Assembly: GCF_028715765.1 (NCBI RefSeq)
Contig: NZ_JAQURE010000005.1
Coordinates: forward strand, 1-64,000
From: Rhodoferax sp.
GTDB lineage: Bacteria; Pseudomonadota; Gammaproteobacteria; Burkholderiales; Burkholderiaceae_C
Reading direction: 5' to 3'
DNA length: 64,000 nt
The notes below the pieces were generated by a model. That model saw nothing but the letters and a program-made list of their open reading frames with translations, searched no databases and had not been told where the DNA came from. This document shows positions 1 to 64,000 of this stretch, piece by piece. A program made the position numbers and the translations under genes. Every line of letters begins with the position of its first letter. Position 1 is the first letter of the stretch.

Positions 1-819
<819 letters not shown>

Positions 820-839
820 GTCGTCCGTCACCTGCGCAC

Positions 840-1832
840 ATGACGCACCCGCCGCACCACCTGCACGACTCAGGCTACAAATTTTTGTTCTCACACGCTG
901 ACCTGGTGCGTGAGCTGCTTGAAGTTTTTGCCCCGCCGGGGCTGACCGAACTGCTGGACTACAGCACCCTGCGCCCGCAGCCGGGCAGCTTCATCACCCC
1001 GGCCATGAAAAAGCGTGAGGACGACATCGTCTGGTCTATTGAACTCCAAGGCCAGCGCATCTACCTGTATCTGCTGCTTGAATTTCAGTCTTCCATTGAC
1101 CACGGCATGCCGGTGCGCATGATGCAATACGTGGCCGCTTTGTACGACCACCTGGTGCGCAGCAAAGTGGTCAACCTGGCCGATGGCCTGCCCCCAGTGC
1201 TGCCCATCGTGCTCTACAACGGCAACGCCCGCTGGACTGGAAGCCCTGAAGTTTTTGAGCTGATACAGCCCCACCCCCAAGTGCTGACCGAATTCCAACC
1301 CCGCCTGAAATTCTGGCTGCTTGATGAAGGCCGATTCAGCGCTGACTACCTTGACGGCTTGCAGCGCGTCATGGCTGCCATCTTTCGCATGGAGCACAGC
1401 CAAGACACCGACGAAGTCATCGCTGCCATACGCTACCTGGGCCGTGCGGTGGCAAAATCACCTTTCAAACAAACCATAGACCGGGCGGTGATGCAGTGGA
1501 TGCACTACCGCCTGAACGCCAAAATGCCTGGCTTGGTGATGCCCGGCATGGATGATCTACTCAAAGGAAGTGACATGATTGAAGAAAACGTAGACAAATG
1601 GCGTGCCAAGGCAATGGCAGAAGGCGCCTTGCTTGGCAGGCTTGAAGGGAAGCTTGAAGGCAAGCATGAAGCCAACGTCACGATGCTTGAAAAATTTTTA
1701 ATGAAACGCTTTGGCCCACTCAGCCTCAGTACCCATGCTCGCTTGCGGGCAGCATCTGAAGAGCAACTGCAAACCTGGGCTGACCGCATTCTTGACGCCC
1801 ACAGCCTGGCAGAAGTTTTCAGCGACCATTGA
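840..1832 (+). CDS. Rpn/YhgA-like PD-(D/E)XK nuclease-type protein with C-terminal DUF4351-like tail
   Basis: The 330-residue protein resembles the Rpn (recombination-promoting nuclease)/YhgA-like family, formerly called putative transposases. The N-terminal half has the PD-(D/E)XK layout: an acidic cluster at residues 60-62, then E81-F-Q83 on a hydrophobic strand (IYLYLLLEFQSS). A linker rich in Leu-Glu-Gly repeats (about residues 260-280) leads to a helical C-terminus like DUF4351. Family members cut DNA weakly and are often linked with phase variation or mobile DNA; the role here is unknown. It starts 20 nt after argG, and its last 14 nt overlap the convergent Sel1 gene. No inverted repeats are seen, so it is not an insertion sequence. 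Confidence 0.8.
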   Translation: MTHPPHHLHDSGYKFLFSHADLVRELLEVFAPPGLTELLDYSTLRPQPGSFITPAMKKREDDIVWSIELQGQRIYLYLLLEFQSSIDHGMPVRMMQYVAALYDHLVRSKVVNLADGLPPVLPIVLYNGNARWTGSPEVFELIQPHPQVLTEFQPRLKFWLLDEGRFSADYLDGLQRVMAAIFRMEHSQDTDEVIAAIRYLGRAVAKSPFKQTIDRAVMQWMHYRLNAKMPGLVMPGMDDLLKGSDMIEENVDKWRAKAMAEGALLGRLEGKLEGKHEANVTMLEKFLMKRFGPLSLSTHARLRAASEEQLQTWADRILDAHSLAEVFSDH

Positions 1833-2322
1833 CGGCGGCGGAACACCCAGCACGCGCCCCGATCAACGCCTTCATCAGCCTCTGCGCAATCACATGGCCC
1901 AGCGCAGCGGCCTTGGCCACCCACATCAGCCCTAAGTTTTCATCCGCAGCTACACCTTTGCCGTTGAGGTGGCAGTGCCCCAGCCATTGCATGGCGTCGG
2001 GGTGGTTTTGCTGGGCTGCCAGCCCGAACCAATAGACGGCCGCCGGGTATTTTTCTGACATCAAAAAAAGTTGCCCCAAGTCATCTTGTGCTTCGGCGTG
2101 GCCAGCATCAGCCAGCACGACCATTTGTTTGTCTTCTGGCGCAAGGCGCACACAGATGTGCGGTGCCACCTCAGACCATAAAAGCATGGCACGACCCCGT
2201 GCATCATCAGCCAACCGCGTGAATTCGCCTTTGGCAATGCGCCGACGCCAAGTGCTCTTGCTTGTTTCAGTGATGGCACAAACCGTGTCAAGGCTCAGGC
2301 GTGTGGGCTGGGTGTCAGTCAT
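1819..2322 (-). CDS. Sel1-repeat protein with N-terminal DNA-binding-like segment
   Basis: The 167-residue protein has a C-terminal Sel1/TPR-like region (motifs AEAQDDLGQLF, AAVYWFGLAAQ, DAMQWLGHCHLNGKGVA, AAALGHVIAQ), a fold for protein-protein contacts. The N-terminal 40 residues (TRLSLDTVCAITETSKSTWRRRI) look like a small helix-turn-helix, so a regulatory or adaptor role is possible but not shown. I chose ATG at 2322 over an in-frame start at 2367 because the longer form adds an unconvincing Cys/Pro-rich leader. Its 3' end overlaps the Rpn-like gene tail-to-tail by 14 nt. Confidence 0.7.
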   Translation of the reverse strand: MTDTQPTRLSLDTVCAITETSKSTWRRRIAKGEFTRLADDARGRAMLLWSEVAPHICVRLAPEDKQMVVLADAGHAEAQDDLGQLFLMSEKYPAAVYWFGLAAQQNHPDAMQWLGHCHLNGKGVAADENLGLMWVAKAAALGHVIAQRLMKALIGARAGCSAAVNGR

Positions 2323-2495
2323 GACTGAAGGATAGCATTGCGCAGTGCTGCAAGGTGCCAGCGGCACTAGAAACCGAGTGTCAAATCACTTGTGGCACCT
2401 GAAACAGCGTGTCAACCAAAACACATTCAGGCTGTGACCACGGGAAATACCCCCCAAACAGGTGGAAAATCCTTGGGTGGTGGCTTTTTTAAGGC

Positions 2496-2511
2496 TGGCA
2501 CGGAAACTGCT
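2496..2511 (+). promoter_or_regulatory. Sigma-54 (RpoN) -24/-12 promoter of pilA
   Basis: The sequence TGGCACGGAAACTGCT matches the RpoN consensus TGGCAC-N5-TTGCW, with the GG and GC dinucleotides separated by exactly 10 bases. It lies about 50 bases before the pilA start codon. Type IV pilin genes in Pseudomonas and many betaproteobacteria are known to use sigma-54 with PilR as activator. Activator-site assignment was not attempted. Confidence 0.85.
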
Positions 2512-2561
2512 ACTAATTTAACGGTTTCGTTGTTTTTATTCTTAACTTTTTGGAGCTCACT

Positions 2562-2984
2562 ATGAAGCGTTCTATGCAAAAGGGTTTTACCCTGATCGAG
2601 TTGATGATCGTCGTGGCGATCATTGGTATTTTGGCCGCGGTGGCTTTGCCGGCTTATCAGGATTACACGGTGCGTGCAAAGGTTACCGAAGTTATTCTGG
2701 CTGCATCTGGTGGGAAAGTTGCTGTTGCTGAGTTTTACCAAGTAAATGGGGCGTTTCCAGCATCTACCTCATTGACAATAAACACTCAATCTACTACCAA
2801 CGTAGCTAGTGTTACACAAGCTTCTGGTGTAATCACAGCTACTGCCTCTACTACAGGTATTTCTCAATTGACATCTTCTACCAATACGATAACGTTAACC
2901 CCAACTGATGCTGGCGGTGGTGTTTTGAATTGGGCTTGCTCGGGAACCATTTTAGAAAAATATCGGCCATCAAGCTGCAAGTAA
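2562..2984 (+). CDS. pilA: Type IV major pilin (prepilin) PilA
   Basis: This 140-residue prepilin is the subunit of type IV pili, assembled at the inner membrane. It has a short positively charged leader (MKRSMQKG) cut by PilD after G8, then F9 and the class IVa signature [17 protein letters not shown] with the invariant Glu at mature position 5. C126 and C139 form the usual C-terminal disulfide (D-region) loop. The start ATG at 2562 has a GGAG Shine-Dalgarno six bases upstream; a TTG at 2550 is in frame but less likely. The last third is Thr/Ser-rich, as in many betaproteobacterial pilins. A sigma-54 promoter precedes it and a strong terminator follows. Confidence 0.96.
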
Positions 2985-3020
2985 TATTCTAAATTCATAC
3001 AATCCGACTATTGTCGGCTA

Positions 3021-3056
3021 AAAGAAAAAGCCTCTTTTATAAGAGGCTTTTTCTTT
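3021..3056 (+). terminator. Rho-independent terminator after pilA
   Basis: A perfect 16-bp stem (AAAGAAAAAGCCTCTT, loop TTAT, AAGAGGCTTTTTCTTT) ends in T-rich sequence 36 bases after the pilA stop. The symmetric A/T tracts make it potentially active in both directions. It would separate abundant pilin mRNA from the next gene, which starts 28 bases later. Confidence 0.9.
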
Positions 3057-3083
3057 TATAAAATTCAATGTATACATATAAAT

Positions 3084-6000
3084 ATGAATAATAGATATAT
3101 ACGAGATTCAAAAAAAGCAACAAATATTTTTTTCTTGGCTTTAATATTTATTTCTATTAGTGCTTCTGTTGGCTTGACAAGTTGGCCTGGGCAGTTTTTG
3201 TATTCCTTTGCAGTTAATCCATCTCCAAAGGCATTTATTAATGCTTTTGGAGGCTATGCATTCCTGATTACCGTGATATTTTGGGGATCAATGCCAAGTA
3301 TATTTGCGCAACGCGTAATCATGCTGACTTGGCCAATTTCGACTTATTTCTTATGGAAAACACTACATAATGACATAGACATAGGGTGGTTTAGTGATGC
3401 TGAATTTGGGGTTGTTACTTTTTTGGCCGTAAGTATGGCTACACCATCTTTAATTTATTTATTATGGAGAGTTTTTAACAATAAAATTAACTCAGCTTCA
3501 CTCATTGAATCTAATCTTAGATGGTTATTACTTCTCATGGTAGTTTTTGCACTTGTGCCAAAATCTGCACTTGATTTAACAGTATCACTTCACCCATATA
3601 CCTACGATATTTATGCCTTGAAATTTGATGCATCCGCTGGATTAAATATAATCCCAATTATAAATCATTTGGTAGAAACCATTCCTGGACTACGGGAACT
3701 ACTGTGGCTTGCATATGGTACCACGCCGCTTGCTTTTCTTGCACTCTGTTTGAAACAACTTAAAGAACAAGAAAATTATCTCCCGAATGCATTATTGTTA
3801 TGGGTTGTAATAACATTATGCGCAATAATTTCATATCATTTTTTCCCAATTACTGGGCCAAAATATATTTTTGGCCCAAGTGAATATATTTCTAAATTAC
3901 GGGAACCTAACTTACTTCTTTTGGAGCTAACGACAGGTGTTGGCCCTAACCCACGTAACGGAATGCCATCGATGCACTTTGGCTGGATGTTTACTGCTAC
4001 AGTTATATGGTTGCAGTCTAAGACTACTTTTTTTTCTAAAATTGTAATGATAGCAATGACTTTATGCGTGTCATTGGCTACCTTGTATCTAGGTGAACAT
4101 TACGTCATAGATTTGATTGTTGCTGTGCCGTTCTCTCTTGCCGCAGTTGCATTAACAACCACTGGGGTAGCATTTTCAACATCTGAACGCTGGCGAACCG
4201 TGGCATTGGGATTTGGGTGCTGGCTAATCTGGGTGTTACTGTTACGCAACCAAATCACTTTTTTTATTGATTACCCATGGACCTGTTGGCTATTAATCGC
4301 GGGTACATTGTTAATTGTGGTGATGCAAACCAGTGCGATGTCCCGTTTCGATGTGTTGACAACAGACCTCATTGAACCGCACCACACACTGACAAAACAG
4401 CCGCAAGTCTTTGAATCACCCAGCTTGACTCAAAGAATGGGTCTGATGTTTTTTGCATCCGGCGCTGCTGCACTCATCTACCAAGTCCTTTTTGCCAAAG
4501 AGTTGGCGTTGGTATTTGGCAGTACCGCCACCGCCACTTTTACAGTCCTCGCAACCTTTTTGGGCGGTATGGCGATTGGTTCGCTACTTGGAGGGGTACT
4601 CGCAGCGCGTGTGACCCGCCCGATCGCTGCCTATGCCATGGTTGAACTGGCTATCGCGGGATTCTGCGTTTTGACCCCAACCCTGTTTGCAGCGTTACAA
4701 GGAGCTTATGTTTTTCTTGCCGCAGATGTACCACCGGCATCGCCGACTCTGGTGATGCTGCGAGTGGCCTTGGGTGCCAGCGTGTTGCTGGTACCGACGG
4801 TACTGATGGGTATCACATTGCCCTTGCTGGCACAGGCACTCAACCCGAGTGGCCACCATTTGGGTGGATCGGTCGCGTGGCTGTATGCATGCAATACAGC
4901 GGGCGCCGCCTTAGGTGCCATTTTGACCAGCTATCTGGTGATCCCATTGGTTGGTGCGCACTCCACAACGCTCATTGCAGCCATGATGAATCTGCTGGTG
5001 GCGTTGGGTGCACTGGAACTGGCCAAGCGCTCTGCGGTGATGCTTGAGTTGCCGACCGGCGTAACAGCCTTTGGCAACCATGAGATCAACCAGTCCACCC
5101 AGCTTGGTGGCCGCTGGGTGCTTGCTGGTGCCTGGCTGGCACTGGGCGTGGGCGGGGTTTTGTCACTGGGTCTGGAGGTGGTTTATGTGCATCTGTTGTC
5201 CATCGTGGCGGGCAACAGTGTTTATGCGTTTGGTTTGATGTTGGCGACTTTTTTGGTCGGGCTGGCATTAGGTGGTGAGGCAGGGCGCAGACTGCTGGCT
5301 TGCGCCAAGGCTGACCGCGCTGCCTGGCTGGCGCTGTCGCAATTGGGCTTGGCAGCAGCAGTGGCACTGGGGGCGTGGGGGTGGGACATGATTCCGGCTT
5401 ACTTCGCCAGTTTTGCTGGCTATCCACTGGTGACCTCGTTTCAGTCGCGCGAAGCGGTGCGTGCCATCGTTTGTGCACTGGTCATGATTCCGCCCACGGT
5501 CTGCATCGGGCTGAGTTACACCCTGGCCATGGATTTGGCTACCACGGCTACCCGTCGGCGCGGTATCACCATGCTTGGGTGGAGTGCCGCGATCAACACC
5601 TTTGGCAATATCGTAGGGGTATTGTTGTTTGGTTTTGTGTTGTTGCCCTGGTTGGGTGGGCTGATCACGGCAAAAATCATTGCCGTGAGCGCGATGTGTA
5701 TCGCAGCGGTGGTAGCAACATCAATTGCTTCAAGCCAGACACAACGCTGGGTTGGCATGAGTGCGGTTGTTGTCGCCTTGCTGGTCTGGCTGAGCCCGAC
5801 ACGCTTGGATTATGAGATGCTCAGCAGCGGTGCCAATGTGTACTTTGCGCCCCAAAACTGGGGCAAGGTGATTGACCACGCAGAAAGCATTGACGGTGGT
5901 TTGACCACAGTAACTCGCAGCGGAGATGGCGAGCAAAAGATAACAACGCTGCTGACCAATGGCAAGTTTCAGGGTAACGATGCCAGCAAGGGCGAGGTTC

Positions 6001-6833
6001 AGGCACAGATTGGGTTTGCCGCGCTGCCGCTGCTGCACCAAGATCACCGCGATAACGCCTTGGTCATTGGCTACGGTACGGGTGCCACCAGTAGAGTGTT
6101 TCACGACGCAGGTTTCGGACATATTGATATTGCTGAGCTAAGCCGGGATGTTGTCACACTCTCTGACACTTATTTTCCTGACATCAACAGGCGGGTGTCT
6201 GGCTTGCCGGGTGTCCAGACACATATTACGGATGGACGAAACTTTTTGCTCCTGACACGTAGAAACTACGATGTGATCAGCATTGAAATTACTTCCATTT
6301 GGTTTGCAGGGGCGGCATCACTTTACAACCGTGAGTTTTATCAGTTAGCACGATCCAAGTTACGGCATGATGGGGTGTTGCAGCAGTGGGTTCAATTGCA
6401 CCATATGGCTCCAACTGACTTATTGACGATTATTGGCACATTGCGTAGCGAGTTTACTTACGTCTCGTTGTATGTTGTTGGGGGACAGGGTATATTGATT
6501 GCTACAAATGATGCGGCAAAAAATAAACCTTCATCACACACCATCACAGCGCTAGACACCTTAGTAAGGCTGCAGCCAGTGCGTGAACTGGCCGGGCGCA
6601 CATTTGCCAATATTGCTGACGACTTGTTACTGACACCTGCGCAAGTGGACGTGTTTTTGAACCGGGTGGGTATCGACCAATCGCTGTGGATTTCGACTGA
6701 CAATAATTTGAGACTGGAATATAGTAGGCCCAAGGCAAACGCCTCACCACCCGATAGATCATTTCAGATTAACATGAAATTATTAACATCAATAACAGAT
6801 ACTCCAGAATTGATTGGTAGTAAGTTAAAATAA
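3084..6833 (+). CDS. Fused PAP2-like / MFS-like / spermidine-synthase-like membrane protein
   Basis: This 1249-residue multispanning membrane protein has three parts. Residues 1-370 are hydrophobic with a PAP2-like active site: P295-S-M-H298 and GEH339YVID343, like lipid phosphatases and inositol-phosphorylceramide synthases. Residues about 440-940 are the membrane region of 'fused MFS/spermidine synthase' proteins (GAAALIYQVLFAKEL, FLGGMAIGSLLGG). Residues about 950-1190 are an aminopropyltransferase-like Rossmann domain with LVIGYGTGATSR near 993. Its catalytic-site motif is unusual: near 1064 it reads DVISIEITSIWFAG, where family members usually have D/E-x-P-S-N-P-W. True spermidine synthesis is therefore doubtful. 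DNA to about 4150 is strikingly A/T-rich, then changes to normal composition. It sits between pilA and a pilin accessory gene, so pilin modification is a plausible but unproven role. No clear Shine-Dalgarno precedes the ATG. Confidence 0.8.
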   Translation: MNNRYIRDSKKATNIFFLALIFISISASVGLTSWPGQFLYSFAVNPSPKAFINAFGGYAFLITVIFWGSMPSIFAQRVIMLTWPISTYFLWKTLHNDIDIGWFSDAEFGVVTFLAVSMATPSLIYLLWRVFNNKINSASLIESNLRWLLLLMVVFALVPKSALDLTVSLHPYTYDIYALKFDASAGLNIIPIINHLVETIPGLRELLWLAYGTTPLAFLALCLKQLKEQENYLPNALLLWVVITLCAIISYHFFPITGPKYIFGPSEYISKLREPNLLLLELTTGVGPNPRNGMPSMHFGWMFTATVIWLQSKTTFFSKIVMIAMTLCVSLATLYLGEHYVIDLIVAVPFSLAAVALTTTGVAFSTSERWRTVALGFGCWLIWVLLLRNQITFFIDYPWTCWLLIAGTLLIVVMQTSAMSRFDVLTTDLIEPHHTLTKQPQVFESPSLTQRMGLMFFASGAAALIYQVLFAKELALVFGSTATATFTVLATFLGGMAIGSLLGGVLAARVTRPIAAYAMVELAIAGFCVLTPTLFAALQGAYVFLAADVPPASPTLVMLRVALGASVLLVPTVLMGITLPLLAQALNPSGHHLGGSVAWLYACNTAGAALGAILTSYLVIPLVGAHSTTLIAAMMNLLVALGALELAKRSAVMLELPTGVTAFGNHEINQSTQLGGRWVLAGAWLALGVGGVLSLGLEVVYVHLLSIVAGNSVYAFGLMLATFLVGLALGGEAGRRLLACAKADRAAWLALSQLGLAAAVALGAWGWDMIPAYFASFAGYPLVTSFQSREAVRAIVCALVMIPPTVCIGLSYTLAMDLATTATRRRGITMLGWSAAINTFGNIVGVLLFGFVLLPWLGGLITAKIIAVSAMCIAAVVATSIASSQTQRWVGMSAVVVALLVWLSPTRLDYEMLSSGANVYFAPQNWGKVIDHAESIDGGLTTVTRSGDGEQKITTLLTNGKFQGNDASKGEVQAQIGFAALPLLHQDHRDNALVIGYGTGATSRVFHDAGFGHIDIAELSRDVVTLSDTYFPDINRRVSGLPGVQTHITDGRNFLLLTRRNYDVISIEITSIWFAGAASLYNREFYQLARSKLRHDGVLQQWVQLHHMAPTDLLTIIGTLRSEFTYVSLYVVGGQGILIATNDAAKNKPSSHTITALDTLVRLQPVRELAGRTFANIADDLLLTPAQVDVFLNRVGIDQSLWISTDNNLRLEYSRPKANASPPDRSFQINMKLLTSITDTPELIGSKLK

Positions 6834-6903
6834 GTAAAAACAATAAATTAGACATATATCCACAATCGGGACAGGTGAAACAGCTTTACGACCTGGCAAA
6901 ACC

Positions 6904-7665
6904 ATGAACTTAATTTGGAAAGACCGCTTCAAGGCCAGCGGTATACATTTAGGCCTTAGTATCGCCATTGCACTTTTTTCTGCAGCATTGGTGTTTGGAC
7001 TTTGGTATCCCTACCCCTACCGCGAAATATCGGGTGGCCGTGAGTTGTTTCTGATTGTGGTCTCAGTGGATGTCATTCTTGGCCCTTTGATCACCTTGGC
7101 TGTTTTTAACCGCTCTAAGCCATTGCAGATATTGCGGCGCGATTTGGCTGTTGTCGTCCTGATCCAGCTAGGTGCACTGAGCTACGGAGTGTGGACAGTG
7201 GCGGTGGCGCGGCCAGTACATCTGGTGTTTGAGTATGACCGTTTTAGTGTCGTCCACGCGATTGATATTGCGCCCGAGTTGCTGGCCAAAGTACCTACCG
7301 GGATCGATGCCACGCCACTGCTTGGTCCGAGTTTGTTATCACTGCGGCCGTTCCGTGATTCTGGGGAGCAGGCAGATGCCACCCTGTTGGCGCTGAACGG
7401 CTTGTCGCTCAGTGCCCGTCCAGATTTATGGCAACCTTATGCGTCCGCCAAATCACAGGTGTTGCAGGCAGCCAAACCAGTAGCCAACTTGAAAACCCGT
7501 TTTGTCGGGCAGGCCGCGGCTATTGATGCAGCAGTAGCAAGTACCGGACGCCAAGCAGAGACGCTACGCTATGTGCCCTTGGTCGGGCGAAAGTCATTTT
7601 GGACAGTGTTTCTTGACCCGATAACTGCCGAGGTTGTAGCGTTCATGCCTTTGGATTCTTTCTGA
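6904..7665 (+). CDS. TfpX/TfpZ-family type IV pilin accessory protein
   Basis: The 253-residue inner-membrane protein matches the TfpX/TfpZ family of pilin-specific accessory proteins encoded next to pilin genes. Seen here are three N-terminal membrane helices (about residues 14-34, 48-68 and 78-100), the family signature W34YPYPYREISGGRE47, and VDVILGPLITL. A soluble domain follows. Known members (Pseudomonas TfpX, TfpY, TfpZ) are needed for efficient assembly or stability of their cognate pilin. It lies 70 bases after the fusion gene, on the same strand. I keep no gene symbol because the subfamily cannot be told by eye. Confidence 0.88.
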   Translation: MNLIWKDRFKASGIHLGLSIAIALFSAALVFGLWYPYPYREISGGRELFLIVVSVDVILGPLITLAVFNRSKPLQILRRDLAVVVLIQLGALSYGVWTVAVARPVHLVFEYDRFSVVHAIDIAPELLAKVPTGIDATPLLGPSLLSLRPFRDSGEQADATLLALNGLSLSARPDLWQPYASAKSQVLQAAKPVANLKTRFVGQAAAIDAAVASTGRQAETLRYVPLVGRKSFWTVFLDPITAEVVAFMPLDSF

Positions 7666-7972
7666 TAACTGGCCTTTTTTACACTTGGCATTTCCGGCAA
7701 ATGACACCTTCAAAGGTGTCCCATCGGGCAGACATCAGGCGCAGCCAGACCGTCAATGCCGCGTTCTGCCGGCTGGCTGATGCAACCGTACTTTGCCTGA
7801 CAGTCCTCCAAATTCCACGCCCGTTGCAAGTTGTCGTGAGGTAATCGGGGCAGATTCCAATTCCCCCCCTGAACTCAAAGCTGCGCCGCCAAAGAAGCAT
7901 AAAAGCACGCGATTTCAGTATCCAAAGTCACTTGAATCCAGTGGCTTGGGGCTGTTGGTTTTATATATCATT

Positions 7973-8020
7973 TAGGCCACTATAGCTTACAGAATAAGCG
8001 TAAGCAGCTATTAATTTTAT
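7973..8020 (-). repeat. Short palindromic repeat copy (ATAGCTGCT family)
   Basis: Read on the minus strand, this copy contains ATAGCTGCTTACGCTTATTC followed by AAGCTATAGTGGCCTAAAT. It matches the family consensus seen at 18896, 39085 and 58461 and can fold into a hairpin. Confidence 0.65.
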
Positions 8021-8104
8021 TTATCTGAAGTAGCATCACTTGCCACCCTGCAAGGTGGCGAAGGACAAGCTGCCAGACAACCAAACAACCAGCCCTCATC
8101 CCAG

Positions 8105-8125
8105 CCTTCCCCCAGCGGGGGAAGG
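8105..8125. repeat. Perfect 9-bp inverted repeat (REP-like hairpin)
   Basis: CCTTCCCCC, loop AGC, GGGGGAAGG. It is preceded by CCCTCATCCCAG, a combination typical of REP-like intergenic hairpins in betaproteobacteria. A weaker hairpin, GCCACC-ctgcaa-GGTGGC, lies just upstream at 8042-8059. No T tract follows, so it is not an obvious terminator. Confidence 0.6.
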
Positions 8126-8183
8126 AGCGATTCCCAAGCCAGCCTGACCCATGCGGCGCCGACATCAAGTGCATGGTATTTTG

Positions 8184-8195
8184 TACATCCATGTA
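8184..8195 (+). promoter_or_regulatory. Candidate VapB operator palindrome
   Basis: TACAT-CC-ATGTA is a perfect short inverted repeat 57 bases before the vapB start codon, in an A/T-rich promoter stretch. It is also framed by TTGTA and TACAA. VapB proteins usually bind such palindromes to repress their own operon. The assignment is inferred from position and symmetry only. Confidence 0.5.
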
Positions 8196-8252
8196 TTTAC
8201 AATAAGCTTTGTTTTGCAGTACTTTGCATATTCTTCACTTCAAGGAGGGCGT

Positions 8253-8489
8253 ATGGCAACTACAAAAATTTTTAAAAACGGCAACTCTCAGGCGGTGCGA
8301 ATCCCGGCAGAGCTGGCTTACAGCACGTGGGACATCGACTTGGTGATTGAGCGCGACGGCGATGAATTGCGCATTCGCCCGGCGCATCGGCGTATGGGGG
8401 ATGTTTTGGGTAAGCTCGCCCGGTTCTCACCCAACTTCATGGTCGAAGGTCGCGGCAGCAACATGGAAGGTGAGCGCGAAGCCCTATGA
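8253..8489 (+). CDS. vapB: VapB-type antitoxin (AbrB/SpoVT fold)
   Basis: The 78-residue protein starts with the swapped-hairpin DNA-binding signature of VapB/MazE antitoxins (ATTKIFKNGNSQAVRIPAEL). Its C-terminus is the flexible tail expected to wrap VapC. ATG at 8253 is preceded by a very strong Shine-Dalgarno (AAGGAGGG, 8242-8249), so the upstream in-frame start at 8151 is rejected. The gene overlaps vapC by 4 nt (ATGA), the usual coupling that keeps antitoxin in excess. It should bind and autoregulate its own promoter. Confidence 0.9.
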   Translation: MATTKIFKNGNSQAVRIPAELAYSTWDIDLVIERDGDELRIRPAHRRMGDVLGKLARFSPNFMVEGRGSNMEGEREAL

Positions 8490-8896
8490 AACCCAAGTAC
8501 ATGCTTGACACCAACATCTGCATCTACTTGATGAAACATCAGCCGGTTGAGGTTAAAGAGCGGTTCGATCAATGTTTTGTTGGCGAAGTGGTGATTTCTG
8601 CCATTACCTTGGCCGAGCTTGAATACGCGGTGACTTGTTCTGGGGACAGGGCCGTATCCAACCGGGCGCAGTTGATCAGTTTTTTAGAAGATGTCCCGGT
8701 TGTGGCCTTTGAAGCCGCTGCAGCCAAAGCCTACGGTTCTGCCCGCTATGCCAATCAGGCGCGTAGCCGTGACGCATTGGACAAATTGATTGCCGCTCAC
8801 GCCCTCTCACTGGGTGTGACGCTGGTGACCAACAACGAGGCCGATTTTGCTGCCTACCCTGGACTTGCAGTTGAGAATTGGGTTAACCGACACTGA
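8486..8896 (+). CDS. vapC: VapC-type PIN-domain ribonuclease toxin
   Basis: This 136-residue PIN-domain protein is the toxin partner of VapB. The metal-binding acidic residues are visible: D8 (MLDTNICIYL), E44 (LAELEY), D99 (LDKLIAAHAL) and D120, with the conserved VTNNEADF at the end. Known VapC toxins cut initiator tRNA or rRNA; the target here is not predictable. It starts inside vapB by a 4-nt overlap, and its 3' end overlaps the convergent response regulator by 14 nt. All key residues are intact, so the toxin is probably active. Confidence 0.9.
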   Translation: MKPKYMLDTNICIYLMKHQPVEVKERFDQCFVGEVVISAITLAELEYAVTCSGDRAVSNRAQLISFLEDVPVVAFEAAAAKAYGSARYANQARSRDALDKLIAAHALSLGVTLVTNNEADFAAYPGLAVENWVNRH

Positions 8897-9506
8897 CACC
8901 TGGCTCTTTGGACAGCTTCAGCACCAGTTCCAGCCGGTTGGCAGCGCCATGAAAAGCCAGCACAGATGACACGTATTCTTTGACCGTGTGGTCTGACAGC
9001 CCCAGTTGCCTTGCCATCAATTTATTGGCGGTGCCGCGCAGCAGCAAGGCCTGCACTTGCTGCAAACGCGGCGACAAAGCACGGGAATCTGGAGCCGCGG
9101 TGTCATGCATCTGTGCAGCCAAAGCGGGGGGCACATAAAACTCGCCCGACAAAATGCGGGCAAAGCCATCCAGCACCAACGCTGGGTCGGCTGTTTTGGG
9201 AATAAAACCGCGCACCCCTGCCGCCAGCGCTTTGCGAATGAGCCGATGCTCTGGGTCAGCAGAGATCAGCACCGTGTGGTCTATCCACGTGGATTCGCAC
9301 AAGCACTTGAACAGCTCGTGCTGTGGGTCGTCGGGCAAGTTGATGTCCAAAAAAATCCAATCCGGACGGGGTAATTTTTGCAGTGCCAAACGCGCTTGCT
9401 CAGCCGAATAGGCGCTTTGCACCTGCGCCCCAGCCTGCGTGGCGGCCAGCAAGGCAGCCAAACCTTGGCACGTGAGCGGGTGGTCATCCACAATCAAAAT
9501 ATTCAT
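8883..9506 (-). CDS. NarL/FixJ-type response regulator (REC + LuxR HTH)
   Basis: The 207-residue regulator has an N-terminal receiver domain with the acidic pocket D7-D8, phosphoacceptor D54 (FLDINLPDD) and K104 (FIPKTAD). A LuxR-type helix-turn-helix follows from about residue 143 (LSPRLQQVQALLLRGTANKLMARQLGLS, DHTVKEYVSSVL). It is the last gene of a three-gene operon with two hybrid kinases and overlaps the preceding kinase gene by 4 nt, so it is very likely their DNA-binding output partner. Target genes are unknown. Confidence 0.92.
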   Translation of the reverse strand: MNILIVDDHPLTCQGLAALLAATQAGAQVQSAYSAEQARLALQKLPRPDWIFLDINLPDDPQHELFKCLCESTWIDHTVLISADPEHRLIRKALAAGVRGFIPKTADPALVLDGFARILSGEFYVPPALAAQMHDTAAPDSRALSPRLQQVQALLLRGTANKLMARQLGLSDHTVKEYVSSVLAFHGAANRLELVLKLSKEPGVSVG

Positions 9507-11359
9507 GGGTTTCTTTCTTCATGTCGGCGCTCAAGCAACGCCCCCAGGGTGTAAGCCAGCAAACTTGCATCCACGGGTTTTGACAGCAGCATGTAGCCCG
9601 CGTCTTCTGCGGCTTGTTGTACCGTGGGCACCATTTCACCCGAGAGCAACAGCCCGATGGCTGAGGGGAATGTTTGCTGCAAAAAGTCTAGCAGCTCAAT
9701 GCCGTTCATGGCGCCTGGCAGCCGAAAATCGCACAGCACACATTCAGGCTGCCAGCCCGCTTCACAGACTTGCAGCACCGACGCATCGCCACACATGGCG
9801 GCGCGCACATCCAACTGCCACTCTTTCAACAGCGCCTGCATGGCCAGCTGAACCAGGGGGTCGTCATCAATCAGCAACACGCGCCGCCCTCGCAACCAGA
9901 CCCCCGCCTGTACCAGGTTTTGGGCGTCAGTTGCCGTGGGGGGCGATGCCAGTTGTGGTTTGGCTTGCGCTAGCACCACAGCGCCGGGCAAGGTCAGCCG
10001 GAAGCGGGTGCCGCGTCCCGGCACCGAGGTCACCGTGACCTTGAAACCCAGTAAATCACAGGCATGGCGAACAATGGCCAGCCCCAACCCCAGCCCTTGG
10101 CTGCGGTCACGCTCCTTGTTGCCCATTTGCACATAGGGGTCAAAAATGCGCGTTTGATCTGCCTGCGCAATGCCTACCCCAGTGTCCCAAACTTCAAGCC
10201 ACAGCCCTTGACTTGTCAATTCACCCATGGGGTGAGCCGGGCGCAGTGCCAGCAACACGCCACCATGCGGTGTGTAACGCACGGCATTGCTGAGCAAATT
10301 GGCCAAAATACGCTTGAAAAGCACCAAGTCGGTACAAAGCTGCACGTGCGTGAGCCATCGGCTCTGAAAACGGCGCAAGTGCAACCCCTTGGCCTGGGCT
10401 TCAGGCCTGATACGCGCCAGCACATCTTGCATGGCTGCGTGCAGATCAAATTCCGTCAAGGTAAGTTTTTCAATCCCACTCTCCAGACGTGACAGCTCCA
10501 TCAGGGCGTTGAACAGGCTGTTGATCGATTGACCCGCTTGCGTGATGTGTTGCATCAGCGGGTGATCTGCCGCCGCTGGCAGTTGCTGCCGGTAGGCCTC
10601 TATCAGCAGCAGCAAGGCGTGCACCGGCTGACGCAAGTCATGGCTGGCTGCAGCCAAAAATTCTGATTTGTCGCGGTTGGCTTTTTCTGCGCGTGCCGCC
10701 TGCTCGGCATTGCTGATGGCCAGCGCTTTGTTTTCCAGCTGCAGGCGAATCGACTGGCGCAATGAGCGGTGGGTGTTTCCCAGCGACGAGATCAAGGCCA
10801 CCACGTAAAGCATCAGCATCAGCACCAAAGGCAAGGCATCTTCACCAAAAATGGCCGGAATGTGCCAAACGAAAACCACCACCGTGGTGATGGCGCTGAT
10901 GACCACACCCCTGAAGTCGTTGGCTGAATTGCCCGCCGCAGCATGCCCCACCACGCCAGTGAACACGGTCATCAAAACGGCGTTTTCAACTGTCGCGCCT
11001 GGCACCATCAACCACACCATGCTGCCCCACCCCACGGCGCTGATGAATTGCAAAGTGCGCCGGTAACGCTGCCAGCGCATGACCCCAGCCACATGGGGCG
11101 GAGGCAAACTCACATCATGGAGAAAGTGCTGGTAAAGCACCATGTAACTCACCCCTAACAACATCAAACACGCCAACCAAACGGTCAAAATCACCAGATT
11201 GGTCTGCTTGTACACCGCCAAAGCCACCAAAGCGGACAGCGCCAACTGGCTCCTACCGGTGGTCAACAAGTTGCGATGCCCAATTAAAAACAGGGCGTGA
11301 TCGACCTCGGGTTCAAACTCAGGAAACCATTGACTTGGTGGCTTAACGCGCAGCTTCAT
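9503..11359 (-). CDS. Membrane hybrid histidine kinase (first paralogue, next to the regulator)
   Basis: This 618-residue sensor kinase has several N-terminal membrane helices (about residues 40-195) with no large periplasmic domain, then a short coiled linker and HisKA with the phosphoacceptor H240 in the motif FLAAASHDLRQPVHALL. HATPase boxes follow (NLLSNAVRYTPHGG, DTGVGIA, GLGLGLAIV), then a C-terminal receiver domain (LLIDDDP, VLCDFRLPG). The membrane part resembles a 7TM-like sensor; the ligand is unknown. It is about the same size and order as the next gene, clearly a tandem duplicate. Overlaps of 4 nt on both sides indicate one translationally coupled operon. Confidence 0.92.
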   Translation of the reverse strand: MKLRVKPPSQWFPEFEPEVDHALFLIGHRNLLTTGRSQLALSALVALAVYKQTNLVILTVWLACLMLLGVSYMVLYQHFLHDVSLPPPHVAGVMRWQRYRRTLQFISAVGWGSMVWLMVPGATVENAVLMTVFTGVVGHAAAGNSANDFRGVVISAITTVVVFVWHIPAIFGEDALPLVLMLMLYVVALISSLGNTHRSLRQSIRLQLENKALAISNAEQAARAEKANRDKSEFLAAASHDLRQPVHALLLLIEAYRQQLPAAADHPLMQHITQAGQSINSLFNALMELSRLESGIEKLTLTEFDLHAAMQDVLARIRPEAQAKGLHLRRFQSRWLTHVQLCTDLVLFKRILANLLSNAVRYTPHGGVLLALRPAHPMGELTSQGLWLEVWDTGVGIAQADQTRIFDPYVQMGNKERDRSQGLGLGLAIVRHACDLLGFKVTVTSVPGRGTRFRLTLPGAVVLAQAKPQLASPPTATDAQNLVQAGVWLRGRRVLLIDDDPLVQLAMQALLKEWQLDVRAAMCGDASVLQVCEAGWQPECVLCDFRLPGAMNGIELLDFLQQTFPSAIGLLLSGEMVPTVQQAAEDAGYMLLSKPVDASLLAYTLGALLERRHEERNP

Positions 11360-13173
11360 GACACACCCGCTTGTCTGGAAGACTGCAGCACCATGCCCAG
11401 CGTGGCCGCCAAAACCGCAGGCGCCACGGGCTTGAACAGCACCAGGTAGCCCGCCTCTTCGGCACGCGCTTGTACGGTTTGCACCAACTCACCCGTTTGC
11501 AAAATGCCCACAGACTGCGGAAAGCAGTCTTGCAAATAGTCCAGCATTTCAATGCCGTCCATGGAACCTGGCAGGCGAAAGTCGCACAGCACGCATTCGG
11601 GCTGCCAATCTATGCCACACACTTGCACGGCACTGGCATCGCCCGTCAAAGCGCAACGCAGGTCTATGCCCCAGCTGCCCAGCAGCGCTTGCATGGCTTG
11701 CTGAATCATGGGGTCGTCATCCACCAGCAAAACACGCCGTCCAGTCAATGGCGTCACCATCAGAGCCTGGGTGAGTTGTTGAGCCGCATCCAGGCTGGGT
11801 GCCAGAGTGTGAACTTGCATGACACACAACGCAGCTGGCACGTGCAGCCTGAAACAACTGCCACGCCCTAAGCGCGAGCGCAGGGTCAACCCCAAACCTA
11901 GCAATTGGCTGGCATGGCGCACGATGGCCAGCCCCAAACCCAGGCCTTTGGTGCGGTCACGCTCGCGGTTGGCCACTTGCACATAGGGGTCAAAAATGCG
12001 GGTTTGGTCTTGCTGGGCAATGCCTAACCCGGTGTCCCACACCTCAAGCCAAAAGCCATCGCCCCCAGGCGCCGGGCGCAAGCTCAGCAGCACGCCACCG
12101 TGCGCCGAGTAGCGCACTGCGTTTGACACCAAATTGCCCAAGATGCGCTCCAACAACAGCTTGTCGGTGCACAACGTCAAGGGCATGGCACGTGGTGACA
12201 CATGGCTGCGCAACGCCAGCCCCTTGCGCTCGGCCTCTGGCCGCGAGCGCGCCAAGATGCGGCTGATGGAATCAGTCAACTCAAATTCAGCCAGCACCGG
12301 TTGCTCCATGCCGCTCTCTAAGCGTGACAACTCCATGAGGGCGTTGAACAAGGTGCCAATCGACTGCCCTGCGGTGGCAATGTTGAGGATCAGGGGGTGC
12401 TGAGCAGCCTGTGGCTCTTGCTGGCAATAGGCTTCAATCAACAGCAGCAGGGCGTGCACGGGCTGGCGCAAGTCATGGCTAGCCGCCGCCAAAAATTCAG
12501 ACTTATCACGGTTGGCCTGCTCGGCACGGGTGGCAATTTCGGCATTTTTTTGCGCCAGTCGTTCGTTGGCCAAGCGCAGTTGAATGGATTCGATCAAGGT
12601 CATGTGCGCATTGCGCGCGACCCAGGCCATGACGGACAAATACAGCAAACACATGCCAGCCACAGCCTCGGCATGGTCGCCAAAAGCTGCTGGAATTTGC
12701 GACAAAAGCAACACACTGGCCAGCGTCACACTGACCACAAAGCCACGCAAATCGTGCGCATTGCTGACTGCTGAGTAGGCCAGTGCTCCAGCAAACGAGG
12801 TCATGACCATCAGGTTGTTCACCTGTTCTCCAGGAACAAACAGAAAGCCAATGCTGCCCCACCCCAAGCCCGGCAAGGTCACCATCCACAAATGAGCGGT
12901 TTTCCAGCGCTGCAGCAAAGCGTGGGGGAAAGGTTGGGCATGGGGGAGTGCCTTGAACATCCATAACCCCATGAAAAAAATCATTGTCAAACCAAGCATC
13001 CAGCTCAGCCAGCCCAGCACCAGCGCATGCGGCGCCGCCATCCAGGCACCAGCCGCCACCAGCAAAGACAAGCACGTATGCCCCACTGCGTGCGCCCGCA
13101 GGTTGCGGTAGCCAAGCAAAAACAGCTCTTGCTCAACAGCGGGTGGGTAGGAGGGAAACCAAGGAATGTTCAC
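11356..13173 (-). CDS. Membrane hybrid histidine kinase (second paralogue, operon-first)
   Basis: Its architecture matches its neighbour: an N-terminal multi-helix membrane sensor, HisKA with FLAAASHDLRQPVHALL (H233 from this start), HATPase (NLVSNAVRYSAHGG, DTGLGIA, GLGLGLAIV) and a C-terminal receiver (LLVDDDP, VLCDFRLPG). The start is uncertain. An ATG at 13263 gives 635 residues, but the first 30 are Pro/Arg/Gly-rich and run through a C/G-run hairpin. GTG at 13173 (V-N-I-P-W-F-P) lines up with the N-terminus of the paralogue, so I prefer it. It heads the operon and probably shares or competes for the same response regulator. Confidence 0.88.
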   Translation of the reverse strand: MNIPWFPSYPPAVEQELFLLGYRNLRAHAVGHTCLSLLVAAGAWMAAPHALVLGWLSWMLGLTMIFFMGLWMFKALPHAQPFPHALLQRWKTAHLWMVTLPGLGWGSIGFLFVPGEQVNNLMVMTSFAGALAYSAVSNAHDLRGFVVSVTLASVLLLSQIPAAFGDHAEAVAGMCLLYLSVMAWVARNAHMTLIESIQLRLANERLAQKNAEIATRAEQANRDKSEFLAAASHDLRQPVHALLLLIEAYCQQEPQAAQHPLILNIATAGQSIGTLFNALMELSRLESGMEQPVLAEFELTDSISRILARSRPEAERKGLALRSHVSPRAMPLTLCTDKLLLERILGNLVSNAVRYSAHGGVLLSLRPAPGGDGFWLEVWDTGLGIAQQDQTRIFDPYVQVANRERDRTKGLGLGLAIVRHASQLLGLGLTLRSRLGRGSCFRLHVPAALCVMQVHTLAPSLDAAQQLTQALMVTPLTGRRVLLVDDDPMIQQAMQALLGSWGIDLRCALTGDASAVQVCGIDWQPECVLCDFRLPGSMDGIEMLDYLQDCFPQSVGILQTGELVQTVQARAEEAGYLVLFKPVAPAVLAATLGMVLQSSRQAGVS

Positions 13174-13347
13174 AAAAGGATGGGGAATTTGGCGTGAGTA
13201 TCCAGCAAACCTATCGGCTGGTCTTCCCCCTCCACGGGGGGGGTACACAAAACAGTTCCACAAAATTAAACTGAACTTGCCTCAGAAGTTTTTCACAGGT
13301 AAGTCATCAACTGGTTCTGTTCATCCCCTCGTATCAAAGGAGTTTCC

Positions 13348-14412
13348 ATGCGTACTCATCTCGCTTTTACATTCTCAGCGCTATCAGCTGCCACCTTGCT
13401 GGTGGCCTGCGGTGGCGGTGATTCCGTTGCGACAACCCCCACAACACCTGCACCTGTCACCACAACAACTGTCTCTGGTTCGGCTGTCAAGGGTCCAGTG
13501 GACGGTGCAACCGTCACCATTAAAAAGGCCAGTGATGGCACCGTCGTCGCCACGACTAAAACGGGTGTGGGTGGTGCTTACACCGTCAGCGTGCCTTTTC
13601 AAGGCGACGTGATTGTGGAGGTCACGGGCGGCACCTACACCGATGAAGCAACGAATGTCACTACGCCGTTATCAGCCCCCATGAAATCGGTGCTGAATGT
13701 GAGTGGAACGGCTGTGACGGGGGTGGTAACCCCCTTGACCACGATGGCCTTCACCACGTCATTTCCAACAGGCACAGGCGTGACATCTGCAGCGTTCAAA
13801 ACGGCTGCCAACAATTTGGCAACCCAGTTTCAACTCACTGGCGTTGATCTAACAACCACCACACCCGTTGTGACCGGGACAACCAATGCCTATGGCAATG
13901 CTTTGAAGGCAGTTTCACAGTACCTTAAAGACAACAACACAACCCTCGGTGCCATCACCAATCAAACCTTGACCCAGGCAGAGTGGACAAATTTCTCGGG
14001 TAAATACTCGGCGGCCTATCAAACAGCCAATGGCCAAACCGTGACCTACAGCATCGATGGCAACACCATTACATCCTCTGTCACTGGCGCTGGCGTGGGT
14101 GGCAGCACTGTGACCACCACCACCACAGGTAACAACACAACCGTGACTGGAACAGGTGTAGGTGGCGGCACCGGCACTTGCGGTGTGAATGCAACAGGCA
14201 ACATTTCACAAACAATCCAAGGCCAAACCATCAACGCGCCAGTGAACTTGAACGTCTGTGTCACAGGCATTGCAACCGGCTCATGCACCGCAAGCAATGC
14301 CCAGTTGAATCAAACCTTGGCTGGCCAGCAAGGCTTGGCTGGCGCAGTCAATTTGACTTACACCTACTCTGCCGCTTGCGCCGCAGGCGCAATCAACGTT
14401 GCATTGCTGTGA
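13348..14412 (+). CDS. Secreted Thr-rich lipoprotein of unknown function
   Basis: The 354-residue protein has a lipoprotein signal ending in LLVAC21, followed by GGGD, so it is probably anchored in the outer membrane. Residues about 40-115 (SGSAVKGPVDGATVTIKKASDG, GAYTVSVPF) resemble a carboxypeptidase-regulatory-like beta-sandwich. The rest is Thr/Ser/Gly-rich and low in charge, with a Cys-containing C-terminal section. I do not recognise a function. A strong Shine-Dalgarno (AAAGGAG) precedes the ATG. It is transcribed divergently from the kinase operon across a 174-bp gap and has its own terminator, so it could be a target of that system. Confidence 0.75.
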   Translation: MRTHLAFTFSALSAATLLVACGGGDSVATTPTTPAPVTTTTVSGSAVKGPVDGATVTIKKASDGTVVATTKTGVGGAYTVSVPFQGDVIVEVTGGTYTDEATNVTTPLSAPMKSVLNVSGTAVTGVVTPLTTMAFTTSFPTGTGVTSAAFKTAANNLATQFQLTGVDLTTTTPVVTGTTNAYGNALKAVSQYLKDNNTTLGAITNQTLTQAEWTNFSGKYSAAYQTANGQTVTYSIDGNTITSSVTGAGVGGSTVTTTTTGNNTTVTGTGVGGGTGTCGVNATGNISQTIQGQTINAPVNLNVCVTGIATGSCTASNAQLNQTLAGQQGLAGAVNLTYTYSAACAAGAINVALL

Positions 14413-14444
14413 TATTTGACTGATCAACCTCTCCAAGGTGTTTC

Positions 14445-14478
14445 AAAGCCATTCCTTTCACGAGGGATGGCTTTTTTT
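14445..14478 (+). terminator. Rho-independent terminator after the lipoprotein gene
   Basis: The stem AAAGCCATTCC / GGGATGGCTTT has loop TTTCACGA and runs into seven Ts. It starts 33 bases after the lipoprotein stop and ends on the stop codon of the convergent CoA-transferase gene. Confidence 0.85.
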
Positions 14479-15704
14479 CATCCCACACATTGATGAGTCC
14501 GAAAATTTCTTATCTGCTCAGGTGAGTATTTCAGCCCGCTGAGCAACGTATCCGTATCCGCCCCCAGCCTGGGCGGGTTCAGCCGCACGCCCAGGCGTTG
14601 CCCATCCATGGTGAACGGGAACAGCGTGGCCTTGCTGGTTTCACCTGCGTGCGCGCCGTCTGGCAACACCATATCCGCCAGCCCGCCGGTGGCCAGCAGG
14701 TGTTCGTCGTCAAACAGCTCCTCGGGTTTGCGAATCGGCGCGTAAGGCAGTTTGTTGGCTTCCATCAGGTGCGCCACTTGCGCAGCGCTGTAGGATGCCA
14801 AGCGCTCGCGCAAGATGGGCAGCAGCGTCGGACGCTCGCGCACGCGGTCGTTGTTTGACGCGTAGCGTGCATCTGTTTTCAGGTCGGCCAAGCCAAACAC
14901 CGCGCAAAACGTGGCCCACTGGGCATCACTCACGGCCGAGATAAAAATCTGCTCGCCGTCTTTCACGGTAAATACGTCGTACACCCCCCAGGGGGAAATG
15001 CGCGCTGGCATGGGGGCTGCGGGCTGGCCGGTCATGGCGTACTGCAGCATGTGCTGGCCGACCAGAAACACGTTGTTCTCGAACAGCGCACTCTGCACCT
15101 CTTGCCCGCGGCCGGTGATGCCGCGCTGAATCAACGCCCCCAGCGCGCCAATGGCACCAAACATGCCGCCCATGATGTCGTTCACGCTGGTGCCCGCGCG
15201 CAGCGGGTCGCCGGGGCGGCCGGTCATGTAAGCCAGGCCACCCATCATCTGCACCACTTCGTCCAGCGCGGTGCGGTGCTCGTAGGGGCCTGGCAAAAAG
15301 CCCTTGTGGCTCACATAAATCAGCTTGGGGTTTTGGGCCGACAAGGCGGCGTAGTCCAGGCCATATTTGGCCATGGTGTCGGGCTTGAAGTTTTCCAGCA
15401 CCACGTCGGCACTGAGCGCCAGCTTGCGTGCCACCTCGGCCCCTTCAGGCTGGTGCAGGTTGATGGCAATGCTTTTTTTGTTGCGGTTGAACATGGGGAA
15501 AAAGCCCGCACCCGCGCCCAGCAGGTAGCGTGTGCGGTCGCCTTCCAGCGGCTCCACTTTGATGACCTCTGCCCCCATGTCGGCCAGCACCATGCCACAG
15601 GTGGGGCCCATCACCATGTGGGTGAACTCCACCACGCGCAAACCCGCCAGAGGCAAGGGGCGCGCAGCGCTGGGGGAAGTGGCGTGAGCAGTCATGTGGT
15701 TCAT
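14478..15704 (-). CDS. CaiB/BaiF family (class III) CoA transferase
   Basis: This 408-residue enzyme belongs to family III CoA transferases, which move CoA between carboxylic acids, or relatives such as acyl-CoA racemases. Seen: the N-terminal LAGLRVVEFTHMVMGPTCGM, MGAEVIKVEPLEGD, NRNKKSIAINL, DVVLENFKPD, and D148 in ALDEVVQMMGG, the position of the catalytic aspartate of the family. The substrate cannot be predicted. It is followed on the other strand by a haloacid dehalogenase and malate synthase, so a small-acid or C2-unit pathway is possible. No partner dehydrogenase is adjacent. Confidence 0.88.
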   Translation of the reverse strand: MNHMTAHATSPSAARPLPLAGLRVVEFTHMVMGPTCGMVLADMGAEVIKVEPLEGDRTRYLLGAGAGFFPMFNRNKKSIAINLHQPEGAEVARKLALSADVVLENFKPDTMAKYGLDYAALSAQNPKLIYVSHKGFLPGPYEHRTALDEVVQMMGGLAYMTGRPGDPLRAGTSVNDIMGGMFGAIGALGALIQRGITGRGQEVQSALFENNVFLVGQHMLQYAMTGQPAAPMPARISPWGVYDVFTVKDGEQIFISAVSDAQWATFCAVFGLADLKTDARYASNNDRVRERPTLLPILRERLASYSAAQVAHLMEANKLPYAPIRKPEELFDDEHLLATGGLADMVLPDGAHAGETSKATLFPFTMDGQRLGVRLNPPRLGADTDTLLSGLKYSPEQIRNFRTHQCVG

Positions 15705-15830
15705 CTCTCAAATACAGGGGGTGGTCATTATTTCCCATGCGCAGGGCACAGTGCATTACCTGCATGGCGGTCAAAGCTGTTGCTGCAAAGCGCCGGTGGA
15801 TACACCGTTTGGGTTACGTAAAATCTGAGC

Positions 15831-16592
15831 ATGAACCACACCCTCACTGCCTCGCACCAGCCCACTGCCACTGCCCCTGCCCCGCGTGCGGTGTTGTTTG
15901 ATGCTTACGGCACCTTGTTTGACGTGTACAGCGTGGCTGAACTGGCTGAAGACTTGTTCCCCGGCCACGGGCAAGCACTGAGTGTGCTGTGGCGTGACAA
16001 GCAAATTGAATACACACGCCTGGTGACCACCTGCAACCACGGCGCGCATTACCGGCCGTTTTCTGAGCTGACCCGTGCCGCACTCGTGTATGCCATCAAA
16101 AAGATAGCTGCTCACGCTTATGAATCAAGCGCTACAGCCGAATTTGTGATAGAAAACGAGCCAGCCATTGAAATGCTGATGGCGCAATACCAGCACCTGG
16201 ATGCATTTCCTGAAAACCTCTCGGTGTTGCAACAGCTCAAAACCATGGGCATTCCCACCGGGATTTTGAGCAATGGCGACCCTGCCATGTTGCGTGCGGC
16301 GGTGTATTCGGCGGGCATGGATGACCTGCTGGGCCACGTCATCAGCGTCGACGCTGCGCGCAAATTCAAAACCCACCCAGAGGCCTACGCACTGGGTGAG
16401 CAGGCTACCGGCTTGCCTGCCGCAAGCATTTTGTTTGTCAGCTCCAACGGCTGGGACGCACTGGGTGCCACCTGGTATGGCTTTCAAACCCTGTGGGTCA
16501 ACCGCTCGCAGTTGCCGTTTGAAGAACTGGGCTGCCAACCCACCCGCACCGGCCACAACCTGACCGCCGTGCTGGACTTTTTTACCGCCTGA
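15831..16592 (+). CDS. Haloacid dehalogenase, type II (HAD superfamily)
   Basis: The 253-residue HAD hydrolase carries all L-2-haloacid dehalogenase-type motifs: nucleophile D24 in [10 protein letters not shown], the Ser of ILSNGDP, the Lys in [10 protein letters not shown], and [12 protein letters not shown]. Such enzymes hydrolyse 2-haloalkanoates to hydroxy acids; the natural substrate is unknown. Residues about 91-105 ([15 protein letters not shown]) are encoded by a copy of the short palindromic repeat (16103-16139), an in-frame insertion in the cap domain. Malate synthase G follows 55 bases later on the same strand. Confidence 0.88.
16103..16139 (+). repeat. Short palindromic repeat inside the dehalogenase gene
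   Basis: GATAGCTGCTCACGCTTATG followed by AATCAAGCGCTACAGCC matches the intergenic repeat family. It is read in frame without a stop codon. Confidence 0.75.
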
Positions 16593-16647
16593 CGCTTTCA
16601 CTGCCCCCTTCGCTCCACCCCTTTCATTCACTCTGCCCTCCACCATC

Positions 16648-18873
16648 ATGACCGAACGCATCACCAAAAATGGCCTGCAAGTTGCCACCAACCTCGCCCA
16701 ATTCATCGACACCCAAGTCTTGCCTGGCACCGGCATCACACCGGCCAAGTTCTGGAAAGGCTTTGGCGCTTTGGTGGCTGATCTGGCGCCCAAAAACATC
16801 GCCTTGCTGGCCGAGCGCGACCGCCTGCAAACCGAGCTGGATGCCTGGCACACCGCCCACCCCGGCCCGATTGCCGACATGGCCGCCTACCGTGCCTTCC
16901 TTGAAAAAATCGGCTACCTGGTTGAACCACCCAAAAAGGCACGCATCACCACCACCCATGTCGATGCCGAGCTGGCCAAGCAAGCCGGCCCGCAGCTGGT
17001 GGTGCCCATTTTGAACGCCCGCTATGCCCTGAACGCGGCCAACGCACGCTGGGGCAGCTTGTACGACGCGCTTTACGGCACGGACGTGATTGACGAAACC
17101 AAAGGTTGCGAAAAGGTCAACAAAAAAGGCGGCTACAACCCCAAACGCGGCGCCAAGGTGATCGAATACGCCCGCCTGGTGCTTGACCGCTGCGCCCCAC
17201 TCAAAAAAGGCTCGCACGTGGACTCGGTGGCCTACCTTGTGAAGGCTGACAAATTGGCCGTCAAACTGGCTGACGGCAGCACCACCAGCTTGCAAGACAA
17301 CGCGCAGTTTGTCGGTTTTCAAGGCGAGGCAAAAGCCCCCAGCTCGGTGCTGTTTGAGCACAACGGCCTGCACCTTGACTTGATCATCAACCGCGCCACC
17401 ACCATTGGCGCGGCAGATGCTGCAGGTGTGTCAGACCTGGTGGTTGAGGCGGCTCTCTCCACCATTCTTGACCTGGAAGACTCGGTGGCGGCAGTGGATG
17501 CCGATGACAAAGTACTGGCCTACAGCAACTGGCTGGGCATTTTGAAAGGCACCTTGACCGAAGAAGTGGCCAAGGGTGCCAAAACCTTCACCCGCGGCCT
17601 GAACGCAGACCGCCTGTACACCGCGCCAGACGGCAAGAAAACCGTGCGCCTGCACGGCCGCAGCTTGATGTTTGTGCGCAACGTGGGGCACCTGATGACC
17701 AACCCGGCCATTTTGTACACCGACAAAACCGGCACCGTGCGTGAAATTCCTGAAGGCATCATGGATGCCGTGGTCACCACAGCAATAGCCATGCACGACT
17801 TGGCCAAAACCAAAAAAGACGCCATTCGCAACTCGCGCAAAGGCTCGGTCTACATCGTCAAGCCCAAGATGCACGGCCCGGCAGAAGTGGCGTTTGCCAG
17901 CGAACTGTTTGGCCGCGTCGAGAAAATGCTGGGGCTGCCAGACAGCACGGTCAAACTCGGCATCATGGACGAAGAGCGCCGCACCAGCGTCAACCTGAAA
18001 GCCTGCATTGCCGCCGCTGCGAGCCGCGTGGCCTTCATCAACACCGGTTTCCTGGATCGCACCGGCGACGAGATGCACAGCGCCATGCAAGGCGGCCCCA
18101 TGATCCGCAAGGGCGACATGAAAACCAGCGCCTGGATTGCCGCCTACGAGCGCAACAACGTGCTGGTGGGCTTGAAATGCGGCCTGCGCGGCAAAGCCCA
18201 AATTGGCAAGGGCATGTGGGCCATGCCTGACCTGATGAAAGCCATGCTGGAGCAAAAAATTGGCCACCCCAAGGCCGGTGCCAACACCGCTTGGGTGCCC
18301 AGCCCCACGGGTGCCACACTGCACGCCTTGCACTATCACCAGGTGCTGGTGAAAGACGTGCAAAAAGAGCTTGAAAAAATCAATGCCGACAAAGAGCGCG
18401 ATGCCCTGCTGGCTGGCCTGCTGCAAGTGCCGGTGGCCGCCAGTGCCAACTGGAGCCCAGCCGAGAAGCAGCAAGAGCTTGACAACAACGCCCAAGGCAT
18501 TTTGGGCTATGTGGTGCGCTGGGTCGACCAAGGTGTGGGCTGCTCCAAAGTGCCTGACATTCACAACATTGCCCTGATGGAAGACCGCGCCACGCTACGC
18601 ATTTCCAGCCAGCACATGGCCAACTGGCTGCACCATGGTGTCGTGACTGAAGCCCAGGTGAAAGAAACCTTCGAGCGCATGGCCGCTGTGGTGGACGCAC
18701 AAAACGCCGGTGACCCACTCTACAAACCCATGGCCGACCACTTTGACACCTCGATGGCCTACCAGGCGGCCTGCGATCTGGTGTTCAAGGGGCTGGCGCA
18801 ACCCAGCGGCTACACCGAACCGCTGCTGCATGGCTGGCGGCTCAAGCTCAAAGCTGCAGCGCGTGCTGCATAA
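16648..18873 (+). CDS. glcB: Malate synthase G
   Basis: This 741-residue enzyme condenses glyoxylate with acetyl-CoA to malate (glyoxylate shunt and glycolate use), in the cytoplasm as a monomer. Its length fits the G type (about 720 residues) and not the shorter A type. Recognisable stretches are [24 protein letters not shown], cut here to family landmarks: [33 protein letters not shown] residues near 270, [37 protein letters not shown] and [16 protein letters not shown] repeat-derived hairpin with a T tract follows the stop and probably ends transcription. Confidence 0.96.
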
Positions 18874-18895
18874 ACGCCTTTTAACTACTTAATTC

Positions 18896-18939
18896 ATAGC
18901 TGCTCGCGCTTGATTCATAAGCGCTAGCAGCTATTTTTT
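18896..18939 (+). terminator. Short palindromic repeat acting as the glcB terminator
   Basis: ATAGCTGCTCGCGCTT, loop GATTCAT, AAGCGCTAGCAGCTAT form a 16-bp stem with one mismatch, followed directly by a run of Ts. It is the most symmetric copy of the repeat family in the window and has the form of a rho-independent terminator, 23 bases after the glcB stop. Confidence 0.75.
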
Positions 18940-18950
18940 CATATAAAACA

Positions 18951-19172
18951 ATGCAAGCCACTGAGCCCTATCCACCGCAAAACTGCCCCCTGTGTGGCCA
19001 ACCCAACCAATGCGCCATGGAGATAGAGCGCGCCACCGGCATCAAACAACCCCCTTGCTGGTGCAGCCAAACCGTGTTCAGTGCCGACGCGTTGAACCAA
19101 ATCCCTGATGCCGCACGCGGCAAAGCCTGCCTGTGTGCCGCCTGCGCCAGCGCAACGCCATGCGCTGGTTAG
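18951..19172 (+). CDS. Small cysteine-rich CWC-family protein
   Basis: The 73-residue protein has paired cysteines typical of the cysteine-rich CWC family: NCPLCGQPNQC near the start, PPCWC in the middle and CLCAACASATPC at the end, suggesting a small zinc-binding fold. The function of the family is unknown. It starts 12 bases after the terminator-like repeat and overlaps the next small gene by 13 nt. Confidence 0.75.
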   Translation: MQATEPYPPQNCPLCGQPNQCAMEIERATGIKQPPCWCSQTVFSADALNQIPDAARGKACLCAACASATPCAG

Positions 19173-19390
19173 ACCAGTTTCCGCTGGCAGTGCTGGTGGT
19201 GCTGGCGCTGTGGATGGCGGTTGCACCCATCACCCCCGAGCCGCATTTGATTGAAAAACTGCGCATGCTCAGCCAGGGGCAACTCAGTAGACCGCTGGAT
19301 ATGTTTGACCTGTGCCTGCACAGCGCGCCGCTGCTGCTGCTGGTGTGGCGACTCTGGCGGCAATTTGGTCGGCGAAGTGAATCGCCTTGA
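19160..19390 (+). CDS. Small membrane protein, unknown function
   Basis: The 76-residue protein has two hydrophobic helices, residues about 8-24 (PLAVLVVLALWMAVAPI) and 53-66 (HSAPLLLLVWRLW), with basic ends. It is sometimes labelled 'RND transporter' in related genomes, but it is far too short to be one. I start it at the ATG at 19160, overlapping the CWC gene by 13 nt; an in-frame start at 19133 is possible. Its stop directly abuts the end of the convergent FimV-like gene. Confidence 0.6.
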   Translation: MRWLDQFPLAVLVVLALWMAVAPITPEPHLIEKLRMLSQGQLSRPLDMFDLCLHSAPLLLLVWRLWRQFGRRSESP

Positions 19391-21463
19391 TTATTTGGGT
19401 TTCTTTAACGCTGGCGCGCGCGCCCGGGTAGCGTAAGGTAATTTAGGCGCAGCAAGAGGTTCAGGGTCACGCTCTGCCAATGTGGCAGGGGGTGAGGGTT
19501 GCGCAGTCAAGGCCAAACTTGAAAAGTCCAAATCCAGCATCATGCTGGTGGGTGACTCTTCTGGGGGGGGTGTCAAAACTTCAATGTCAGGCAAACTTTC
19601 ATTGGCACTGGCCGGCGCCGCGTCTGACACTGGGTTGGGCACCAAACTTAACTCAGTGTCTCCAACAGGCAAGGTAAGCGCTGGCATCACAGGCACTGGC
19701 AATGGCTGAGGTGGCATCAAGCTGGGTTCTGCTGAAGGAGCGGCGGTGGGCTCGGTCAAATCTTCAGCCAAGGCGTGCAGCAGCAGCAAATCACGGAAGG
19801 CAGTCAATTCAAACGTCGGGCGCACTTGCAGGGCTGGGTCATGAAAAATGCAGGCATCCAAAAACGCCAAGGCTTGCGGCCACACCGCCGACACCTTGGC
19901 CACGACCTCAGGGTAGTCTTCCAGGTCTTTACCGTCCAAGCTGAAGGCTGGGAAGTCAGGCATCAGCACGTTGAACTTCTCCAGCATGTGGGTGCGCACT
20001 TCGCGGTAATCCACCTTCATGCCCAGCATGTGATAGAGCCCAATCAAATCCAAATACACGGTTGGGTTGGGCTCTGCAGACTCTTCAATTTGCGCCTTCA
20101 GCAAGCGTAGGGCGCGATCACTTTGCCCCAAAGTCAAAAAGAAATCTGCCTGCTGGCGAATATCCAGGATGTCATCCGCGTGAATGCGGCGCGCTGTACG
20201 CGGCAACGGTGGCAACGCAGGTAATTGCGACAAAGGCTCCACTACAGGTGTCGGTGGTTGCGGGCTGGTTGCAACTGGCGCGGTGCTTGACTCAGCCAGC
20301 GAGGCCGCAGCAGGCGCGATGAAGTTGTCCAGATCAATGTCAAGGTCTACCTCTGGCAATTTGGCAACAGGTGGCGTTGGCCTTGGCGTTGGTGGTGGCG
20401 GTGTTTTAACAGGTGCGGGTGCCTGAGCTTGCGACATCAACACGGTGGGCGACACATCCTCATGCTGCCACCAATGCGCCTGGTCAAAGCGCTGTAGCTG
20501 CTGCTTGCGCCACAGCCAACCCAGCGCGGCCAGACACAGCACGACCAAGGCCAGCAACACATACACCAGCAGCGCGGGAAGTTGTTGCGCTTGAGCCTGC
20601 TCCAGGCGACTGGTCAGCTCCAACAATTGCGCATTGTTTTTGGCCGACAACTGGCGCATGGTTTTCAATTCATCTTGCAATGCAGCTATTTGCTTGGTTT
20701 GCTTCAATGCATCTTCGGTGGGCTCGAACAACATCCAGTTGTCCATGCTGTCCATGCGATCTGAAAACACCTCAAGCGGATCGAGTTTGAGCACAGAAGC
20801 GCCGCGAGCGGGTGCCGCAGTGGGGGCAGGCGCAGCTTTAGTGGCTTTGGATTTCTTGGCTGGGGTGGCCTTTTCGGCAGAAGTTGTGGAGCTGGATGCT
20901 CGCGCCTTGGCACGAGCGGCAGCTTGTGGCTTCTTTGGCGTTTTCAGCACCGCCGCTGCACCGGGCTTGGGCTGTTGGGCTGCTGGCAACACCAGCATGG
21001 GTGCCACGGTGGTGATGCTGGCACTTGGAGCCGTGGCGTTTGACACTGGGTTGGGCACCAAGGCGGCCTCTGGCGCCAAGGCTGCACTGGTTGGGAAATC
21101 TGCCAGCAACACATAGCGCCGTTGTATGCTTGAACCACAGGTGGAACGCACCAGCACACTTACCACCGGCTCATTGACCATGGCTGCAGACTGAACTCTG
21201 ACCTCAAACTCCCCCGCCACGGTGGGCTGCACACTCACCACAGGCGCACGTTGCACCATGTCGGCATGAAACACATCGGCAGCCACGCAGCTGGTGGTGA
21301 CGGGTTCTGAGGCGTCTGCCTGCACCTTGACCTTGACATCCAGCGCGCGCCCGAGCACCGCAACACCCGCCAAATCGCCCAAGGTCAAAGCCTGCGCGTG
21401 CGGCCACACCAGTGCCCCAAACAGCCACAACACACCCACCCAAAGACCAGCACGGTTCTTCAA
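19391..21463 (-). CDS. FimV-like protein
   Basis: This 690-residue envelope protein resembles FimV, the hub protein of type IV pili and twitching. It has a signal peptide ending in AQA, then the FimV N-terminal region (LTLGDLAGVAVLGRALDVKV), an Ala/Pro/Lys-rich linker, a coiled-coil segment (about 255-290), one membrane helix (about 293-315), a long acidic Pro-rich part, and a conserved cytoplasmic region (DDILDIRQQADFFLTLGQSDRALRL-like TPR, about 440-480). I see no LysM motif, which full FimV proteins usually have for peptidoglycan binding. It would fit functionally with pilA in the same window. Confidence 0.75.
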   Translation of the reverse strand: MKNRAGLWVGVLWLFGALVWPHAQALTLGDLAGVAVLGRALDVKVKVQADASEPVTTSCVAADVFHADMVQRAPVVSVQPTVAGEFEVRVQSAAMVNEPVVSVLVRSTCGSSIQRRYVLLADFPTSAALAPEAALVPNPVSNATAPSASITTVAPMLVLPAAQQPKPGAAAVLKTPKKPQAAARAKARASSSTTSAEKATPAKKSKATKAAPAPTAAPARGASVLKLDPLEVFSDRMDSMDNWMLFEPTEDALKQTKQIAALQDELKTMRQLSAKNNAQLLELTSRLEQAQAQQLPALLVYVLLALVVLCLAALGWLWRKQQLQRFDQAHWWQHEDVSPTVLMSQAQAPAPVKTPPPPTPRPTPPVAKLPEVDLDIDLDNFIAPAAASLAESSTAPVATSPQPPTPVVEPLSQLPALPPLPRTARRIHADDILDIRQQADFFLTLGQSDRALRLLKAQIEESAEPNPTVYLDLIGLYHMLGMKVDYREVRTHMLEKFNVLMPDFPAFSLDGKDLEDYPEVVAKVSAVWPQALAFLDACIFHDPALQVRPTFELTAFRDLLLLHALAEDLTEPTAAPSAEPSLMPPQPLPVPVMPALTLPVGDTELSLVPNPVSDAAPASANESLPDIEVLTPPPEESPTSMMLDLDFSSLALTAQPSPPATLAERDPEPLAAPKLPYATRARAPALKKPK

Positions 21464-21661
21464 AACAGCCTACCTCGTTGAACATCAAAAACGTGTTTCA
21501 GGTTTGAATTGTCGATCAAACCAAAAGATGCAACAGCATACCCTTGACACACACTTTTTTTCATGCAAATCACCACAAAGCGCATTTTTAAGCGGTTAAA
21601 GCATCTGGGCTTGAACGCAAAACAGGCAAACTCTGCTGATCAACATCCTTCTATCACCTCT

Positions 21662-22615
21662 ATGTGCCAGCTTCTTGGAATGAACAGCCACTTGCCCGCC
21701 AGCTTGACCTTGAGCTTTACCGGCTTTTCGCAGCGCGGGGGCTGCACTGACCATCATGCCGACGGTTGGGGCATGGCATTTTTTGAGAGTGATGGCAGTA
21801 CACCAGGCAAAGGGATTCGACACTTTGTCGACAAGCAAAGCGCGGCGCAGTCGCCCATTGCCCAAATGCTCAAGCACTACCCCATCAAAAGCCACAACGT
21901 GATTGCCCATGTGCGCAAAGCCACTGTGGGGCATGTCAGCCTGGAAAACACCCACCCGTTTGTGCGTGAGCTGTGGGGGCGCTACTGGGTGTTTGCCCAC
22001 AATGGCGACCTGAAAAACTTTGCACCACGGCTGCATGGCCATTTCAAACCGGTGGGTAGCACCGACAGCGAACTGGCTTTTTGCTGGCTCATGCAAGAGC
22101 TGGCCAAATCACACGCCGATGTGCCTACGGTGGATGAACTCACCCGCACGCTGCAAGAGCTGGTTCCGCAGATTTCAAAGCACGGTACCTTCAATTTTTT
22201 GCTCAGCAACGGCCAGGCGCTGTGGGCGCACGCCACCACCAAGCTGTGCTACGTGTTGCGCGCGCATCCGTTTCACCAGGTGCACCTGAAAGATGAAGAC
22301 ATCACCGTGAACTTGGCGCAGTTCAATAGCCCACAAGACCGGTTGGCAGTGGTGGTGACTGAGCCCCTGACCACCGATGAAACCTGGACGGCCTTCGCTC
22401 CAGGTGAACTCAAGGTGTTTGTGGATGGCACGCTGGCGCAGTGCAGTTGCCAATGCGCCGCGCCGCCCAGACCGGCACCCGCCACAGATCCGCTGGAACC
22501 CGTGGCCGTCATGGACGCAGGCGCTGCGCCTCAGTGCGAGCGAACGTGCGCAGCTTCGAGCGCTTGCAAAAACATGGCGGCCACATCAAACCCGGTTTGC
22601 GCTGTGATTTCTTGA
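21662..22615 (+). CDS. Class II glutamine amidotransferase (YafJ type)
   Basis: The 317-residue protein has the Ntn-type glutaminase domain. After removal of Met1 the nucleophile is Cys2 (MCQLLGMNSH). Other landmarks are GWGMAFFE, IAHVRKATVG, NTHPFVRELWGRYWVFAHNGDL and GSTDSELAF. Such stand-alone domains (E. coli YafJ, DUF4121-like) have no known physiological substrate. I chose ATG at 21662 because Cys must be residue 2; the in-frame ATG at 21563 would block it. The last 85 bases overlap the end of gshB tail-to-tail, so its Ala/Cys-rich tail is partly antisense to gshB. Confidence 0.88.
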   Translation: MCQLLGMNSHLPASLTLSFTGFSQRGGCTDHHADGWGMAFFESDGSTPGKGIRHFVDKQSAAQSPIAQMLKHYPIKSHNVIAHVRKATVGHVSLENTHPFVRELWGRYWVFAHNGDLKNFAPRLHGHFKPVGSTDSELAFCWLMQELAKSHADVPTVDELTRTLQELVPQISKHGTFNFLLSNGQALWAHATTKLCYVLRAHPFHQVHLKDEDITVNLAQFNSPQDRLAVVVTEPLTTDETWTAFAPGELKVFVDGTLAQCSCQCAAPPRPAPATDPLEPVAVMDAGAAPQCERTCAASSACKNMAATSNPVCAVIS

Positions 22616-23496
22616 AAGCAGGTGGGGCTGGTGACGTTGATCTCAGTAAGGCAATCACCAATCACGTCCAACCCAATCAACAGCAAGCCACGTTGCGCCA
22701 ACACCGGGCCAATGGTTTGGGCAATTTCAAGGTCGCGCGGACTCAAGGCTTGCGCCACACCCTTGCCACCCGCAGCCAGGTTGCCCCGCACTTCGTTGCC
22801 TTGCGGAATGCGCGCCAGACAGTACGGCACCACTTGCCCGTCAATCACCAAAATGCGTTTATCGCCCTGCGCAATGGCGGGCAAAAATTGCTGCACCATC
22901 ACGGTCTGGGCGCCCCCCTGGTTCAGGGTTTCAATGATGCTGCCCAGGTTCAAGCCATCTTCCTTGACCCTGAAAATGCCCATGCCCCCCATGCCGTCCA
23001 GCGGCTTGAGGATGATGTCGCGGTGCTCGGCGTGAAAGCGCTTGATGTCTTGCGCGTCACGCGTGACCAGCGTGGGGCCGGTGAACTGCGGCCACTCCAA
23101 AATGGCCAGTTTCTCAGGGTGGTCACGCAGGGCACGTGGGTGGTTAAAGACTTTGGCGCCTTCACGCTGAGCTTGCTCCAGCAGGTGCGTGGTGTAGACG
23201 TACTCGCTGTCAAACGGCGGGTCTTTGCGCATCACCACGGCATCGAAGTTTTTCAGGGCTTGGGGGCGCTCATGGGGGGCGGTCTGCGCGGCGCTGAACC
23301 AGCGGTGGGGGTCACCGGTCAAGGTGATGTCCCGCACATACGCAGTGACTGGCTGGCCACGTTGCCACATGAGGTCTTTGGGCTCGCAAGCACTCAAGCT
23401 GTGGCCGCGGCGAGCTGCCTCGGCCATCATGGCGAAGGTGGTGTCTTTGTAAATTTTGAATGTCTCAAGTGCGTCAGCAACAAACAGCAGATTCAT
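22531..23496 (-). CDS. gshB: Glutathione synthetase
   Basis: This 321-residue ATP-grasp ligase adds glycine to gamma-glutamylcysteine, the second step of glutathione synthesis. Visible landmarks are VMRKDPPFDSEYVY, ILKPLDGMGGMGIFRV, RNLAAGG-type glycine loop (VRGNLAAGGKG) and GLDVIGDCLTEINVTSPT, all usual for the proteobacterial enzyme of this length. It lies 42 bases downstream of kup and shares direction with gshA. All catalytic stretches appear intact. Confidence 0.96.
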   Translation of the reverse strand: MNLLFVADALETFKIYKDTTFAMMAEAARRGHSLSACEPKDLMWQRGQPVTAYVRDITLTGDPHRWFSAAQTAPHERPQALKNFDAVVMRKDPPFDSEYVYTTHLLEQAQREGAKVFNHPRALRDHPEKLAILEWPQFTGPTLVTRDAQDIKRFHAEHRDIILKPLDGMGGMGIFRVKEDGLNLGSIIETLNQGGAQTVMVQQFLPAIAQGDKRILVIDGQVVPYCLARIPQGNEVRGNLAAGGKGVAQALSPRDLEIAQTIGPVLAQRGLLLIGLDVIGDCLTEINVTSPTCFQEITAQTGFDVAAMFLQALEAAHVRSH

Positions 23497-23538
23497 GGCG
23501 TGTTCCGTTTCAGAAAAAGGGGCTTGAAAGGGTGAGTT

Positions 23539-25425
23539 TCAAATTTCAATCTTGCTACCCAACTCCACCACGGCATTGCTTGGCAAGTTCAAGAAATCTG
23601 CCGCGCCACTGGCGTTGAGGTGCATTTGGGCAAACAATTTCTCACGCCACTGCGCCATGCCGCTGCCAATGGTTGGCACCACAGAGTCACGCGACAAAAA
23701 GAAACTGGTGGTCATGGGGTCAAGTTCGCAACCGCGACCTTTGAGATTGAGCAGCGCTTTGGGCAAATCAGGGTCATTTTTGAAACCATAGTTCACCACC
23801 ACCTGCCAACAGTCATGCCCTAGCGACTCGATGCTCAGCCGTTTGTCCATGCCAATCCAGGGCACTTCATGGTTGACCACCGTCACAAACAAATTGATTT
23901 CATGCAACACCTTGTTGTGTTTGAGGTTGTGCAGCAAGGCATTGGGCACCGTGCCCGGCGCAGCGGTCAAAAAAACCGCACTGCCCGCCACCCGAACCGG
24001 CGGGCTGACAAACACCGCATCGAGAAAACTGCCCAAGTCAATGGCATCGGCTTGCAGCTTGTGGTTGAGCAGGCGTCGGCCATCTTTCCAGGTCAACATC
24101 AAGGTAAACACACCTGCAGCAATCAGCAAAGGAAACCAGCCACCTTCTGACAACTTGATCAAGTTGGATGTGAAAAACGCCATGTCTACCACAAAAAACA
24201 CGGCTGTTGCAGCCACACACAAGGCCAGCGGGTAACGCCAGGCGTAGCGAATGACAAAAAACGTCAGCAGCGTGGTGATCAGCATGTCCAGCGTGACCGC
24301 AATACCGTAGGCAGCTGCCAAATTGCTGGAAGTTTTGAATAACATCACCGCCAGCACAATCAACACAAACAAGCCCCAATTGACGAACGGCATGAAAATT
24401 TGCCCCGTTTCCTTGACGTTGGTGTGCCAGACCTGAAAGCGGGGCAAATAACCCAGTTGAATCACCTGCTTGGTGACGGAAAACGCGCCGGTAATCAGCG
24501 CCTGCGAGGCAATCACCGTGGCCAGCGTGGCCAAGCCCACCAACGGTACCAGCGCCCACGCGGGCGACATCATGAAAAATGGATTTTTCACCGCAGCAGG
24601 GTTGCTCAACAGCAAGGCGCCTTGACCAAAATAGTTCAGCGTCAGCGCCGGCATGACCACACTGAACCAAGCCAACCGAATCGGCTTTTTGCCAAAGTGA
24701 CCCATGTCGGCATACAGCGCCTCGCCGCCGGTCACACACAGCACCACTGCACCCAGAATAATGAACGAGGTCAAAGGGTTCAGCCACATGAACCGCAGCG
24801 CGTAATGCGGGCTCAAGGCCCACAACACCTCGGGGTTATGCACAATGTGACTGACACCCAACACCGCAATCACCGCGAACCACACCAGAGTGATGGGGCC
24901 AAAAAACCTGCCAATGTCGGCGGTGCCACGTTTTTGCACCGCAAACAATGCAAACAAGATCAACAAGGTCAGCGGGATCACGGCTTTCTTGAAGGTGGGC
25001 GAAACCACCTCCAACCCCTCGACCGCTGACAGCACCGAAATCGCGGGCGTGATGACACCGTCGCCATAAAACAAACAGGTGCCAAAGATTCCCACAAACA
25101 GCAACAAACGGCGCAAACGTGGCTTGTCTTTGACCGACTGGGAAGCCAACGCCAGCATGGCCACCAAACCACCCTCACCGTTGTTGTCGGCCCGCAAAAC
25201 CAGGGTGACGTATTTGAGTGAAATGATGACCGTCAAAGTCCAAAAGAAGATGGACAAAATGCCCATCACGTTGTCAGTGGTGAAGGGCACATGGCCTGAG
25301 CCAAACACCTCTTTGACGGCATACAGCACACTGGTACCAATGTCGCCATAAACCACGCCAATGGCACCCAAAGTGAGTGCGCGAAGTGAAGATTGAGATG
25401 TAGCCAAACAGCAGCCCATGCGCAA
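23539..25425 (-). CDS. kup: Low-affinity potassium uptake protein Kup
   Basis: The 628-residue inner-membrane protein is a Kup/KUP-HAK transporter that imports K+ with protons. The N-terminal signature [21 protein letters not shown] is intact, as are [31 protein letters not shown] and [10 protein letters not shown]. About twelve helices are followed by a soluble C-terminal region of about 170 residues, as usual. It sits between gshA and gshB on the same strand (99 and 42 base gaps), suggesting co-transcription. Kup itself is not known to be gated by glutathione. Confidence 0.96.
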
Positions 25426-25524
25426 CAGCGCGCACGCTCCAAATGAAAAGGAAGGGCTATTTTGCGTCAGAAACCGGCAGATTCAGGGCAAAGCATGCAG
25501 CACGCTTGCCTTGTTGGCATCTGC

Positions 25525-26820
25525 TCAATCGAAATCTTGCGCATCCGGGTCAGTGGCTTCCAGCTCATAGCTGGCGGCCAGCATGGCCAAACGCCCCACC
25601 ACGCCATACATGTAAAAACGGTTGGGCAAACTAACCCCTGGTTTGACACCAGGTTGAGGCAACTGGGTGCTGTGCTCAAACGCCAGCGGCACATAGCTGG
25701 AACCCGGCGCATTGAGGTTTTCGTCCACGCCACGGCTGGCATGCACGCGGTAAAAGCCACCCACCACGTAGCGATCCATCATGTAGATCACTGGCTCAGC
25801 CACAGCGTCATTCACACGCTCTTGGGTGGACACACCTTCTTGCACCAAGAAATCCATGGCGGGTAGCGGAGTTTTACGCTCCACAGCCAACTTGCGCACC
25901 CGCTCTTTCAAGTCTTGCATGTCTTTGGCATCGCGCACCGTCACAATGCCCAGCGGATGCGTGCCATGGTCTGCCTTCACCACCACAAACGGTTTTTCTT
26001 TGATGCCGTACTCTTTGTATTTGCGCTTGACGCGTGTCAGCACCGCATCCACTTGGGCTTGCACCGCATCAAGCCCCTTGTCGGCGGCCAGCTCCACGTT
26101 TTCACAGCGGTCAAACAACGGGTAAATCAACCAGGGGTCAACCCCCAGCAGCTTGCCCAAGCGCTTGGCCACTTCTTCGTAGCACTTGAAATGTGTGCTT
26201 TTGCGCCGGGTCGGCCAGGCCGCGTGCAAGGGTGGCAGCAGATATTGCTCGTGAATGTCTTCCAAAATACCAGGCACACCGGCACTGAGGTCGTTGTTGA
26301 GCAAAATGGTGCAAGGGTCAAAGTCTTTCAAACCCAAACGGCGTTTGCCGCGCACCACCGGCTCAAGTGTCACGGTGTCACCGTTTTGCAACTCATACGT
26401 GGTGGTTTTCTTCAAGGCGGGGTCAATCGAGCCCAGTTTGACGTTCAAACCCGCCATATTGAACAAGCGCCTGAGCTGCGCCAAATTGGCCAAATAAAAG
26501 CTGCTTGGAGTGCCATTTTCAGGAATGACCAGCAAGTTGCGCGCCTCGGGGCATATCTTTTCTATAGCAGCCATGGCAGCTTGCACGCCCAGTGGCAGCA
26601 TTTCAGGCGTGAGGTTGTTCCAACCCGAGGGAAACAGATTGGTGTCGACTGGTGCCAGTTTGAAACCCGCATTGCGCACATCCACTGAGCTGTAAAACGG
26701 CGGCGTGTGCTCCATCCACTCCAGCCGAAACCAGCGTTCAATGGCAGGCATAGAGTCCAGCACGCGCTGCTCCAGTTCGTTGATAGGCCCAGTCAGAGCG
26801 GTGATCAGATGCGGAACCAT
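25525..26820 (-). CDS. gshA: Glutamate-cysteine ligase (T. ferrooxidans type)
   Basis: This 431-residue ligase makes gamma-glutamylcysteine, the first and rate-limiting step of glutathione synthesis. It does not resemble E. coli GshA but fits the separate family named after Thiobacillus ferrooxidans that is common in betaproteobacteria (landmarks: FYSSVDVRNAGFKLAPVDTN, FPSGWNNL, VIPENGTPSSFYL, FVVVKADHGTHPLGI, FYRVHASRG, FYMYGVVGRLAML). It is the first gene of a likely gshA-kup-gshB transcription unit. Confidence 0.93.
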   Translation of the reverse strand: MVPHLITALTGPINELEQRVLDSMPAIERWFRLEWMEHTPPFYSSVDVRNAGFKLAPVDTNLFPSGWNNLTPEMLPLGVQAAMAAIEKICPEARNLLVIPENGTPSSFYLANLAQLRRLFNMAGLNVKLGSIDPALKKTTTYELQNGDTVTLEPVVRGKRRLGLKDFDPCTILLNNDLSAGVPGILEDIHEQYLLPPLHAAWPTRRKSTHFKCYEEVAKRLGKLLGVDPWLIYPLFDRCENVELAADKGLDAVQAQVDAVLTRVKRKYKEYGIKEKPFVVVKADHGTHPLGIVTVRDAKDMQDLKERVRKLAVERKTPLPAMDFLVQEGVSTQERVNDAVAEPVIYMMDRYVVGGFYRVHASRGVDENLNAPGSSYVPLAFEHSTQLPQPGVKPGVSLPNRFYMYGVVGRLAMLAASYELEATDPDAQDFD

Positions 26821-27144
26821 AAAAAACCTTGCAAAGTAGTGAAAAAAATTTCAACCAACGCAAACCCAAAAAACCATGTCTGGTGGCGCTCAAGCCATTG
26901 TGAGTCGAGTTTGCTTACAACATGAGCCTCTCAGAGCAAGAGGCCAAGCAAAAGTTCCTGTTCGAACAGCCTGAAACACGAAACTGCAAAGCCGACAGTG
27001 CCATATGCCGCTCAAATTTTTTGAAGATTACCTCATTTTCTGTGCAGGACTTCACAGTTGGGGCGACACACTGACACAGCTCACATGTTGCAGGCTTGTT
27101 ACAAATTTAAAATATGCACACCTTACACATTTTTTGGAACGCTC
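26821..27144. other. 324-bp noncoding region before the PEP-CTERM gene
   Basis: This divergent spacer holds the promoters of gshA (leftward) and of the PEP-CTERM gene (rightward). A 50-codon open frame (26922-27074) has no Shine-Dalgarno and no recognised motif, so I do not call it. A/T-rich sequence at 27100-27120 is the likely promoter area for the rightward gene. No repeats are seen. Confidence 0.5.
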
Positions 27145-27822
27145 ATGAACGTCATTTTTTCTTACAAACAACTCATGCGCGGTGCGCTGGCTTGTGTGGT
27201 GTTGGCGGGTTCACAGCTTGCATTTGCCCAATCACTGCCCTCCGGTTTTGCAGCAGGCAGCGTGATCAAATTGAACAGTGGCAGCGGGCCTTTCAATGGC
27301 TCAGTGGTCTCAGGAGCAAGCACAGGCGCCTCGTTTGAGAGCTTTTGTCTTGAAAAACTTGAGTACATGAACATTGGCCAAAATTTGTACGTGCAAGGTG
27401 TCACGTTCGCCACCACCAATGCTTCAGGCACTTACCCGACGACCAGTGACCCACTTAGCTACCAAACAGCATGGCTGTTCACACAATACTCAAATGGTGC
27501 GTACAACGCCAACGCCAATGTCAAGACTGACATGCAAAACGCCTTCTGGCACCTTGAAGATGAAGTGGCGCTTTCTGCCCTGTCAAGCACAGCCCAGTCG
27601 TATGTTGCTGCTGCAAACACTGCGGTGACCAACGGTTACGCCAGCTACGGCAATGCACGGGTGTTGAATTTGTACAAAGATGCCAGCTACTCAATGCACT
27701 CTCAAGACCAGTTGGTGATGTTGGCGCCCGTGCCAGAACCCGAAACCTACGCCATGATGCTGGCTGGCTTGGGATTGATGGGTGCTGTGGCGCGCCGCCG
27801 CCAAACCAAAAAATCCGCCTGA
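27145..27822 (+). CDS. PEP-CTERM exported protein
   Basis: The 225-residue protein has a signal peptide (residues about 1-29, ending SQLAFAQ) and a C-terminal sorting signal: VPEPETYAMMLAGLGLM, then an Ala-rich helix end and the basic tail RRRQ. Such proteins are cut and anchored or exported by exosortase (EpsH) together with exopolysaccharide or biofilm production; no exosortase is in this window. The middle part (FCLEKLEYMN, QTAWLFTQYSNG, QNAFWHLEDE) resembles thioester-like PEP-CTERM domains, but I cannot confirm that. ATG at 27145 fits the signal peptide better than 27058. Confidence 0.88.
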   Translation: MNVIFSYKQLMRGALACVVLAGSQLAFAQSLPSGFAAGSVIKLNSGSGPFNGSVVSGASTGASFESFCLEKLEYMNIGQNLYVQGVTFATTNASGTYPTTSDPLSYQTAWLFTQYSNGAYNANANVKTDMQNAFWHLEDEVALSALSSTAQSYVAAANTAVTNGYASYGNARVLNLYKDASYSMHSQDQLVMLAPVPEPETYAMMLAGLGLMGAVARRRQTKKSA

Positions 27823-27843
27823 AGCGCACTGGTTTTGAACCCC

Positions 27844-27871
27844 AAAAAAAGACCCGGGTGGGTCTTTTTTT
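27844..27871 (+). terminator. Rho-independent terminator, possibly bidirectional
   Basis: A perfect 12-bp stem (AAAAAAAGACCC, loop GGGT, GGGTCTTTTTTT) lies 21 bases after the PEP-CTERM stop and 21 bases before the end of the convergent gene. Its A and T tracts allow it to serve both. Confidence 0.92.
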
Positions 27872-27892
27872 GGCATTTCAACAGCACTCACC

Positions 27893-29761
27893 TCAAGTTT
27901 TAAAGCGCAGAAACCACACCACCGTAGCCAACACGCCCAGCACCACCACAACGTAAGGCCATTGGGCTGGTTTTTCCGCGTAGGGGTCTACCATAGAGCG
28001 CTCGGCATTGGCAGGCAATTGCGCCAGCTGGGTCAAAGACCTGCCAAACGGGATGTTGATGCGCGCGCGGGCATTGATGGCCCAGCCATTGGCGTCCAAA
28101 ATGGGCCCGAGATTGCGGCTGCGCAATTTGAACCAGGCCAGCAGAACCGAAGGCCCAGAAATCAGCAGCATCAAACCCAGCAGCGCCAGTGGAATTTGCC
28201 ACCACAGCAACGCAAACAAGCCCCCCACCAACGAAGCCGCCATGGTGCCAATGGCACCCACAGCCAACCCAATGGCGGCAAAAATACCGGCAAATTTACC
28301 CACATCGAATGGCGCTGGTGAGGCTGCAGGCGTTTTGGCAGCCGTGCCAGCAGCTCCTTTTTTAGAAGCATCTAGCGCAGTGCTTACCAGCTTGTCATCG
28401 GCTTCTTTGGCCTTGCTGGCGGCCATTTTTTGAAACTGCGCCCCAACCATGCGCACCAAGTTTTTGTAGGGTGCCCAAAACGCCTGGCGCAGGCTGATGG
28501 GGTTGTCAATGATTTTGCTGATGGTGGCTTGCCAGTCACGCCCCTGGCGGTCGTAAAACACGCCGTTGCGCCCCACCATCAACTGGTCAGAGTCGCCGTC
28601 GGTGAAAGCCGCAGCCACGCTGAGTTTTTCAGCACCGCGCACGCAATCGCAATACACCAAGCACATGCGCGACAAACCGGCCATGGCGGCATGCTTGGCC
28701 GCATCATTGACAGCCACACACAGCTCGCACGAACGGCCATCCAGGTACAAAGTGCCGACCTGAAACGTGGCCTTGCCCTGGCGTGTGTAAAAGTCTTTGA
28801 ACGACGCAAAATTGTTGGCGAGCTGCTGCAAATCGCGCACAAAGCGCGCCAATTTTTCCAGGTCACGCAGACCATCGCCCTCTGCCAGGGGGTCGGGTTT
28901 GGCGGCCAGCCAGGCGGCGTAGGGAGCCAGCTTGTCGGTGATCGCTTGCCAGTCTGCGGCGTTGAGCGTGTTCACCTCACCCAACAGCGGCCGCACCACG
29001 GTGGCTTGCAAACTGGCCAAGCGCGCGCACCAGGCCGGGTTCACGCCCACAGTCAGTGGCAACACACCGGCGGCCGACACCTGCGCCAAAGGCATGTCAG
29101 CAATGGCTTGCGCGTTGGCCTGCAAAGCCGCAGGCGCCATGGCTTTCAAGGCGTCTTCAGACACATTGAGCGCTGCCACCGCACGCGCATCAAACGCGGC
29201 CAACTGGCAACGGGTAAAGAAGTCTTGCACCTTGGCATTGAGCTCGGTCACCAGCGCATGCGCTGCCGCGGTGGCGTCGCCCAGGGGCAGCGCATGTGCA
29301 CCCGCAGCTTCCCATGCGGCCAAAGCACGCGCTGCATGTCCGGCTTGGGCGGCACTGGTTTCATCCACTGTCAGCACATCCGTCTCGGTTTTACCCAACT
29401 CTGCCGCCAGCGCCAGCGCCGCAGTTTTGATGAGCTGGCCGGGGGCGTCATCGCTGCGAATCTGGCTGATGGGCACGCCACTGAGCGACTGCACCAGCAC
29501 CTCTGGCTGCAGCAAGCGCTCAAAAGCCCAGGCAATGGCAGCATTGAGCTCAGGCACGCGCACCTGGCCATCGTTGTCGCTGTCAATGAATTGCAGACTG
29601 CGCGCATCAAACTCAATGCCTTTGACAGGGCACGACAAAGCCACCCAAAGTTTTTGATCCAGCTGTGCCAGCGCTTGCAAATCTTGCGCGGTATCAATGC
29701 GAACCTGATCAAAACCACCGGCTCGAAAAAAACGCCAAGTGTGCGGAACTTCAGCCATCAA
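27893..29761 (-). CDS. EF-hand-containing membrane protein of unknown function
   Basis: I recognise this 622-residue protein only as a conserved hypothetical. Near the N-terminus it has one textbook calcium loop: D60-S-D62-N-D64-G-Q66-V-R-V-P-E71, with ligands at positions 1, 3, 5 and 12. A long Ala-rich helical middle follows, then a Cys-containing domain (CELCVAVNDAAKHAAM, MCLVYCDCVRG, GRNGVFYDRQGRDW) around residues 345-420. A Lys/Ala linker leads to at least two membrane helices (about 500-545) and a final C-terminal helix (about 600-618). A calcium-responsive membrane role is an inference. It is transcribed alone. Confidence 0.7.
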   Translation of the reverse strand: MMAEVPHTWRFFRAGGFDQVRIDTAQDLQALAQLDQKLWVALSCPVKGIEFDARSLQFIDSDNDGQVRVPELNAAIAWAFERLLQPEVLVQSLSGVPISQIRSDDAPGQLIKTAALALAAELGKTETDVLTVDETSAAQAGHAARALAAWEAAGAHALPLGDATAAAHALVTELNAKVQDFFTRCQLAAFDARAVAALNVSEDALKAMAPAALQANAQAIADMPLAQVSAAGVLPLTVGVNPAWCARLASLQATVVRPLLGEVNTLNAADWQAITDKLAPYAAWLAAKPDPLAEGDGLRDLEKLARFVRDLQQLANNFASFKDFYTRQGKATFQVGTLYLDGRSCELCVAVNDAAKHAAMAGLSRMCLVYCDCVRGAEKLSVAAAFTDGDSDQLMVGRNGVFYDRQGRDWQATISKIIDNPISLRQAFWAPYKNLVRMVGAQFQKMAASKAKEADDKLVSTALDASKKGAAGTAAKTPAASPAPFDVGKFAGIFAAIGLAVGAIGTMAASLVGGLFALLWWQIPLALLGLMLLISGPSVLLAWFKLRSRNLGPILDANGWAINARARINIPFGRSLTQLAQLPANAERSMVDPYAEKPAQWPYVVVVLGVLATVVWFLRFKT

Positions 29762-29862
29762 TCTCTCCTAAAAATAAAGCGATTGGATGTTAGCTGCTCG
29801 CGCCCCAACGCTTGGCTCAGGGTGATCAACGCCAACTGAAATAAACCATCAAACCGTGAAAT

Positions 29863-31095
29863 TCAATCCAGTCCGACGCCTCGACCAATCTCTGGCCAAC
29901 GCTTGTGCAAGCCCAGCCAGGCCAGCAGACCAATCATCAGCATGACCACCGAAGCGCCCGCCAACGCAACTGCAGAATGCATCACCACCGGCGCAATCAG
30001 CCCGGCCACCATGCCATTGGCACTTGAGCCAATGAACGCCTGCAGGCTCGACGCCATGCCACGCCGGTCAGGGTGCAAATCCAGCACCAGCAGCGTTACC
30101 ACTGGCACCATCATGGCCCAACCAAAAGCAAAAATAGCCACCGGAAGCATGGCCCAAGACACATGTGCCTTGAACACCAGGTTGGCTAGCACATTCACCA
30201 GCCCAATGCCCAGCATGATGGCAAAGCCATACTTGATTTGCTGCTTGGGTGCCAGCCGTCCCGCCATGCGCCCGCTGACCCAGGCTCCGCCCATGATGCC
30301 GCTGATGGTCAACACAAAAAACCAGAAAAACTGCGTGGGCAACAGCGCCAGGTGCTCACCCAAAAAAGCCGGGGCGGACAGCACATACAAAAACATGCCA
30401 TTAAAAGGCACGCCACTGGCCAGCGCCAGCAGCAAAAAGCGTGGGTCGCGCCCCAACTGCCAGTAACCTTGCAGCAAGTTGCTCAACTTCAGTGGCTGAC
30501 GCTGCGACACATGCAAAGTCTCCGGCAGCAACTTGAAATTGGCCACAAACAGCACCACCCCGACCGCCGTCAAAAACCAAAACACGCTGTGCCAACCCAA
30601 GTGTGCAAACAGCACACCGCCCACCATGGGCGCCACCGCTGGTGCCACGCCAAAGTAAATGGTGATCTGGCTCATGACCTTTTGCGCCTGCGCCGGGGCA
30701 AACATGTCCCGCACCACCGCGCGCGACACCACAATGCCCGCGCCTGTGGTCAAGCCCTGCAACGCCCTGAAAAACACCAGTTGACCAATGCTTTGCGACA
30801 GCGCGCAGCCCACCGACGCCAAGGTAAACGCGGCCAACCCCCACAACACCACGGGGCGGCGCCCGACACTGTCAGACAGCGCCCCATGAAACAGGCTCAT
30901 GAAGGCAAAACCAAACAGGTAGGCCGACAAGGTTTGCTGCATTTGCAGCGGCGTGGCCTGCAGCGACGTGGCAATGCCAGCAAACGCCGGAATATAGGTA
31001 TCAATGGAAAACGGGCCCAGCATGCCCAACGTGGCCAGCAGCACGGCCAGCGCCCAGCTTGGCGCGCGCCAGAGGTGGTGTGCGTCGGGGTTCAT
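29863..31095 (-). CDS. MFS multidrug efflux transporter, Bcr/CflA family
   Basis: The 410-residue inner-membrane protein has about twelve helices and the motifs of Bcr/CflA drug:H+ antiporters: GPFSIDTYIPAFAGIA at the start, LFHGALSDSVGRRPV (motif A, helix 2-3 loop) and FRALQGLTTGAGIVVSRAVVRD (helix 4-5). Members export bicyclomycin, chloramphenicol or sulfonamides; the substrate here is unknown. It begins 3 bases after the stop of the CopD-family gene, so both are one operon. Confidence 0.9.
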   Translation of the reverse strand: MNPDAHHLWRAPSWALAVLLATLGMLGPFSIDTYIPAFAGIATSLQATPLQMQQTLSAYLFGFAFMSLFHGALSDSVGRRPVVLWGLAAFTLASVGCALSQSIGQLVFFRALQGLTTGAGIVVSRAVVRDMFAPAQAQKVMSQITIYFGVAPAVAPMVGGVLFAHLGWHSVFWFLTAVGVVLFVANFKLLPETLHVSQRQPLKLSNLLQGYWQLGRDPRFLLLALASGVPFNGMFLYVLSAPAFLGEHLALLPTQFFWFFVLTISGIMGGAWVSGRMAGRLAPKQQIKYGFAIMLGIGLVNVLANLVFKAHVSWAMLPVAIFAFGWAMMVPVVTLLVLDLHPDRRGMASSLQAFIGSSANGMVAGLIAPVVMHSAVALAGASVVMLMIGLLAWLGLHKRWPEIGRGVGLD

Positions 31096-31098
31096 GGC

Positions 31099-31578
31099 TT
31101 AGCGCGGAATGCCCATCACCGTGACCAGCACAATCAGTCCGCCCAGCACCATGTTCACCCCCACCCACAGCCGGATCTGCCCCAGCGCTGCGGCACCGGC
31201 AGGCCAATCCACCGAAGTCACTGCGGTGCTCAGCCGCTTGTAAAGCGCAAACCGGATATGGCCAAAAATCAGCACCATCACCAGCCCCAGTGTGGCCATC
31301 ACCGTCCACTCCAGCGGCATGTGAAACTTGGCCTCTGACTGCGCCATCTGCCGGGCCGTGCTGACGATCATCCAGCTGCCTGTGACCAAAGTGAGCGTGG
31401 CCAGCACCAGCACGGCATTGAAAAACCGACCCAACACCGCGTGCATCAAGCGCACCCGTGCGCCAGGCTCCAGCACCGTCAGCGCGGGGCGCAAAAAGAA
31501 ATGAGCAAACACCATGCCGCCAATCCACACCAGGATAGACAACACATGCACGGTTTTCAACAAGGCATACAACATCAA
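31099..31578 (-). CDS. CopD-family integral membrane protein
   Basis: This 159-residue protein with four hydrophobic helices resembles the CopD family: N-terminal LLKTVHVLSILVWIGGMVFAHFFLRPA, central GRFFNAVLVLATLTLVTG, and conserved His residues (H10, H25) near helix ends that could bind heme or copper. Family members take part in copper uptake or resistance or are stand-alone proteins of unknown function. It is the first gene of a two-gene operon with the efflux transporter and is divergent from the c-heme protein. Confidence 0.8.
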   Translation of the reverse strand: MMLYALLKTVHVLSILVWIGGMVFAHFFLRPALTVLEPGARVRLMHAVLGRFFNAVLVLATLTLVTGSWMIVSTARQMAQSEAKFHMPLEWTVMATLGLVMVLIFGHIRFALYKRLSTAVTSVDWPAGAAALGQIRLWVGVNMVLGGLIVLVTVMGIPR

Positions 31579-31679
31579 AATTACTCCAAATGGCTAACCT
31601 CCGAGTTTGCCTGAACGCCACGCCCATCAGGCCGAAGGCGCGTATGCCCTTATGCAGTTCAGATATTCATGAAAAACCA

Positions 31680-31695
31680 TGTGACATCAGTCACA
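31680..31695 (+). promoter_or_regulatory. CRP-type binding palindrome
   Basis: TGTGACATCAGTCACA equals the CRP/Vfr consensus half-sites TGTGA-N6-TCACA with no mismatch. It lies 55 bases before the c-heme gene start codon and about 100 bases before the divergent CopD-family start, so it could control either. Binding by a CRP-like factor is inferred from sequence only. Confidence 0.65.
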
Positions 31696-31750
31696 GACGG
31701 TAGGGGCTGGCCTCCGTTCCAATATGCACTTTTTAAAATCAAAGGTTGTC

Positions 31751-32341
31751 ATGAATTCAAAGCTTTTCAAATGGGGTCAAACAGGTTGCGCCGTGCTCGG
31801 CATGGTGATGCTCATGAACGGCACAGTGCAGGCACAAGATGATGCGTTGTTGAATCAAGCACGCAATGTGGCAGGGGCAGTGCCGCCCAAGCTGCTGGAA
31901 ATGCTTAACACCCAAATCGCCAAAGATGGCCCGGCCTCTGCCGTGGCTGTGTGCAACGAAAAAGCCCCCCAAATGGCCAAAGCCGCCTCTGAAAAAACCG
32001 GCTGGGCCATTCGCCGTGTGAGCCTGAAAAACCGCAACCCCAAAGCTGTGCCCGATGCTTGGGAGTTGTCAGCCTTACAAGACTTTGACCAACGTGCCGC
32101 CGCAGGTGAAAAACCTGCCACCTTAGAAAAATTTGGTGTAGTGGAAGCCAACGGCGTCAAAGAATACCGCTACATGAAAGCCCTGCCAGTGCAACAGGTG
32201 TGCACCGCTTGCCATGGGGTCACTGAAAAAATCAGCCCTGAAGTGGCTCAACAACTCCACACCCTATACCCGGCAGACAAAGCCACCGGCTACACAGTGG
32301 GTCAGATCCGCGGTGCCATCACCATCCGCAAAGCACTTTGA
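31751..32341 (+). CDS. Periplasmic c-type heme protein (DUF3365/Tll0287-like)
   Basis: The 196-residue protein has a signal peptide ending near VQAQ and a single c-type heme motif, C151-T-A-C154-H155. The domain matches the Tll0287-like heme family (DUF3365), seen in stretches such as VCNEKAPQMAKAASEKTGW, VSLKNRNPKAVPDAWE and YPADKATGYTVGQIRGAI. Such proteins may sense redox state or gases, or carry electrons. ATG at 31751 with an upstream AAAGG is preferred over 31724. A rhodanese gene follows in the same direction. Confidence 0.88.
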   Translation: MNSKLFKWGQTGCAVLGMVMLMNGTVQAQDDALLNQARNVAGAVPPKLLEMLNTQIAKDGPASAVAVCNEKAPQMAKAASEKTGWAIRRVSLKNRNPKAVPDAWELSALQDFDQRAAAGEKPATLEKFGVVEANGVKEYRYMKALPVQQVCTACHGVTEKISPEVAQQLHTLYPADKATGYTVGQIRGAITIRKAL

Positions 32342-32357
32342 TTTTTTAAGTCAAATT

Positions 32358-32397
32358 GGCCTCTAGCCCTTGATACGCTTGCACAAGCAGCTATTGA
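32358..32397 (-). repeat. Short palindromic repeat copy
   Basis: Read on the minus strand it contains ATAGCTGCTTGTGCAAGCG then TATCAAGGGCTAGAGGCC, close to the family consensus. It lies between the c-heme gene and the rhodanese gene. Confidence 0.65.
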
Positions 32398-32429
32398 ATT
32401 ATTTAATCATTGAAACGGAAACAGCTGAT

Positions 32430-32810
32430 ATGAAAACTGCTCACGATCTGGTATGGGCGGCCAAAGACCGCATCACCGAAGTTGCTTTGGCAGAGGTGGA
32501 TGCAGCCATCCGCGCCGCTGATGTGTTGGTGGATGTGCGCGAGGCCGACGAATTTGCCGCGGGTCATTTACCGGGCGCTGTGCACATTTCACGTGGCATG
32601 CTGGAGTTCAAATTCACCGCCAACCCCAGCCTGCAAGCGCGTGACCTGAACGTGCTGCTGTATTGCAAAACCAGCGGTCGTGCAGCGCTGGCCGCCGCTG
32701 CCTTGCATGACATGGGTTACTTGAATGTGAAATCCATTGCCGGTGGCTTTGACGCCTGGGTCGCAGCGGGCAAACCCGTAGCCACGCCCGAAGTGCCATC
32801 GTTTGAGTAG
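32430..32810 (+). CDS. Single-domain rhodanese-like protein
   Basis: The 126-residue protein is one rhodanese domain: VLVDVREADEFAAGHLPGAVHISRGMLEF and the active-site loop C79-K-T-S-G-R84, ending with MGYLNVKSIAGGFDAWVAAGKP. Rhodaneses transfer sulfane sulfur to thiol acceptors such as cyanide or thioredoxin. The six-residue loop fits a sulfurtransferase. I begin it at ATG 32430; an upstream in-frame ATG (32370) falls in repeat sequence. No signal peptide is seen, so it is cytoplasmic. It may be co-transcribed with the c-heme gene. Confidence 0.9.
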   Translation: MKTAHDLVWAAKDRITEVALAEVDAAIRAADVLVDVREADEFAAGHLPGAVHISRGMLEFKFTANPSLQARDLNVLLYCKTSGRAALAAAALHDMGYLNVKSIAGGFDAWVAAGKPVATPEVPSFE

Positions 32811-32827
32811 GCCACCAGGCCGCAATC

Positions 32828-32849
32828 CCACCTCATTGCCGTGAGGTGG
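32828..32849. terminator. Hairpin between convergent genes
   Basis: CCACCTCA, loop TTGCCG, TGAGGTGG is a perfect 8-bp stem 17 bases after the rhodanese stop. Only a weak T-rich tail (TTGTTGT) follows, so it is a possible terminator rather than a certain one. Confidence 0.5.
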
Positions 32850-32891
32850 CTTGTTGTCCCAAAACCAACGAAGACATTCTGAACAGCGTCC

Positions 32892-33857
32892 TTAATTCAA
32901 GGGTGTCAGCGCCTCGCCATGCAGCAGGAAGCCCACCAGGTTATCGGCGGCCAGTTGTGCCATGGCCATGCGCGTAGGCCGCGTGGCGCTGGCAATGTGC
33001 GGGGTCAACACCACGTTGGGCACGCTCAGCAACGCCGGGTGAACCGCAGGCTCACCCTCGTACACGTCCAACCCGGCGGCGGCGATCACCCGGTTCTTGA
33101 GCGCCTGCGCCAGCGCCGCGTCGTCCACAATGCCACCCCGCGCAAGGTTCACCAGCGTGGCGGTAGGCTTCATCTGCGCCAGCTCAGGCGCGCCAATGGT
33201 GTGGTGCGCCTCGGGCGAATAGGGCAGCACCAAAATCAGATGGTCAGCCTGCTTTAACAAATCGGCCTTACTGACATAGGTGGCGCCGCAGGCAGACTCT
33301 GCAGCCGCGTCCAGCCGTGAGCGGTTGTGGTAGATGACCTTCATGCCAAAGCCATGCGCGCCGCGCTTTGCAATACCCTGGCCAATGCGGCCCATGCCCA
33401 GAATGCCCAGCGTGCTGCCGTGCACATCAGAGCCAGCAAACATGTCATAGCGCCAGCGCTGCCACAGCCCAGCACGCAGAAAATGCTCGCTCTCAGCCAT
33501 GCGCCTGGCAGTGGCCATGAGCAGCGCAAAACCAAAGTCGGCCGTGGTCTCGGTCAACACGTCGGGGGTGTTGGTGGCCTTGACGCCGGCTGCAGTCATG
33601 GCGGGCAGGTCAAAGTTGTTGTAGCCCACTGCCATGTTGGCGCAGATTTTCAGCTCTGGGCAAGCCACCAGCAACGCGGCATCAATGCGCTGGCTACCGG
33701 TAGTGAAAGCTCCTTGCTTGCCTTGCAACTGGGCAATCAACTCGGCGGGTGTCCACGCCACGTCCTCCTGGTTAGAGGTGACTTCAAAATGCTGCTGTAG
33801 CTGAGTCAACACTTCAGGGAAAACAGCGCACGCGACCAAAATGGCAGGTTTTTTCAT
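32892..33857 (-). CDS. D-2-hydroxyacid dehydrogenase (glyoxylate/hydroxypyruvate reductase-like)
   Basis: The 321-residue NAD(P)-dependent oxidoreductase has the nucleotide-binding motif ILGMGRIGQGIAKRG, the substrate-binding VNLARGGIVDD and the catalytic PHIASATRPTRMAMA (His). It most resembles GhrB-type glyoxylate/hydroxypyruvate reductases, consistent with glyoxylate metabolism elsewhere in the window (glcB), but substrate preference cannot be read. ATG 33857 overlaps the stop of the upstream HEPN gene by 4 nt (ATGA), so its translation is probably coupled to that toxin-antitoxin pair. Confidence 0.88.
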   Translation of the reverse strand: MKKPAILVACAVFPEVLTQLQQHFEVTSNQEDVAWTPAELIAQLQGKQGAFTTGSQRIDAALLVACPELKICANMAVGYNNFDLPAMTAAGVKATNTPDVLTETTADFGFALLMATARRMAESEHFLRAGLWQRWRYDMFAGSDVHGSTLGILGMGRIGQGIAKRGAHGFGMKVIYHNRSRLDAAAESACGATYVSKADLLKQADHLILVLPYSPEAHHTIGAPELAQMKPTATLVNLARGGIVDDAALAQALKNRVIAAAGLDVYEGEPAVHPALLSVPNVVLTPHIASATRPTRMAMAQLAADNLVGFLLHGEALTPLN

Positions 33858-34273
33858 ATTAAGGTTTGCACGTCGGTAATCAGGCATTGGACTAAAGCGC
33901 ACATCTCGGCCACGGTGGTTTCTTCAATGTCGAGGTAGCCTTCGTACTCAGCCAGGTTCCGTTTTTGGTGCGCGGTGTCCAACACCCGCCAGCGATTGGC
34001 TGGCCAGCCCAAGGTGTGTGTCAGACACTGAAAAACGGTGTAGCGATTTTCGCTGCGGTAGCCGTGCCAGCGTAATGCCGCCAAGGCTGCAGCGTGGGCT
34101 GCGTTGTAGGCACTGGTAAAGCGGCCTTCCAGCGACAGCTTATTCAGTTTGGCATCGCTCAGTCGGGTCTGCGCCATGGCGAGCATGCGGGTGACTTCCC
34201 TATCGTTGCGCGGCTCGGCTTTGAGTTGGCCGATGCGCACCAGGTTGTCCAGCTCAGGCAGACTCATGGGCAT
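33854..34273 (-). CDS. HEPN-domain protein, probable toxin of a MNT-HEPN pair
   Basis: The 139-residue all-helical protein fits HEPN domains paired with nucleotidyltransferases. Helical stretches LTSAYNAAHAAALAALRW (residues about 52-69) and the motif R105-N-L-A-E-Y110-E-G-Y113 occupy the place of the RX4-6H ribonuclease motif. In this copy the usual His is Tyr, as in a subset of the family, so nuclease activity is uncertain. It overlaps the upstream nucleotidyltransferase gene by 20 nt and the downstream dehydrogenase by 4 nt. In such pairs the HEPN protein is an RNase toxin silenced by AMP transfer. Confidence 0.75.
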   Translation of the reverse strand: MPMSLPELDNLVRIGQLKAEPRNDREVTRMLAMAQTRLSDAKLNKLSLEGRFTSAYNAAHAAALAALRWHGYRSENRYTVFQCLTHTLGWPANRWRVLDTAHQKRNLAEYEGYLDIEETTVAEMCALVQCLITDVQTLI

Positions 34274-34835
34274 CCCCTATCAGTGGCAGTGTGGGCTGTG
34301 ACAACACCCGGTTAACAAACGAGTCTGGCTCGGCGCGGCGACGCGCAAACTCTTGGGGTGAATAGCAACTTGGGTTGATTTTTCGACCCAATTGAGCCTC
34401 AGCGGGCTCTAGGGCAGTCAAGACCTGGCTGAGCAGCAAGTCGCACCCCACCAGCATCACGTCAATATCGCTACGGGCAGTATCGGTTTGTTTGGCTACC
34501 GAACCATAAACCCAGGCCGACTGCAGATCAGGCTGCAAGGGCTGCAAGGCATCTCGCAACACTGGCACCGTGCCCAGCGTTTTACGGGTCAAAGCGACGA
34601 GTTCAGCGTACACGGGAGAATGTGGGTTAGCTTGAAAGCGGCGCAGGTTGCCCACAGCTTTCGCATCGACCAGGCCTGCTGCAGCCAAGCGGTTGAGCTC
34701 CCGCTGAAGCGAGGCACTGCCTAGGCCAGAAAGGCGACGTAGCTCATTGAGGTGATAGGCTCGGTCAGGTTGACCAAACAGCCACACAAAGAGTCGTGAT
34801 TGGCTATCGGTAAAAAGTGCAGAACTTATGCCCAT
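34254..34835 (-). CDS. HTH-nucleotidyltransferase (MNT-type antitoxin)
   Basis: The 193-residue protein joins an N-terminal winged-helix-like domain (LFVWLFGQPDRAYHLNELRRLSGLG, LQRELNRLAAAGLV) to a minimal nucleotidyltransferase domain with the signature G111-S112 ... D123-I-D125 (VYGSVAKQTDTARSDIDVML). Known MNT partners adenylylate a HEPN toxin; the HTH suggests autoregulation as well. The start is uncertain: ATG 34835 fits the HTH, while the in-frame ATG at 34937 adds a 34-residue hydrophobic, A/T-rich leader that looks like promoter DNA (TATTATGCTAATATT). Confidence 0.8.
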   Translation of the reverse strand: MGISSALFTDSQSRLFVWLFGQPDRAYHLNELRRLSGLGSASLQRELNRLAAAGLVDAKAVGNLRRFQANPHSPVYAELVALTRKTLGTVPVLRDALQPLQPDLQSAWVYGSVAKQTDTARSDIDVMLVGCDLLLSQVLTALEPAEAQLGRKINPSCYSPQEFARRRAEPDSFVNRVLSQPTLPLIGDAHESA

Positions 34836-34997
34836 GCCAAATATTAGCATAATAAAGCTATTTTTTAGCACAATTTCCATCGGTGTCTTGCGTGACATCG
34901 CCACCGGGGTCAAAGAAATCAGGCGGTTCTGAGACAAAACGGCTCTGAGACGGATTTTTAGTCTTTTCGGTGAATTCCATAGTCAGCAGCTCAAAGC

Positions 34998-35024
34998 AAA
35001 AACCCCGCACGAGGCGGGGTTTTT
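34998..35024 (-). terminator. Rho-independent terminator after tRNA-Ser
   Basis: A perfect 11-bp stem (AAAAACCCCGC / GCGGGGTTTTT) with loop ACGAG lies 6 bases past the tRNA 3' end on the minus strand. Confidence 0.92.
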
Positions 35025-35030
35025 GACAAC

Positions 35031-35123
35031 TGGCGGAAACGGAGGGATTCGAACCCTCGATGAGGCTCTACACCCCATACTCCCTTAGCAGGGGAGCACC
35101 TTCGGCCACTCGGTCACGTTTCC
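35031..35123 (-). tRNA. tRNA-Ser (anticodon GCU)
   Basis: On the minus strand the 93-nt sequence begins GGAAACGTGACCGAGTGGC and ends CGTTTCC-G-CCA. The acceptor stem GGAAACG/CGTTTCC pairs fully, the anticodon loop reads CTGCTAA (anticodon GCT), a long variable arm typical of serine tRNAs follows, and GGTTCGAATCC marks the T arm. CCA is encoded. It decodes AGC and AGU. Confidence 0.97.
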
Positions 35124-35165
35124 TGAAAATCAGAGTCGCGATTATGTCACGACTTGTCGGTGTTT

Positions 35166-36434
35166 TTAGGCCGCTGGCTGATCTAGTTCAAAAGCCTTGT
35201 GCAGCGCCTTGACCGCCAGCTCCATGTATTTTTCATCCACCACCACCGAGGTTTTGATTTCGCTGGTGGAAATCATCTGGATGTTGATGCCCTCTTCGCT
35301 CAATACGCGGAACATGGTGCTGGCCACGCCCACATGGCTGCGCATGCCAATGCCCACAATGGAGACCTTGCAAATCTTGGTGTCGCCCACCACCTCTTGC
35401 GCGCCCAGCTTGGGCACCACCACGGTTTTCAGCAAGTCCATGGTTTTGGCATAGTCGCCATGGTTCACGGTGAAGCTGAAATCGGTCTTGCCTTCTTTGC
35501 TGACGTTTTGGATGATCATGTCGACTTCAACATTGGCATCGGCCACGGCACCCAGAATTTGGTAGGCAATGCCGGGTTTGTCGGGCACGCCCAAGACAGA
35601 AATTTTGGTTTCATCACGGGTGAACGCGATGCCTGAAACGATGGCTTGCTCCATGTTTTCGTCTTCCTCAAAAGTGATCAGGGTGCCAGATGCGGCTTCT
35701 TCATTGATGTCGATGTCCCACGGCGTGAAGCTGGAGAGCACACGCAGTTTGACCTTGTATTTGCCAGCAAACTCGACCGAGCGAATTTGCAGCACTTTGG
35801 AGCCCATCGAGGCCATCTCCAGCATTTCTTCAAAGCTCACCGTCTGCAGGCGGCGTGCCGCTGGCACCACGCGCGGGTCGGTGGTGTAGACGCCATCGAC
35901 ATCGGTGTAGATCAGGCATTCGTCCGCTTTCATGGCCGCTGCCACAGCCACGGCAGACGTGTCTGAGCCGCCACGACCCAGCGTGGTGATGTTGCCCACG
36001 TCGTCCAGGCCCTGGAAACCCGTAACGATGACCACCCGGCCGGCTTGCAGGTCGGCGCGGACTTTTTGGTCGTCAATCGACTCAATGCGGGCCTTGGTGT
36101 AGGCGCTGTTGGTGCGAATGGGCACTTGCCAGCCAGCGTAGCTGACCGACTCGATGCCTTGCGCCTGCAGTGCAATGGCCAGCAAGGCGCTAGAGGCCTG
36201 CTCGCCGGTGGCGGCAAGCATGTCGAGCTCGCGGCAGTAGGCGGCGGTTTGGGTCGACGGGGCCAACTCTTTGGCCAAGGCCAGCAAGCGGTTAGTTTCA
36301 CCGCTCATGGCGCTGGGCACTACCACCATTTGGTGACCCGCGCGCGCCCATTTGGCCACGCGTTTGGCCACATTGCTGATGCGCTCGGTGGAGCCCATCG
36401 AAGTGCCGCCGTATTTATGAACAATCAAGGACAT
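35166..36434 (-). CDS. lysC: Aspartate kinase
   Basis: This 422-residue enzyme phosphorylates aspartate, the first step to lysine, threonine, methionine and diaminopimelate. It starts with the family motif VHKYGGTSMGS and has VVVPSAMSGETNRLL, FQGLDDVGNITTLGRGGSDTSAVA and YTDVDGVYTTDPR in the kinase domain. Two C-terminal ACT domains (from about residue 265) bind amino-acid feedback effectors. The length is that of the stand-alone, ACT-regulated type. It follows tilS by 18 bases on the same strand and precedes tRNA-Ser. Confidence 0.97.
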   Translation of the reverse strand: MSLIVHKYGGTSMGSTERISNVAKRVAKWARAGHQMVVVPSAMSGETNRLLALAKELAPSTQTAAYCRELDMLAATGEQASSALLAIALQAQGIESVSYAGWQVPIRTNSAYTKARIESIDDQKVRADLQAGRVVIVTGFQGLDDVGNITTLGRGGSDTSAVAVAAAMKADECLIYTDVDGVYTTDPRVVPAARRLQTVSFEEMLEMASMGSKVLQIRSVEFAGKYKVKLRVLSSFTPWDIDINEEAASGTLITFEEDENMEQAIVSGIAFTRDETKISVLGVPDKPGIAYQILGAVADANVEVDMIIQNVSKEGKTDFSFTVNHGDYAKTMDLLKTVVVPKLGAQEVVGDTKICKVSIVGIGMRSHVGVASTMFRVLSEEGINIQMISTSEIKTSVVVDEKYMELAVKALHKAFELDQPAA

Positions 36435-36452
36435 GAATGGCTTTTTGAAGGG

Positions 36453-37412
36453 TTAAAAAAGGGTTGGATTGTACCAATCGAGGGCTTTCCCGCGTCTGAC
36501 ACAAAAGCCCTGCCCCACCTTCAGCTGCAGCTGGTGCCCCCGGGTTTGGCAAGCTGCAATTTGCCTCATCAGTTCCTCAAGCTGGGCGGTGCTGGGCGTG
36601 GTGTGGTGCACCGTCAGCAGCCAATGACGCAGCAAGTTGGCCAAGCGCGCGGGTCTGAGGGTTTGCAAATCAGCCAATAGCGGTGGCGCGCCCACGCGCG
36701 CCAAGTCAGCCTCAGCCACCTCTTGCAATACAAGCTGGGCCTGCGCGGCGTGGCGGCTGCTGCGGGCAAAGGTGTCAAGAAACTGCGGAAAACACCGCTG
36801 CAAGGCTGGCAGCAGTTGCGCCCGAATGCGGTTGCGGGTGAAGCGCTCATCGGTGTTGCTGGGGTCTTCAATAAAGCTGCTGCCTTGGGCACTGAGCCAG
36901 GCGCGCAAGCTGACACGGCTGACCTGCAGCAGCGGGCGGCAATAGGTCAGCCCAGCGCGTTGCCACTGTGCCGCCATGGCGCTCAGGCCTGGCAAACCTG
37001 CGCCCCGGCTTAAAGCGAGCAACAGGGTTTCGATTTGGTCGTCGGCATGTTGCGCAATAGCTATTGTTTGTATAGCTGACTTCGCTTTATTGTCAAGCGC
37101 TAGAGCCTCAAAAGCCTTGTAACGTGCATGGCGTGCGGCAGCCTCTGGGCTTTGCCCTGGGGCATGACGAGCGTCCACATGTTGGCACCACAGCGGCACC
37201 CCAAGCGCGGCACACACGGTGTAGCAATGGCGCTCAAAGTCGTCACCGGCGGCTTGCAAGCCGTGGTGCACATGCAGCGCCACCACTTGCCCGGGCCAGC
37301 GTTGGGCACACGCCAGCAGCAGTGCGGTGGAATCTGCCCCACCACTGAAGGCCACGCCCAACGGCAAGGCAGGCGCAAATGCGGCCATGGCCTGCTCGAA
37401 CGGGCGCGTCAC
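36453..37412 (-). CDS. tilS: tRNA(Ile)-lysidine synthase
   Basis: This 319-residue enzyme changes C34 of tRNA-Ile(CAU) to lysidine using ATP and lysine, making it read AUA. The PP-loop motif S23-G-G-A-D-S28 is intact, as are HVHHGLQ, AIAQHADDQIETLLLALSRGAGLPGL and FIEDPSNTDERFTRNRIR. It is shorter at the C-terminus than E. coli TilS. Part of its N-terminal domain (residues about 102-115, encoded at 37070-37110) derives from a short palindromic repeat and replaces family-variable sequence just before the conserved AIAQHADDQ. Confidence 0.95.
   Translation of the reverse strand: MTRPFEQAMAAFAPALPLGVAFSGGADSTALLLACAQRWPGQVVALHVHHGLQAAGDDFERHCYTVCAALGVPLWCQHVDARHAPGQSPEAAARHARYKAFEALALDNKAKSAIQTIAIAQHADDQIETLLLALSRGAGLPGLSAMAAQWQRAGLTYCRPLLQVSRVSLRAWLSAQGSSFIEDPSNTDERFTRNRIRAQLLPALQRCFPQFLDTFARSSRHAAQAQLVLQEVAEADLARVGAPPLLADLQTLRPARLANLLRHWLLTVHHTTPSTAQLEELMRQIAACQTRGHQLQLKVGQGFCVRRGKALDWYNPTLF
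37070..37110 (+). repeat. Short palindromic repeat inside tilS
   Basis: TATAGCTGACTTCGCTTTA then TTGTCAAGCGCTAGAGCC on the plus strand matches the repeat family and is read through in frame on the opposite strand. Confidence 0.7.
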
Positions 37413-37452
37413 AGACGGATCACAGGCGGGAAAAAATCAAGCGCTTAAATGC

Positions 37453-38430
37453 TTACTTGCCTGTGGCTTTGGTGTCAGTAAAGCGGCCGTAGCTTTGCAG
37501 GCGCTCAAAACGGCGATCCAGCAGCTCTTTGGATTTCAAATCGCTGACCTGGCGGTAGGCGTCGGTCAGGGCGCGCTTGAGAAAAGCGCACATTTGCTTG
37601 GGGTCGCGGTGCGCGCCGCCCACTGGCTCGTTGACAATTTTGTCAATCACTCCCAGCGCTTTGAGGCGGTGGGCGGTAATGCCCAGGGCATCGGCTGCAT
37701 CTTGGGCTTTGTCAGCGGTCTTCCAGAGGATCGAGGCACAGCCTTCGGGGCTGATGACAGAGTAAATAGAGTATTGCAACATCAGTAACTGGTCACCCAC
37801 CGAAATGGCCAGCGCACCGCCCGAGCCACCTTCGCCAATGATGGTGACGATGATGGGCACCTCCAGCTGCGCCATCTCGAAGATGTTGCGGCCAATGGCC
37901 TCGGCCTGGCCGCGCTCTTCGGCATCAATGCCAGGGTAAGCGCCAGGGGTGTCGACAAAGGTGAACACCGGCAGCTTGAATTTTTCAGCGGTTTTCATCA
38001 GCCGCAGGGCTTTGCGGTAGCCCTCGGGCTTGCTCATGCCAAAGTTGCGCATGGCGCGCTCTTTGGTGTCGCGGCCTTTTTGCTGGCCAATCACCATGCA
38101 CGGCGTGCCATTGAAGCGCGCCAGACCGCCCACTATGCTTAAGTCGTCTGAAAAATGCCGGTCACCATGCAACTCCACAAAATGCGTGAACAGCTCGTTC
38201 ACATAATCCATGGTGTAGGGGCGCTCGCAATGGCGGGCAATTTTGGTGATCTGCCAGGGGGTCAGGTCGCTGTAAATGTCTTTGGTGAGTTGCTGGCTTT
38301 TTTTGGCCAGCTGGTTGATTTCAGCTGAAATATCAACGGCTGACTCGGTTTGCACATAGCGCAATTCTTCAATTTTGTTTTCCAACTCGGCAATTGGGGA
38401 CTCAAAGTCGAGAAAATTCTTTTTGGCCAT
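37453..38430 (-). CDS. accA: Acetyl-CoA carboxylase carboxyltransferase, alpha subunit
   Basis: The 325-residue subunit works with AccD to move the carboxyl group from biotin to acetyl-CoA, starting fatty-acid synthesis. Typical regions are [19 protein letters not shown] at the N-terminus, the crotonase-like core ([54 protein letters not shown]) and [20 protein letters not shown]. The length is normal. It lies between the glycosylase gene and tilS on the same strand. Confidence 0.97.
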
Positions 38431-38445
38431 GAAGGCTCCTTTTCA

Positions 38446-39123
38446 TCAGTAATTGACCGGTAAAGGGTCCAAAGACCGCCAAATATACCAAGTTGCCACC
38501 GTGCGATACGGTGCCCAAGCTTGCGACACCTCGCGGGCGTCGCTGCGGCTGACCGCTTCGCCTGAAAAATAACTTTTGCTGATGCCGTTGATCAGCCCCA
38601 CGTCGTCCAGCGGCAGCACGTTCGGGCGCATCAGGTGAAAGATCAAAAACATCTCGGCCGTCCAGCGGCCAATGCCGCGAATGGCCACCAGTTCGGTGAT
38701 GATGGCCTCGTCGTCCATGCCCGCCCAAGCATCGGCATGCACCATGCCATTGTCAAAGTGCAGTGCCAAGTCAACCAGATACTCCACCTTGCGCACGCTC
38801 AAGCCAGCGGCGCGCATGTCGTCAATTTTGAGTTTCAGCACCTGCGCCGGGGTGACTTGTTCGGGCAACTGGGCAAACCGATCCCACACCGTTTGGGCCG
38901 CCTTGACCGAGATTTGCTGCCCCACCACGCTGCGTGCCAGGGTGGCAAACGCATCGCCGCGGCTTTGCAAGCTCACGCTGCCATGCTGCGGAATCAGCCG
39001 CTTCATGACCCGGTCTTTTTTCATCAGATGCTTGCAAGCGTCTGCCCAGTAAGCTGGGGCAGACGCATCAAACACTATTTTTTTAGTAGCTGCTTGCGCT
39101 TTATTCATAAGCGCTAGAGGCAT
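38446..39123 (-). CDS. DNA-3-methyladenine glycosylase II-like (HhH-GPD, AlkA type)
   Basis: This 225-residue base-excision repair enzyme removes alkylated purines from DNA. It has the HhH-GPD core: QQISVKAAQTVWDRF, the helix-hairpin-helix LVAIRGIGRWTAEMFLIFHL with the catalytic Asp in RPNVLPLDDVGLI. It is the short AlkA/MAG type without the N-terminal AlkA domain. The first 15 codons (MPLALMNKAQAATKK) are encoded by a copy of the short palindromic repeat, so the start codon itself comes from repeat DNA; no clear Shine-Dalgarno is visible, and a start further inside is possible. Confidence 0.88.
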   Translation of the reverse strand: MPLALMNKAQAATKKIVFDASAPAYWADACKHLMKKDRVMKRLIPQHGSVSLQSRGDAFATLARSVVGQQISVKAAQTVWDRFAQLPEQVTPAQVLKLKIDDMRAAGLSVRKVEYLVDLALHFDNGMVHADAWAGMDDEAIITELVAIRGIGRWTAEMFLIFHLMRPNVLPLDDVGLINGISKSYFSGEAVSRSDAREVSQAWAPYRTVATWYIWRSLDPLPVNY

Positions 39124-39130
39124 AAAACAC
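39085..39130 (+). repeat. Short palindromic repeat over the glycosylase start codon
   Basis: AGTAGCTGCTTGCGCTTTA followed by TTCATAAGCGCTAGAGGC is a near-consensus member. On the minus strand it encodes the first residues of the AlkA-like protein. Confidence 0.75.
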
Positions 39131-39163
39131 CATTAAAAACTGGGGTGTGGCAGGTGACTGACA

Positions 39164-40540
39164 TCACTTGACCGCCTCCCAGGTGGTGCCGCTGGCTGAA
39201 TCTTTCAGCACAATGCCCTGCGCCAGCAGGTCTTGGCGAATGCGGTCGGCCTCGGCAAAGTTTTTGGCCGCTTTGGCGGCAGCGCGCTCGGCAATGCGGG
39301 AGGCAATGGTGGCCTCGTCCACGCTGCTGCCTGACTGCAAATAGGTGTCGGGGTCTTCCTGCAGCAATCCCAGTACGCCGCCCAGCGCTTTGAGCAACCC
39401 AGCCAATGCGCCCGACTGGCTGCGATTGACCTCACCGGCCAGCTCAAACAACACCGCCACTGCTTCGGGGGTGCCAAAGTCTTCGTCCATGGCCGCTTTG
39501 AAGCGTGCTGCATGGCCTTGCGTCCAGTCAATCTCCACCGCTTGCGCGGGCACCCGTGCCAGCGTGGTGTAGAGGCGTTTGAGCGATTGACGGGCGTCTT
39601 CCAGGTGCACGTCGCTGTAATTCAAGGCACTGCGGTAATGCGCACGCACAATGAAAAAGCGCAGGGTTTGGGCATCAAATTTGGCCAAAATTTCCCGGAT
39701 GGTGAAAAAGTTGCCCAGGCTTTTGGACATTTTCTCGAAATCGCGGGTGACAAAGCCGTTGTGCATCCACACCTGTGCCAGAGGCTGGTGGTAGGCACCC
39801 TCGCTTTGGGCAATTTCGTTTTCGTGGTGCGGAAACTGCAGGTCAGCGCCGCCACCATGAATATCCACGGTGTGCCCCAACAGCTCGCCGCACATGGCCG
39901 AGCACTCAATGTGCCAGCCTGGGCGACCCGCCCCAAAAGGGCTGGCCCACTGGGCATCGGCAGGCTCGCTGGGTTTGGCTGATTTCCACAACACAAAATC
40001 CAGCGGGTCGGTTTTGCCGTCTTGCACCGCCACCCGTTCACCGGCGCGCAGTTCGTCCAAAGACTTGCCGCTGAGCTTGCCATAACCCAAAAACTTGCGC
40101 ACCGCGTAATTGACATCGCCATCCGCACTTTGGTAGGCCAGGCCTTGGTCTTTGAGCTGGCCAATGAGTTTGAGCATGGACGGCACGTGGTCAGTGGCAC
40201 GCGGCTCCAAAGTGGGTCGCAAAATGCCCAAGGCATCGGCATCTTGGTGCAGCTCAGCCACCATGCGCTCGGTCAGGGCGCGAATCGGCTCACCGTTTTC
40301 CAGCGCGCGCTTGATGATTTTGTCGTCAATGTCCGTGACGTTGCGCACATGGGTCACTTGCAGCCCACTGGCTTCCAGCCAGCGGCGCACCACGTCAAAC
40401 GCCATCATGGAGCGGGCATGCCCGAGGTGGCACAGGTCATAGACCGTCATGCCGCACACGTACATGCGCACCTGGCCAGGCACAAGGGGGGTAAAGGCTT
40501 GCACATCGCGGCTAAGCGTGTTGAAAATACGCAAACTCAT
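39164..40540 (-). CDS. cysS: Cysteinyl-tRNA synthetase
   Basis: The 458-residue class I synthetase charges tRNA-Cys. The HIGH motif is H38-L-G-H41, preceded by zinc-binding C29 ([10 protein letters not shown]), and [10 protein letters not shown] lies near residue 270. Other landmarks are [30 protein letters not shown] and [21 protein letters not shown] (split across the zinc site). The length is normal. It is divergent from the TPR gene that follows. Confidence 0.97.
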
Positions 40541-40730
40541 GGGTCAAATCAATCTGGTGTTGGGGTGAAACGTAGCAGGGTCTTGGGGGCGATCGCCCTG
40601 AAACCGATGCCGCTGCACGGCACGCCAGGAGCCGAAAAAAAGCCCGCTCAGCTACAATGTGTGCCAGTATAAAGCCCTGCGCCAACCTGTTCTTTGGCGC
40701 CAGAACCCCCCGCAATCACCACCACCCGCC

Positions 40731-41822
40731 ATGAAGCACAACCGTTCTGTTCTCCTTAAAACCCTGCGTTTGCTCACCTTGGTGGGGGCGTGCACCGCGC
40801 AGTTTGGCCATGCCGACGAGTACACCGATGTCAGCCAACTGGTGCGTGCCAACAAGTTCTCTGAAGCTTTGACGCAGGTTGACAGCCATCTGACAGCCAA
40901 GCCTGCCGACCCGCAAATGCGCTTTCTCAAAGGTGTGATTCAACGCAACCTGAACAAAACCGCAGACGCCATCACCACTTTCACCAAGCTCACCGAAGAT
41001 TACCCCGAGCTGCCTGAGCCCTACAACAACCTGGCGGTGCTGTACGCAGGCCAAGGCCAGTATGACAAAGCTCGGTTGGCGCTTGAAATGGCCATTCGCA
41101 CCAACCCCAGCTACGCCACGGCGCATGAAAACTTGGGCGATGTCTATGCCCGCCTGGCCAGTCAGGCTTACAACAAAGCCTTGCAACTTGACAGTGGCAA
41201 CATGGTTGTGCCACCCAAGCTGGCATTGATCAGAGAAGTGTTCAAACCCAACCTGACCAACGCACGACCCGGGGCAGGCACCACGGTGGTCGCAGCGGCT
41301 GCGCCGATCGCCACGCCCGCCCCAGCCGTGAGCGTGCCCAGCGCCAAGCCCACCCAGGCATTGACCCCAGCGGCCGCTTTGCCCACCCCGACCGCTGTGG
41401 CTGTGCCCGCCAAACCCGTGCCACCCGTGGCTGTTGCTGCCACCCCAACGGCCAAGCCTGCACCCGCACCGGCCACAGCCGATGCCGAGAAAACGGTTGA
41501 GGCCGCCGTCATAGCCTGGGCGCAAGCTTGGTCAGGCAAAGACATGGCGGGTTATTTGGCCGCCTACAGCCCCGACTTTGACACCCCCGGCAAACAATCA
41601 CGCAGCGCTTGGGAAAAAGACCGCACCGACCGCATCACGGGCAAGTCGCGCATCAGCGTCAAATTGACCGAACTCAACATCAAAGTCACGGGTGACGAGG
41701 CTGTGGCACGTTTCCGTCAGGCCTACAAGGCCGACAGCTTGTCTGTGTCGAGCCGCAAAACCTTGCACCTGAAAAAGCAGGGTGCGGGTTGGCTGATCAC
41801 CCGCGAAGCCACGGGCAATTGA
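40731..41822 (+). CDS. Periplasmic TPR protein with C-terminal NTF2-like domain
   Basis: The 363-residue protein has a signal peptide ending near FGHA, then three to four TPR-type repeats (LVRANKFSEALTQVDSHL, MRFLKGVIQRNLNKTADAI, PYNNLAVLYAGQGQYDKARLALEMA, AHENLGDVYARLASQAYNKAL). An Ala/Pro linker (about 180-255) leads to a C-terminal NTF2/SnoaL-like domain (IAWAQAWSGKDMAGYLAAYSPDF). The next gene, an L,D-transpeptidase, ends with a related domain. A role in cell-envelope work beside that enzyme is an inference. ATG 40731 is chosen because it begins a good signal peptide. Confidence 0.78.
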   Translation: MKHNRSVLLKTLRLLTLVGACTAQFGHADEYTDVSQLVRANKFSEALTQVDSHLTAKPADPQMRFLKGVIQRNLNKTADAITTFTKLTEDYPELPEPYNNLAVLYAGQGQYDKARLALEMAIRTNPSYATAHENLGDVYARLASQAYNKALQLDSGNMVVPPKLALIREVFKPNLTNARPGAGTTVVAAAAPIATPAPAVSVPSAKPTQALTPAAALPTPTAVAVPAKPVPPVAVAATPTAKPAPAPATADAEKTVEAAVIAWAQAWSGKDMAGYLAAYSPDFDTPGKQSRSAWEKDRTDRITGKSRISVKLTELNIKVTGDEAVARFRQAYKADSLSVSSRKTLHLKKQGAGWLITREATGN

Positions 41823-41886
41823 CCTGCAGGTTGCCAGCCACCAGGCGTGCGTTGGGCGGCTTTGGCCGCCTTCGTTTTCATCACCC

Positions 41887-43161
41887 ATGAGCCGTTTTCT
41901 TACCCACTTGCTGCCGCTTGCCGTGCTGACTCTCAGCCTCGGGCTGGGGAGCGGGCATGCTTGGGGCAAGCCAGCCAAGACCGCCAAAGCGCACACCAAC
42001 ACCCGAGTCAAACCATCCGCTAAACCTACTCCGCCTCCCGTGAAAGCACCTCAAGACGGTGTGGCCGAGGCGCGTTTGATCGAGGTCTACCGCCTCATTG
42101 GCAAGGCCGACACCCACAACGCTCTGCAAAAAGCAGAGCGACTGGTCAAAGACTTCCCCACCTTTGCCTTGGCGCAGCTGGTCTATGGCGACTTGCTGAC
42201 AGCGCGCAGCCGCCCGCTGACCCAGTTTGGCGACGTGCCTGCCGAGCTGCAAAAAAGCAGTGGCAACGCCTTGACCGAGCTCAAAGACGAGTCGCACATG
42301 CGGCTCAAAGCCTTGCGTGCGCGCCCACCCGCGGGCACAGTGCCGGCTGAATTTGTACAGCTTGCGCCCCAAAACAAACACGCCATAGCCATCGACGCCA
42401 GCCATTCGCGCCTGTATTTGTTTGAAAACAAGGGCAATGGGCTGAGTTTGGTGGCCGACTACTACATTTCTGTGGGCAAGCTGGGCATTGAGAAAAAGGT
42501 TGAAGGTGACCAGCGCACGCCCTTGGGCATTTATTTCATCACCAGCCAGCTCGACCCCAAGAACCTCAAAGACTTTTACGGCGCCGGGGCGCTGCCCATC
42601 AATTACCCCAACGTACTTGATCTCAAACGTGGCAAAACCGGCAGTGGCATTTGGTTGCACGGCACGCCCCCGGGTGAGTTTTCGCGCCGCCCCTTGGCCA
42701 GCGATGGCTGTGTGGTGCTGGCCAACCCCGATCTTGAAAAACTCTTGCGCACGGTGCAAATTCGCTCCACCCCGGTGCTGATTTCACGCAGCCTGAAGTG
42801 GGTGCCACCACAAAGTTTGCGCCCACGCTCGCAAGAATTCACCGCGCAGCTCAACGCCTGGCTCAAAGCCAAGTCTGAGGGCAACATCCATCAAGTCAGC
42901 CAGTTTTATGCGCCCGACTTCAACAACGGCAAACCACTGACCGAATGGTTGCCCAAACTGCGCCAAGAGGTGGCCGCCACACAAGGGCGCACGCTCGCCA
43001 TCAAAGACCTTTCGCTGCTGCATTGGGTTGACACCAGTGAGACCATGGTGGTCACGTTTGGTGAAGTCGCCGAAGGCCAGCGCACCGGTAACACGCGGCG
43101 CCAGTACTGGAGCCGCCAGCACAACCAATGGAAAATCATTTACGAAGGAGTGAACGGATGA
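41887..43161 (+). CDS. L,D-transpeptidase (YkuD/ErfK) with C-terminal NTF2-like domain
   Basis: This 424-residue exported protein has a signal peptide (about residues 1-24, ending GHAWG), a helical segment, and a YkuD catalytic domain with H258-G-T-P and the nucleophile C275 in S272-D-G-C-V. Such enzymes form 3-3 crosslinks in peptidoglycan or attach proteins to it. A C-terminal NTF2-like domain (about 318-424) resembles the one in the preceding TPR protein. It overlaps the cyclophilin gene by 4 nt (ATGA). Confidence 0.9.
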   Translation: MSRFLTHLLPLAVLTLSLGLGSGHAWGKPAKTAKAHTNTRVKPSAKPTPPPVKAPQDGVAEARLIEVYRLIGKADTHNALQKAERLVKDFPTFALAQLVYGDLLTARSRPLTQFGDVPAELQKSSGNALTELKDESHMRLKALRARPPAGTVPAEFVQLAPQNKHAIAIDASHSRLYLFENKGNGLSLVADYYISVGKLGIEKKVEGDQRTPLGIYFITSQLDPKNLKDFYGAGALPINYPNVLDLKRGKTGSGIWLHGTPPGEFSRRPLASDGCVVLANPDLEKLLRTVQIRSTPVLISRSLKWVPPQSLRPRSQEFTAQLNAWLKAKSEGNIHQVSQFYAPDFNNGKPLTEWLPKLRQEVAATQGRTLAIKDLSLLHWVDTSETMVVTFGEVAEGQRTGNTRRQYWSRQHNQWKIIYEGVNG

Positions 43162-43841
43162 AATACAAGTCTTTTACCGCCCTGGCACGCACTGCTGTTG
43201 CGTGCATAGCTCTTTATTCAGTAGCAAGTCTGGCGCAGGCTGAAGCGGTACGCCAGGTCAAGCTGGCCACCAGCCAAGGCGACATTGTGCTGGAGCTGTA
43301 CCCCGAGAGGGCACCGCAAACGGTGGAAAACTTTGTCCAGTATGTCAAAGACAAACACTACGACGGCACCATTTTCCACCGTGTCATTGGCAGCTTCATG
43401 ATCCAAGGCGGGGGGTTTGATGCCAATTACGTTCAAAAACCAACCCGTGCGCCGGTGGTGCATGAAGGCCGTGCAGCCATGGCCAAAGGCTTGCACAACG
43501 TGGCTGGCACTGTGGCCATGGCGCGCACATCAGACCCGCAGTCGGCCAGCGCCCAGTTTTTCATCAACGTGGCCGACAACCGCCGCCTGGACCCCACCTT
43601 CATTCCCCCCGGCGACCCGGTGCCCGAATTTGAATACAACGGCGAAGTGTTCAAAAACACGCCCCGCGCCGAGTTGCTCAATGCCCGCAAGCTGTTTGGT
43701 TACACGGTCTTTGGTAAAGTGATCTCCGGCATGGACGTGGTCGACAAAATCAAAGCCACGCCCACTGGCGCAGGCGGCCCATTTGGCACCGATGTGCCCA
43801 AAACTCCCATTCTTATCAACTCTGCAACCCTGGTGAAATAA
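43158..43841 (+). CDS. ppiA: Periplasmic peptidyl-prolyl isomerase (cyclophilin)
   Basis: The 227-residue cyclophilin has a signal peptide ending SLAQA and the isomerase core: IVLELYPERAPQTVENFVQYV, GTIFHRVIGSFMIQGGG (active-site Arg), [23 protein letters not shown] and FGKVISGMDVVDKIK. It speeds proline isomerisation in exported proteins. It has an insertion around residues 150-185 (RRLDPTFIPPGDPVPEFEYN) compared with ppiB next door. The start overlaps the L,D-transpeptidase stop. Confidence 0.92.
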   Translation: MKYKSFTALARTAVACIALYSVASLAQAEAVRQVKLATSQGDIVLELYPERAPQTVENFVQYVKDKHYDGTIFHRVIGSFMIQGGGFDANYVQKPTRAPVVHEGRAAMAKGLHNVAGTVAMARTSDPQSASAQFFINVADNRRLDPTFIPPGDPVPEFEYNGEVFKNTPRAELLNARKLFGYTVFGKVISGMDVVDKIKATPTGAGGPFGTDVPKTPILINSATLVK

Positions 43842-43844
43842 ATC

Positions 43845-44351
43845 ATGAGCAACCCCCAAGTCGAACTGCACGTTAAAAATTACGGCACCATCACCCTTGA
43901 ACTGGACGCCGACAAAGCGCCCAAGTGCACCGCCAATTTCTTGGCCTATGTGGCCAAAGGCCATTACGACAACACCATTTTTCACCGCGTCATTCCCGGT
44001 TTTATGGTGCAAGGCGGCGGCATGGAGCCCGGCATGGCACAAAAGCCGTGCGATGCGCCGATTCAAAACGAAGCCAACAACGGCCTGAAAAATCTACACT
44101 ACACCGTGGCCATGGCGCGCACCGGCGACCCCCATTCCGCCACCGCCCAGTTTTTCATCAACGTGGCTGACAACGGCTTCCTGAACCACACCGCCCCCAG
44201 CCAGCAAGGTTGGGGCTACGCCGTGTTTGGCAAAGTGGTGGCCGGCACCGAAGTGGTTGACAAAATCAAGGCCGTGAAAACCGGCCGCAAGGGCTACCAC
44301 GACGACGTGCCACTGGAAGATGTGGTGATTGAAAAGGCTGTGGCGCTCTGA
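43845..44351 (+). CDS. ppiB: Cytoplasmic peptidyl-prolyl isomerase (cyclophilin B)
   Basis: The 168-residue cyclophilin has no signal peptide and all core motifs: [57 protein letters not shown] and [18 protein letters not shown]. It begins 3 bases after ppiA and is clearly its paralogue. The pair offers folding help in two compartments. The lpxH gene follows after 5 bases. Confidence 0.95.
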
Positions 44352-44356
44352 GCCTT

Positions 44357-45142
44357 TTGCTTTGCCCCCAGGTCGATGCCGCCCCCAGCTGGCGCACCAT
44401 CGACCTGATGTCTGACCTGCATTTGCAGGCCAACCAGCCCGCCACATTTGCGGCCTGGCAACACCACATGGCGCACACGCCGGCAGATGCGGTATTCATA
44501 TTAGGTGACTTGTTTGAGGTCTGGGTGGGTGACGACATCTGCCACAGCCCCAACACCCCGGAGGGTGCTTTTGCCCAGCAGTGCTTGACTGTGCTGCAAG
44601 CTGCCGCCCAGCGACTGGCGCTGTTTGTGATGCACGGCAACCGAGATTTTTTACTGAGTGCTGACTTTGCCAAGCAAAGTGGCTGCACCCTGCTGGCCGA
44701 CCCCTGTGTGCTGAACTTTGACGGCCAGCGCCTGCTGCTCTCGCACGGTGACGCACTGTGCCTGGGAGATGTGGACTACCAACACTTTCGCCGCCAAGTG
44801 CGTGGGGCGGCATGGCGCACCGCTTTTTTGGCCAAACCCCTGGCACAGCGCATTGCGGTGGCCAAAGGCTTGCGTGAGCAAAGTGAGTCTTTGAAAGCCG
44901 ATGGCGCCAGCTACGCCGATGCCGACCCAGCCATGGTGGCGCAGTGGCTGCAGGCCGCCCAAGCCACCACCCTGATTCACGGCCACACCCACCAACCGGC
45001 CGACCACAGCTTCACCACCTCAACTGGGTTGACGCTGCAGCGAAGGGTGTTGAGTGATTGGGATGCCAGCGCCACCCCACCCAGAGGCGAGGTCCTGCGT
45101 TGGACCAAAGGCAATGAGCCTGTCAGGCATCGCCCTCTGTAG
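44357..45142 (+). CDS. lpxH: UDP-2,3-diacylglucosamine diphosphatase
   Basis: The 261-residue calcineurin-like phosphoesterase cleaves UDP-2,3-diacylglucosamine to lipid X in lipid A synthesis. All metal motifs are visible: SDLHL, GDLFEVWVGDD, MHGNRDFLL, LLSHGD and HGHTHQP. The start is TTG at 44357, 5 bases after ppiB; the only nearby in-frame ATG (44408) would fall next to the first metal-binding Asp, so TTG is more likely. The order ppiA-ppiB-lpxH suggests one operon. Confidence 0.93.
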   Translation: MLCPQVDAAPSWRTIDLMSDLHLQANQPATFAAWQHHMAHTPADAVFILGDLFEVWVGDDICHSPNTPEGAFAQQCLTVLQAAAQRLALFVMHGNRDFLLSADFAKQSGCTLLADPCVLNFDGQRLLLSHGDALCLGDVDYQHFRRQVRGAAWRTAFLAKPLAQRIAVAKGLREQSESLKADGASYADADPAMVAQWLQAAQATTLIHGHTHQPADHSFTTSTGLTLQRRVLSDWDASATPPRGEVLRWTKGNEPVRHRPL

Positions 45143-45150
45143 CGTCACAC

Positions 45151-47877
45151 TCAAGGTTTGAGCAACACCTTCAGCACGTTTTGCACCCGGCGAACTTGCG
45201 CCGCGTCAAACGCTGCAGACCACACGGTGGCGGCGTCTTGCGTCCAGGTTTGCGCCGGTGCGGGGTCGTTGCGCTTGGTCAGCAATTGCAGTTGCAGCAT
45301 GCGCCGCGCGCTCAGGTGCTCAGCCGGGGTGGGCACTTCGGCCGCCATTTCCAGCCGCAACAAGGCCGTGCTGGCATCGCCGCTGGCGGGTTGTGACACG
45401 GCTTTGATCCAGGCGCTGCGCACGCTTGGGTTCACGCGGCTGCCCAATTCTTGGGCGCTGGGTACATGCGTGGCATCGCGTGTTTCCCAGGCCGTCAGCA
45501 ACTGGGTCAAGGCCTCGCCGTGGGCTTGAGCGGCCAGTTTGCGCAGCGCCATTTGTGCTTGCTCCAAGGCATCTCGTTGAGCCCGGAAAGCAGCATCGCC
45601 CAAACGTGGGGCATCGGCACGGTCGCCAAAAGCCGGGCGCTCAAAGCGGCCAAATTCACGCGGTCCACGGGCATCACGTGCACCGTCTCGGGAGCCTGAA
45701 GGTCGGCTGTCTTTGCGGTCGCCAAATTTGCCAGGGCGTCCAGCCACAGCAGGCTCTTCTTTCTTCTGGCCTGGGCGGTCGTCGCCGCGCATGGCCACGA
45801 CACGTTTGGGTGCCGACGCAGGGGCCACCGCAGGGGTGCTGTCAGCCTCGGCGGCGTTGGCCGTAGACGCGTCTGATACGGCCTCAACTGCTTCGTTTTC
45901 AGTAGCTGCTTGCGCAGTATCTGCCTGCGCTACAGCCTTATTTTCTTCTGAAGTGGCAACATCCACCGCAGCTTGCGCCTGGCGCTGACCGCTGAGCGCG
46001 GCATCCAGCGCAGCCATGGCGGTGCGAATGCTTTGGGCGTCGCCGCTGGCGTTGGCCGCTTGCAGGGCTTTGGAGGCTTCCAGCACAATGCGGTCGCGCT
46101 CGCTCAAGGCGCTTTGGGCTTTTTCGCGCTCGGCTGTTTTGCGGTTGAAAGCCTCATCAATCGGCTTGCGGAAGGCATCCCACAGCTTTTGCTCATGGCG
46201 GCGGTCAATCGGCACCCGGTGTGCCTCGGCTTGCCAGCGCTGTTGCAAGGTTTTGACTGCGTCAATGCGCAAATTGACCTCAGCCCCCAGCGCTTTGGCA
46301 TCGTCAATCATGTCGTGACGGGCTTGCAGGCTGAGTTTTTGCAAGGCTTCCAATGGCGCTGCAGCGTGGTCGATGGCAGCCTTCCACAGCGGCTGCAGTT
46401 CGGCAAACATTTTTTCGCCCACATGCCCCGACTCGCGCCAGCGGTCACCAAATTGGTGCAACACGCGGTGAAAGCCTTTCCAGTCGTCATCAAGTGCCAC
46501 CCGGTTGGCTTCGGCCCAGGCCGTGACTTCATCGATCAGCGCCAGCCGTTGGGCGCGGTGTTCGGCAGACTCGGCTTTGACTTTTTCCAGCCAAGCCTCC
46601 ACCACTTTGTGCGCCTCGTTGCAGGCATCGTCAAAGCGTTTCCACAGCGCATGGTTGGGCACACCACCTTGGTCGGTGGTTTTCCATTGCTCGCGCAATT
46701 GGCGCAAGGTGTCTTGCATCTTGCGTCCACCCACGGCTTGACCTTCAGGGCGATTGAGCAGGCCTTGCGCCTTGGCCAACAGTTCTTCGCGCAACTGGTC
46801 GGCACGCCAACGCTGCCAGCCTTCGAGCTCACCCGCAGCGGTCAAGGCGGTGTGCGCCTGGGCTTCGAGTTTGTCGTCAATCAGACGGGCGTTTTCTTTC
46901 AAGGCCTGGCGCAGGGCATTGGCCACGCCAGCCGTTGCCTTGCCATGGCCTTGCGCCATTTCTTGCTCTAATTTAGTGAGCGTTTCACGCACCAAGCTGG
47001 AGGCTTTGGCACGCAATTCAGGGTCAACCTTGGGTTTGGCGGGGGTCACTGGCACTTCAAGGGGAATGCCGCGCGCCACACGCAGTTCATCAGCCCACAC
47101 CGGCACTTGTGGCAGCGGTGCGCTGGCATCCAGGGCGGCTGCCACGGTGAGTTGCAGCGCTTCAGAGAAAGCTTCCCAGACCAGCAGCAGTTGGGCTTGG
47201 GAGTCTTGCAACTGGGGCACAAAACGGGCGTCTACGCTGGGCCAATTGGCATCGCCAGAGAGCGTTTGCGCTTCGCTTTGCCAGTGCGCCACATCGGTGA
47301 CCAAGGCCGCTTGGGCGGCTTGGGCATCGGCCCAGGGTTTGGTGGAAAGCACTTCAATGCGTTGCGCCAGCAGCACCGCAGCTTCACGCTGCACTTGCAC
47401 CCGGTGTTGCAGGTCTTCAATGGCACGCACGCGCTCAACCAATTGGGCTTTGAGTCCAGCCAGCGGCTCTTTGCTCAGCGGTGCGCCAGCTTTGGCGGCA
47501 TCGCGTTGCCAAGCCAGGGCATCGGCTAGGTTGAGTTTGGACAAGGCCAACAGGGCTTGGGCTTTGTCGGCCCATTCGAGCGCAATGGTGGCTTGGGTTT
47601 TGCTGCGTTTGATGTCGTCAAGTTTTTCACGCACCAGTTTGGCGGCACCCTTGTCTTTGACGCTGAGTTCTTTGAACACCTGCTGCAATTGCTCGCCGCT
47701 GGGGCTGCTGGCCAACCACTCGCGAATGCAAGCCATGCGCTCGCCCGAGGTGTGGGCTGAAAACGCGCCATGGGTCAGGGCATCCAGCGGGTGCGCTTCA
47801 TGGCTTTTGGCAGTGACGACGGGCGCGTCAGGGGTGGGGGTGGCTGGCTTGGATTTGGAGAAGGAAAACATCGACAT
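45151..47877 (-). CDS. Large DUF349-repeat protein
   Basis: This 908-residue, strongly helical, Ala/Gln/Lys-rich protein contains several DUF349 repeats (for example WQRWRADQLREELLAKAQ, LREQWKTTDQGGVPNHALWKRFDDACN, DWKGFHRVLHQFGDRWRESGHV and LQQRWQAEAHRVPIDRRHEQKLWDAFR). The function of the family is not established; E. coli members are linked to stress. A Ser/Ala/Thr-rich low-complexity stretch (about 640-760) includes a repeat-derived insert at 45901-45942. It is transcribed alone, convergent with lpxH. Confidence 0.85.
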   Translation of the reverse strand: MSMFSFSKSKPATPTPDAPVVTAKSHEAHPLDALTHGAFSAHTSGERMACIREWLASSPSGEQLQQVFKELSVKDKGAAKLVREKLDDIKRSKTQATIALEWADKAQALLALSKLNLADALAWQRDAAKAGAPLSKEPLAGLKAQLVERVRAIEDLQHRVQVQREAAVLLAQRIEVLSTKPWADAQAAQAALVTDVAHWQSEAQTLSGDANWPSVDARFVPQLQDSQAQLLLVWEAFSEALQLTVAAALDASAPLPQVPVWADELRVARGIPLEVPVTPAKPKVDPELRAKASSLVRETLTKLEQEMAQGHGKATAGVANALRQALKENARLIDDKLEAQAHTALTAAGELEGWQRWRADQLREELLAKAQGLLNRPEGQAVGGRKMQDTLRQLREQWKTTDQGGVPNHALWKRFDDACNEAHKVVEAWLEKVKAESAEHRAQRLALIDEVTAWAEANRVALDDDWKGFHRVLHQFGDRWRESGHVGEKMFAELQPLWKAAIDHAAAPLEALQKLSLQARHDMIDDAKALGAEVNLRIDAVKTLQQRWQAEAHRVPIDRRHEQKLWDAFRKPIDEAFNRKTAEREKAQSALSERDRIVLEASKALQAANASGDAQSIRTAMAALDAALSGQRQAQAAVDVATSEENKAVAQADTAQAATENEAVEAVSDASTANAAEADSTPAVAPASAPKRVVAMRGDDRPGQKKEEPAVAGRPGKFGDRKDSRPSGSRDGARDARGPREFGRFERPAFGDRADAPRLGDAAFRAQRDALEQAQMALRKLAAQAHGEALTQLLTAWETRDATHVPSAQELGSRVNPSVRSAWIKAVSQPASGDASTALLRLEMAAEVPTPAEHLSARRMLQLQLLTKRNDPAPAQTWTQDAATVWSAAFDAAQVRRVQNVLKVLLKP
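45901..45942 (+). repeat. Short palindromic repeat inside the DUF349 gene
   Basis: AGTAGCTGCTTGCGCAGTA then TCTGCCTGCGCTACAGCC resembles the copy in the dehalogenase gene. It is read in frame on the minus strand within a low-complexity linker. Confidence 0.6.
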
Positions 47878-48167
47878 CGCGCACTGAAGTGAAGGGCTAC
47901 CCGCTGTGGAGTGCAGCGGGACGAAAACGTGTATTTTCGCCGGGTTTTTTGCTATTGACTGGAAACGGCGGTAAATAGGGCGCGAATCAAACTGCTGTGG
48001 CAGCGCTGCTGATGCGCGGGCGGCTTATTTTGTTGAGGTTTTATCTGGGTTGGCATGGTTTGAGACTTGTGTTTTGCCGTGGGGGCGTCTCTGGTGCTGG
48101 CTTGGTGTTTTGGCGCGCTGGCTGATGTAGTGCCTCTGGCTTACTACTGCTTTGGTGGCTCTGGCAC

Positions 48168-48300
48168 GGCGCGGCGGATGGGTCAGGTGCGTGCGGTTTT
48201 GGGGGCAAAACACACGCGGGGCTGTGGGTGCAGTTCGCCCAACACCGCTTGCGCGCGCCTTTGTCCCCAAAGCCCGGTCACCTGACCCAACCACCACGCC
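48168..48300 (-). repeat. Long-hairpin element, copy 1 (inverted)
   Basis: Read on the minus strand this 133-bp element starts GGCGTGGTGGTTGGGTCAGG and ends CCTGACCCATCCGCCGCGCC. It aligns with copies 2 and 3, sharing GACCGGGCTTTGGGG, a GCGCGCG run, AGCCCCGCG and CCCAAAACCGCACGC. The arms pair along most of their length, with G-U wobbles only when the minus strand is read as RNA. Confidence 0.8.
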
Positions 48301-48336
48301 TTATCTGTGTGGATATTGCGTTGTCAAATTACCAAA

Positions 48337-48392
48337 ATTCATAGCTATTAACGCTTATTGAATATGGCCTACAGGATTTTTTCTTATAAATC
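48337..48392 (+). repeat. Short palindromic repeat fused to long-hairpin copy 2
   Basis: TTCATAGCTATTAACGCTT followed by ATTGAATATGGCCTACAGG and TTTTTTCTTATAAATC. It is the left part of a 226-bp composite unit (48330-48555) that recurs without gaps at 58454-58679. Confidence 0.75.
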
Positions 48393-48412
48393 TTCGAGTT
48401 CCAACCACGCAA

Positions 48413-48544
48413 GGCAGGGTGATTGGGTTAGGCGACCGGGCTTTGGGGTGAAATGCGCGCGAAAAAGGTATTCGCACACTGAACCGCCAGCCCCGCGCGT
48501 GCTTTCACCTCAAAACCGCACGCGCCTGACCCAGTCGCCCTGCC
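48413..48544 (+). repeat. Long-hairpin element, copy 2
   Basis: This 132-bp imperfect palindrome has left arm GGCAGGGTGATTGGGTTAGG and right arm CCTGACCCAGTCGCCCTGCC. Inner arms are CTTTGGGGTGAAA and TTTCACCTCAAAA, and the loop lies near 48463-48491. With G-U pairs the stem is nearly complete. It has the same length as copy 3. Confidence 0.85.
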
Positions 48545-48611
48545 GGGTTCCACCTTGACTGTCAATCCACCTCAGGCTGGTCATCTCGGCATTGCCGCAG
48601 GTCAGCAGATG

Positions 48612-49217
48612 TCACACAGCCAAGCCAATGCGCTGCAGCAGTTGCGCCGTTTCAAACAAAGGCAATCCCATGATGCCGGAATAGCTGCCGCTCATGTGCG
48701 AAATGTAGGCCGCTGCCCTGCCCTGCACGCCATAAGCGCCGGCTTTGCCCATGGGCTCGCCCGTGGCCACATAGGCCGCCAATTGCGCCGCTGACAGGGG
48801 GGCAAAAGTGACCCGCGAGACCGACACCGTCTGCACCCTTTGATGCCCAGTGCCCAATGCCACTGCCGTCAGCACCCGGTGCGTTCGGCCTGAGAGTCGG
48901 GTCAATAGCTGCACCGCGTCTGCCGCATCAACGGGTTTGCCCAAAATGTCACGCCCCAACGCCACCGTGGTGTCTGAGCACAGCACCGGCGCAGCTGGCA
49001 GCCCCAAACGCTGGCGTCGCGCCAAGGCGGCATCCAGCTTGAGCTGCGTCACCCGCTGCACATAGGCCAACGGGCTTTCGCGCGGCAGCACCACTTCTAG
49101 CGCTTCGGCATCTTCATGCGGCTCAGGCAACAACAGCTGATAAGCCACACCGAGTTGCTCCAGCAACTGTCGACGGCGCGGGCTTTGCGAAGCCAGGTAA
49201 ATGAACATTTTTTTCAT
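48612..49217 (-). CDS. maf: Maf-family nucleoside triphosphate pyrophosphatase
   Basis: The 201-residue protein starts with the Maf signature [18 protein letters not shown] and has [38 protein letters not shown] and [17 protein letters not shown]. The SQSPRR form and the GAYGVQG stretch suggest the YhdE-like dTTP/UTP pyrophosphatase subtype, which removes modified or excess nucleotides. The start may be one or four codons further in (MFIYL). It is the last gene of the yebC-maf operon, 16 bases after rlmH. Confidence 0.93.
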
Positions 49218-49232
49218 GCGTTGGATGTGGCA

Positions 49233-49700
49233 TCACTCGCGGTGGTAGGGGTGGTTGGCATTGATCGACCAGGCGCGGTAAAGCTGCTCAATCAACAACA
49301 CCCGCGCAAAAGCATGCGGCAAGGTCAGGTCTGACAGGCGAATGCGCTCGTGCGCGGCTTGTTTGAACGCTGGGTCCAGCCCGTCTGGCCCGCCAATCAC
49401 CAGCGCCACATCGGTGCCGCCCAGTTGCCAGTCTTTGAGCTTGCCTGCCAGCGCCATGGTGCTGAGGTTGCTGCCGCGTTCGTCAAGTGCCACGATGCGG
49501 CACCCCTTGGGAATGGCGGCTTCAATGCGGCTGCGCTCGGCGGCGAAAAGCGTGTCCAGCGTTTTGGACGCGCGTGGCTCGGTTTTGACGGCTTTGAGTT
49601 CGACCTTGATCTCAAAGGGAAAGCGCTTGGCGTAGTCGTCCCAGGCGGTTTGCGCCCAGTCGGGCACCCGCTGCCCCACGGCCACGATCAACACCCGCAC
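49233..49700 (-). CDS. rlmH: 23S rRNA pseudouridine-1915 N3-methyltransferase
   Basis: This 155-residue SPOUT methyltransferase modifies pseudouridine 1915 in helix 69 of 23S rRNA. The trefoil-knot SAM site is visible in [14 protein letters not shown] and [25 protein letters not shown], with the terminal HPYHRE. The length is exactly that of the family. It lies 2 bases after rsfS, the usual partner. Confidence 0.97.
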
Positions 49701-49702
49701 GG

Positions 49703-50605
49703 CTAGGCTTTGCGGGCGGGGGCTCGTTTGGCTGGTGCCGACTTGGCAGCGACCTTTTTGGCAGCTGGTTTGCCAGGTGCATTCACCACCAGGGTCTTGA
49801 TCCTGGGTTTAGCCACAGATTCAGCATCTTTTAGGCCTGCAGCCCTTTTAGATATTGCGCTGGCAGCTACTTTTTTAGCAGTAGCCGCTTTGGCATCTTG
49901 GACTTTTTTCAATTGAGCTTTGGAGGGGAAGGCTTCTTCAACGCCCTTTTTCGCAGCGCTGGAGCGGCGCAGGCTGGACTCGGGCTTGGCCGCGCGCGAT
50001 GGTTGCGTGGGCGCTGCAGGCAACTTGGCTGCCTTGGCCACCACAGGTTTGGCGGCACCCAGTTTCAGGCGCACCGGCTTGTCGCCCCACAACTCTTCCA
50101 AGTTGTAGTAGGTGCGGATGTTGGGTTGCATCACATGCAGCACGGCCTGACCACAGTCCACAATGATCCATTCGCCATTGGCTTCGCCTTCCATGCGCGG
50201 CTTGGGAAACCCGGCTTCGCGCACGGCATCCATCACACTGGCGGCCAGGGCTTTGGTTTGACGGTTAGAGGTGCCGCTGGCCACAATCACCCGCTCAAAC
50301 AGCGAAGACAGGTGCTCGGTGTCAAACACCATGATGTCTTGGGCTTTGACGTCCTCCAAGCCGTCCACAATGGCGCGCTGCAACTTTTGCACATCTTTTT
50401 TGGCTGCCGTGCTGGTTTCAGGTGCCGCAGCGGCTGGCTTGGCGCGGGGTTTGACCAGCGCTTGAGCGGCTTCGACAGGCGGCTGCGTAGCAGGCTTGAC
50501 AGCTGCTTTCACAGCAGTTTTGGCAGTGGTTTTGACAGCGGCTTTGCGTGCCGGTTTGGACGCAGGCTGGGCGACAGTTTGAGCAGAGTTTTCAGTAGTC
50601 ATCAA
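49703..50605 (-). CDS. rsfS: Ribosome silencing factor with long basic Ala/Lys-rich tails
   Basis: The core (about residues 71-180) is RsfS, which binds L14 on the 50S subunit and blocks subunit joining in starvation: [56 protein letters not shown] and YYNLEELWG. Normal members are about 105-130 residues, but here there are 300. The first 70 residues and the last 120 are rich in Ala, Lys and Pro, like histone H1 tails, and may bind nucleic acid. Part of the C-terminal tail (49831-49870) derives from a short palindromic repeat. It overlaps nadD by 4 nt. Confidence 0.92.
49831..49870 (-). repeat. Short palindromic repeat inside the rsfS tail
   Basis: On the minus strand: GTAGCTGCCAGCGCAATATC then TAAAAGGGCTGCAGGCCTAA, a divergent family member read in frame. 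Confidence 0.55.
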
Positions 50606-51222
50606 TGTGAGTGGTAAAGGTGATGGTCGGCAATATAACGCGCAACGGCCTCAGTGACCAGCCCATCGGCGCTTTGGCCGGCGCCAAGGGTGGCACGAAT
50701 CTGGGTGGCGCTAAGGGGCATGGCGGGCATGTTCAGCTGCAAAAACCGCTCGGGAAACAATTTTTGAGCCTCAAAAACGGTGTGAGCGCTTGTTGAATCT
50801 GCACGAAAAGCTACACATATTGTAGCAAGTTGCACAATCTCTTGCCACTCACGCCAAGTCGTCAGGGCGCTGGCCTGGTCTGCGCCCATGATCAAAAACC
50901 ACTCTACCTGCGGGTACAAACGCCCCAACTCGCGCAAAGTGTCAACGGTATAGCTGACACCGGGGCGGTTGATTTCCAGGTCATCGACCTTGACTTGCGA
51001 CCAAGGTGCAAACGCCAATCGGGCCATGGCCAAGCGGTGTGCGGCAGCTGTCAGGTGGCGCGGTTTGTGCCAGGCTTGCCCGGTGGGTACCACATGCAAC
51101 TGATCGAGTGAGAGCTCGGTGAGGGCACTGGCAACCAAGGCCTGATGCGCCCGATGCGGCGGGTCAAACGCGCCGCCAAACACGCCGATGCGATGCCTTT
51201 TTGTGGAAAGAGGCAAAGTCAT
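50602..51222 (-). CDS. nadD: Nicotinate-nucleotide adenylyltransferase
   Basis: The 206-residue enzyme makes deamido-NAD from nicotinate mononucleotide and ATP. It shows the nucleotidylyltransferase motifs GVFGGAFDPPHRAH (HxxH), WFLIMGADQASALTTWREW and LSATQIRATL. It overlaps rsfS by 4 nt and shares its first base region with the end of the MBOAT gene (1 nt). Residues about 137-147 (FRADSTSAHTV) are encoded by a divergent short palindromic repeat (50783-50813). Confidence 0.96.
   Translation of the reverse strand: MTLPLSTKRHRIGVFGGAFDPPHRAHQALVASALTELSLDQLHVVPTGQAWHKPRHLTAAAHRLAMARLAFAPWSQVKVDDLEINRPGVSYTVDTLRELGRLYPQVEWFLIMGADQASALTTWREWQEIVQLATICVAFRADSTSAHTVFEAQKLFPERFLQLNMPAMPLSATQIRATLGAGQSADGLVTEAVARYIADHHLYHSH
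50783..50813 (-). repeat. Short palindromic repeat inside nadD
   Basis: On the minus strand: TAGCTTTTCGTGCAGATTC then AACAAGCGCTCACA, matching the outer and inner parts of the family consensus. Confidence 0.5.
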
Positions 51223-52781
51223 CAGAATTGGTAGTAAATGAAGGTGCTAATACGGTCGATGTGGCTGATTGAGATCAACATCAGGGCAGCCACAGCCAAG
51301 CCACGTAGTGCCATCACCCAAGAGGTCTTGGCTTGGCTCCAACGCTCGGCAATGCGCTGACTTGAAGGTGCAAACCACACTAACAAGGCACATATCAGCA
51401 ACAAGCGCCCCACCGTACTGGCATTGAAGTCGCGCATGGCAGAGGTCAACTCAAACACGCCTTCAAAACCCACAGGCAGCCCTGCCCACCGAAACAGGGT
51501 GATCAATGACTGCGTGAACCACCCCTGCGTAGGTGAAATAGACAGGCCATTCAACCCCAAGCAGCCCTGAACGATCAACATCGCGCTTGCTAACGAATCT
51601 GCCCTAAAAAACACCCATGCCAACACCACCAGCATGAATGTCAGCAGCACTGACAAGCCTTTCACTAGCCACACCAGCGGCTGTGGAGTGGCAGGAAACT
51701 TCAACCCATTATGCACACCACGCCAGGCATGGTGCAGCACCAAAAACAAACCATGTAAACCACCCCAGATCACAAAAGTCCAGTTGGCACCGTGCCACAG
51801 ACCACCCAGCAACATGGTCAAAGCCAAATTAATTAGTCGCCTGAAAGTACCATGGCGGTTGCCCCCTAAGGGAATGTAAAGATAGTCACGCAAAAACTGC
51901 GACAGTGTCATGTGCCAGCGGCGCCAAAACTCTGAAATGGTTTGAGACTTGTAGGGCGAGGCAAAATTCAGCGGCAACTTCACACCAAACATGCGTGACA
52001 CGCCAATTGCCATGTCAGAGTAGCCTGAGAAATCAAAATAAAGCTGAAAAGTAAATGCCAACGCCGCTGTCCATGCCAATAAAAATTTCGGTGCAACACC
52101 CAGGGTTGCTTGGTCAAACACAGGAGTCACCTGGTTCGCCAAATCGTCAGCCAACATGACTTTTTTAAACAAACCTATGGCAAAAATCAACAAACCAATA
52201 CTTAGATTTTCAAAACTGAAACGGTAAGTTTGAGGGTCTTCAAACTGAGGCATGATTTGTCTATGGTGCAGCACAGGCCCAGCAATCAAATGCGGAAAGT
52301 AAGTGACAAACAGCAGATAGCGCAAAAAATCAAAGTCTTTAGCTTCGCCACGCGAAGAGTCCACTAAAAACGCAATTTGAGTAAATGTAAAAAACGAAAT
52401 ACCCAGCGGTAACACCACCTCTTGCAACACCCATACCTGTCCATCCAAGCTCGCAACGCTACTGATGAAAAAATTCAGGTATTTGAAATACCCAAGCAAC
52501 AGCAAATTAGCCGCCACACCGAACACCAGCCACCGATGTCGTGAGGTTGCCGAAAAAGCACTGGCATCATAAGGAGCCAAGTGCCTTCCTAGCAAAAAAT
52601 TGAACCCAATTGATACAAGCAGCAACAGTAAAAATTCGGGATTCCACCAGCCGTAAAAAAACAGCGATGCAAGGCACAGCCAAGCCGTACTGAGCCTGAC
52701 CGAGGTTTTGGCCAGCGCAAAAAAACCCAACCAAACCAATGGCAAAAAAGCAAAAATAAAAACGTAAGAGTTAAAAATCAT
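51222..52781 (-). CDS. MBOAT-family O-acyltransferase (AlgI-like)
   Basis: This 519-residue multispanning membrane protein is an MBOAT transferase like AlgI, which passes acetyl groups across the inner membrane for polysaccharide O-acetylation. Visible: the N-terminal MIFNSYVFIFAFLPLVWLGF, YFPHLIAGPVLHHRQIMPQF, LYFDFSGYSDMAIG, FWRRWHMTLSQFLRDYLYIPLGGNR and MLLGGLWHGANWTFVIWGG with the catalytic His. It overlaps the SGNH partner gene by 4 nt. The pair interrupts the otherwise conserved hemF-nadD neighbourhood, and its DNA looks somewhat A/T-richer than the flanks. Confidence 0.92.
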   Translation of the reverse strand: MIFNSYVFIFAFLPLVWLGFFALAKTSVRLSTAWLCLASLFFYGWWNPEFLLLLLVSIGFNFLLGRHLAPYDASAFSATSRHRWLVFGVAANLLLLGYFKYLNFFISSVASLDGQVWVLQEVVLPLGISFFTFTQIAFLVDSSRGEAKDFDFLRYLLFVTYFPHLIAGPVLHHRQIMPQFEDPQTYRFSFENLSIGLLIFAIGLFKKVMLADDLANQVTPVFDQATLGVAPKFLLAWTAALAFTFQLYFDFSGYSDMAIGVSRMFGVKLPLNFASPYKSQTISEFWRRWHMTLSQFLRDYLYIPLGGNRHGTFRRLINLALTMLLGGLWHGANWTFVIWGGLHGLFLVLHHAWRGVHNGLKFPATPQPLVWLVKGLSVLLTFMLVVLAWVFFRADSLASAMLIVQGCLGLNGLSISPTQGWFTQSLITLFRWAGLPVGFEGVFELTSAMRDFNASTVGRLLLICALLVWFAPSSQRIAERWSQAKTSWVMALRGLAVAALMLISISHIDRISTFIYYQF

Positions 52782-53830
52782 GGCTGTCTGCTTTGCACAC
52801 CTGCAAACACCCCAGTAGCCACCAGCGCCTGAGCCAATGCACGATGCCCGTTGGGGCCCAAGTGATCATCATTGGGCATGTAAACATCTTTGGCTTTGTA
52901 AATGCTTTTCTTCATGACAGATAACACATCTGGTGCATTCACACCCGCAGCACGCAGACTTTGTGCCAGATCACTGGCTGCGTGGCTGGGCAGAGGATTG
53001 AGCAACTCCTCTTCATAGGCGTGTAACTTATCTGGAACGATCAGCATGGCAAATTGAAAACCCGCCGCTTCAAGCCGGGTTTTCACAGCTTTTAAAGTAG
53101 CAACTGCCAGTTCAATGTCAGCCTGTGTCCATTGCAACCGGTATTCATCCACGTCGGCATACAGCAGGCGGTTAGACTGAATATTAGAGAACAAATCACC
53201 CCGCTTAAGTGGTGCACTCTTCACCCATTCGCCTGCCACTTTGCCTGGTTGTGCAGCCACTTGCGCCATGTGCATCAGTGTTTGAAATTGACGGGCAATG
53301 TCAATTTGGGTATGCACTGAGCTGGTGGGCCAATGCCACACGCCTTGTCCAATGGGACGCACGCGAAACAGCGAGTCTGCCGCACAGCGCTCGGGATATC
53401 GAATACGTTCCATAAACTGATGCTCAATCGACTCAATCATCACCAACCGATTACCGGCTTTTGCATACCCTTCCAAGCCACTGGCCAGACGCTCAATCCA
53501 GGGCAAAAAACAATTGTTGTTGTCTTTGTAGTTGTATGTTTTAAATCGCAAACCCGTCTTCGACGCCACCACCGACTGCCAAACATTACCAACCGAGAAC
53601 GAATCACCCATCACCAGCACATCAGCCACTTGTATGGTGTTGTCATTGGCCATGACCTCAATGCCCTCAGGGGTGAGCTGCTGGACGTAATCACGCTCAG
53701 GCCAGGCGCCTCGACGAGAGATCCCGCCAATGGGTGGACCAAAATAAAGTGAGGCCGGGTAGGCTATCGCCATCACTACAATCAACGGCACAAAAGCCGC
53801 CACAAACATCACCCGAAACGGTTGACTCAT
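52778..53830 (-). CDS. SGNH/AlgX-AlgJ-like O-acetyltransferase partner
   Basis: The 350-residue protein has an N-terminal membrane anchor (residues about 5-28) and a periplasmic SGNH-type domain: nucleophile Ser in VLVMGDSFSVGN, and the Asp-His pair in MPNDDHLGPNGHRALAQAL. It resembles AlgJ/AlgX, which finish the transfer of acetyl groups from an MBOAT protein to polysaccharide. It overlaps the MBOAT gene by 4 nt. The polysaccharide target is not in this window. It starts 22 bases after hemF. Confidence 0.85.
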   Translation of the reverse strand: MSQPFRVMFVAAFVPLIVVMAIAYPASLYFGPPIGGISRRGAWPERDYVQQLTPEGIEVMANDNTIQVADVLVMGDSFSVGNVWQSVVASKTGLRFKTYNYKDNNNCFLPWIERLASGLEGYAKAGNRLVMIESIEHQFMERIRYPERCAADSLFRVRPIGQGVWHWPTSSVHTQIDIARQFQTLMHMAQVAAQPGKVAGEWVKSAPLKRGDLFSNIQSNRLLYADVDEYRLQWTQADIELAVATLKAVKTRLEAAGFQFAMLIVPDKLHAYEEELLNPLPSHAASDLAQSLRAAGVNAPDVLSVMKKSIYKAKDVYMPNDDHLGPNGHRALAQALVATGVFAGVQSRQP

Positions 53831-53851
53831 ACCTGTTATGAGCGAGCAGAG

Positions 53852-54775
53852 TTACACCCAGTCCCGAGGAACCAGATAGGTGCGGTACAGCTCGGCCTCA
53901 GGTGTGCCAGCCTCTGGCACTTGCTGGTAGGCCCAGCTCACCAGCGGCGGCATGGACAGCAAAATAGATTCCGAGCGCCCGCCGGACTGCAGCCCAAAAT
54001 GCGTGCCCCGATCCCAAACCAGGTTGAACTCCACATAGCGGCCACGCCGGTAGAGCTGAAAAGCACGTTCGCGCTCGCCATAAGGCGTGTCTTTGCGGCG
54101 CAACACAATGGGCAAGTAAGCGTCAAGAAACGCATTGCCCACGGCCTGCATCATGGCCTGGCTTTGCGCTTGCCCCAGCTCTGAGAAATCATCAAAAAAA
54201 ACGCCGCCCACGCCGCGCTGCTCGTTGCGGTGCTTGAGGAAAAAATACGTGTCGCACCAGGTTTTGAAGCGCGGGTATTTGTCGTCGCCAAAGGGCTGCA
54301 AAGCCGTTTTGCAGGTTTGGTGGAAATGCACGGCATCGGCTTCAAAGCCATAGTAAGGCGTCAAGTCCATGCCGCCGCCAAACCAGCAGACCTCGCGCCC
54401 GTCGGGTGCCGTGGCGGAAATCATGCGCACATTCATGTGAACGGTAGGCACGTAGGGGTTGCGCGGGTGAAACACCAGCGACACGCCCATGGCCTCAAAC
54501 GGCGCACCCGCCAGCTCCGGGCGGTGCTGTGTGGCTGATGGCGGCAGCTTGGGGCCCGTCACATGCGAAAACCCGCACCCGGCGCGCTCAAACAGGGGAC
54601 CACCTTCCAGAATTTGAGTGATGCCGAGGCCTTGCAGCGGCTCACCGGCCGGTTTTTCCCAGGCATCGGTCAAAAACGGCGTGCCATCGAGCTCAGTCAC
54701 GGCGGTGGTGATGCGCGCTTGCAGCCCCTTCAAATACGCGCTGACATCTTGCGCTGCAGTGGCTGTGCTGCTCAT
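53852..54775 (-). CDS. hemF: Oxygen-dependent coproporphyrinogen III oxidase
   Basis: The 307-residue enzyme makes two oxidative decarboxylations of coproporphyrinogen III with O2 in heme synthesis. Family landmarks are [32 protein letters not shown] (split around the metal-site His), [19 protein letters not shown] and [19 protein letters not shown]. The length is normal. The start overlaps the purD stop by 4 nt, so the two are translationally coupled. Its presence shows an aerobic or facultative lifestyle. Confidence 0.97.
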
Positions 54776-56073
54776 GCAGCGGCACCCTTGACAGCGCGGT
54801 AACCAATGTCGGTGCGGTATTGCATGCCGTCGAAGTGAATGCCTGCGGCCACTTCATAGGCGCGCTGTTGCGCCAGCCGCACACTGTCGGCCAGCACCGT
54901 GACGCACAACACACGCCCGCCAGAAGTCAGCACATCAGCGTCTTGCAGCGTGGTGCCCGCATGGAACACACAAGCGTCTTCCGTTTCTTTGGGGATGCCG
55001 GTGATGGCATCGCCCTTGCGCGGGTTGGCCGGGTAGCCGTGGGCAGCCAGCACCACACCCAGCGCGGTGCGACGATCCCATTGCAGTTCAATTTGATCCA
55101 GCTTGCCATGCGCGCCGGGCTCGGTGGCGGCCAGCATCACATCAACCAGGTCGGTTTTCAGCCGCATCATGATGGGCTGGGTTTCGGGGTCGCCCATGCG
55201 GCAATTGAATTCAAGGGTTTTGGGCTTGCCTTGGGCGTCGATCATCAACCCGGCGTACAAAAAGCCGGTGAACGGAATGCCGTCTTTTTCCATGCCGCGC
55301 ACGGTGGGAAGGATGATGTCGCGCATGGCGCGGGCATGCACATCGGGGGTGACCACGGGCGCGGGAGAATAGGCGCCCATGCCGCCGGTGTTGGGGCCCA
55401 AGTCACCGGTTTGCAGGCGTTTGTGGTCTTGGCTGGTGGCCAGTGGCAACACGTTTTTGCCGTCCACCATGACGATGAAGCTGGCTTCTTCGCCCTGTAA
55501 AAACTCTTCAATGACAACGCGAGCACCGCCTTGGTTGTGGCTCACGCCCAAGGTGTTGTCCAGCAGCATGAAGTCAACCGCCTCATGCGCCTCGGCCAGT
55601 GTCATGGCCACCACCACACCCTTGCCGGCGGCCAGGCCGTCGGCCTTGACCACAATGGGCGCGCCTTTTTGGTCGATGTAAGCATGCGCCAGCACCGGGT
55701 CTGAAAACGTGTCGTACTCCGCGGTGGGAATGCCATGGCGTTTCATGAAGGCTTTGGAAAACGCCTTGGAGCTTTCCAATTGCGCCGCGGCTTGGGTCGG
55801 GCCAAAAATGCGCAGGCCATGCTTGCGGAAAATGTCCACCACGCCAGCGGCCAAAGGCACTTCGGGGCCGACCACGGTGAGGGCAATTTTTTGATCTGCC
55901 GCCCACAAGGCCAAGGCCTGCACATCGCTGCCGGGCACGTTCTCAAAACGCGGATCGGTGGCGGTGCCACCGTTGCCGGGGGCGACATAGATTTTGTGGG
56001 TTTTGGGTGATTGCGACAGCTTCCAGGCCAGCGCATGTTCACGGCCACCGCCGCCAATGACGAGGATTTTCAT
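54772..56073 (-). CDS. purD: Phosphoribosylamine-glycine ligase
   Basis: This 433-residue ATP-grasp enzyme makes glycinamide ribonucleotide in purine synthesis. Landmarks: [95 protein letters not shown] (read in two parts) and [15 protein letters not shown]. The length is normal. It overlaps yebC and hemF by 4 nt on each side. Confidence 0.97.
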
Positions 56074-56804
56074 AAGTCTTCGGTGTCGAGTTCAGCGTTG
56101 TGATAGACCTCTTGCACATCGTCAAGGTCTTCAATGGCATCAAGCAGTTTTTGCATGCGGGCGGCATCGTCACCGGTGACTTCGATGGGGTTTTCGGCGC
56201 GCATGGTCACTTGGGCATCGTCAGGGGTCAGGCCAGCGGCTTCCAGGGCATTTTTGACGGCTTCAAAGTCGGCCACCGAGGTGATGACTTCGATGGCGCC
56301 ATCGTCATCGGTCACCACGTCGTCGGCTCCGGACTCCAATGCGATTTCCATCACCTTGTCTTCGCTTTGACCCGGAGCAAAAATGATTTGGCCACAGTGT
56401 TTGAACTGGAACGCCACCGAGCCTTCGGTGCCCATGTTGCCGCCAAACTTGGCAAACGCGTGGCGCACTTCAGCCACAGTGCGCACCTTGTTGTCGGTCA
56501 TGGTGTCAACAATGATGGCGGCGCCGCCAATGCCATAGCCTTCGTAGCGGATTTCTTCGTAGGTGATGCCCTCCACACTGCCGGTGGCCTTGTCAATGTT
56601 GTACTTGACGCGATCGGCGGGCATGTTGGCGGCCTTGGCGCGGTCTACGGCCAAACGCAGGCGCGGGTTGGTTGACAAATCGCCACCCCCGGCGCGCGCC
56701 GCCACCGTGATTTCACGGATGATGCGGGTCCAAATTTTTCCGCGCTTTTCGTCTTGACGGCCTTTGCGGTGCTGAATATTGGCCCATTTGCTGTGTCCTG
56801 CCAC
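56070..56804 (-). CDS. yebC: YebC/PmpR-family protein
   Basis: The 244-residue protein has the full YebC signature: [28 protein letters not shown] at the start (read as its first 28 residues), then [38 protein letters not shown] and [19 protein letters not shown]. Family members act as transcription regulators, and recent work ties some to translation of proline stretches. It is the first gene of the long minus-strand operon, and its promoter lies in the 58 bases before the divergent HerA-like gene. Confidence 0.95.
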
Positions 56805-56862
56805 GTGAAATCCTTTAAAAATTCGTTACGCTACTGATCCGATTGTACTTTTTGAGGTTGAC

Positions 56863-58380
56863 ATGCCCGAACCCATTTTGATAGCCCAACATGGCCAAAC
56901 CCAATGCCTGTTGCACCCTGACAAGGCCAACCGGCATGGCCTGATCACCGGCGCCACCGGCACCGGCAAAACCATCACCTTGCAAACCATGGCCGAGGGG
57001 TTTTCCAAGCTGGGCGTGCCGGTGTTCATGGCCGACATCAAGGGCGACCTCACCGGTCTCTCGCAGGCCGGCAGCTCTACGCCTAAACTGGCCAAAGTGC
57101 TTACTGAACGTGCGCTACCTGCTCCTGAATACGCAGCATTTCCAACCACCTTGTGGGACGTGTTTGGCGAACAAGGCCACCCGGTGCGCGCCACCGTGAG
57201 CGACCTCGGGCCACTGCTGCTGGCGCGCATGCTCAACCTCAACGACACCCAGGCGGGCGTGCTGCAACTGGTGTTCAAAATTGCCGACGATGCCGGTTTG
57301 CTGATTCTTGACATGAAAGACCTGCGCGCCATGTGCCAGCATGTGGGTGACAACGCATCCACCTTCACCACCGAGTACGGCAACATCAGCGCCGCCAGCA
57401 TTGGCGCCATTCAGCGCGGATTGATGCAAATTGAAAGTCAGGGCGGCGACAAATTTTTTGGCGAGCCAATGCTCAACATCGCTGATTTGATGCAAACCGA
57501 TGGCACCGGGCGCGGCATGATCAACATTTTGGCGGCTGACAAACTGATGGCCTCACCCCGCCTGTACAGCACCTTTTTGCTGTGGATGCTGAGCGAGCTG
57601 TTTGAAAACCTGCCCGAGGTAGGCGACCTGGATAAACCCAAACTGGTGTTCTTTTTTGACGAGGCTCACCTGTTGTTTGCCGATGCCCCCAAAGTACTGG
57701 TTGAGCGCATTGAGCTGGTGGTGCGGCTGGTGCGCTCCAAAGGCGTGGGCGTGTATTTTGTGACGCAAAACCCGCTTGACATCCCCGACACGGTGCTGGC
57801 GCAGTTGGGCAACCGGGTGCAGCACGCCCTGCGCGCCTTCACGCCGCGTGACCAAAAAGCCGTGAAAAGCGCCGCCGATACCATGCGCCCCAACCCTGGG
57901 CTGGACGTGGGTGCAGCCATCACCGAACTGGCCGTGGGCGAAGCGTTGGTGAGTTTTCTGGACGAAAAAGGTCGTCCCAGCCCGACCGAGCGGGTTTACG
58001 TGCTGCCACCGGCAGGGCAAATTGGCCCGATCAGCGCGGCGCAGCGCCAAACCCTGCTGACCGAGTCGATCGTGGCTGGGGTTTATGAGAAAACGCTAGA
58101 CCGTGAGTCGGCCTATGAAAAAATCAAAGGCCGCACAGCCACCGCCACGGCACCAGCCAACCAGCCCGGCGTGGCCAGCCGTGACGCAGCCCCGGCAGAC
58201 TCGGGCGGCTTGCTCGACAGCCTGGGTGCCGGGCTGGGCAACTTGCTGGGCGGGGGCAGTGGCAGGCGCACCAGCGCCGGTGAGCAGTTGTTCAAAAGTG
58301 CCGCCAGCTCGATTGGCCGAGAAGTAGGTCGCCAGATCATTCGCGGCGTGTTGGGTGGTATTTTTGGCGGAAAACGCTAG
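56863..58380 (+). CDS. HerA-like P-loop ATPase (DUF853/YjgR family)
   Basis: The 505-residue protein has Walker A G30-A-T-G-T-G-K-T and ADIKGDLTGLSQAG nearby, a Walker B LVFFFDEAHLLF near residues 260-270, and GVYFVTQNPLDIPDTVLAQLGNRVQHALR, all typical of the HerA/FtsK-related YjgR family. The C-terminus has a Gly/Ser-rich tail (GLGNLLGGGSG) and ends IIRGVLGGIFGGKR, as in YjgR. The biochemical role is not established. It is followed by a repeat-rich gap. Confidence 0.9.
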   Translation: MPEPILIAQHGQTQCLLHPDKANRHGLITGATGTGKTITLQTMAEGFSKLGVPVFMADIKGDLTGLSQAGSSTPKLAKVLTERALPAPEYAAFPTTLWDVFGEQGHPVRATVSDLGPLLLARMLNLNDTQAGVLQLVFKIADDAGLLILDMKDLRAMCQHVGDNASTFTTEYGNISAASIGAIQRGLMQIESQGGDKFFGEPMLNIADLMQTDGTGRGMINILAADKLMASPRLYSTFLLWMLSELFENLPEVGDLDKPKLVFFFDEAHLLFADAPKVLVERIELVVRLVRSKGVGVYFVTQNPLDIPDTVLAQLGNRVQHALRAFTPRDQKAVKSAADTMRPNPGLDVGAAITELAVGEALVSFLDEKGRPSPTERVYVLPPAGQIGPISAAQRQTLLTESIVAGVYEKTLDRESAYEKIKGRTATATAPANQPGVASRDAAPADSGGLLDSLGAGLGNLLGGGSGRRTSAGEQLFKSAASSIGREVGRQIIRGVLGGIFGGKR

Positions 58381-58460
58381 TCCAGTCTGCGTCAGTTGCT
58401 CTCAAAAGTAAAGCTAACACCGCTCTAGGAAAAGCTGAGAAATCCGTCTTTTTTACCAAA

Positions 58461-58512
58461 ATTCATAGCTGCTAACGCTTATTTAACCTGGGCTACAGGC
58501 TGTTTTCTTATA
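58461..58512 (+). repeat. Short palindromic repeat fused to long-hairpin copy 3
   Basis: ATTCATAGCTGCTAACGCTT followed by ATTTAACCTGGGCTACAGGC and TGTTTTCTTATAAATC. It is the same arrangement as at 48337. Confidence 0.75.
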
Positions 58513-58536
58513 AATCATCGAGTCCAAACCATGTGA

Positions 58537-58668
58537 GGCAGGGTGATTGGGTCAGGGGACCGGGCTTTGGGGTGAAATGCGCGCGAAAGAGGTTTTCGCT
58601 AACTGAACCGCTAGCCCCGCGCGTGCTTTCACCCCAAAACCGCACGCCCCTGACCCAGTCGCCCTGCT
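58537..58668 (+). repeat. Long-hairpin element, copy 3
   Basis: This 132-bp element has left arm GGCAGGGTGATTGGGTCAGG and right arm CCTGACCCAGTCGCCCTGCT. The inner arms CTTTGGGGTGAAA and TTTCACCCCAAAA pair perfectly, and a possible inner stem GGTT/AACC closes the loop. It is the best-paired copy and lies 156 bases after the HerA-like stop. Confidence 0.85.
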
Positions 58669-58732
58669 GGGTTCCACCTCAAGCACCCCGACTGAACACA
58701 CCATCCAAAGCGCTTTGTCTAAACCCAAGTGC

Positions 58733-59311
58733 TCAGCGCAAGTGTTTGAACATCTTGGCTTTGAAGCTCTCGGGCACACCCAAGCGCCGCTGGCCGGGGA
58801 TCAGCTCAAACGTCTCACCAGCCTGCAGCGTGCCAGGCTCGTCTACCGCCAGGTAAAAACCACAACACCCCTGCAGCGCCATCAGCTTGGCAGCCAGGCC
58901 AAAGCCCATGGCCGCATTGAATTTGTAGCAGGGCTCGCGCGGCTGCGTGACGCGCAAGGCGCAATGGGCAAAACGCAGCACGTCGCCCACCCAGACATCG
59001 GTTTCCAACACGCCTGCCAGGCTCAGGTTTTCACCCATGCTGCCCCAAGGCAATGCGTCGTCGATGTCGCCAAGCCCCGCTTTTGCCCGCGCCTCACGCC
59101 AAAAAGGGTAGTGCTCGCTGGGGTAGGCATACACCGCCTTGTCCAGCCCGCCATGCACCGACAAATCGGCCTGCTCGTCGCCCATCAGCCCCAGCGGCAA
59201 CACCGGCACGGGGTCGGCCACGGCCTGTTTGTGGATGGCGGTGAGCACGCTGCGGCCATGAATCATGGCGCGGCGTGCGGGAGCGGTTTGCAGGCTGAGC
59301 AGGTGTGGCAT
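58733..59311 (-). CDS. MOSC-domain protein (YiiM-like)
   Basis: The 192-residue protein is a stand-alone MOSC domain. It has the characteristic VHGGLDKAVYAYPSEHYPFW, GSMGENLSLAGV and the conserved Cys of TQPREPCYKF. MOSC proteins use the molybdenum cofactor to reduce N-hydroxylated compounds or carry sulfur. E. coli YiiM confers resistance to 6-N-hydroxylaminopurine. I start at ATG 59311 with GGGAG upstream; an in-frame TTG at 59320 is possible. Later in the window a ModA-like binding protein could supply molybdate, but this link is speculative. Confidence 0.88.
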   Translation of the reverse strand: MPHLLSLQTAPARRAMIHGRSVLTAIHKQAVADPVPVLPLGLMGDEQADLSVHGGLDKAVYAYPSEHYPFWREARAKAGLGDIDDALPWGSMGENLSLAGVLETDVWVGDVLRFAHCALRVTQPREPCYKFNAAMGFGLAAKLMALQGCCGFYLAVDEPGTLQAGETFELIPGQRRLGVPESFKAKMFKHLR

Positions 59312-59478
59312 GGTGATCAACTCCCAAAGAAAAGGACAAGAAAAAAATGAGGCGACCCTCTTGTACTTAAAACGTCATCGGATCAATCCGTCAAAAAAAC
59401 AACCCGTCCAGATTGTCCACGCACCACCGCCTCAAGGCCAAGGCATACTTGATTCCCTGACGCCGAAGGAAACCCGCC

Positions 59479-60390
59479 ATGCTTGCCCGCTTTTTACGCT
59501 TTGCCTACCTGTTCCAGTTCTTGACCGGCACACTTCTGGGCACGTGGGGTGCCATGAATTTGGCTGCCGACTGGGGGGGCTGGGCTTTGGCCCTGGTGCT
59601 GTTGGGTGGCGTGGGTTGGATTTTGGTATGGCAAGCGCTGGGGATTGGCTGGACCATGTGGAGAGCGCGGGTGCATGGGGCTGGCTGGCTGAACGCGGTG
59701 TGGGGCGAATTTGTCGCGGCGGTGCAAGTTTTTGCCCTGCGCCAGCCCTGGGTCACGCGCAACCCTGGCCTTTTGCTGCCCACCAAGCCGCCTGCGCCGG
59801 GTCAAGCCGCGCTGCCCGTGCTGCTGGTGCACGGTTTCATTTGCAACCACCGGTTGTGGGACAAAGTGGCGCCCGCGCTGCGCCAGGCCGGACACCCGGT
59901 GTTGGCGGTGGATCTGGAGCCACTGTTCACCTCGATTGACGATTACGCCCCCTTGATTGAGCACGCGGGGCAACAGCTGCGCCAGCAAACCGGCGCCCAC
60001 CAAGTGGTGCTGGTGGGGCACAGCATGGGTGGCTTGGTGCTGCGCGCCTGGCTGCGCACCTATGGCGCCAACCACGTGGCACGCTTGATCACCCTGGGCA
60101 CCCCGCACCAGGGTACGCAAACGCCGCAATGGGTCAGCACCCCCAATGGCCAACAAATGGCCTGGCACAGCCCCTGGCTGGCACAGCTTGCCGCCAGCGA
60201 AACACCGGCCAAGCGCCAACTCATGCGCCTAGCCTACACGCAGCACGACAACGTAGTCTTTCCCCAGCAAGCCCAACTGCTCGATGGCGCGCCTGTCACC
60301 GTTTTTCAAGGCATGGGGCATGTGCAAATGTGTCTGGACGACAGCGTGATCCGCTGGCTGCTGCAACAAGCCCGTGACGCTAATCAGTAA
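59479..60390 (+). CDS. Membrane-anchored alpha/beta hydrolase (lipase-like)
   Basis: The 303-residue protein has two N-terminal membrane helices (about residues 10-28 and 35-58) and an alpha/beta-hydrolase domain: oxyanion region VLLVHGFICNHRLWD, nucleophile elbow GHSMGG (Ser), LITLGTPHQGTQ, the acid probably in the segment near residue 255, and the catalytic His in GMGHVQM. It resembles LipA/PGAP1-type triacylglycerol lipases or acetyltransferases with a similar fold. The substrate is unknown. It is transcribed alone or with the chromate genes, which begin 79 bases later. Confidence 0.82.
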   Translation: MLARFLRFAYLFQFLTGTLLGTWGAMNLAADWGGWALALVLLGGVGWILVWQALGIGWTMWRARVHGAGWLNAVWGEFVAAVQVFALRQPWVTRNPGLLLPTKPPAPGQAALPVLLVHGFICNHRLWDKVAPALRQAGHPVLAVDLEPLFTSIDDYAPLIEHAGQQLRQQTGAHQVVLVGHSMGGLVLRAWLRTYGANHVARLITLGTPHQGTQTPQWVSTPNGQQMAWHSPWLAQLAASETPAKRQLMRLAYTQHDNVVFPQQAQLLDGAPVTVFQGMGHVQMCLDDSVIRWLLQQARDANQ

Positions 60391-60469
60391 GTTTCATGGA
60401 CATGGCGCCCCCTCCGGCATGACGCTTACGCTGTGGGCACAACGTGTGGGCTGCCCTCCATAATGGCGC

Positions 60470-61093
60470 ATGGCTTCAACCCCTGCTGAACTTACCCCAG
60501 TGACACCCCCACCCCAACCTCGCCCGCACAGCTTGCCCGAGCTGTTTTGGGCTTTCACAGCACTCGCCTTGCAGGGCTTTGGCGGCGTACTGGCCATCAC
60601 CCAGCGCGAGTTGGTGGACAAGCGGCAATGGCTCACACCGGCGCAGTTCATTGAAGACTGGGCCGTTGCACAGGTACTGCCCGGCCCCAATGTGGTGAAT
60701 TTGGCGCTGATGGTGGGCGACCGCTACTTTGGCGTGCGCGGCGGCATGGTGGCGCTGGCCGGCATGTTGGGCTTTCCGCTGCTGATGGTGCTGGCGCTGG
60801 CAGCGCTGTTTGCCAGCGTGGCGGACTCGCCTCAGGTGCAGGGTGCATTGCGCGGCATGGGTGCGGTAGCCGCCGGCATGATTGTGGCCACGGGTCTGAA
60901 ACTGTTTGCAGCTTTAAAACAAAATGTGCTTGGAGTGCTTGTATGTAATGCGCTGGCAGCTATAACTTTCATATCAATTGCGGTCTTGCGCTGGCCGCTG
61001 CCCTGGGTCTTGCTGGGGCTGGGTAGCCTGGGCAGTGTGTGGGCTTACCGCCAGCTGGGGCAGCTTGACCGCCGGGCGAAAGGCGCGCCATGA
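60470..61093 (+). CDS. chrA: Chromate transporter subunit, N-terminal-type CHR domain
   Basis: The 207-residue membrane protein is one half of a split chromate transporter (short-chain CHR family). It has the CHR signature LFWAFTALALQGFGG and VAQVLPGPNVVNLALMVGDRYFG. Such pairs must work together to export chromate. A repeat-derived stretch (60930-60965) encodes residues about 155-165 (LVCNALAAITF) within a membrane helix. It overlaps the second half by 4 nt (ATGA). Confidence 0.9.
   Translation: MASTPAELTPVTPPPQPRPHSLPELFWAFTALALQGFGGVLAITQRELVDKRQWLTPAQFIEDWAVAQVLPGPNVVNLALMVGDRYFGVRGGMVALAGMLGFPLLMVLALAALFASVADSPQVQGALRGMGAVAAGMIVATGLKLFAALKQNVLGVLVCNALAAITFISIAVLRWPLPWVLLGLGSLGSVWAYRQLGQLDRRAKGAP
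60930..60965 (-). repeat. Short palindromic repeat inside the chromate-transporter gene
   Basis: On the minus strand: ATAGCTGCCAGCGCATTAC then ATACAAGCACTCCAAGC, a divergent but alignable copy read in frame. Confidence 0.55.
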
Positions 61094-61698
61094 CTGCCGC
61101 ATGGGGTGCGCTGTGGCAGGCGCTGGACTGGCTGGCGCTACTGGGGCAGTTTTTGCTGCTCTCGCTGTTGTCGGTGGGTGGTGCCATCACCACCGTGCCC
61201 GACATGCACCGCACGCTGGTCAACCAGCACCAGTGGCTGACCGATGCCCAGTTCAATGCCTCGATTGCCCTGGCGCAAGCCGCACCGGGTCCCAACGTGC
61301 TGTTTGTGGCGCTGCTGGGCTGGCACATTGGCTTGAACGCGGCCGCCGGGCTGGGCTCGGCTGGTTTGAGCGGGGTCAGCGCGCTGCTGGGGGTGGCGGT
61401 CACGATGTTGGGCATTTTGCTGCCCAGCACCACACTGACCTTTGTGGCTTCGCGCTGGTGTCATCAAAACCGGGAACGGCGCGGCGTGCGCGCCTTCAAA
61501 CAAGGCCTGGCGCCGGTGGTGGTGGCGCTGATGCTGGCCACCGGCTGGATTTTGACCGCAGCCCAGGGCAGCCAGCTGCGCCACTGGCCGCTGTGGCTGC
61601 TGACCGGGGTAGCCGCGCTGCTGGTGTGGCAAACCCGTGTGCATTTGTTGTGGCTGCTCAGTGCCGGCGCGCTGCTGGGGTGGTTTAATTTGATCTGA
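61090..61698 (+). CDS. chrA: Chromate transporter subunit, second CHR domain
   Basis: The 202-residue membrane protein is the partner half of the split chromate transporter: FLLLSLLSVGGAITTVPDMH, the helix motif SIALAQAAPGPNVLFVALLGWHIG (landmark APGPN) and a hydrophobic C-terminal half. It starts inside the first half by 4 nt, so both are made in equal amounts. Opposite membrane orientation of the two halves is known for other short-chain pairs. Confidence 0.9.
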   Translation: MTAAWGALWQALDWLALLGQFLLLSLLSVGGAITTVPDMHRTLVNQHQWLTDAQFNASIALAQAAPGPNVLFVALLGWHIGLNAAAGLGSAGLSGVSALLGVAVTMLGILLPSTTLTFVASRWCHQNRERRGVRAFKQGLAPVVVALMLATGWILTAAQGSQLRHWPLWLLTGVAALLVWQTRVHLLWLLSAGALLGWFNLI

Positions 61699-61721
61699 TT
61701 TTTCTTTCTGAGCACTTCACC

Positions 61722-62516
61722 ATGAATTTCCCGCTTTTGAGCCGACTTTTCATCACTTTGGGGCTGCTGCTGGCCACGCCCCTGCTGACCTGGGCACAAG
61801 CCAGCCCGCCCGAGCTGCTGCTGCACTGCGGCATCACCATGGTGCGCCCCATGACCGAGATTGCCAAACAGTTTGAGGCGCAAGAAAACGTCGTCATTCG
61901 CATCGTCCAGGGGGGCTCTGAAGACCTGTACCAGGGTGCCAAACTCAGCGGCCAAGGCGACTGGTATTTGCCTGGCGAGCCTTCTTACCATGCCAAGCAC
62001 CTCAAAGAGGGCCTGTTCGGCAACTTTGTCACCGTGGGTTACAACCAAATGGCATTGATCGTACAAAAAGGCAACCCTAAAAAACTCAAAGCCGACCCGC
62101 GTGAGCTGCTGCGCAAAGACTTGACCGTGATTTTGGGCAACGCCGAGTCCGGCAGCGTGGGCCAAGAAGCCAAAACCGTGCTGGACGGTTTGGGCATTTA
62201 CCCCAAGGTGGTGAAATCCGCCGCCTTTTTGTCACCCGACTCGCGTGGCCTGATGAACGCCATGAAAAAAGGTGATGCCGATGCCACCTTGAGCTGGCGC
62301 GCCACCGGCTTGTTTGCCGACAACGCCGTCAAACTTGACGTGATTGACCTCAGCGCCCAGTTTGCCAAGCCGCAAGCGCTGCTGCTGATCCAGCTCAAAA
62401 GCAGCCAACACCCCGAACTGGCCACCAAATTCATGCAGTGGGCAGCGGGTGCGCAAGGGCAAGCCATTTTTGTCAAGCATGGCTTTTTGGACAACACCAC
62501 TCCAGTCACCCGCTGA
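61722..62516 (+). CDS. Periplasmic substrate-binding protein (ModA-like)
   Basis: The 264-residue protein has a signal peptide ending TWAQA and a PBP type 2 fold like molybdate/tungstate-binding ModA/WtpA: LLLHCGITMVRPMTEIAKQF, IVQGGSEDLYQ, GDWYLPGEPSYHAKHL and NAESGSVGQEAKTVLDGLG. No modB or modC transport genes are nearby. It starts 24 bases after chrA and 25 bases before a PAS-domain sensor, so it may belong to signalling rather than uptake. The ligand cannot be read from sequence. Confidence 0.8.
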   Translation: MNFPLLSRLFITLGLLLATPLLTWAQASPPELLLHCGITMVRPMTEIAKQFEAQENVVIRIVQGGSEDLYQGAKLSGQGDWYLPGEPSYHAKHLKEGLFGNFVTVGYNQMALIVQKGNPKKLKADPRELLRKDLTVILGNAESGSVGQEAKTVLDGLGIYPKVVKSAAFLSPDSRGLMNAMKKGDADATLSWRATGLFADNAVKLDVIDLSAQFAKPQALLLIQLKSSQHPELATKFMQWAAGAQGQAIFVKHGFLDNTTPVTR

Positions 62517-62540
62517 GATGCATGGCCTCATGAGCGCACC

Positions 62541-64000
62541 ATGATTTCACCTTCTCTCCCCGACCCACCACGCAAGTCCGCCAGTCTGTCGCTGAGGCGG
62601 CTGGATCGGCCACTGGAGTGGCTTTTTGGCATTTTCTTGCTGTGCCTGGTGCTGGTGTTTGCGCTGCGCGGCTACTTCAACAGCCAAGAGGCCACCATCA
62701 ACCAACTCGGCGCCAATGAGCGTGCGCGGCTGTTTGTGGGTGAAGAAGTGGTGCGCAGCATTGGGCTGCTGGAAAAAGACATTTACAGCATGGCGCTGAC
62801 CCAAAACCCGCGCAGTTTTGAGCGGGTGAACCAATCCATTGCGAACCATCTGAGCAAGCTTCAAAATGACCTGGATGTGTTGCAAATGGGTGGGGTGTCG
62901 CGCCGTCAGTTGCAGCTCAATCTGGATGGCAAAGAGCAAATGGTGCGCGAAGCCAGCTACCTGCCGCCCCCAGACGAAACCGGCGTGGTGCTGGAGCTGG
63001 TTGAAATTGCCCCGCAGCTTGCAACCATCCGGCGCAAAGCAGATGACCTGAACCAACTGCTGCAACAGCGCTGGGCCAGCGTGGCGCAAGAGGATGCCAA
63101 GGCCTTCTACCTGTCTTCAGAAGCCTTGGCGCTGCAGCTTAAAACCATTCCGCCGCTGTTTGAGCGACTCAACGAAAACGCCAATCGGCTTTTTCTGGAA
63201 GGTGACCAGCGCCTCAAACTGAAAGAGGCCGAGCTGCAAGGCAAAAGCCAAGAACTCAAGCACATTGAAACCGGCCTGATCTCGCTGGTGGTGCTGTTGG
63301 GGGGCTTGTCTGGGGTGCTGTTCATGCGTCGCCTCACCGCCGCGCTGCGCGCTGCCGAGGTGGCACAAAAAGACACCGAGCAACAACGTGCCCAAAATGT
63401 CACCATGCTCAACACCTTGGGCGATGGCGTGTACGCCACCGACATGCAGGGCAAGGTGACCTTTCTCAACACCTCGGGCGAGCGCATCTTGGGCTGGTCG
63501 GCCGAGCAGCTGCTCGGGCAATCGGCACATGTGGCCGTGCACCACACCCGCCCAGATGGCAGTGCCTTCCCAATGGAACACTGCCCGTTGCTCAAAGTGT
63601 TCACCGAAAGCCTGTCCATTGAGGGCGAAGAGCATTTTGTCGCCCGCAATGGCCGTTTTGTGCCGGTGTCTTACCGCTCCAGCCCGCTGCTCGATGGCGG
63701 CGTGGCGGTGGGCTCGCTGGTGTCTTTCACTGACATCAGTGAACGCATCGAGAGTGAAGCCCGCATTCGCCTGCAACAGGCCGCGCTGGACGCAGCGGCC
63801 AACATGATCGTCATCACCAACCACGACGGCATCATTGAATATGTCAACCCGGCGTTTTGCAGCATCACCGGCTACGCCGCCCATGAAGTGGTGGGGCAGC
63901 ACACCCGCAAACTCAGCTCAGGCCTGCACGACGAAGGCTTTTACCAAAAGATGTGGCAAGCCCTGCTGGCTGGTCAATCCTGGGAGGGCGAGCTCTCTAA
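62541..64000 (+). CDS. PAS-domain membrane sensor, 3' truncated by window end
   Basis: The frame is open from ATG 62541 to the last base, giving at least 486 residues. It has a membrane helix at about 27-45, a periplasmic helical segment (about 46-225) with Gln/Leu heptads, a second helix (about 250-268), and two PAS domains: PAS1 about 285-400 (LGDGVYATDMQGKVTFLNTSGER) and PAS2 from about 412 (MIVITNHDGIIEYVNPAFCSITGY). The output domain, likely GGDEF, EAL or a kinase, lies outside the window. It directly follows the periplasmic binding protein gene. Confidence 0.8.
   Translation, partial: MISPSLPDPPRKSASLSLRRLDRPLEWLFGIFLLCLVLVFALRGYFNSQEATINQLGANERARLFVGEEVVRSIGLLEKDIYSMALTQNPRSFERVNQSIANHLSKLQNDLDVLQMGGVSRRQLQLNLDGKEQMVREASYLPPPDETGVVLELVEIAPQLATIRRKADDLNQLLQQRWASVAQEDAKAFYLSSEALALQLKTIPPLFERLNENANRLFLEGDQRLKLKEAELQGKSQELKHIETGLISLVVLLGGLSGVLFMRRLTAALRAAEVAQKDTEQQRAQNVTMLNTLGDGVYATDMQGKVTFLNTSGERILGWSAEQLLGQSAHVAVHHTRPDGSAFPMEHCPLLKVFTESLSIEGEEHFVARNGRFVPVSYRSSPLLDGGVAVGSLVSFTDISERIESEARIRLQQAALDAAANMIVITNHDGIIEYVNPAFCSITGYAAHEVVGQHTRKLSSGLHDEGFYQKMWQALLAGQSWEGELS

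Follow-up and report, generated by a model that had tools for sequence, protein, structure and literature searches.

The long hairpins in the stretch of Rhodoferax sp. DNA analysed here (64,000 nucleotides at its full length, hereafter the window) are part of a mobile repeat family of Rhodoferax-type genomes, which folds on one strand and is a variant of the known hairpin type of MITE, with ISKra4-like ends. Pairing within the hairpin is maintained by compensatory change across 134 copies, and several species share one hairpin copy at a fixed position between cysD and cysN. Many bacterial repeats have been called hairpins from one sequence; here, the number of copies, together with a single old insertion that became fixed, reveals selection for the folding of one given strand after insertion.

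An earlier reading of this DNA from its letters alone (the sequence-only reading) had described three palindromes in the window. All three are present at the positions and on the strands given there, with a length of 132-133 bp, and each of these imperfect palindromes is predicted to fold as one long hairpin (-85.2, -83.5 and -88.8 kcal/mol for copies 1, 2 and 3, respectively). The proposed three-copy unit is thus real but incomplete: copies 1 and 2 form one composite (48168-48544) with outward-facing halves, copy 3 is a solo half, and the genome holds 38 near full-length copies. The features of the window are as follows.

47978..48000, plus strand: terminal-repeat-like sequence on the left of the composite (GGGCGCGAATCAAACTGCTGTGG), differing from the family repeat at 4 of 23 positions and separated from hairpin B by 190 bp
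48001..48167, plus strand: region to the left of hairpin B, which closes with the degenerate repeat unit ...GCTTTGGTGGCTCTGGCAC (from the flanks of 25 own-genome loci)
48168..48300, minus strand: hairpin of type B (copy 1)
48301..48412, plus strand: spacer between both hairpins, beginning with TTATCTGTGTGG and including a separate dispersed AT-rich repeat that ends in ...TTTTCTTATAAAT
48413..48544, plus strand: hairpin of type A (copy 2), divergent to hairpin B
48545..48556, plus strand: conserved GGGTTCCACCTT directly 3' of hairpin A; GGGTT... follows type A in most listed copies
58453..58531, plus strand: segment matching positions 29-107 of the window-composite spacer at 86% identity, located 5' of the solo hairpin
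58537..58668, plus strand: solo hairpin of type A (copy 3), with no type B partner adjoining

The degenerate unit GCTTTGGTGGCTCTGGCAC stands before hairpin B in many copies. The AT-rich repeat of the spacer has 31 own-genome matches at E<=1, several of them distant from hairpins, and sites of this repeat that lack a hairpin include C31:25466, C23:19944 and C23:34791. For the window composite a right terminal repeat was not found (the best candidate has 10 mismatches), a target duplication was looked for at the window copies and not found, and no long ORF lies within the composite. A search of window positions 47500-59500 with Rfam 15 returned three matches, all far under the gathering score. 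Both hairpin sites lie at synteny breaks (window 48612-49217 and 56863-58380), and the maf gene and the gene preceding copy 3 have other neighbours in the relatives examined. Because other genes follow in these relatives, an empty-site test at the window loci is uninformative.

Copy 3 as a query against its own genome (3.41 Mb, 112 contigs) yielded 72 matches at E<=10, which after removal of self-overlapping and reverse matches correspond to 38 near full-length hairpins and two broken ones in 25 groups; the fragments C8:14-307 and C9:52058-52128 are outside the count of 38. Fifteen of the 25 groups consist of one B and one A hairpin, 112-177 bp apart, with B invariably in minus and A in plus orientation relative to the unit. 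Four other groups comprise B, the spacer and just the final ~14 bp of A, and two have a single hairpin with a B-type left flank and an A-type right flank. Neighbouring hairpins are divergent in 34 of 35 cases. At L063:14-307 (C8 of the same genome) a type B hairpin is interrupted by a 161-bp insertion with inverted ends of its own (GGGCTTGTAAAGTAATAAC / GTTATTGCTTTACAAGCCC), which is another small mobile element.

Several features identify the hairpin elements as MITE-like. Many hairpins are enclosed by the inverted terminal repeats GGGTGCGATTCAAAGTGATGTGG and by 9-bp target duplications, the elements typically being about 330-690 bp in size. When up to 8 of 23 mismatches were allowed, 49 of 100 hairpin loci showed the terminal repeat (GGGTGCGATTCAAA...) on their left and 42 on their right, compared with 5 and 2 in the reversed-sequence control. 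Both repeats are present in 25 of the 100 loci, while in 75 the repeat was not detected at one or both sides; none of the 10 cys copies in this survey has both ends. A 9-bp duplication matching at 8 or 9 of 9 positions accompanies 10 of the 25 two-ended loci and is lacking in the other 15 (mismatched-flank control: mean 0.02, maximum 1). Among single-hairpin loci, the 3' terminal repeat was located in 26 of 66, within 79 bp in 23 of these, and the 5' terminal repeat in 15 of 66, at a distance of 147-307 bp in 14; the 3' side of the hairpin therefore faces the near end of the element at these loci. Mobility is also apparent beside mnmG, where the composite is present in its own genome with a gap of 657 bp and the element is absent in 15 relatives that have the same gene pair 70-151 bp apart; at another 12 loci no left gene was detected. 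The same intergenic region has been hit twice, once by the composite and once, in L237, by a different insertion: a hairpin-free element of 368 bp (L237:561-928) with the terminal repeats GGGTGCGATTCAAA and a perfect 9-bp duplication GTTTCAGCG. A mini-element of 87 bp with the same terminal repeats resides at L016:1129-1215 (C24 of the genome under study), inside a degenerate array beside hairpin B, and is flanked by the near-duplication AGTGGCTCT/GGTGGCTCT.

An insertion sequence of the same genome (C1:118933-120353, corresponding to L312:1434-2854) has ends that match the terminal repeats of the hairpin elements. Its terminal repeat is GGGTGYGATTCAAACTGATGTG and its target duplication is about 9 bp (GCACAAGGC/GCACAAGGA). 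An ORF of this IS matches the ISKra4 transposase model (NCBIfam NF033572) with an E value of 1e-53 over profile positions 122-422, at 183 bits, which is under the NCBIfam cut-off of 205; the coding region consists of two ORFs of 140 and 315 aa. Based on these ends, we infer that the elements spread by an ISKra4-type transposase acting in trans. The IS itself is without a hairpin, and the hairpin is thus not required for the IS's own transposition. Further copies of related IS ends are located at the contig ends C20, C69 and C55, as expected for a recent multicopy IS. Through ends and target duplications, the repeat family is tied to a particular IS family.

The sequence-only reading had listed a transposase-dependent REP-type element among its options. 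Dependence on a transposase does seem to apply; however, the ISKra4-type ends and 9-bp duplications are not those of a RAYT/REP system. Mobilisation as REP/BIME or REPIN by a RAYT (Y1 HUH) transposase would account for imperfect palindromes in an inverted, intergenic arrangement, and one Y1_Tnp gene is present in the genome. Yet such a gene occurs in 53 of 60 genus genomes regardless of hairpin detection, none of 30 Y1 loci has a hairpin within about 1.5 kb on either side, the 132-bp unit exceeds the 20-40 bp expected of a REP unit with a GTAG or CGTC tag, and the terminal repeats and duplications indicate another transposase. We have rejected this candidate, and consider it highly improbable.

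The pairing of the hairpin was analysed in an alignment of 37 own-genome copies (A1), from which B_C88_2913 was left out due to its truncated outer end. Standard pairs make up 98.1% of 1627 pair cells, compared with a mean of 92.6% in shuffled alignments (none of 500 shuffles equals the observed value), and shifting the partner by 1-3 columns lowers pairing to 30-49%. Both sides have changed in 10 of 44 stem pairs, and the covariation score was matched by 0 of 500 shuffles. The pair cited in the sequence-only reading (columns 21:114) indeed has the states T-A, C-G and G-C in copies 1, 2 and 3, respectively; over all 37 copies it is T-A in 20, G-C in 10, C-G in 4, T-G in 2 and unpaired in 1. 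Similarly, the outer arms of copy 1 differ in their letters with pairing preserved, as had been noted. The statement that G-U pairs are restricted to one strand is not exact: the window copies have 13 G-U pairs on the stated strand, but the A-C mismatch of copy 1 at 37:97 reads as G-U on the opposite strand, and copy 1 has in addition one T-T mismatch.

Covariation over many copies, which had been proposed as a check, was confirmed in a wider set to which related genomes were added (135 model matches, 134 distinct). Against a tree-based null of 60 simulated alignments, in which the number of substitutions per column was preserved, 3 of 8,256 column pairs reached E<0.05, each of them a pair of the stem; the stem pairs ranking next have E values of 0.07, 0.22, 0.65, 0.80 and 1.1 over all column pairs. 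No significant pair remained when partners were slid by 1-4 columns. At least five substitutions on both sides were counted in 12 of the 44 stem pairs. Most copies from other genomes were retrieved with a 28-base motif of the 5' arm that had to match exactly, and the invariance of that segment is therefore to some extent a product of the search; the motif covers hardly any of the outer helix.

The 134 distinct copies have 640 G-U and 32 A-C pairs on one strand, with G-U in excess at 28 pairs and A-C in excess at 3. At three pairs G-U is fixed or close to fixation (123, 115 and 134 of 134 copies), and with these excluded the ratio is 268:32. As parsimony events, changes from a Watson-Crick pair to G-U number 123 and those to A-C 26, and the excess is seen on terminal (90:21) and internal branches (33:5); in unpaired columns, C to T and G to A account for 121 and 90 events, respectively. 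In the same split by branches, paired sites are 3.5 and 5.5 times slower to change than unpaired ones. Covariation and G-U excess are both present, and therefore one strand is selected to pair.

It might be argued that the fold is under no selection, and that recent copying of a palindrome, with compensation arising from hairpin-templated mutation or gene conversion, has produced the pattern. The copies share an origin, and there are signs of recombination in some spacers and hairpins: between the C17 locus (L014) and its orthologue L169, which represent two species, the stems are identical (0 of 88 differences in both hairpins) and the flanks 97-98% similar, and the spacers are clearly different, a pattern suggestive of exchange between copies by recombination or gene conversion. 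Templated correction would nevertheless erase G-U pairs, yet two of these are nearly fixed and one is invariant; G-U events exceed A-C events by about 5:1, the tree-based null is exceeded by stem pairs only, and stems and loops contrast among orthologues at one locus. We thus regard an origin without selection as very unlikely.

This locus is the hairpin at C5:71532-71664, which resides 7.5 kb past the window between the genes for CysD and CysN. Judged by similarity of the flanking genes, it has orthologues in at least 9 other loci. Of the cysN loci fetched, 8 of 30 contain a full-length and 1 of 30 a partial hairpin; among 25 loci with both genes placed, cysD and cysN are 3-4 bp apart in 7, one locus has a distance of -45 by extrapolation, and the others reach up to 569 bp. 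Retrieval of the eight full-length orthologues relied on cysN, without use of the hairpin motif. Their mean pairwise identity is 91.5% in the stems, 87.6% in the outer helix and 67.2% in unpaired positions, with 42 G-U pairs vs 1 A-C, and the cysN genes of the other seven are 78-81% identical to the gene of the genome under study, which was the sole reference. In a set of 14 cys orthologues the covariation score lies above that of 500 of 500 shuffles; three pairs have changed on both sides, a number reached by 13 of 500 shuffles. The long retention of the insertion with its fold intact suggests that the folded strand does something. Thus, the old question of whether a MITE hairpin benefits the cell is now directly testable, for example at cysD-cysN. 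At several cysD-cysN copies, alignment A4 contains a second long imperfect palindrome (GCAGCGCGCATTGGGTATC... TCAGACACCCAACGCACGCTGC) 5' of the hairpin.

One function that might be considered is that of a cis-acting mRNA hairpin for host genes, tuning stability or coupling, e.g. of cysD versus cysN. The copy kept between two genes that are 3-4 bp apart in 7 of 25 relatives is in line with such a role, for which there is precedent in ERIC and NEMIS as far as these are described in the parts of PMC2229807 consulted. However, the folding strand is antisense to the cys operon, while a role of this kind would call for a fold in the sense strand of the mRNA; of 24 single hairpins in tandem contexts, 12 are likewise antisense, and only 8 of 30 cysN loci have the full-length hairpin. 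A cis-acting role is accordingly unlikely. The 3' UTR structure that had been offered as an option is also weakened, because the sense strand lies with the genes in 12 and against them in 12 of the 24 tandem contexts. In this count, which relies on gene calls by a simple hexamer score, 20 of 70 single loci were skipped (calls missing or overlapping) and 7 cys copies were left out.

RNA is the most probable nature of the folded strand. The sequence-only reading had proposed a selected folded RNA; its one-strand fold stands, as covariation and the G-U excess (640:32 overall, 42:1 at cys) indicate, but its assignment to RNA is less secure, as there is no clear promoter signal and single-stranded DNA fits as well. 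For a dedicated sigma-70 promoter, no clear signal was seen upstream of the sense strand: mean sigma-70-like scores are 3.60 upstream of sense, 3.66 of antisense and 3.73 of shuffled sequence, and scores above 5 occur in 20 vs 15 of 126 for sense and antisense. The folded molecule might instead be single-stranded DNA at the element ends, recognised by a protein during replication, transfer or transposition. The counts of G-U and A-C do not separate the two, as strand-specific tolerance of G-T is equally expected of a DNA hairpin; the position of hairpins near element ends in a fixed orientation, the 12:12 orientation to genes and the lack of a clear promoter signal are also in agreement with DNA. 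What speaks against it is that ISKra4 is a DDE-type IS family and does not use a single-strand (HUH) transposase: the likely helper is assigned to this family, and its C1 copy is without such a hairpin. In addition, a transposition role leaves continuing selection at the fixed cys locus unexplained. Taken together, we consider folded DNA unlikely.

On balance, we favour, with moderate confidence, a MITE-like element spread in ISKra4 fashion, whose subterminal outward hairpins fold as an RNA landing structure. The hairpins would be modules that lie just inside the ends of a non-autonomous transposable element in Rhodoferax-type bacteria and face outward, and an ISKra4-type transposase provided in trans would have spread it. 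Transcription outward through the element would deliver the folded strand as RNA, and each outward transcript would end near the end of the element in a hairpin of ~45 bp with invariant asymmetric internal loops. This hairpin may serve as a landing structure for a protein or an RNase-III-type enzyme that terminates, processes or stabilises the transcript, as has been reported for ERIC and NEMIS in other bacteria. Some insertions, notably that at cysD-cysN, were long retained with an intact fold. It might also be speculated that the hairpin represents a genuine RNA gene for which ISKra4-type MITEs serve as carriers, acting in trans or scaffolding a protein, with the host keeping the syntenic cysD-cysN copy while mobile copies spread; this we hold to be rather unlikely.

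RNA landing structures in mobile repeats would not be without parallel. The parts of PMC2229807 consulted describe ERIC/IRU, Correia/NEMIS and RUP as bacterial MITEs with long-hairpin transcripts and report that hairpin-forming bacterial MITEs can affect mRNA stability; orientation matters for this effect in ERIC, an element of 127 bp. Like these, as described there, the present elements are small, apparently non-coding, multicopy and mostly intergenic, with terminal repeats, target duplication and a strong hairpin in the transcript, which is predicted in our case. Unlike these, and with ERIC compared by its description, they have ISKra4-like ends, 9-bp duplications and a structure backed by covariation, and the hairpin is a separate 132-nt module and not the terminal repeat; it lies 45-80 bp inside the element end in most measured cases, and often two divergent hairpins are present per element. 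The terminal repeat and the target duplication of about 9 bp are shared with the ISKra4-family IS (NCBIfam NF033572) copy of the same genome; unlike the IS, the hairpin elements appear to carry no transposase, and the IS carries no hairpin. REP, BIME and REPIN sequences are likewise intergenic palindromes of alternating orientation (PMC3116915, PMC2817692, PMC3733652, each in the parts consulted); they measure 20-40 bp, in contrast to the 132-bp unit with other ends described here, of which none is near the RAYT genes of the 30 loci examined. BRE, an intergenic repeat of Bordetella, Polaromonas and Rhodoferax ferrireducens (4 copies), is 75-91 bp long and often arranged in head-to-tail arrays, a description in the consulted parts of PMC3110155 which differs from that of the hairpin family. 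Compensatory changes in intergenic repeats have been reported for Borrelia plasmids in the portion of PMC2674063 consulted. In the literature searched we found no published description of this hairpin family; many subscription papers are outside that search.

In a draw of 60 genomes, a match was obtained in 17 of 36 genomes of the genus and in 0 of 24 from other families. A family-wide draw with strict filters (E<=1e-5) gave a match in 4 of 299 genomes, belonging to two genera, and two further members of the genus were without a match; since 11 candidates were scored per genome, the family-wide counts are lower bounds. The reverse-strand hits of one model search were discarded. A plasmid or phage origin was considered and rejected, as blastn with the 132-bp query gave no match in plasmids or phages, and IMG/VR has no match to one exact hairpin pattern. 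The core motif occurs in 71 stretches, which are assigned to Rhodoferax, Comamonadaceae, Polaromonas and unspecified MAGs; R. antarcticus ANT.BR, Rhodoferax sp. BLA1 and U2-2l are among the strains whose records contain copies. In Polaromonas records and in the second genus of the family-wide draw, which is probably Polaromonas, the hairpins (L163, L128, L215, L218 and L222) measure 158-175 bp and have a longer apical part, which in L163 and L128 bears an extra inverted repeat.
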